Shown piece by piece: positions 1 to 21,083 of a DNA stretch of 21,083 bases. The stretch is from IMG/VR virus record IMGVR_UViG_3300020452_000255, positions 1 through 21,083 of that record. One strand, 5' to 3'. Made by a program: the position numbers and the translations under genes. The stretch is from a virus. The notes under the pieces are model-generated. The model had not been told where the DNA came from, searched no databases, and was given only the letters and a program-made list of their open reading frames with translations. Numbering within the stretch: position 1 is the stretch's first letter; the number at the start of each line of letters is the position of its first letter.

Positions 1-607
1 AACTACATGCCCCCAAGTTCACGTGTTGTAAAAGACAAGTTCCACGACTAGGTAAATATACTTCCAGACAAACATTACCACGGATACGTTGTGTTCCTTG
101 GTACTTAACTTTGTTCAACCAAATGTCACCAGCTTTTATACCTTGAATTAACAAGTCTCGTAGCTCTGTTGACATATTATCCCACCATTCTCGTGTGATG
201 TTAACGCAACGTTTAACCCAAGGTAGTACATCACGTGGTGTTGTAATAAATTCCTCTAAGTCAGCATGTTCTGCGTCAATATGCAAAACTATTGCACCAT
301 TTTTGTATTTTCCACCCCTCCTGAGAGTTTCGTTAAGAGCCGAATAGATTCGTCCAAATGATACAGGACCACTCGCAATGACGCCAGAGTCTCTCTCGAA
401 GCCTCGTGGGTCAAGTTCTGATAGATGGATTGCAACTCCTGCGCCTCGGCGTAGAGCATGGCTAGAGAACCTCCAGCTGGCTTCAATTCCGTTTGGTCCT
501 TCAAGTTCATTTTCAACATTCATAACGGTGCACGACACCGGGAGACGACCAGATGGATCATCAATCCATGCCTGAACACGTCCAGTTCTAGAAATTAATT
601 CGCTCAT
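1..607 (-). CDS. Ribonucleotide reductase catalytic subunit (partial, C-terminus off the left edge)
   Basis: Reduces ribonucleotides to deoxyribonucleotides for phage DNA synthesis. About 202 residues are visible, starting at the ATG at 605-607, which overlaps the TGA of the MazG-like gene (ATGA). Recognisable stretches are LPVSCTVMN near residues 23-31 (the first active-site cysteine region), RRGAGVAIHLSEL, SGPVSFGRIYSALNETLRRGG, LPWVKRCVNIT and LLQHVNLGAC. The protein begins only about 25 residues before the first cysteine, so it lacks the N-terminal ATP-cone and leader of cellular enzymes. From memory, this short form is typical of cyanopodoviruses. Such enzymes were long labelled class II (B12-dependent, NrdJ), and at least one (phage Syn5) was later reassigned to class I, so I leave the class open. 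A small-subunit gene just past the left edge would settle it. Confidence 0.88.
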   Translation of the reverse strand, partial: MSELISRTGRVQAWIDDPSGRLPVSCTVMNVENELEGPNGIEASWRFSSHALRRGAGVAIHLSELDPRGFERDSGVIASGPVSFGRIYSALNETLRRGGKYKNGAIVLHIDAEHADLEEFITTPRDVLPWVKRCVNITREWWDNMSTELRDLLIQGIKAGDIWLNKVKYQGTQRIRGNVCLEVYLPSRGTCLLQHVNLGACS

Positions 608-984
608 TTAACTAAGTCTTGTAGATTAGGTGGTTGATAATTTGGTCCTTTCATAACCTTACCATCGGACCGTCGGATAGGTTTATTATCAAGACCAAGC
701 TTGGATAAATTTGATTTATGAACACGGTCCAATGCTTCCTCTAGATCCCATTCCATGTTCTCTGCATATTGAAAGCAGACATACACAAGATCTGCTAACT
801 CTTTTAATTCATCTGCATAACCTTCTTCTGTTGCTGCATACATAAATTCTTTGAACTCTTCAACGATCAAATCCCGTTGCATAGTCCGGCTCCCCGTGGA
901 GTTCTGTATTCCATATGCTGTCCGAAACTGAATTGCTTGGTCCGAAAGTGATTGTTTTTGTAGATGTTGTGTTGTTAAGTTCAT
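604..984 (-). CDS. MazG-like nucleotide pyrophosphohydrolase
   Basis: All-alpha NTP pyrophosphohydrolase of the MazG family; it probably hydrolyses (d)NTPs or alarmones and acts beside the ribonucleotide reductase in nucleotide supply. I chose the ATG at 984 (126 residues). The usual helix before the active site (SDQAIQFRTAYG, residues 14-25) follows it, and a longer reading to 1077 would only lengthen the overlap with the upstream gene. The metal-binding pattern EExxE is at residues 42-46 and ExxD at 62-65 (ELAD), followed by a conserved VHKSNLSKLG segment. The gene overlaps the DUF3310-like gene by 125 bases and ribonucleotide reductase by 4 bases. The family is clear; the substrate cannot be told from sequence. 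Confidence 0.82.
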   Translation of the reverse strand: MNLTTQHLQKQSLSDQAIQFRTAYGIQNSTGSRTMQRDLIVEEFKEFMYAATEEGYADELKELADLVYVCFQYAENMEWDLEEALDRVHKSNLSKLGLDNKPIRRSDGKVMKGPNYQPPNLQDLVK

Positions 985-1162
985 TTTCAAGATAGTGGAT
1001 AGCCTTTTCAAGGTCAGACGCTTTCGTGTTAGCATCTTTGTAACCGGCTCGGCAAATATATTTAACTGCACAGCCAAGATGATAGTTTAATTCCCAGTCT
1101 CTGATTGCGTCCCAGCATTCAATTGATCCTCGTGTGTAGTAGGCAGGGGAGAAATGCGCCAT
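860..1162 (-). CDS. DUF3310-like small phage protein
   Basis: 100 residues. The N-terminal 70 match the phage DUF3310 pattern: YYTRGSIECWDAI, then HLGCAVKYICRAGYKD and DLEKAIHYLENEL. The family is widespread in tailed phages next to nucleotide metabolism genes and is sometimes labelled nucleotide kinase-like, but I know of no demonstrated reaction. The last 30 residues have no family signature and lie in the 125-base overlap with the MazG-like gene, so that part of the DNA probably serves the other frame. The start also lies inside the NblA-like gene (76-base overlap). The domain call is good; the function is unknown. Confidence 0.75.
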   Translation of the reverse strand: MAHFSPAYYTRGSIECWDAIRDWELNYHLGCAVKYICRAGYKDANTKASDLEKAIHYLENELNNTTSTKTITFGPSNSVSDSIWNTELHGEPDYATGFDR

Positions 1163-1314
1163 TGTGCTAATAATTGTCCTACGTTGTTGGTTAAAATAAA
1201 GTTAGTTTTTTGTAGTTGCAGAAACAACTCAATCATCTGATCAGGAGGACACCGCTTTAACAGCTCCTCCATTCTTTTTAGTTTAAACTCTTGTTCTAGA
1301 GTTATTTCAGTCAT
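1087..1314 (-). CDS. nblA: NblA-like phycobilisome degradation adaptor
   Basis: 75 residues from the ATG at 1314; upstream ATGs at 1320 and 1362 are also possible and none has a clear ribosome binding site. NblA proteins are about 60-residue adaptors that bind phycobiliproteins and recruit Clp protease to dismantle the phycobilisome under nutrient stress. Residues 4-10 (ITLEQEF) followed by KL, then PDQMIELFL and a helix with TNN and LLAQW, align without gaps to my memory of cyanobacterial NblA (EQxF, Q, LF and N positions all match). nblA is known from several cyanophages. It sits between exonuclease and DUF3310/MazG, in the nucleotide supply operon, and overlaps the exonuclease by 8 bases. 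If correct, the host has phycobilisomes. Short helical proteins can mimic each other, so a profile search is needed. Confidence 0.66.
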   Translation of the reverse strand: MTEITLEQEFKLKRMEELLKRCPPDQMIELFLQLQKTNFILTNNVGQLLAQWRISPLPTTHEDQLNAGTQSETGN

Positions 1315-2035
1315 TGGCATTGGTGGGAGTCCATAAGATGGGTCTGTTCTCTTTGAAGTCATAATCGTCAGCAGTTAGTATCTTAGCTAATCGTGCATTG
1401 AGTAGTGCTTCGTTACTTGTAAGACCTTTAGACTCAAAAGCTTTTACAACGCTATCCCAAGTGTAGCCATGTTCAGAAAAAAATTTTACGCTAGTTTTTA
1501 CACCGAATCCGGGGGCGCCTGAGTAACCATCTGTGCTGTCACCAGCAAGAGTTTGAATAATAAACCATTCCCAACCAGATTGTTTATCTATTGTAAAGGT
1601 TTCATCTAGATTGTAGAGAGTACCAGGTATTTGTTTCATATCCTTGTCCGGCGAAACAATTACACATTCATCATTTGATGTTGCATAAATACCCATTGCA
1701 TCATCTGCCTCTAGTTGTGGCATTCTTATAACACGATAGTGATCATGTAATTTATAAATTACTCGTCTGTATCCACATGGTTTCTTTCGATTTCTGTGAC
1801 CTTTGTAAGATTTTTCAACTGATTTACGAAAATTAACAGCATCACTAAAGAACAGGATAACATCTGGATCGAAGAAAACTGATTTAATTTTATTAAGTTC
1901 TCTAATAACATTAGTATATGCTTCACTAAATCTACTGCCGACCATGATTACATCATCACCCCAATCAATGTCATACTCAGCCGATGCACATGCTTTGTAA
2001 ACAATGTAATCAGCATCGATCAGTAGAGTAGTCAT
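1307..2035 (-). CDS. T7 gp6-type 5'-3' exonuclease (FEN-like)
   Basis: 242 residues. Structure-specific 5' nuclease that removes RNA primers and helps degrade host DNA; it corresponds to T7 gene 6. Visible motifs: LLIDADY with D7 and D9, LFFSD with D65, the basic arch region KSYKGHRNRKKP (residues 76-86), LEADDAMG with E109, D111 and D112, SPDKDMKQIPG with D130 and D132, and AGDSTDGYSGAPGFGVKT (164-181), the helix-hairpin-helix with D166 and D169. All expected metal ligands are present. Its ATG overlaps the TGA of the 40-residue gene upstream, so it should be translated with the polymerase operon. Confidence 0.93.
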   Translation of the reverse strand: MTTLLIDADYIVYKACASAEYDIDWGDDVIMVGSRFSEAYTNVIRELNKIKSVFFDPDVILFFSDAVNFRKSVEKSYKGHRNRKKPCGYRRVIYKLHDHYRVIRMPQLEADDAMGIYATSNDECVIVSPDKDMKQIPGTLYNLDETFTIDKQSGWEWFIIQTLAGDSTDGYSGAPGFGVKTSVKFFSEHGYTWDSVVKAFESKGLTSNEALLNARLAKILTADDYDFKENRPILWTPTNAND

Positions 2036-2154
2036 TTACCTTGACCTCTACTTAGCTTGCGATTACCTTTTGGTTTAGATAATTTACTTTGACCTTGGGT
2101 TGTTTTTTTCTTAGTAGATTTAATCTCCTGTTCGTTTTTCTTTGAGTAAAGCAT
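2032..2154 (-). CDS. 40-residue lysine-rich peptide between DNA polymerase and exonuclease
   Basis: A small reading frame bounded by tight overlaps on both sides: its ATG shares bases with the TAA of the polymerase gene (TAATG) and its TGA overlaps the ATG of the exonuclease. It starts MLYSKKNEQEIKS and ends KLSRGQGK. It is very rich in Lys and Arg with many Gln, Ser and Gly and no hydrophobic core, as expected of a disordered nucleic-acid-binding peptide or an accessory peptide of the replication complex. No family is recognised. The double overlap is the main evidence that it is translated. Confidence 0.62.
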   Translation of the reverse strand: MLYSKKNEQEIKSTKKKTTQGQSKLSKPKGNRKLSRGQGK

Positions 2155-3425
2155 TAGTGGGTTTGGCTCCAGTTGGTTCCTGTAGTTGCGTCGGCGTCAA
2201 TTCGACACCTGATGTTGTAGTATTCACCAGCTTCTGTACTGCTAAGTACCAAGGATGAACATAAGTCTGTGGCGTGTTCGGGAGAACACTCGAATTGTAA
2301 TTCGTCATGAACAAATGCTAGTTGTGAACAGCATAGTTTTAGTTGTTTAATATTATGTTGGTTAATAATCATCCAACGTTTAGCCAAGATTGCAGAATTA
2401 CCTTGCAAGCAATAATTCAACGCTTTATGCGGTGAATCCACGATAATTTTTCGGTCATCGATAGCTTTGAGGTATCCACGTTCTGAAGCTTTCTTAATTG
2501 CATCCAGGAGATCACCGAGTCCTTCAATTGCATCAACATATGCTTCTCTGATCTCTTGTCCTTTTTTCTTTGCTGCCGAGGATGAAAGAAGTTTGTCATA
2601 GCTGTGTCCAATTTTTTCATTGCCCGCCCCATATAGCATGGCGTAGGTTACCGTCTTTACTTGTTTTCGACTGATACCTATCTTATCAGCATTGACTTGA
2701 TGGATGTCACCATTTAGTAGGATGTCAGCATAACGTCCGTCATCATACCTGGCGAGGAAATGCGAAAGCATTCTGAGTTCGATCCCTGCCAAATCAGCCC
2801 CAACCATTACTAAACCAGGGCTGGCAGTAAATAGCTGCCTAAATCTAGAATCACTTGGAACTTGAGATAAGTTGGGGTTACGATGAGCTTGACGAAATGT
2901 TGCAGTAGCTACTGAACAATGGTGATGTATTCGACTAGCATTCGTAGATAGCTTGAGCCATGCGTTCGCGCCTTCGGAGATCATCCCAAGCATTTTCGTT
3001 ACCGTCAAACATCTCGCAAACTGCATAGCAATCGGAGATCCAATCTCGGTCAGAATAACTTCGTCGATAACTGGTTTCCCAGTAGTTGTCTTCTGAGTTG
3101 GAATCCAACCACAGAATGTTTGCAATATCCATGAGATGTGATCGCGTGATGTTGGATTTAATTCTTTTAAGCGTGTGAATGGAGCGTCTTTGACATAGCC
3201 TTGGGTCCGATTATTTCTCTTAGGAGTAAATATTGATCCTGCAACGTAAGGGTGCCTGTCACGTAGTAATTGATAAGTTTGCTCAAGCTCTCGTCTGAGA
3301 GTAGATGCAAGTTCCCATGCAGAGCGTTCATCAAAATACCATCCATGTAGTTCCTGTTTTGTAAGGATTTCGGCAGACTCATGTTCTAATTTAATCCATT
3401 CAGGTATGGTTGAAAATGTTTCCAA
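2154..3425 (-). CDS. DNA polymerase A, polymerase domain (second part of a split T7 gp5-like enzyme)
   Basis: 423 residues carrying the whole family A polymerase fold and no proofreading domain. Motif A is VGADLAGIELR with D211, motif B is KQVKTVTYAMLYGAG with K257 and Tyr at 261 (the position of T7 Tyr526, which governs ddNTP discrimination), and motif C is FVHDELQ with H373, D374 and E375. The N-terminal FSTIPEWIKLEHESAEILTKQELHGW corresponds to the linker after the exonuclease domain in T7 gp5. The only possible start near the exonuclease end is a TTG at 3423-3425, without a ribosome binding site. An in-frame TAA lies just upstream, and the first internal Met is far inside the domain. Expression is therefore either from TTG by coupling or by a -1 frameshift from the exonuclease frame, which overlaps it by 40 bases. 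Confidence 0.93.
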   Translation of the reverse strand: METFSTIPEWIKLEHESAEILTKQELHGWYFDERSAWELASTLRRELEQTYQLLRDRHPYVAGSIFTPKRNNRTQGYVKDAPFTRLKELNPTSRDHISWILQTFCGWIPTQKTTTGKPVIDEVILTEIGSPIAMQFARCLTVTKMLGMISEGANAWLKLSTNASRIHHHCSVATATFRQAHRNPNLSQVPSDSRFRQLFTASPGLVMVGADLAGIELRMLSHFLARYDDGRYADILLNGDIHQVNADKIGISRKQVKTVTYAMLYGAGNEKIGHSYDKLLSSSAAKKKGQEIREAYVDAIEGLGDLLDAIKKASERGYLKAIDDRKIIVDSPHKALNYCLQGNSAILAKRWMIINQHNIKQLKLCCSQLAFVHDELQFECSPEHATDLCSSLVLSSTEAGEYYNIRCRIDADATTGTNWSQTH

Positions 3426-3925
3426 AGTTTGTTAGTAACAACAACGTCTTGTATCATGTAATCTTGCATTTCTTGTGACCATTCCTTCCAATCTGTATCT
3501 TTTCCAAATGTACCTTTATTTTCATCTAGACGATAACCATAAGCTTCAAGTGAATGTCTACCATATAATTTTAAAGGCATATTTTTCCAGACACGTTTTT
3601 TATCTATGTCTAGTAAGTTTGGATGATACAAACGACTGAGCAAAAGAGTATCCAAGCAATCACCAATACGTCTAAACCATGGGTATAATTTATTAATGAT
3701 AGCAAGATCGTACCCAATAATGTTATGACCAACAATACACTCAGCGTCTTCCAGATACTGAATACCTCTAATAATCGGTTCAGCAGCTTGTTTATCTGTT
3801 GCATGTTTAAAAGCTTGATCATTATAAACCATTGTTTGATCAGTTTCTGTATCATAAATACAAAGACAGTGGATCTTGGTAACATCACAGAGTAATCCGT
3901 CAGTTTCTAAATCAAAGATGAGCAT
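3386..3925 (-). CDS. DNA polymerase 3'-5' exonuclease domain (first part of the split polymerase)
   Basis: 179 residues corresponding to the N-terminal proofreading domain of T7 gp5. Exo I is FDLETDG with D5 and E7, Exo II is GHNIIGYD with D73, and Exo III is YMIQDVVVT with Y156 and D160, so the active site is complete. The frame stops at a TAG right after the helix that would lead into the polymerase domain, and the polymerase frame is offset by -1. Together the two frames would give about 590-600 residues, a size I would expect for a single cyanophage polymerase, and nothing is lost at the join. Its ATG shares bases with the stop of the upstream 51-residue gene (TAATG). Confidence 0.9.
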   Translation of the reverse strand: MLIFDLETDGLLCDVTKIHCLCIYDTETDQTMVYNDQAFKHATDKQAAEPIIRGIQYLEDAECIVGHNIIGYDLAIINKLYPWFRRIGDCLDTLLLSRLYHPNLLDIDKKRVWKNMPLKLYGRHSLEAYGYRLDENKGTFGKDTDWKEWSQEMQDYMIQDVVVTNKLWKHFQPYLNGLN

Positions 3926-4080
3926 TACCTACCGGACCATTTGTATGTCTTATCTACAAATTGTGCTCTAGCAATTGCTTGAGTTGTTGGTGGGTTAGGT
4001 CGTTTCAATTCAGAAGTCTGTTGAAGGGTTGAAGTCTGCTGTTTCTGTTGTTTCATTAAATTTACAGGTAGATAAGTCAT
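3925..4080 (-). CDS. 51-residue hypothetical between primase-helicase and DNA polymerase
   Basis: Starts MTYLPVNLMKQQKQQ and ends FVDKTYKWSGR. Its start lies inside the last 71 bases of the primase-helicase gene and its TAA shares bases with the exonuclease ATG (TAATG). A second Met at residue 9 (4056) could be the start. The N-terminal half is Gln/Thr-rich and looks disordered; the C-terminal VDKTYKWSGR looks like a short conserved patch. No known family. The coupling makes translation likely; a role with the helicase or polymerase is only suggested by position. Confidence 0.55.
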   Translation of the reverse strand: MTYLPVNLMKQQKQQTSTLQQTSELKRPNPPTTQAIARAQFVDKTYKWSGR

Positions 4081-5641
4081 AATTTAATCGACAAGCAACG
4101 CCTGTTTCCCCAGAGTAGCGATTCTTGAGAATTCTAACAGTTGTATCAGAGTGTTTAGATCCACTCTGCTGATCTCTTTCGAGTCCAATAACTGCATCGC
4201 TAAGTTGAGCGATTGCCGCACTTCCTCTAAGTTGTCCGAGTGTAACACGTGCACCTTCTTCATGATTTTGATCTGATGATGTGCGCTTAAGATGCGACAC
4301 AAGAAATAAAGCAATGCCTGTTCGCTCAACTAATGAACGTAGGCGGGTCATTGTAGTGTCTATCATACGTCGCTCGTCTCCATCTAATCCACTAAGTAAG
4401 ATTGATAGGTGATCGAGAAAGATAACCTTGGTATCAAGACCTGCAGCAAGATATTCAATACGATTGTAAATGATATCAGGATCAAAAGATCCAAACCCAT
4501 CAAACAAAAATAAATCCCAATTGGCAAGCGTTCTTTCATAGGCTTTAGTCAACGTTGAACGATCGTGTTCACCCATATGTAGTGCTTTACCAACAATAGG
4601 AGACATAAGCCCTAAAGCAGTACGTCGGTTTGACTCTTCAAGTGCCAAATAACCGACCCTTTCTCCCTTCGATAACAAGTGAGCAGCCAAGTCTCTACAG
4701 ACGGACGACTTGCCTTGTCCAGATCCTGAAGTAATAGTGACAAGTTCTCCGTACCTGATCCCGTGAAGCTTCGCTTGTAATCCTTGAAATGGGTAGTCAT
4801 GATCTGATGGTGGTGATGGTGTAGTAACTAATTCAAGTAATGATTTACCATCTACAATACCATCAGGACGATATTCTCTACGTTTAAAGAATGCATCATC
4901 GATAGCTTTGTAATCATTAGCTTGTAAAGCATCTGAAAGGTCTTTGTAAGCCTCTAGACGGGCTATAAAAGCTCTACCAGGTGGTAACACACTTGCAGCT
5001 TCTTCAGCAGCTTTCTGTCCTGGTTCATCAGAATCAAACCAAAGTACAATCTCTTTGTAACCTTGGAGAAATTCTAAATTCTTTTGTATTGATTTTTTAG
5101 CCCCAGCTGCACCGCTAGGTAGTGACACAACAGGCCAAGTAGGAAATAATTCTGCATATGAGACGCAATCTAGCTCACCTTCTGTAATTATAATACGTTT
5201 ACCACTGTTACCCCATAAATATTGGGCAAAGAATGTACCAGGTGAGTCTCCTTCGTAAGTAAACTGTTTGTCTTTTGTTTTAACCTTAGCACCTTTGACA
5301 ATGCCAGATTGATCGTGATAGTAAAACCTTAACTTGTCTCCATCACGATATACTTTGTATTTTTCACAAGTTTGTTGAGAGATTTTTCGTTTCTGCAGCC
5401 GTTCAGCTGAGCCTTTAATCTGCACGCGATTTGTATGATGAATGTGTATTGGCTCTTCATCACCTGGAGTATAAGCATGACACACAAAACAATAACCATG
5501 ACCATCAGTATAGATACTATTACCATCTGATGAACCACAATTGTTACATGCCTCATGCCTAATAAACTCAGATGAGCCATTTAAGGGGGATGTTTTTGAA
5601 TGATGTCCAAAGGATGTCATGTCTGTCACACCACTTTGCAT
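4010..5641 (-). CDS. T7 gp4-type primase-helicase
   Basis: 543 residues. Unwinds the replication fork as a hexamer and lays down RNA primers. An N-terminal zinc ribbon has C32, C35, C51 and C54 (ACNNCGSSDG and GYCFVCHAY). A TOPRIM primase core has TEGELD at 153-158 and WFDSDEPG at 201-208 (D203, D205). The helicase domain has Walker A TSGSGQGKSS (304-313), a catalytic glutamate in ALEES near 335, and Walker B VIFLDHLS with D410. The C-terminus is acidic (ends NPSTDF), as in T7 gp4, where the tail contacts the polymerase. The ATG at 5641 gives a 74-base overlap with endonuclease I; the ATG at 5620 (MTSFGHH) is an equally good start. Confidence 0.95.
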   Translation of the reverse strand: MQSGVTDMTSFGHHSKTSPLNGSSEFIRHEACNNCGSSDGNSIYTDGHGYCFVCHAYTPGDEEPIHIHHTNRVQIKGSAERLQKRKISQQTCEKYKVYRDGDKLRFYYHDQSGIVKGAKVKTKDKQFTYEGDSPGTFFAQYLWGNSGKRIIITEGELDCVSYAELFPTWPVVSLPSGAAGAKKSIQKNLEFLQGYKEIVLWFDSDEPGQKAAEEAASVLPPGRAFIARLEAYKDLSDALQANDYKAIDDAFFKRREYRPDGIVDGKSLLELVTTPSPPSDHDYPFQGLQAKLHGIRYGELVTITSGSGQGKSSVCRDLAAHLLSKGERVGYLALEESNRRTALGLMSPIVGKALHMGEHDRSTLTKAYERTLANWDLFLFDGFGSFDPDIIYNRIEYLAAGLDTKVIFLDHLSILLSGLDGDERRMIDTTMTRLRSLVERTGIALFLVSHLKRTSSDQNHEEGARVTLGQLRGSAAIAQLSDAVIGLERDQQSGSKHSDTTVRILKNRYSGETGVACRLNYDLSTCKFNETTETADFNPSTDF

Positions 5642-5921
5642 AAGTGGTTTTACTTTTCTTACTAATTTTATTAAATGGAGATTGAAAGACCATACGTAGA
5701 TCTAGATTAGGGTTTAGTAGTTTAACTGCCTTAATCTTCCTACGATCTTCAGCTTCCCAATAGCCTTTACATTCTAGATGTATGCCATTGGGTAAGATAA
5801 AGTCAGGGCAATACAAATGCTCAATTACATATGGAATCTTGACGGTTTCGTATTCATACTTAACTCCAAGCTCGACAAGTAAATCAGCAACTTTCTCCTC
5901 AAGCCCAGAGCGGAATGCCAT
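5568..5921 (-). CDS. T7 gp3-type endonuclease I (Holliday junction resolvase)
   Basis: 117 residues. Resolves branched phage DNA and breaks host DNA to supply nucleotides. AFRSGLEEKV at the N-terminus and CPDFILPNGIHLECKG at 38-53 place the catalytic D40, E50 and K52 with the same spacing as D55, E65 and K67 of the T7 enzyme, and E8 or E9 matches T7 E20. The protein is shorter than T7 gp3 (about 149 residues) because it lacks the N-terminal and basic C-terminal extensions. Its ATG overlaps the TGA of the SSB gene (TGATG). Confidence 0.93.
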   Translation of the reverse strand: MAFRSGLEEKVADLLVELGVKYEYETVKIPYVIEHLYCPDFILPNGIHLECKGYWEAEDRRKIKAVKLLNPNLDLRMVFQSPFNKISKKSKTTYAKWCDRHDILWTSFKNIPLKWLI

Positions 5922-6490
5922 CAGAAATCGTCCTCTTCTTCCACGTCCTTGCTAGGTGTGATATTAGGTTCAGAAGCTTTAAAACCTTCAGTAGTACCAA
6001 ACATAGCTACTACATCTTCTGTACTCATGTCACCTGTGTCTACACCAGCTCCGTTATTAAGAGACACCAGTTGTACACCAACCAGTTTAAGACTCGTGCC
6101 ATAAGTGACTCCATCACGAAGGATATATGGTTTCTGATAGAATGCCAACTTGACACGACTACCAGCATACATAGGTGTAGCTTCATCTGTAATCTGTACG
6201 CCTTGCGTATCGACAACAGGTGGACGGTTCTCTTCGTTCCAACTGAACTTGACTTTGTATTGCCCATCAGCTACTTCTTCCCATGGTTCAGGCTTTAGTG
6301 TTGAACGCTTAGGGTTCTTTAGTTTACCTTCTGCCCACTTGAGTGACTCAACACGGTCATCTTCAAGGGTATCAGCCATTGACTGATCGACAATAGCAGC
6401 TAGTGAATAACCAAACTTACTTGGTTTCAATACAGCTTGGTAGCCTTCCAGGACTACAGGCTGTTCGGTTTTGTGGATGTTGCGTGGCAT
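5921..6490 (-). CDS. gp2.5-like single-stranded DNA-binding protein
   Basis: 189 residues. Coats single-stranded DNA and coordinates polymerase and helicase. The identity rests on place (between RNA polymerase and endonuclease I, as in T7), on the beta-rich central region with conserved YKVKFSWNEENRPPVVD and GTSLKLVGVQLVSL segments, and on the very acidic C-terminus that ends VEEEDDF. In gp2.5 such an acidic tail with a terminal Phe docks onto the polymerase and helicase. The start shares bases with the polymerase stop (TAATG). Confidence 0.85.
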   Translation of the reverse strand: MPRNIHKTEQPVVLEGYQAVLKPSKFGYSLAAIVDQSMADTLEDDRVESLKWAEGKLKNPKRSTLKPEPWEEVADGQYKVKFSWNEENRPPVVDTQGVQITDEATPMYAGSRVKLAFYQKPYILRDGVTYGTSLKLVGVQLVSLNNGAGVDTGDMSTEDVVAMFGTTEGFKASEPNITPSKDVEEEDDF

Positions 6491-8835
6491 TAACAGAAAA
6501 AATAAGTGGATTCAATCACGGATTCTGGTTCCAGATCTCCAATGATCGGTGGATTAGTCTCTGCTTCTATTTGAGTAGCAAAGTCTTGTAAATAATTATG
6601 CTCTGCAAATAAATGCATGTATGTTTCTCGTACTACGGAACTTAATAATTCCATGTCTGTAGCACGACACAATACAGAGTCATGTATAAGAGCAATCGGT
6701 GCATAAAAAGCTAATGCACTAAAATGTAAAAGCGAGGCGTCAAGTGAATGAATAAGATTAGGTGCTGTTGCGTTCTTGTGGTGTTGTTTATCTACCTTGT
6801 CACCATCTTCAGTAGCAACAGTAAGTTTACAACGACCAAGCAATTGTAGCTCAACCTGAATAGTTTTAGGTTTCATTAGACGTTGGTTAACAACAAAACC
6901 AGATGGTGTTACCCATTTTAGTTCTGTTTTACCTTTATCAATAGCTTTAGATACTTCATTTTCAATCCATGACATAACAGCCATAGGACCAGGAACAACA
7001 GTATCCATTGCATCCCTAACAGCAACAACAGTTTTAGTTAGATCGTCTTTATCAATCTCAACACCTTTCTCTTTTAATGCATCTCTAATGTACCCACGGT
7101 TGCTGAAAGGTTTGGCATTGTAGGGTACCGTCATGACTACCCTTTTGACTACCTTTCTATCCATATGATTACGGATAGAATTAGGGCAGAAAGGAGCAGC
7201 AGTATTAGCAACGACAGCATAAGCATCTTGTGGTTTATCAGAAGGAATAACATTTACTAGACTAGCAGTAGATTTATCTCTAGCTAATCCAGCTAGTATT
7301 TGTAACCCACTACATGTAGCATCAGTAGCAACTATTCCACCTGTTGTTGTTCTATCTTTAATCAAGACACAATGATAATATTCATCACATGCTGCTAAAA
7401 ACTGCCAAGGTTCTGCAGCAGCTTCCCATTCGTGAATGTATTGAATTGGATCACATGCGACCATAGAAATAATATGAGTATTATTTATTACCCAATTTAA
7501 TCTATCTTCAATAGTATCCTTATCACGACCATAAGTAGTAGCAACTTGAAAGGCTAACCATTTCTCAGCATACTTATTCATCTTTGCTTCTTTAGCAAAT
7601 CGAAGTAGACTTTTTCCAAAGTCAGTATCTTGTGGTGTTAAGTGTGATGGAATAGGATAAGCTCTCCCTCTATAATCAAAACTCCATGGTAAATAAAATT
7701 TATCTTTATCTTTAAATCTTGCTACTGCTTCCATTGTCATTCGAGTTCTACAAGACTTTCTAAACTCTTGAGCTTGTAAATCATGAACTACTTTAGCTCT
7801 TCGTTTATAATCTTGTCTTGACTCTTTATTAACATCAATATCTATTGGTTTAGATGGTAGATCATGATGCATAATAGGGAGAAACTTACCGATTGCTCGT
7901 TCCATTCTATCTAGTTCTTCCGCTACCTTTACTGTAAAAGGATTTAAACGGTAAGCCACCTTCTGAATTTTGTTTAAAAATTCGATTGGTGTTTCTCCCT
8001 GTATAGATGTGGGGTTACCACGCCTTACTAAATTATGACCTGCCATGATCTCATTTAGGAAATAACCACCACATGATTCATTGCTCCAATCTCTTGGAGG
8101 TATAAGCATAGGCCATGCAACAGGACTAAATAATTCAGCATTTTTCATAATCTCATCTTTTTTCTCCATAAATTCTGGAGTAGGGACAATATGTTGAATT
8201 TTCTTTCGTCCTTGCTGATGTATGTGTTTAGTAAACCAACCACTAGTCTCCATAATGCAGTCTAGTAACCAACCACCAAGTTGAACACGATTTTTACTAC
8301 CCCATGTCTGCCAAGGCGTAACATCATACCTGTTCATTAATGTTCTGATGTTAACTAGTTTCTGTTGTGTACCAGAAGAACTGTGCCAATAACGTTCTTT
8401 TAGTTTATACAGTAACCCAGGTGCTGTCTTTTCATAATGCCTCATCTGGCACTCCTGTTCAACAGCTAGTCCAATAGCTTCACAAACGCCTACAGTGACG
8501 TTTGATTTGTCTTTATGACTAAATACCTTATCAAAGCATACCTTAAGTGCTATAGCAGCAGCAGCGAGTGGCTCAACATCAGCAAGATACTGTTGTATCT
8601 CCTTAAATGATTTACCCGCTTGTCCTTTCTTTAATCTAGCGGTAGTATCTTCAATACGTGCCACCAACAAAGGAAGCAGGGTATCAATAGAAGCAGCTCC
8701 GTAAACACTAGCAGACGCATAAGATTTGTTTTCTAAATCTCGGGTGTTCTTATGTAGTTTTTTTAGACCATGTGCAATAGCATCACGTTCTAATTGAATT
8801 TGTTCGTCTAACTCTTGTTCAGTCGGAATCAGCAA
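6490..8835 (-). CDS. T7-like single-subunit DNA-directed RNA polymerase
   Basis: 781 residues. Transcribes the middle and late phage genes from phage-specific promoters. Catalytic motifs: VATDATCSGLQ with D505 (T7 D537), KRVVMTVPYNAK with K564 and Y572 (the same eight-residue spacing as T7 K631 and Y639), and LIHDSVL with D719 (T7 D812). An N-terminal TLLPLLVARIED region matches T7 around residue 70. The C-terminus is STYFFC, ending in hydrophobic residues as T7 does (FAFA). It is about 100 residues shorter than T7 gp1, mostly at the N-terminus. The start is TTG at 8833-8835, directly after an in-frame TGA, with AGGAG nine bases upstream; there is no ATG alternative near the N-terminus. Confidence 0.97.
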   Translation of the reverse strand: MLIPTEQELDEQIQLERDAIAHGLKKLHKNTRDLENKSYASASVYGAASIDTLLPLLVARIEDTTARLKKGQAGKSFKEIQQYLADVEPLAAAAIALKVCFDKVFSHKDKSNVTVGVCEAIGLAVEQECQMRHYEKTAPGLLYKLKERYWHSSSGTQQKLVNIRTLMNRYDVTPWQTWGSKNRVQLGGWLLDCIMETSGWFTKHIHQQGRKKIQHIVPTPEFMEKKDEIMKNAELFSPVAWPMLIPPRDWSNESCGGYFLNEIMAGHNLVRRGNPTSIQGETPIEFLNKIQKVAYRLNPFTVKVAEELDRMERAIGKFLPIMHHDLPSKPIDIDVNKESRQDYKRRAKVVHDLQAQEFRKSCRTRMTMEAVARFKDKDKFYLPWSFDYRGRAYPIPSHLTPQDTDFGKSLLRFAKEAKMNKYAEKWLAFQVATTYGRDKDTIEDRLNWVINNTHIISMVACDPIQYIHEWEAAAEPWQFLAACDEYYHCVLIKDRTTTGGIVATDATCSGLQILAGLARDKSTASLVNVIPSDKPQDAYAVVANTAAPFCPNSIRNHMDRKVVKRVVMTVPYNAKPFSNRGYIRDALKEKGVEIDKDDLTKTVVAVRDAMDTVVPGPMAVMSWIENEVSKAIDKGKTELKWVTPSGFVVNQRLMKPKTIQVELQLLGRCKLTVATEDGDKVDKQHHKNATAPNLIHSLDASLLHFSALAFYAPIALIHDSVLCRATDMELLSSVVRETYMHLFAEHNYLQDFATQIEAETNPPIIGDLEPESVIESTYFFC
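7993..8017 (-). promoter_or_regulatory. Candidate T7-like phage promoter inside the RNA polymerase gene
   Basis: On the minus strand TAACCCCACATCTATA is followed by CAGGGAGAA. The same 16 bases occur just downstream of terL (13261-13276), followed there by GGCAGAAGGG. The form resembles T7-family promoters (T7 TAATACGACTCACTATAGGGAGA, T3 ATTAACCCTCACTAAAGGGAGA): a TAA-C start, a CTATA-like melting region and a GGGAGA-like initiation region. It would transcribe the 3' two thirds of the polymerase gene and the replication genes, like class II promoters in T7. This is inference from two copies only. Confidence 0.45.
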
Positions 8836-8935
8836 TCAAGTCGTCTCCTGCGTCCTTGTTTGGTGTGTATGTGAAATCGTAACATTGTGCTAGCTCTGGG
8901 TAAGCTTCACTTAGTTCTTCAAATTGATCAATCAA
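8819..8935 (-). CDS. Possible 38-residue acidic peptide ahead of the RNA polymerase
   Basis: A frame with a TTG start at 8935, reading IDQFEELSEAYPELAQCYD and ending GDDLIADSD. It overlaps the end of the upstream gene by 8 bases and the RNA polymerase start by 17, the spacing style seen throughout the genome. There is no ATG and no clear ribosome binding site. The composition is acidic and the sequence reads like a real protein rather than a random frame. It may be an independent coupled gene; I cannot confirm it. Confidence 0.38.
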   Translation of the reverse strand: MIDQFEELSEAYPELAQCYDFTYTPNKDAGDDLIADSD

Positions 8936-9245
8936 AATTAAACTCATTTGGGTTATGTGGTGTAATAAATTGTAATTCAGAATCTGTACATACGACAAAC
9001 TCAGACTTATCAGCCATCAACTGCTTAACTTTATTTTTAGCAGCATGTTGTTTCTGATACGTGTACTCTTTGATCTTACCTTTAGATGTAGTTTCTCTGA
9101 TGATACAACAAACAGAGGAGGGTAGTTCCCAACCTCTGAGTTTCCAATCTACAAATTCTTCATAGGTTGGAGCATATAAAAACTCATCAGGTACTTCCTT
9201 CCATTGGCGCCAGTTGTTAGGTAGATACGGTTTCTTACCAGTCAT
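8928..9245 (-). CDS. Conserved cyanophage-type hypothetical protein (about 105 residues)
   Basis: Start taken at the ATG at 9245 (MTGKKPYLPNNWRQW); ATGs at 9251 and 9263 are also in frame. The body has LPNNWRQWKEVPDEFLYAPTY-like and RGWELPSSVCCIIRE segments and then a helix KQHAAKNKVKQLM. It resembles, from memory, proteins found just before the RNA polymerase gene in other cyanopodoviruses; no function is known to me. It overlaps the 54-residue gene upstream by 11 bases, so it belongs to the polymerase operon. Confidence 0.72.
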   Translation of the reverse strand: MTGKKPYLPNNWRQWKEVPDEFLYAPTYEEFVDWKLRGWELPSSVCCIIRETTSKGKIKEYTYQKQHAAKNKVKQLMADKSEFVVCTDSELQFITPHNPNEFNFD

Positions 9246-9399
9246 CGTCATCCAGATAAACATCTTTTAGTTTAGAAGAGCCACCGGACAATTCAACAGC
9301 AGCGTGTAACGCGTGCTCCAAATCGGGTGCAAGTAACCACTGCACCTGCTCGTCTGTTGTGACATAGCGCCACGTCTTAAGGCGTTGTTTCTTTAGCAT
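9235..9399 (-). CDS. 54-residue hypothetical with acidic C-terminus
   Basis: Starts MLKKQRLKTWRYVTTDEQ and ends KDVYLDDDDW. Its ATG shares bases with the TAA of the 39-residue membrane peptide (TAATG), and its end overlaps the next gene. The middle (WLLAPDLEHALHAAVELSGG) looks like a short helix-loop. No family is recognised. Double coupling and protein-like composition support it. Confidence 0.62.
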   Translation of the reverse strand: MLKKQRLKTWRYVTTDEQVQWLLAPDLEHALHAAVELSGGSSKLKDVYLDDDDW

Positions 9400-9518
9400 T
9401 ATTTCTTTGAATAGTAACGTGATGTGATACGATTAGAACGCTGATAAATAACAGCAGTTGAGAACAATCCTACCATACCAATGATGGCAAGGATGATCGT
9501 TGATTCATCCCATTGCAT
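9399..9518 (-). CDS. 39-residue single-pass membrane peptide
   Basis: Starts MQWDESTIILAIIGMVGLF; one transmembrane helix spans about residues 8-25, followed by a basic tail (QRSNRITSRYYSKK), so the C-terminus is probably cytoplasmic. It is the first gene after the terminator at 9562-9599 and is coupled to the next gene by TAATG. The leader contains AAGGACGCAG, of which AAGGA could be a distant ribosome binding site. Function unknown; small early membrane peptides in phages often act on host envelope enzymes or on superinfection, which cannot be shown here. Confidence 0.6.
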   Translation of the reverse strand: MQWDESTIILAIIGMVGLFSTAVIYQRSNRITSRYYSKK

Positions 9519-9561
9519 AAAAAACTGCGTCCTTGCTGGTGTGAATGTGTTGAATGTGATT

Positions 9562-9599
9562 GACAAAAATACCGCCGCTAAATATAATAATAGCGACGG
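9562..9599 (-). terminator. Intrinsic terminator at the end of the early region
   Basis: On the minus strand CCGTCGCTA pairs with TAGCGGCGG (nine pairs including one G-U) around a ten-base AT loop, followed directly by TATTTTTGTC. This is the clearest rho-independent terminator in the window. It lies after the ArdA-like gene and ahead of the small genes before RNA polymerase, and would limit or stop host polymerase transcription of the early operon. Confidence 0.8.
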
Positions 9600-9609
9600 A
9601 TTGTGATTA

Positions 9610-9672
9610 GATTGTAATAAAAATTACAAATTAATTAAATTTGATTGTAATAAGAATTACAAATTAATTAAA
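9610..9672. repeat. Two tandem 30-bp copies, each containing an AT-rich dyad
   Basis: Copies at 9610-9639 and 9643-9672 differ at one base (period 33). Each contains the inverted repeat TTGTAAT-N4-ATTACAA (N4 is AAAA or AAGA). The second copy reaches into the last bases of the ArdA-like gene. Tandem dyads spaced about three helical turns apart look like a two-site operator; the strongly AT-rich setting just before the polymerase genes is also where a T7-type primary replication origin might be. It may also simply shape the mRNA 3' end before the terminator. Confidence 0.7.
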
Positions 9673-10003
9673 AGTTTTGATTAAAGAAATAATATTCAGA
9701 ATCAAAATACACAGAAAAGAAATCGTATTTTAATGTTTGATGCCACACTAATTCCCAATCAATGGCATACTGTACCCAAGTAGGTAATGCATCCATCTCA
9801 GAAGAATAGGTATCACTCATCAAATCTTCACAGAATGTTGCCTCGTCACGATAACAACCAGCATACGCATCTTCGAGTTGTTCGATGTCAGTGATACCGT
9901 ACGATGTCAACTCCTCCATGAATTGCTCAATGTCAGTAACTGACTCAGAGTCAATAACTTTGGAGATGGCTTCTTCGTAGCGTGAAAGAGTTGGTGCAAT
10001 CAT
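9668..10003 (-). CDS. ArdA-like antirestriction protein (short form)
   Basis: 111 residues from the ATG at 10003 (a longer frame to 10036 would start with TTG). ArdA proteins mimic DNA and inhibit type I restriction enzymes. The core LEDAYAGCYRDEATFCEDL, then LPTWVQYAIDWELVWHQTL and FFSVYFDSEYYFF, matches the C-terminal half of ArdA (the AYxGxY, E-D-F, P, Y-x-D-x-E and F-F-x-x-x patterns), and the protein is strongly acidic. Known ArdA proteins are about 165-180 residues, so the N-terminal domain is missing or replaced by a short helix. It is the last gene before the early terminator, playing the part that Ocr (gp0.3) plays in T7. Confidence 0.72.
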   Translation of the reverse strand: MIAPTLSRYEEAISKVIDSESVTDIEQFMEELTSYGITDIEQLEDAYAGCYRDEATFCEDLMSDTYSSEMDALPTWVQYAIDWELVWHQTLKYDFFSVYFDSEYYFFNQNF

Positions 10004-10045
10004 AGTTGTGTGAATGTGTTGTTTGATGAGTGACAAGTTAGTTAA

Positions 10046-10285
10046 TCAAGCAAGAGTGAAAGAAGAAACATCGGTGTCATTGAGGCAGTACTCGTTAACC
10101 CACTTACCGAATGATTTGACATTGCCAAAGATAACATCGAACATACCATCTTCGCTAACATTGCTGTATAGATACTGCCTGTTATTGTTGAACGTTACCA
10201 ATGCTTGATTTGTTGCTTGGTTTACTTCAAGATTCTTGATTGCAGAAGACTTTATGCTGTTACGCGCAGAAGGTGTGAAGAACAT
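10046..10285 (-). CDS. KTSC-domain-like small early protein
   Basis: 79 residues. SSAIKNLEVN, then ALVTFNNNRQYLYSNV and a C-terminal FGKWVNEYCL match the KTSC pattern (SSxI...L.V.F..G..Y.Y..V). KTSC domains occur in phages and bacteria as tiny proteins or attached to nucleases; their function is not established. The 97-residue product encoded at 10572-10862 (96 residues plus stop) is a divergent paralogue with the same C-terminal motif. The leader lacks a Shine-Dalgarno sequence and follows the stable hairpin at 10328-10347. Confidence 0.68.
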   Translation of the reverse strand: MFFTPSARNSIKSSAIKNLEVNQATNQALVTFNNNRQYLYSNVSEDGMFDVIFGNVKSFGKWVNEYCLNDTDVSSFTLA

Positions 10286-10327
10286 AATAAAACAATAGAG
10301 TGAATAAGTAGGGTGTGAAACCTACAT

Positions 10328-10347
10328 CTAACCACCGAAGTGGCTAG
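10328..10347 (-). other. Stable RNA hairpin with a cUUCGg tetraloop between early genes
   Basis: On the minus strand CTAGCCAC-TTCG-GTGGTTAG forms eight pairs (one G-U) closed by C(UUCG)G, an exceptionally stable tetraloop. No U-tract follows, so it is more likely an mRNA-stabilising or processing hairpin between the 70-residue and KTSC-like genes than a terminator. Confidence 0.65.
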
Positions 10348-10356
10348 AGGTAAGCA

Positions 10357-10569
10357 TCAACTATGGTTAGCGATGAACTCGTCGAGAGTGTAACCGTCGT
10401 CGGTGTCAGTGTCAGCAACTAGCTGATCATAAGACAATACATCTAACGAAGCACGATAGTCAGCAGGTGACATGTCAACGTCAGGATCGAAGTCGTCATG
10501 GCAAAGATAGTCATACTCATGACACAATGCGTCGATGAGTTGTACACGTGTGTATGTGATACTAGACAT
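10357..10569 (-). CDS. 70-residue highly acidic early protein
   Basis: Start taken at the ATG at 10569 (MSSITYTRVQLIDAL); a longer frame begins with TTG. Asp is extremely frequent (HDDFDPDVD, VADTDTDDGYTLDEF) with only two Arg and no Lys, so the predicted pI is very low. A protein this acidic and this small in an early phage region could be a nucleic acid mimic, but no family is recognised. It overlaps neither neighbour and ends 10 bases before the tetraloop hairpin. Confidence 0.65.
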   Translation of the reverse strand: MSSITYTRVQLIDALCHEYDYLCHDDFDPDVDMSPADYRASLDVLSYDQLVADTDTDDGYTLDEFIANHS

Positions 10570-10571
10570 AA

Positions 10572-10862
10572 TCAAGCAGCAGATTGAAGAGTGAGAGGAT
10601 TAGCATCGAAGTTGTCTGCACACTTACTATCATAAGCTAGACAATACTTGTTAACCCACGAACCGAGACTGATTGTATCTTCTAACAATAGTTTAAGGAT
10701 AGCACGACGACTAACATTGTTGTAAGCATAACGCTTAACACTCTTGTTAGTGTTCTTGTAGTACACAGTACACCAACCACACCAAGGATTAACAATGATG
10801 TAATCAATGAAGGATGAAGAACGAATGATAACAAACGCTTTGTTGAGTGGATTAGAAAGCAT
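10572..10862 (-). CDS. KTSC-like early protein, paralogue of the downstream 79-residue gene
   Basis: 96 residues from the ATG at 10862 (MLSNPLNKAFVIIRSSSF); the longer frame to 10916 begins with TTG and covers a promoter, so I reject it. RSSSFIDYIIVN, a central VYYKNTNKSVKRYAYNNVS and LGSWVNKYCL parallel SSAIKNLEVN, NNRQYLYSNVS and FGKWVNEYCL of the 79-residue protein. This is an old duplication. The gene is led by the promoter at 10888-10916. Function unknown. Confidence 0.68.
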   Translation of the reverse strand: MLSNPLNKAFVIIRSSSFIDYIIVNPWCGWCTVYYKNTNKSVKRYAYNNVSRRAILKLLLEDTISLGSWVNKYCLAYDSKCADNFDANPLTLQSAA

Positions 10863-10887
10863 AGTGTGATTGATTGAGTACTTAGTT

Positions 10888-10916
10888 AGTATGGCAGAGA
10901 ATGGAGTGAAAGTCAA
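10888..10916 (-). promoter_or_regulatory. Early host-type promoter 1 (TTGACT-17-CATACT)
   Basis: Minus strand: -35 TTGACT at 10916-10911, 17-base spacer, -10 CATACT at 10893-10888 preceded by TGC (extended -10). It is one of three copies with the same -35, spacing and TGCCATACT. The likely start site is about 19 bases before the ATG at 10862. The -35 overlaps the stop of the 57-residue gene. Confidence 0.82.
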
Positions 10917-11086
10917 GCGGTAGTAGACAGTTCCTCACGTGTCATGTGGTATTGGTAGTTACCATTAGACATACGCGCACGTTGTAGCGCACGCTCTGCA
11001 TCATACTGTGCAGTGTAGTAATCGAAATCTTTGGATACACCGTTAGCGGTGCGAGTTAAGACGAAACGGAATGGTTGTTTGTTCAT
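10913..11086 (-). CDS. 57-residue early hypothetical protein
   Basis: ATG at 11086 (MNKQPFRFVLTRTANGVS); the longer frame to 11143 starts with TTG and would span a promoter. It looks like a small alpha/beta protein: a strand RFVLTRTANG, then helix TAQYDAERALQRARM, ending in a Thr/Arg/Glu patch. The start codon is about where transcription from promoter 2 would begin (the -10 ends seven bases before), so the message could be leaderless. No family recognised. Confidence 0.6.
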   Translation of the reverse strand: MNKQPFRFVLTRTANGVSKDFDYYTAQYDAERALQRARMSNGNYQYHMTREELSTTA

Positions 11087-11092
11087 GCTTAC

Positions 11093-11121
11093 AGTATGGC
11101 ATAGAATCGGTGGGAAGTCAA
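11093..11121 (-). promoter_or_regulatory. Early host-type promoter 2 (TTGACT-17-CATACT)
   Basis: Minus strand: -35 TTGACT at 11121-11116, 17-base spacer, -10 CATACT at 11098-11093 with TGC before it. It shares TTGACTT at one end and ATGCCATACT-like sequence at the other with the two other copies. The predicted start site coincides with the ATG at 11086. Confidence 0.82.
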
Positions 11122-11124
11122 CGG

Positions 11125-11280
11125 TTAGTGTGCACTTTGCCAACTGTCACACTCTCCAGTAATACCATCTAAGTAATCTGCAATCATATAAAACCACATG
11201 TCATTTTCATAGCAATCATTCATACCACTGTACCACATAACATCAACAGTTTCATCGATTTGTTGTTGCTTAGAGTTCAT
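11125..11280 (-). CDS. 51-residue acidic early peptide
   Basis: Starts MNSKQQQIDETVDVMWYSG; a good ribosome binding site GAGG sits six to seven bases upstream. Ten acidic residues against one Lys; several Trp, Tyr and Met. The start overlaps the end of the preceding 50-residue gene by 11 bases. No family is recognised. The ribosome binding site and coupling support translation. Confidence 0.6.
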   Translation of the reverse strand: MNSKQQQIDETVDVMWYSGMNDCYENDMWFYMIADYLDGITGECDSWQSAH

Positions 11281-11422
11281 GAAATACCTCGATTGTGTTA
11301 GTTACAATAATACCATTTAGTTTTGCTGGTTTGTTTCGTTTAGCACGCTTCTGTACATCACACCATAATAGTGTACGCATTGGTTTATCGTGAAGTGTGA
11401 ATGTGGTTTCTTTTAATCTCAT
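11270..11422 (-). CDS. 50-residue basic early peptide
   Basis: Starts MRLKETTFTLHDKPMRTLLW and continues with KRAKRNKPAKLNG. Its ATG follows the TAA of the 80-residue gene with no gap (TAAATG), and its end overlaps the acidic 51-residue gene. The predicted fold is strand-rich with a basic middle. No known family; translation is plausible from coupling. Confidence 0.58.
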   Translation of the reverse strand: MRLKETTFTLHDKPMRTLLWCDVQKRAKRNKPAKLNGIIVTNTIEVFHEL

Positions 11423-11665
11423 TTAGTTAAAAATAAATGTTGAACAATCACATGCTAATACACCATAGTTTGCTAAGTCATGATACTTTTCAAAACGATT
11501 ATCATCCTTTATTTCATAACAAAACAAACCCTCATCATCTAAATCAGATAAGAATTGATCGATGATTTTATTGTACTCAATATCATTAATGTAATCTAAA
11601 AAACTCCAGTCATTATTAATCAAACCGCTGGCAAGTTCAGTTGGTAGTGTGTACTCTGTTTTCAT
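11423..11665 (-). CDS. 80-residue acidic early protein
   Basis: Starts MKTEYTLPTELASGLINND, with AGGAGAT six bases upstream of the ATG as a strong ribosome binding site. LPxxLASxLIN near the start and FEKYHDLANYGVLACDCSTFIF at the end look like a small protein family found in phages and mobile DNA, where a D-rich linker joins two conserved ends; I know no function. It follows the 106-residue gene by 14 bases and shares promoter 3. Confidence 0.68.
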   Translation of the reverse strand: MKTEYTLPTELASGLINNDWSFLDYINDIEYNKIIDQFLSDLDDEGLFCYEIKDDNRFEKYHDLANYGVLACDCSTFIFN

Positions 11666-11679
11666 TTTGTTATCTCCTA

Positions 11680-12000
11680 TTACTTGAACACATATCCTGA
11701 CTCAAACTCAACAACCTCGTTGTTATCTTTGATAAACCATTGATAATCTTTCTGAAATACACCATCAGTTAATGCATCACAGAATTCATTGATGATAACA
11801 TTGAGACGAGATTTAGTCGTGTTAGTACGCCATCCACCATCAAATACTCTGACGTTGTTATCAGTCACTGTCGCAATGTGATTGCCGTGAAGATACACAA
11901 GTGATGCATTGTTGTCGTTAGTGTATACCTCAGTATTTGCCTTATGCCAACACTTTCCCAACTTGATTGCACTGATCATGTCACGTTCAATCTGTCGCAT
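11680..12000 (-). CDS. First early gene: conserved phage protein of 106 residues
   Basis: ATG at 12000 (MRQIERDMISAIKLGKCW) with GGAGAG seven bases upstream; a longer frame to 12084 would cross the promoter and is rejected. The sequence pattern NTEVYTN, VYLHGNHIATV, FDGGWRTNTTKSRLN and GVFQKDYQWFI is one I recognise as recurring in small proteins near the start of phage genomes, without known function. It is the promoter-proximal gene of the early region and should be among the first expressed. Confidence 0.72.
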   Translation of the reverse strand: MRQIERDMISAIKLGKCWHKANTEVYTNDNNASLVYLHGNHIATVTDNNVRVFDGGWRTNTTKSRLNVIINEFCDALTDGVFQKDYQWFIKDNNEVVEFESGYVFK

Positions 12001-12024
12001 TGTCTCTCCGTTTGGTATACATAT

Positions 12025-12053
12025 AGTATGGCACAGTGTACAACCAAAGTCAA
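12025..12053 (-). promoter_or_regulatory. Early host-type promoter 3 (TTGACT-17-CATACT)
   Basis: Minus strand: -35 TTGACT at 12053-12048, 17-base spacer, -10 CATACT at 12030-12025 preceded by GTGC. It is the most upstream of the three copies, and the leader to the ATG at 12000 carries a ribosome binding site. It would launch the early region after DNA entry. Confidence 0.84.
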
Positions 12054-12148
12054 TGGGTAGTAGACAGTACGTTAACTGGCGCAACAGATGTTGTGCGATA
12101 TTTACACGTATCCGTGTACCACGTTAAATATTATTTAGCAGCGTCATC

Positions 12149-12226
12149 GCTCGCGCTACGCGCTCGCTAATTGCGCCAAATGTTTGCACATAATGAACAT
12201 TATTGCAGAAGCGAGCGAAGCGAGCG
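12149..12226. repeat. Large interrupted inverted repeat with GC-rich arms
   Basis: The left arm GCTCGC-GCTACGC-GCTCGC (12149-12167) is complementary in its hexamers to the right arm GCGAGC-GAA-GCGAGC (12211-12225). Between them lies a second dyad, TGCA-C-ATAATG-AA-CATTAT-TGCA (12185-12207). The arms are far richer in G+C than the surrounding sequence. The structure could form a cruciform or a strong RNA stem in either direction. Confidence 0.7.
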
Positions 12227-12403
12227 GCAACGATTAGTATATTTTATACCCCTATGGGGGTTTTATAAGTAATACTTATATGATATATGGGTTCACAAAT
12301 TTATGTCATTTTTTAAGGAGCCTTTGCTCGTTAGCGTAAGGTTCCGACATAACAAAAGAGGTATAATCGTTAAAATACTGTGGAAAATAGGACCAAACAG
12401 GTA

Positions 12404-12456
12404 AGCACTGTTTAATATTATGATAATTTGAGGTACACATAGTAATAAACAGTGCT
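12404..12456 (-). repeat. 11-bp inverted repeat just after thyX
   Basis: AGCACTGTTTA (12404-12414) and TAAACAGTGCT (12446-12456) are perfect complements separated by 31 bases and begin seven bases after the thyX stop. A hairpin here could protect or end the thyX message, although no U-tract follows on the minus strand. Confidence 0.6.
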
Positions 12457-12462
12457 AAGCAG

Positions 12463-13113
12463 TTAAGAGCTTGTTGAATTGAGACTATCACTGAACATTG
12501 CGTTATAAACGATAGGGAATTGCTGTTGTATAAGAGATTTAACGTTATCAGCTATCAATTTGTGTTCATATTGTGTACCATTAGCACATCTAAGGTCAGT
12601 ATAGTGCAACCAGGAGCGCAGGGTACCGTTCATATAGAGTTTAGTGGGTGTTGATAGGGGAAGGATGTCTCTTGCACACTCTTTAGCGACACCATGATCT
12701 AACATATCAGTATATAAGTCTAGGGATTGCTTATATAGATTTTGAGTACGCATTTCAAACTGTTGTGTAAGGAATGGATCTAGATCATCAATACTATTCT
12801 GTCTATTTTTAGTATCTTGTCTACGCAGGTTAGGCAGTTGTGGAGTATTAACGACTTGAGCGTAACGTTGGGAGAATTCTTGAAAGGAGAAGGAGCGGTG
12901 ACGAAGGATTTGACTAGCAACACTTCGGGTTGTGTCAATCTGTACACACATATTAACCATTTCAAAGGGAGACCAATGCTTATGTTTAATTAGATATTTA
13001 ATAAGACCTGTATAATTATCATTATTTTGATTAGATGGGTTAGATACTCTAGCCATATAAGCTATTAATGATTCAGCATCGGGTGTTACGTGAACGAGTT
13101 CTACGTTATGCAT
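12463..13113 (-). CDS. thyX: Flavin-dependent thymidylate synthase ThyX
   Basis: 216 residues. Makes dTMP from dUMP with methylene-tetrahydrofolate and FAD. The signature RHRxxSxxxxSxRY is present as RHRSFSFQEFSQRY at 71-84, preceded by KHKHWSPFEM (a conserved FAD/dUMP-region histidine stretch). The C-terminal TLRSWLHYTDLRCANGTQYEH holds the conserved arginine and acidic/Gln cluster. Length fits the family. It stands alone between terL and the early region with 165 bases of non-coding DNA upstream, so it is probably transcribed from the candidate phage promoter at 13256-13276 or by read-through from terL. Confidence 0.95.
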   Translation of the reverse strand: MHNVELVHVTPDAESLIAYMARVSNPSNQNNDNYTGLIKYLIKHKHWSPFEMVNMCVQIDTTRSVASQILRHRSFSFQEFSQRYAQVVNTPQLPNLRRQDTKNRQNSIDDLDPFLTQQFEMRTQNLYKQSLDLYTDMLDHGVAKECARDILPLSTPTKLYMNGTLRSWLHYTDLRCANGTQYEHKLIADNVKSLIQQQFPIVYNAMFSDSLNSTSS

Positions 13114-13194
13114 ACAGTAGTATAAGTTGTGATGGGATTAATAAAGAGTGGTATTAGGAAGTATAATAAATACTCCAAGATTCAGTAATATTAG

Positions 13195-13227
13195 AGGAGG
13201 AATGAGAGCTTGTCTCGAATTCCTCCT
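13195..13227. repeat. Hairpin between terL and thyX
   Basis: AGGAGGAAT (13195-13203) and ATTCCTCCT (13219-13227) are perfectly complementary; the inner GAG/CTC pairs continue after a two-base internal loop. On the plus strand it is followed by TTTTG and would act as a terminator against antisense reading; on the minus strand no U-tract follows, so it may be an RNA processing or genome-end structure. Confidence 0.65.
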
Positions 13228-13255
13228 TTTGAGCAGTCGGGTCCACCCTTCCCTT

Positions 13256-13276
13256 CTGCCTATAGATGTGGGGTTA
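13256..13276 (-). promoter_or_regulatory. Candidate T7-like phage promoter downstream of terL
   Basis: On the minus strand TAACCCCACATCTATAGGCAGA, reading towards thyX and the early region, starting three bases after the terL stop. The first 16 bases are identical to the site in the RNA polymerase gene. It resembles T7 TAATACGACTCACTATAGGGAGA in outline. In T7 a promoter (phi OR) also lies near the right genome end, so the location fits. Confidence 0.5.
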
Positions 13277-13278
13277 AG

Positions 13279-15003
13279 CTAAACCCAGGTAGGGATTGAG
13301 TTTCTAGAGTTACCTTTAGCTTGTTGTCTTTGTGTTAAATTCATACCCAATACTAAATGATTAGCAGATGCTTGTGGGTCATCAATAAGCTCTTCTAACA
13401 TAGCATTCCACTCTGTACGTTTACGATCTTTAATAGCTTCTAAGGCAGATATACCCATAGCATCTGTAAAGTATTTAATACCTTGAGAGAGAGCGTCTAA
13501 TCTATCATCATGTCTAATTGCACCTTTTTCACGACACATCCTAGACATTTGATAGAATAACATATAGAGTAGTCGTTCTTCTGGTGCAGCATCTGGATTA
13601 GACTTAAAGTCTTTTTCAATTACGGAACGGTTAATAATGAGTCGATGTTGATTGAGGATGGGTTCGATGGAATCAATGATTCGATCTTCTTTTCTAACAT
13701 TTGCTCTGACTTCTTCAATATCAATTCCTTGTTTTGTTTGTTGAAGATGTTTGCGGAACAACTCGCTAACAATCCCGTCACCAAAATTAGTTTCAATAAG
13801 TAACTTAGATACGCCATACTTTTTACAACCTTTTAAAATATCAAGTAATGTTTGGTCTGAGTATCCATCTCTGTAAGCACGCATTTCGTGCAAGTACAAG
13901 AAACCGTTCCGTTGGGAGATAAAAGCTGCTGCTGTTTCATCCGTTCCACGGCCCGATGGATCAACTGAGCATATTGTTTCTTGGTAAACATCCCATTCTC
14001 CTTGGAGCTGCATTGGAGAGTAGAAATAATCTCCAGGTAAACCAACCGTTGGAAGGTCTTTGATGACGTTTTGGGGATCGGAGCACCATACAACGGATTC
14101 AGGTGCAGTAGTTGGGTTAACGCTAGTAACAATAAGATCAGCACATTTAAGAGGGAATTTTTCTGCATCAGATAAACTTGTGTCTAACATAAATTGCAAC
14201 ATAAAGTTGCTACGACCCATTGATGCTTCACGTTCAATTAAATCATCATTATCAAATCTATCATCTGTTATTTCCCATTTCTTAGCACCTTTATCAATGT
14301 CTTCGACAAGTTGTGGTGCTAGGAGACCTTCGTATTGACTAACTTTACGAGGATATCTAGCAGGCCAAACAAATGGTTTGTAAGAACGTTCTGCTAGTTT
14401 ACGATATACAGTAAATGTAGTCTGTGGTGTTCCGAGAAACATAATACGGCTATCTGATTTAGGAGTGAGAATAGATTCAGCTTCAGTACAAAGTTGTAGA
14501 AGTTTCTCCCTCATAAATTCTGTCATTGAGTTGCCGGGAACCTCAATGTCGTCAAGAATCATTAAGTCAGCGCGAGAACCTGTCAGTTGGCCAGTAATCC
14601 CTACAGACTTGACGGAAGGTGCTTGGTGGGGGGAACAGTTTACATCGAAACTGATTCGTGACCATCTTGAGTCGTCTGATCTGGGCTGTAAATGTTTTAA
14701 CCATGAAGTTTCTATAATTAATTTTTGTAAGAAGATCGACATATTATCTGCACGTTCTTTAGATGCAGAAATAATCATTATCTTTTTTTCGGAGTTATTA
14801 AAGAGAGTCCAAAGAACAAAAGCACCAGTAATCCAGCTCTTACCAACTCCCCGAAATGCTTGGATCTGTAAACGCTTTGGACCGTGTTGAAGGTAATCAG
14901 CAATTGCATATTGGGCACGTGTAGGATTTGGTAGGTCGAGTTCATTCCATAATGCTTGAAGAAAAAGTTTAAAATCACTCTTTAATAGATCTAATGTATT
15001 CAT
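13279..15003 (-). CDS. Terminase large subunit (T7 gp19-like DNA maturase B)
   Basis: 574 residues from the ATG at 15003, which has TGGAG seven bases upstream; the longer frame to 15027 begins with TTG. Packages DNA into proheads. The ATPase domain has Walker A FRGVGKSW at 50-57 and Walker B LMILDDIE near 147-154. The nuclease domain has SVDPSGRGTDE with D348, LLIETNFGDG with E404 and HDDRLDAL at 498-505, the usual acidic ligands. Length is close to T7 gp19 (586). It overlaps the sulfotransferase-like gene by 29 bases. Confidence 0.95.
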   Translation of the reverse strand: MNTLDLLKSDFKLFLQALWNELDLPNPTRAQYAIADYLQHGPKRLQIQAFRGVGKSWITGAFVLWTLFNNSEKKIMIISASKERADNMSIFLQKLIIETSWLKHLQPRSDDSRWSRISFDVNCSPHQAPSVKSVGITGQLTGSRADLMILDDIEVPGNSMTEFMREKLLQLCTEAESILTPKSDSRIMFLGTPQTTFTVYRKLAERSYKPFVWPARYPRKVSQYEGLLAPQLVEDIDKGAKKWEITDDRFDNDDLIEREASMGRSNFMLQFMLDTSLSDAEKFPLKCADLIVTSVNPTTAPESVVWCSDPQNVIKDLPTVGLPGDYFYSPMQLQGEWDVYQETICSVDPSGRGTDETAAAFISQRNGFLYLHEMRAYRDGYSDQTLLDILKGCKKYGVSKLLIETNFGDGIVSELFRKHLQQTKQGIDIEEVRANVRKEDRIIDSIEPILNQHRLIINRSVIEKDFKSNPDAAPEERLLYMLFYQMSRMCREKGAIRHDDRLDALSQGIKYFTDAMGISALEAIKDRKRTEWNAMLEELIDDPQASANHLVLGMNLTQRQQAKGNSRNSIPTWV

Positions 15004-15481
15004 CGTTTCTCCAAGTTTTAGGTCCAAAGGGTTTATTAGGTAAATGTTGTTTAACTGTAAAATTTTGTCTGTCAGTTACAAACATAGGATCATAACTTAA
15101 AGATTCATAACGTATGTCAAACCAACGATTATTATCTAATTCTTTTTTTAAAAAATCAATATATCTGTAGCTATGTCCAACATAATTACGGTAAAAATTA
15201 GAATCACCTATGTAATCTTTGTACCATTCTATACGTTCCATACTTTTTACAATATCATCGACATTACGATACATAAAAGCAAATTGAGCAGTAGGAAACA
15301 TATAAGATACTTCTAAAATAGCTTTAAGTATAAAAGGAGCTTGTATAACACTGTTTATAGGTATGTCAGGGTTATACTTAAGCTCATCAATAAACTTTCT
15401 ACCAGTTTGTCTGGCTATGATGTGGCTAGCAAGCCGTGAGCCTGCTCTCTGTGGGCCTGTAACAAAGATTGGGTGGGTCAT
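14975..15481 (-). CDS. Small sulfotransferase-like P-loop protein
   Basis: 168 residues. Sulfotransferases move sulfate from PAPS to sugars, lipids or proteins. The N-terminal strand and loop FVTGPQRAGSRLASHII (6-22) fits the 5'-phosphosulfate loop (GxxRxGSxxL), and FMYRNVDDIVKSM (69-81) fits the 3'-phosphate motif RxxxDxxxS with R72, D76 and S80. It is smaller than most sulfotransferases (200-300 residues), ending soon after a Lys-rich C-terminus, but shows no frameshift. A nucleotide kinase is the main alternative; the second motif favours sulfotransferase. It lies between the HNH-domain protein and terL. The leader upstream is pyrimidine-rich and has no ribosome binding site. Confidence 0.6.
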   Translation of the reverse strand: MTHPIFVTGPQRAGSRLASHIIARQTGRKFIDELKYNPDIPINSVIQAPFILKAILEVSYMFPTAQFAFMYRNVDDIVKSMERIEWYKDYIGDSNFYRNYVGHSYRYIDFLKKELDNNRWFDIRYESLSYDPMFVTDRQNFTVKQHLPNKPFGPKTWRNDEYIRSIKE

Positions 15482-15538
15482 AGGTACAATCTAGCGTAGA
15501 GTAGGTGGAAGGGTGGTTAGAGGGGCTTACAGGAGGGT

Positions 15539-17188
15539 TTAGTTAAAAAGGGCTGGATTAGATTTAGCTTCACCCGTATATTTAGGACTAACACTTCCAA
15601 TTAAATCATCCATTGGTTCCCAAAGTTCAGCAACAGCTGCATTATAAACTGCGTCACCTTCAATACCTGGTTCAAAAAGGTCAGCCCATCTATCTAGCAA
15701 ATCATCAACGTTGTCCACATCTTTTAAAAGACGTTGATAATCAGATTTACTAAGTTCAGCACCCATAGATCTTAATTCGGTATGCATACGGTTATGGGGT
15801 GTTTGTTTCATATTAAGTAAGTTAGCTTTAATATCTCCAGCACGTCTACCTTTAACTGAAGCAAATTCAGCCATAAGAATAAGGTCATCTTTTGTAGCTA
15901 CACCTTTTGAAATTAATTCATCCATTTTACCAAAAAAAGCTGCACTCATACCTTTAGGAAACAAATGATGTTGTTCAAGATACCCTTTAATTTTCCTAGC
16001 AGTTTGTTCAGCTTTTTTTTCAGACAAACCAATAGTGCTTCTAAAATAATTTACATTTTTAAAATCTTGAATACGTTCAGCTTCTTTAGTCGAAACAAAT
16101 GGTAGTACATTAGATTCTGCTCTACTTAAACCTTCTTGAGCGTTCTTTTTATTATCAGTTAAACGATCAATAATTTTGTTAACGTTACCTTTTTCTGTTT
16201 CCCAATATTTTTGTAATTCAGGGGAAGAGTTATTAACAAATTCTTGTAAATTTTTAGGATCACCTTTTAATTCTCTAAGTGCATCTATTTCATTATTTTT
16301 AAGTGAAATTGTTTTACGATAATCATCAATATTTTTATCACGTCTAAGTAATTGTTTTCCTTGCATTCCAGATGCATCATACATTGAATCACCAGGTTTA
16401 ACACCAACAGCTGTGTTTACCCTTTGATTTGTAGAAGTAACAGCTTTCATCACCTGTGGTCTCTTCAAAGAAATAGAACCATTAGATGCAGATGGTGCTA
16501 AACCCATTGGTGCTGATCCTGCTGTAGCAAGCTGTAACCCACCACCTGGTGGTGTTAAAATATCATCAATAGCTGTATCAATAACATTAACAGCAGTTTT
16601 ACCAGCTTGTTTTACAATTGGTGCTGCTCGTTTTAATGCTACAGAAGCACCACCAGTAGCAGCAGCTGTTACAAGTTCATCTGTAATAAATCTACTAGTA
16701 TTAGTTTTTTCACTGATAAATTTTAAACCTTTATCAATTGTAGTTACTGCACCATAAGCAAACCTTAAACCAGTTTTTATGTTTTGTTGAGTATCATAAT
16801 CTTGTTGGTTATAAAAATCTTCAGCAGCTGTTGCAGCATCTGTTATTTTTTCAGTAGCAAAATCTTTTGCTTCTTGAGGAATAGCTTGACTAATTGAATT
16901 ACCAATTCGTTGAGCTGTAATCTCTCCCATTCTAAACTGACCTTCATCCATCAGCTTATCATAAGATTCTTTAGTTTGATAACCGTAGTTTTGACCAGCC
17001 CAAAAAACAGGTTTGCCATTTAAAATAGCTTCACTACCAATAGGCCGTGCTTCTTCATTTACTTGAGTAGAATCTTTGCCTGATTGGATTTGACCAGCAC
17101 CTTCTAAAACTCTATTGGTATTTTCAACAAAATTACTACCTAGATTAACAAGACCTGTAATACCAGGAAATTCTTCTTGTAATGGCAT
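15539..17188 (-). CDS. 549-residue protein with C-terminal HNH-like nuclease domain
   Basis: The N-terminal 100 residues include SEAILNGKPVFWAGQNYGYQ; then alternating helices, a hydrophobic stretch TAAATGGASVALKRAA near 173-188, a Gly/Pro/Ala/Ser-rich linker (PPGGGLQLATAGSAPMG), a charged helical region, and from about 403 a domain with EQHHLFPKGMSAAFF (H407, H408), NLLNMKQTPHNRMHTEL (N456, N459, H465, H469). That His-His...Asn...His layout is the HNH/ββα-metal pattern seen in polymorphic toxin nucleases. About 80 further residues follow. It may be a virion or ejected protein with nuclease activity or a packaging-linked nuclease. It is coupled to the HNH gene with only two bases between stop and ATG. 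Confidence 0.66.
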   Translation of the reverse strand: MPLQEEFPGITGLVNLGSNFVENTNRVLEGAGQIQSGKDSTQVNEEARPIGSEAILNGKPVFWAGQNYGYQTKESYDKLMDEGQFRMGEITAQRIGNSISQAIPQEAKDFATEKITDAATAAEDFYNQQDYDTQQNIKTGLRFAYGAVTTIDKGLKFISEKTNTSRFITDELVTAAATGGASVALKRAAPIVKQAGKTAVNVIDTAIDDILTPPGGGLQLATAGSAPMGLAPSASNGSISLKRPQVMKAVTSTNQRVNTAVGVKPGDSMYDASGMQGKQLLRRDKNIDDYRKTISLKNNEIDALRELKGDPKNLQEFVNNSSPELQKYWETEKGNVNKIIDRLTDNKKNAQEGLSRAESNVLPFVSTKEAERIQDFKNVNYFRSTIGLSEKKAEQTARKIKGYLEQHHLFPKGMSAAFFGKMDELISKGVATKDDLILMAEFASVKGRRAGDIKANLLNMKQTPHNRMHTELRSMGAELSKSDYQRLLKDVDNVDDLLDRWADLFEPGIEGDAVYNAAVAELWEPMDDLIGSVSPKYTGEAKSNPALFN

Positions 17189-17190
17189 AG

Positions 17191-17520
17191 TTAATTAATA
17201 TACTCCATAATTAAGTGTTCACGGAGTTTATTAACTCCAAATTTGGCTCTCATCCATGATTGCCAATGGTTACTTCCTTTATCCTGATTGCATCTGGTAC
17301 ATGCGGGGACGACATTCGTATTAACGTCTTCGCCCCCAAGAGAACGAGGATGTACATGGTCCAGAGTAAGTTCGTGTAATTCATAAGTTTCTCCACAATA
17401 AACACATGTGCAGCCAAAGTGTAATTTAATACTGCGCCTCCAAAGGCGCTTAGCTTCAGAGGATGTCATGGTTATTAAGTTGTATAGGTAGTGATCAGGA
17501 GTTGGAAGTAATGGGGTCAT
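17191..17520 (-). CDS. HNH endonuclease
   Basis: 109 residues; the ATG at 17520 overlaps the TGA of the upstream gene (ATGA), though the Met at 17469 is also possible. Zinc knuckle CVYC (39-42) and CTRC (74-77) flank LTLDHVHPRSLGG with D54 and H55, then NTNVVPAC with N69: a complete HNH motif. In HK97-type phages an HNH protein next to the terminase supports DNA cutting for packaging, and this gene lies between terS and terL; a homing-type free-standing endonuclease is the alternative. Confidence 0.88.
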   Translation of the reverse strand: MTPLLPTPDHYLYNLITMTSSEAKRLWRRSIKLHFGCTCVYCGETYELHELTLDHVHPRSLGGEDVNTNVVPACTRCNQDKGSNHWQSWMRAKFGVNKLREHLIMEYIN

Positions 17521-17762
17521 GCTTTACGTTGTTTACCGACACGTGCGCGATTTTTAGAGGCAATTTCAAGAGTAGTAGATCCATCCCGTTTATGGGATAC
17601 ATCTCTACCATCTCCATTACCGTAAGTACCACGGCGTCGGTTTTCTCTATTTAAAGCAGCCCTTTTTTTAATTTGTAACCTTTGTCCATCATATTCTCTT
17701 TGGTATGATTTATAGTTACCGTTAGCAAATTTAGGACCACTATAATTAGATGTGCGAGCCAT
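17517..17762 (-). CDS. Basic conserved phage protein (81 residues)
   Basis: GGAGG five bases before the ATG gives it one of the better ribosome binding sites here. Very basic: LQIKKRAALNRENRRRGTYG, then GDGRDVSHKRDGSTTLE and NRARVGKQRKA. The RAxxNRxxRR...GDGxDxxH...NR pattern is one I recognise in many tailed phages near the terminase or structural genes, without assigned function; it probably binds nucleic acid. It overlaps terS by 17 bases. Confidence 0.72.
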   Translation of the reverse strand: MARTSNYSGPKFANGNYKSYQREYDGQRLQIKKRAALNRENRRRGTYGNGDGRDVSHKRDGSTTLEIASKNRARVGKQRKA

Positions 17763-17994
17763 ATAACCTCCGTTGGACTAATTCTGGGTCAACAGTTGGC
17801 ATAATGTTAGCCAATTTATCAAGTGAGTTTCCATCAAAGGCAACTCCACTAATGTCATTCTTTGCTAGCCAATCACAAGCTGCCTTAAGATCTTGTGTAG
17901 TTGCCTCACCGGATTTAACACGGTTTAGAAACTCATTAGTAACTAGATTGTGTAGCTCATTAAACTGTTCTTCACTCGCTTTCTTTTTTGACAT
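17746..17994 (-). CDS. Terminase small subunit (T7 gp18-like DNA maturase A)
   Basis: 82 residues, close to T7 gp18 (89). Pattern QFNELHNLVTNEFLNRVKSGEATTQDLKAACDWLAKNDI: a helix with L-x-x-x-V, then RxKSGEAT and a second helix, as in small podovirus packaging proteins that recognise DNA and load the large subunit. The assignment is helped by place, in the packaging block ahead of the large subunit, though four genes separate the two. The start overlaps the preceding gene by 23 bases. Confidence 0.75.
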   Translation of the reverse strand: MSKKKASEEQFNELHNLVTNEFLNRVKSGEATTQDLKAACDWLAKNDISGVAFDGNSLDKLANIMPTVDPELVQRRLYGSHI

Positions 17995-18157
17995 CAGTTT
18001 TCTTGGCTTTAGTTTTTTTTACTACGGGTGCTTCAATTGCATACCATGTTTCACCTGGTTCATGTACAAGGTGTGATTCTGCACGTACTGCTTGTTCAGC
18101 AGTTTCAAACGTCCCAATTATTTTTTTGGTACGAAGATCAACAATTTTGTAAGTCAT
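17972..18157 (-). CDS. 61-residue hypothetical with lysine-rich tail
   Basis: Starts MTYKIVDLRTKKIIGTFETAEQA: a short beta-beta-alpha unit (strand, turn, strand, helix AEQAVRAESHL), then TWYAIEAPV and a Lys-rich end KKTKAKKTDVKKESE that overlaps terS. No known family; the fold-like N-terminus and close packing support a real gene. Confidence 0.62.
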   Translation of the reverse strand: MTYKIVDLRTKKIIGTFETAEQAVRAESHLVHEPGETWYAIEAPVVKKTKAKKTDVKKESE

Positions 18158-18160
18158 TTT

Positions 18161-18409
18161 TTAATTTCTAAGAACAATTTGATCTAGTTTGTTTTCAATA
18201 CGCACCATATGATCTTCCATACGTTGAACCATTGTTGATAGGTCAGCTTTAGATACATAGTCCTGAGCCACGCTAAGTTCAATAGCGTCGATACGTCTGT
18301 CAAGACCACTAATGCGATCATGTACATTATTTATTCTGTTGTGTAATCTGTTATTAAGTGCAGCACCTCCAGCGACTATTGCTATTGCTACACTAACAAG
18401 TGCTTCCAT
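18161..18409 (-). CDS. Membrane-anchored coiled-coil protein (82 residues)
   Basis: An N-terminal hydrophobic helix (VSVAIAIVAGGAAL, residues 5-18) is followed by a long amphipathic helix with heptads: INNVHDRISGLDRRIDAIELSV, then LSTMVQRMEDHMVRIENKLDQI. This architecture occurs in small lysis or virion-associated proteins of cyanopodoviruses and other phages; a spanin-like or antiholin role is possible but not shown. Its ATG shares bases with the stop of the gene upstream (TAATG). Confidence 0.68.
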   Translation of the reverse strand: MEALVSVAIAIVAGGAALNNRLHNRINNVHDRISGLDRRIDAIELSVAQDYVSKADLSTMVQRMEDHMVRIENKLDQIVLRN

Positions 18410-19056
18410 TATTCAAGTGAAACGATAGGTACGATGTCGTGGCAAAGCATTTCAACACGACTGCCAGGTCTAAAAGTAAACCCAGATTTCATAATTTCTG
18501 TACATTTAAGTGCACGAACAAGTTCGTAATCAAGACGCATCTTTTGTTCGTGTTTTCTGGCGATAGCTTTACAGGTTTCGATCATGCCACCATCTAGTGG
18601 AACAGAAAAATTTAACTGTACGCCGAAGTTATTGCTTCGTACATACCCAGTGTGATCGTGTGGAATAGTATCGTTGCCCATATAAAAGGGCGAAAATTGC
18701 ATGGTTGTTCCATTACAACTACTGTTTGCTGCAAAGTATTGCCGAGACGGTGCTCCATTGTTCTGGAATTGCACAGCTTGGTTAGTCACATTGCCCGTTG
18801 CAGCGGCAACCGGGTTAGATGTATTTTGAACCTTTGGATCTTCGTTATTAGCAAACGCTGGGTTTACTGTGAAAAGATTGATAAGGATGTAGTAGTAGAC
18901 TGCTGATCGATAGTTTCTTCGATCTCGGTTGTAGAAATTACTCCCGCTGCTCGGGTTACGACTTCTAGTTGAAATGGATCGCCTGCAGTATGTACTGAAA
19001 AGGTTGTGGATGAATTTGTAATATCTCCACTTGGTGTAACGTTTGTTCCAGACCAT
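18409..19056 (-). CDS. Secreted-type cyanophage protein; true start uncertain
   Basis: The conserved part starts around AFANNEDPKVQNTSNPVAAATGNVTNQAVQF and runs to the end (LRPG-type FRPGSRVEMLCHD). A hydrophobic stretch YYYILINLFTV followed by NPAFA-NN looks like a signal peptide with its cleavage site. The only ATG in this frame is at 19056, which adds a 55-residue basic leader lying inside the 115-residue gene (193-base overlap). Either that leader is real, or translation begins at an unusual codon just before the signal peptide, or ribosomes shift from the upstream frame. Function unknown; linked in place with the holin and lysis-like genes. Confidence 0.68.
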   Translation of the reverse strand: MVWNKRYTKWRYYKFIHNLFSTYCRRSISTRSRNPSSGSNFYNRDRRNYRSAVYYYILINLFTVNPAFANNEDPKVQNTSNPVAAATGNVTNQAVQFQNNGAPSRQYFAANSSCNGTTMQFSPFYMGNDTIPHDHTGYVRSNNFGVQLNFSVPLDGGMIETCKAIARKHEQKMRLDYELVRALKCTEIMKSGFTFRPGSRVEMLCHDIVPIVSLE

Positions 19057-19211
19057 GATGAATAAGCACCACCAAGGGTTTCGGTTTCAATTGTTCTTTC
19101 AATATCAATCGTGGTGGTAGTAGTCGATTGCATTGAGCCCTGAGTAAAGTTAGGTGTAACTTGTGCTGATACTGGACTAGCTAAAAACAATAAAAGTAGT
19201 AATCGTTTCAT
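18864..19211 (-). CDS. Secreted Thr/Ser-rich protein with signal peptide (115 residues)
   Basis: MKRLLLLLFLASPVSAQ is a clear Sec signal peptide with cleavage likely after VSA. The mature part is rich in Thr and Ser and predicted beta: GSMQSTTTTTIDIERTIETE, GAYSSWSGTNVTPSGDITN, and TTTSLSIFSQ at the end. I recognise the layout from cyanopodovirus late genes just after tail fibres; function unknown. Its ATG overlaps the holin-like gene by 4 bases. Confidence 0.75.
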   Translation of the reverse strand: MKRLLLLLFLASPVSAQVTPNFTQGSMQSTTTTTIDIERTIETETLGGAYSSWSGTNVTPSGDITNSSTTFSVHTAGDPFQLEVVTRAAGVISTTEIEETIDQQSTTTSLSIFSQ

Positions 19212-19516
19212 TCTTCTTTCTTTTTAGGATCAGGAGATTTGTTATTAGATTTACTATTGGATGTAGTTAAACCAAAAGTAGCAAGTGCACCAGTAAAAAC
19301 AGAAGCAACAAATGTTATATCACCACCACTCTGACCTTTTTTGATCATTGGTAGTTCAACATAGTTAAGAGTGATAATAAAACCACTCCAAATAACAACA
19401 CCTAAGCGGACGAAAGTTCCAAGGATTTGTAATTCATCTTCTGTATTTTCTTTTACTTTGGCTAAGAAGTTTCTAGAGTTTTCGGTGGGTTCTTCTTTTT
19501 TGTTATTTTGTTCCAT
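19208..19516 (-). CDS. Putative holin (two membrane segments)
   Basis: 102 residues. A charged N-terminus (KKEEPTENS) is followed by a first hydrophobic segment near 36-52 (VRLGVVIWSGFIITLNYV), a short loop KKGQSGGD, a second segment near 67-83 (TFVASVFTGALATFGL), and a Lys/Asp-rich tail. That is the class II holin layout, and the gene sits in the late cassette with secreted proteins. No lysozyme is visible in the window, so lysis partners may be elsewhere. The start overlaps the end of the proline-rich gene by 55 bases. Confidence 0.62.
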   Translation of the reverse strand: MEQNNKKEEPTENSRNFLAKVKENTEDELQILGTFVRLGVVIWSGFIITLNYVELPMIKKGQSGGDITFVASVFTGALATFGLTTSNSKSNNKSPDPKKKEE

Positions 19517-19923
19517 ACTTGCTTAATTATGGGTTTCATAATCATCACTAAATATTTGAATAGTGATGTCGCAGCAAGGGTAGCACCTACAGAGATGAAT
19601 GCTGTAGTCGCTGCAGTTGTCATGATCGTAGTAGTTGGCATTGGAACTTCAATGTCCGTAAATGGAACCTGTACGATCTGAGCTTCCGGTGGAGTTATTT
19701 GTGGTGTGTGTTTAGGTGATTTAGTTTTAGTAGCTTCAGCTTCTGAAGAATCATCAGGGTCGGTACCCTCAATACCTGGAGGTGGTCTTAATGTATTTGG
19801 AGGTACCACTAATGGCTTATAAGACGGCACATCAGCTCTTGGCACCTCAAGTATTGGTATGGGTAGAAAAGGAGCCTCAGGAAGGCTTAAAGAGGGTAGT
19901 TGTGGGGGATTAACCCACTCCAT
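19462..19923 (-). CDS. Proline-rich protein with C-terminal membrane helix (153 residues)
   Basis: The first 60 residues are proline-rich (NPPQLPSLSLPEAPFLPIPILEVP, then LRPPPGIEGTDPDD), the middle carries acidic and Thr-rich segments, and a hydrophobic helix (TTAATTAFISVGATLAATSLF, about 100-120) is followed by a strongly basic end. This is typical of a conserved but uncharacterised cyanophage late protein that I recall next to the short 53-residue gene. A role at the envelope or in the tail is suggested only by the membrane helix. Confidence 0.68.
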   Translation of the reverse strand: MEWVNPPQLPSLSLPEAPFLPIPILEVPRADVPSYKPLVVPPNTLRPPPGIEGTDPDDSSEAEATKTKSPKHTPQITPPEAQIVQVPFTDIEVPMPTTTIMTTAATTAFISVGATLAATSLFKYLVMIMKPIIKQVWNKITKKKNPPKTLETS

Positions 19924-20084
19924 TACTCATCTCCAAACAAACCGCGTTCGATAAAATCGACAGCTTGATCATCTACTGTGTTGTCTGTTGTAGAAGCCAA
20001 CTTACGTAGTAGGTCAACAATTAATCGTTTGACATTTGGAGAGTGGATAAATGAGAATAGAATTGGACGGATAAGGGTTAGCAT
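19923..20084 (-). CDS. Small conserved cyanophage protein (53 residues)
   Basis: ATG at 20084 (MLTLIRPILFSFIHSPNVKR) just after the stop of the upstream gene; an in-frame ATG at 20105 would overlap that gene. The sequence has an N-terminal hydrophobic helix then VKRLIVDLLRKLASTTDNTVDDQAVDFIERGLFG, a pattern I recall from marine cyanophages next to tail fibre genes. Its stop shares bases with the next ATG (TAATG). Function unknown. Confidence 0.68.
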   Translation of the reverse strand: MLTLIRPILFSFIHSPNVKRLIVDLLRKLASTTDNTVDDQAVDFIERGLFGDE

Positions 20085-20086
20085 AA

Positions 20087-20572
20087 TTAAATAGGTGTAG
20101 GCCATGCCGTAGCAATGGCAGGGTTAGTTACGTCGTTACCATCAGAATCTTTGACGGTAGGTTGACCAAATAGAAGTTCTTTTAGAGCAGGTACATCAGC
20201 GGCATTGCTAATCTCTGTCTGACGTGTATTACAGGAAGTCCTTATAGAAGCTCGGTAAGTTTTCCAAGCAGATGGGATGTTAGTTCCAGTCTCTTTAGCT
20301 TTAATAACACGCCAGTCACTAGAAGTTAGGAGTGAAGCTGCAATGTCACTTTGAGTATCAGACCACTGTGTTTTTAATTCGTTAAGATCTTTAGGTGTTG
20401 TTGTATTCCAGTAGAAACGTTCGTCATATGTGTCTGGATCAGCAACTTCACTAATACCAATAGCTTTCTTTTCGTCCAGTGAAGTCAACCTCAGCCAATT
20501 CGCTGGATATTGGATATCATTATGTGTAAATGCCTGGTCATACGACAGGGGCTTTTCATTTAAAATAAGCAT
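20087..20572 (-). CDS. Tail-fibre-associated protein (161 residues)
   Basis: Follows directly after the tail fibre. N-terminal TLDEKKAIGISEVADPDTYDERFYW and C-terminal LLTSSDWRVIKAKETGTNIPSAWKTYRASIRT match the form of phage proteins that end with an SDW-x-V-x-x-A-x-E-x-G-x-x-(I/V)P-x-W-x-x-YR module, known from tail fibre assembly (XkdW-like) proteins. It probably helps fold or attach the fibre. The leader TAATTAACT before its ATG is nearly the same as that before the 549-residue gene. Confidence 0.65.
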   Translation of the reverse strand: MLILNEKPLSYDQAFTHNDIQYPANWLRLTSLDEKKAIGISEVADPDTYDERFYWNTTTPKDLNELKTQWSDTQSDIAASLLTSSDWRVIKAKETGTNIPSAWKTYRASIRTSCNTRQTEISNAADVPALKELLFGQPTVKDSDGNDVTNPAIATAWPTPI

Positions 20573-20582
20573 AGTTAATTAG

Positions 20583-21083
20583 TTAGCGAGCGCGTGCAGT
20601 TTTAAAGGGATGTTCGGCTACGGCATAATATACATAAGTAACACCGTTTGAGTTGAACCTGGCATTGCTATTTCTTAGCTTAAATCCATTTGAAAGAATG
20701 TCAGTATTGTATGCACTGTTGGTAAATTCTTGCTGATTTGTATTAGCCTTGATAAGAAAATTACTTACATTAAACGTTGCGCGTGCTGTATCCAAGATAA
20801 CCCAATCTTCGCCAGAAATACTAGATGCTCTTAGCAATATAAATGCAGGACGAAAATTTGTATTTACAAAAACACCGTCTCCTGAACCATTTCCTACATA
20901 TGAACCAACGGTGGAATACCCAGGAATTGATGATATGCAATAGGCCAAAAAAGTATTATTTACGTTATTTGCACCTGACGTAAAAACAGTAGATGTTGGA
21001 GCTGTGTCGTTCCAATAGTTAGCGCTAGTAGCTGCTGCATCTTGACCATCTAATTGTAGTGCTTTAGTCCAGCCAAGACTTTG
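20583..21083 (-). CDS. Tail fibre or host-recognition protein, C-terminal part (N-terminus off the right edge)
   Basis: The frame is open to the window edge, giving 166 residues; the TTG at 20948 is internal, not a start. The domain YCISSIPGYSTVGSYVGNGSGDGVFVNTNFRPAFILLRASS, followed by WVILDT and SNGFKLRNSNARFNSNGVTYVYYAVAEHPFKTARAR, is the recurrent C-terminal domain of marine phage tail fibres (GYSxxGSYxGNG...DGxFVxxxFRPAFxLLK...YxAxAExPFK), probably the receptor-binding end. It lies at the start of the late cassette seen here. Confidence 0.82.
   Translation of the reverse strand, partial: QSLGWTKALQLDGQDAAATSANYWNDTAPTSTVFTSGANNVNNTFLAYCISSIPGYSTVGSYVGNGSGDGVFVNTNFRPAFILLRASSISGEDWVILDTARATFNVSNFLIKANTNQQEFTNSAYNTDILSNGFKLRNSNARFNSNGVTYVYYAVAEHPFKTARAR

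Follow-up and report, generated by a model that had tools for sequence, protein, structure and literature searches.

Three near-identical sites upstream of the RNA polymerase gene of a T7-like cyanophage raise the question of which polymerase reads them and where the resulting messages and proteins begin. The sites lie in a stretch of 21,083 nucleotides (positions 1 to 21,083 of IMG/VR record IMGVR_UViG_3300020452_000255), referred to here as the window. In the original prediction, they were described as a family of sigma70-type extended -10 promoters, presumably recognized by the host RNA polymerase. On the evidence as a whole, the sites are likely to be promoters through which the host polymerase with SigA transcribes the early genes of a marine T7-like cyanophage; the middle one would give rise to a leaderless message, and a block upstream of the -35 box is a probable extra contact.

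Genomic setting

The single-subunit T7-like RNA polymerase, identified by homology, is encoded on the minus strand at positions 6490 to 8835, at the downstream end of the early region, and is 76 to 77% identical to the polymerases of Synechococcus phage S-RIP1 and the uncultured Mediterranean phage MedDCM-OCT-S04-C24. Two IMG/VR contigs encode an identical polymerase (100% identity), and the larger of them has a length of 44,613 bases. Following the leftward direction of transcription, the sites were named P1 (12053), P2 (11121), and P3 (10916). The gene order on the minus strand, compiled from the ORF list, family matches, and annotated relatives, is a terminase-like gene, thymidylate synthase, P1, small genes, P2, P3, and small genes, followed by RNA polymerase, SSB, endonuclease, primase-helicase, and DNA polymerase. 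The DNA polymerase is seemingly split into two overlapping minus-strand ORFs (2154 to 3425 and 3386 to 3925), and those of P-SSP7 and S-TIP37 are annotated likewise. The early gene at 9668 to 10036 (minus strand) matches the phage anti-restriction family phrog_36653 (E value of 4.5e-07). Positions 12100 to 12290, between the thymidylate synthase gene and P1, contain palindromic GCGAGCG/CGCTCGC runs and AT-rich DNA and are possibly a physical genome end region.

Three copies of a promoter element

In the whole window, TTGACT-N14-TGCCATACT occurs in three exact copies on the minus strand, all upstream of the polymerase gene. As predicted, exact matches to the pattern TTGACTNNNNNNNNNNNNNNTGCCATACT were located at 12025 to 12053 (P1), 11093 to 11121 (P2), and 10888 to 10916 (P3), and no further match with up to two mismatches was present in the window. 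With up to three mismatches allowed, a single match was added, at 13792 on the plus strand; the average number of such loose matches in dinucleotide shuffles was 0.88. The pattern read backwards had no match in the window. None of 200 dinucleotide shuffles contained a 6+N14+9 word of any sequence at three copies, the maximum being two; the three copies are not due to chance. A blind repeat search returned the three sites as the top repeat family, with a unit of 45 nt versus the 29 nt described originally, and P1 and P3 have 13 additional upstream bases in common. The original prediction also proposed that the whole genome and related phages be scanned for the motif. The near-identical 44,613-base genome contains the same three sites at the same spacing (932 and 205), and they are its sole distinct sites at up to two mismatches, the fourth match being P3 again at the other contig end.

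Each site combines a TTGACT -35 box, a 17-bp spacer, and a CATACT -10 box with an extended -10 TG, and the predicted transcription starts (+1) are about 12018 for P1, 11086 for P2, and about 10881 for P3. The P1 core is conserved in six relatives (L002, L004, L005, L007, L008, and L068), and P3 has GTA where many relatives have an ATG at +1. Predicted folds of the window elements are weak and mutually dissimilar, and a function as RNA hairpins was rejected. Elsewhere in the window, a perfect TTGACA-17-TATAAT lies on the plus strand at 9560 to 9588, antisense to the early genes and adjoining a 33-nt tandem repeat (9606 to 9671); among six relatives checked, it is present in only the two nearest, L001 and L002.

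Conservation among related phages

At least one sense-strand copy with up to three mismatches was found in the early region of all 29 polymerase loci that have at least 3 kb of upstream DNA. The copies are located about 1.7 to 4.2 kb upstream of the phage polymerase gene, and the antisense matches in these relatives are few, with three mismatches each. In eight polymerase-bearing genomes of 41 to 47 kb, the copies precede the polymerase gene, with the exception of one opposite-strand match with two mismatches, and all three strong -35/extended -10 sites in the whole 44.9-kb genome of S-RIP1 lie ahead of that gene. This placement, ahead of the early genes and the polymerase gene and absent from the middle and late regions, is that of phage early promoters. 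A relaxed search returned no match to the motif in P-SSP7, S-CBP1, 7B11-B, and S-TIP37, which indicates that the motif is clade limited.

Because the sites come mostly from related phages, shared ancestry inflates both their conservation and their number, and the weakly conserved spacer and flanks serve as an internal control: among 54 nonredundant sites, TTGAC, TG, -11A, and -7T are at or close to 2 bits, versus 0.2 to 0.6 bits in the spacer center and 0.03 to 0.35 bits well downstream of +1. The TG, -11A, and -7T are invariant (54/54 each), and -12 and -8 vary; the constancy of TG is not forced by the two-mismatch search. The shared TGC from which an extended -10 had been read is part of it, with TG at -15/-14. 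CATACT is frequent and not strict, and its substitutes TATCAT, TATATT, AATACT, CATAAT, and TACACT all respect the sigma70 core. A common origin and a shared requirement had both been offered for CATACT; these -10 variants fit a shared requirement better than recent copying, and common descent clearly contributes. With a -35 box near TTGACA, a spacer of 16 to 18 bp, A2 and T6 in the -10 box, and TG one base upstream, the sites have the sequence features of sigma70/SigA extended -10 promoters. The IMG/VR sequences also include a second subclass of the motif, with GTCAA at +1 (TGCCATACT-ataaga-GTCAAA), which is the reverse complement of its own -35 TTGAC; it is carried by L081, L089, L106, L116, L158, and others.

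A start codon at the predicted transcription start

The sites had been placed just ahead of small gene starts. Genes do follow, beginning 24 nt (right, P1), 6 nt (middle, P2), and 25 nt (left, P3) past the last -10 base, but the prediction missed that in relatives the conserved promoter extends into the gene, with a fixed distance of 6 nt between the -10 box and the ATG, as it also missed the upstream element and the cassette behavior described below. At P2, the ATG (11084 to 11086, minus strand) lies exactly at the predicted +1. With a standard discriminator, its A would be the first transcribed base, and the P2 message should be leaderless. An ATG exactly 6 nt past the -10 box is present in 34 of 67 sites. 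Among IMG/VR contigs with the exact pattern, the ATG is at offset 6 in 81, at offset 7 in 4, and at offset 5 in 3; altered spacers of 16 and 18 bp occur in 7 and 4 contigs, respectively. None of the 111 ATG(+1) sites has a Shine-Dalgarno-like word at -18 to -5. In 25 of them, the 6-nt discriminator contains an in-frame stop, and in-frame translation therefore cannot enter from upstream there. Independent or public gene calls begin exactly at the +1 ATG in S-RIP1 (24003), GU943054 (707 and 925), and S-CREM1 (79042). Judged by this geometry, most copies in the relatives should be leaderless as well.

In the window, only P2 has the leaderless geometry. P1 has no ATG at +1, yet A and T are kept at +1/+2; its putative leader (11998 to 12018) carries a Shine-Dalgarno sequence (CGGAGA) and ends with the start codon at 12000 to 11998. 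P3 also lacks the +1 ATG. Upstream of the P2 ATG, the frame stays open and includes a TTG at 11143. Bacteria are known to have leaderless genes whose -10 box lies about 12 bp ahead of the start codon (PMC3160421), and leaderless mRNA has been documented in cyanobacteria (PMC9938897; PMC6091082). Since many cyanobacterial genes have neither a Shine-Dalgarno sequence nor a recognized leaderless signal (PMC3160421), read-through transcripts might also be translated.

A conserved block upstream of the -35 box

A conserved 14-nt element with the consensus AACTGTCYACYACC is located directly upstream of the -35 box. In the window, it occupies 12056 to 12069 at P1 (CTGTCTACTACC type), 11124 to 11137 at P2 (GTGCACACTAAC type), and 10919 to 10932 at P3 (ACTGTCTACTACC), all on the minus strand. 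The P2 element overlaps the stop of the upstream ORF (11125 to 11280), and no upstream ORF of at least 45 open codons ends near the P1 element. The possibility that the block is a coding by-product was rejected, as it is equally conserved past the stop of the upstream ORF and the ORFs end in different frames. Where the upstream ORF has already stopped, the block has 1.53 bits per column versus 0.60 in the spacer (21 sites), and the values in the P1 class are 1.48 and 0.73 (9 sites). At many P2 and P3 sites, the upstream ORF ends with the TGA within TTGACT, which indicates a packing of genes and promoters that leaves no bases to spare. The block probably adds a further contact, the simplest guess being the alpha subunit of the polymerase, or else another factor.

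Genes behind the promoters

All of the genes that follow the sites are on the minus strand. The first early gene after P1 (11680 to 12000) belongs, by family match, to the Kyanoviridae Gp96 family (PF23790, phrog_554). P2 precedes a 57-amino-acid ORF (10913 to 11086; MNKQPFRFVLTR...), whose stop TGA sits within the P3 -35 box. In this lineage, its differences number 602 at third codon positions versus 144 and 90 at the other two, which indicates that the ORF is a real gene under purifying selection. P3 is now followed by a gene matching phrog_7365 (10572 to 10862) and then by a phrog_734 gene (10357 to 10575), whose likely ATG is at about 10568, directly following the stop codon of the phrog_7365 gene. 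In many relatives, a phrog_734-type gene, to whose product the window protein of 10357 to 10575 is homologous, starts at P3 itself, and P3 of these phages is predicted to drive it leaderlessly.

The small proteins encoded behind the P2 promoter-ATG differ by phage (MNKQPFRFVL, MNKPNKHGVI, MNKTQTIRFN, MKTNNPYVNN, MNKEQLIALA, and others). Compared by eye, they share little past the first residues, and some are alike further in; by this comparison, one and the same promoter-ATG cassette stands ahead of small ORFs that are unrelated between phages. The core with an ATG at +1 also precedes a DUF6267 gene in S-CREM1, a T4-type cyanophage (cyanomyovirus) of the Kyanoviridae, and at about a dozen IMG/VR sites. 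Thirteen matches with an ATG at +1 were found among 84,980 bacterial and archaeal genomes (257 billion bases), about the chance level, and none of the 13 was titled as a cyanobacterium; a host origin of the whole element was rejected on this count. It is possible, if somewhat doubtful, that the two cyanophage families share an early-expression cassette in which host promoter and start codon form one unit (extended -10, six bases, ATG), yielding leaderless messages that avoid the rules of ribosome-binding sites, with the AACTGTCYACYACC block of the T7-like phages read by another factor and small early ORFs exchanged behind the unit. In cyanomyoviruses and related contigs, the promoter core can also be fused to a hairpin resembling an intrinsic terminator, with the -35 box as the loop and the T-run in the spacer (e.g., GGGGTC-TTGACA-GACCCC-TTTTTTT; L251:11966-12001 in S-CREM1, and L116, L128, L131, L149, and L250); this fusion was observed in 15 of 205 sites versus 0.8% expected from shuffled flanks.

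Host or phage polymerase

The near-identical sequences, their strict confinement to one strand, and the presence of a phage polymerase gene would also be expected if the sites were promoters of the phage's own T7-like enzyme. A T7-type promoter is a continuous block, and promoters of such a polymerase would also stand before middle and late genes, but the sites are bipartite with a variable spacer and, in S-RIP1 and the eight genomes (with the one opposite-strand exception), precede the polymerase gene only and not the replication or virion genes. The same core is found in S-CREM1, and the Kyanoviridae are not known to have T7-like polymerases, which favors the host polymerase. Two 44-kb IMG/VR genomes also carry the motif and have no match to the window polymerase. 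A reading by the phage enzyme is accordingly very improbable, and the host sigma70-type polymerase that was originally proposed is supported by the 17-bp spacer, the invariant TG, -11A, and -7T, and the S-CREM1 core. Phage-polymerase promoters were also sought in the intergenic gaps of S-RIP1 with 16-mers and three mismatches; the sole result was a weak word of the ACACATTCACA type within the early region, and no class II/III motif was established.

If the sites were repeats maintained for the sake of recombination or duplication, as cassette borders whose likeness to promoters is secondary, this would account for the different small ORFs behind the same element and for the 13 further upstream bases shared by P1 and P3. 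Conservation is concentrated at the sigma70 contacts and at +1/+2 while the spacer drifts, a pattern that plain repeats would not keep, nor would they keep a fixed 17-bp spacing, and we regard this explanation as very unlikely; it is partly compatible with conserved promoters, of which cassette exchange can be a by-product. If the sites are host promoters, the ATG at +1 could still be a coincidence, with the real start further upstream and short leaders on the messages, as the start position follows from geometry only and P1 and the window P3 have leaders. Against this, the ATG is found at offset 6 about 20 times as often as at offset 5 or 7, and offset 6 holds across several unrelated ORFs and across cyanomyovirus-type contigs with different upstream DNA. 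Moreover, the -10 hexamer occupies the Shine-Dalgarno position, so any leader must contain the -10 region. A coincidental ATG is therefore unlikely.

Under the preferred reading of host-SigA early promoters, the host RNA polymerase, carrying SigA as its main sigma factor, would read the sites leftward before the phage polymerase is made, with SigA contacting the TTGACT -35 box, the extended -10 TG, and the CATACT -10 box and the AACTGTCYACYACC block perhaps offering an additional contact to the alpha subunit or another factor. Transcription would start 7 bases after the -10 box, on an A. At P2, this A would be the first base of the ATG, and the leaderless message would be translated without a Shine-Dalgarno sequence; the P1 message would start on AUA and carry a Shine-Dalgarno leader. 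P3 would have the leaderless form in many relatives but not in the window lineage, where the phrog_7365 gene is now first.

Comparison with known systems

The element provides a consensus for host-dependent early transcription that is precise and can be tested, in a group of largely uncultured marine cyanophages whose early promoters have been little characterized. By its prediction, early phage genes would be systematically translated without leaders in cyanobacteria, many of whose genes already have no Shine-Dalgarno sequence. Looking six bases past TGCCATACT could also serve to locate true start codons and candidate take-over genes. In the open-licence literature, no paper combining leaderless mRNA with phage early promoters was found, and cyanobacteria were not among the groups with detected leaderless genes in a genome survey (PMC3160421).

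Like the T7 A1 to A3 and T4 early promoters, the sites are strong tandem host-polymerase promoters, by this reading, ahead of the polymerase and early genes, with a -35 box, a 17-bp spacer, and a -10 box; unlike them, they have an extended -10, CATACT as the commonest -10 box, a conserved upstream block, and, in most members, a start codon at the predicted +1. In cyanomyovirus Ma-LMM01, early genes are likewise preceded by a cyanobacterial SigA-type sequence, 6 to 8 bp upstream of the start (PMC5780444). The Ma-LMM01 motifs are general consensus matches obtained with BPROM and RNA-seq, whereas the element described here is near invariant in dozens of T7-like cyanophages, with the ATG fixed at the predicted +1. 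In leaderless genes whose -10 box lies about 12 bp upstream (PMC3160421), lambda cI, and Anabaena cvkR/cas12k (PMC9938897), the start codon is at the transcription start, as predicted here, and no Shine-Dalgarno sequence is present. Those cases concern genes of the host, or else individual regulators or effectors, whereas here a promoter-ATG cassette recurs ahead of early phage ORFs. Each ingredient is known; their fixed combination in phage early promoters appears to be new.
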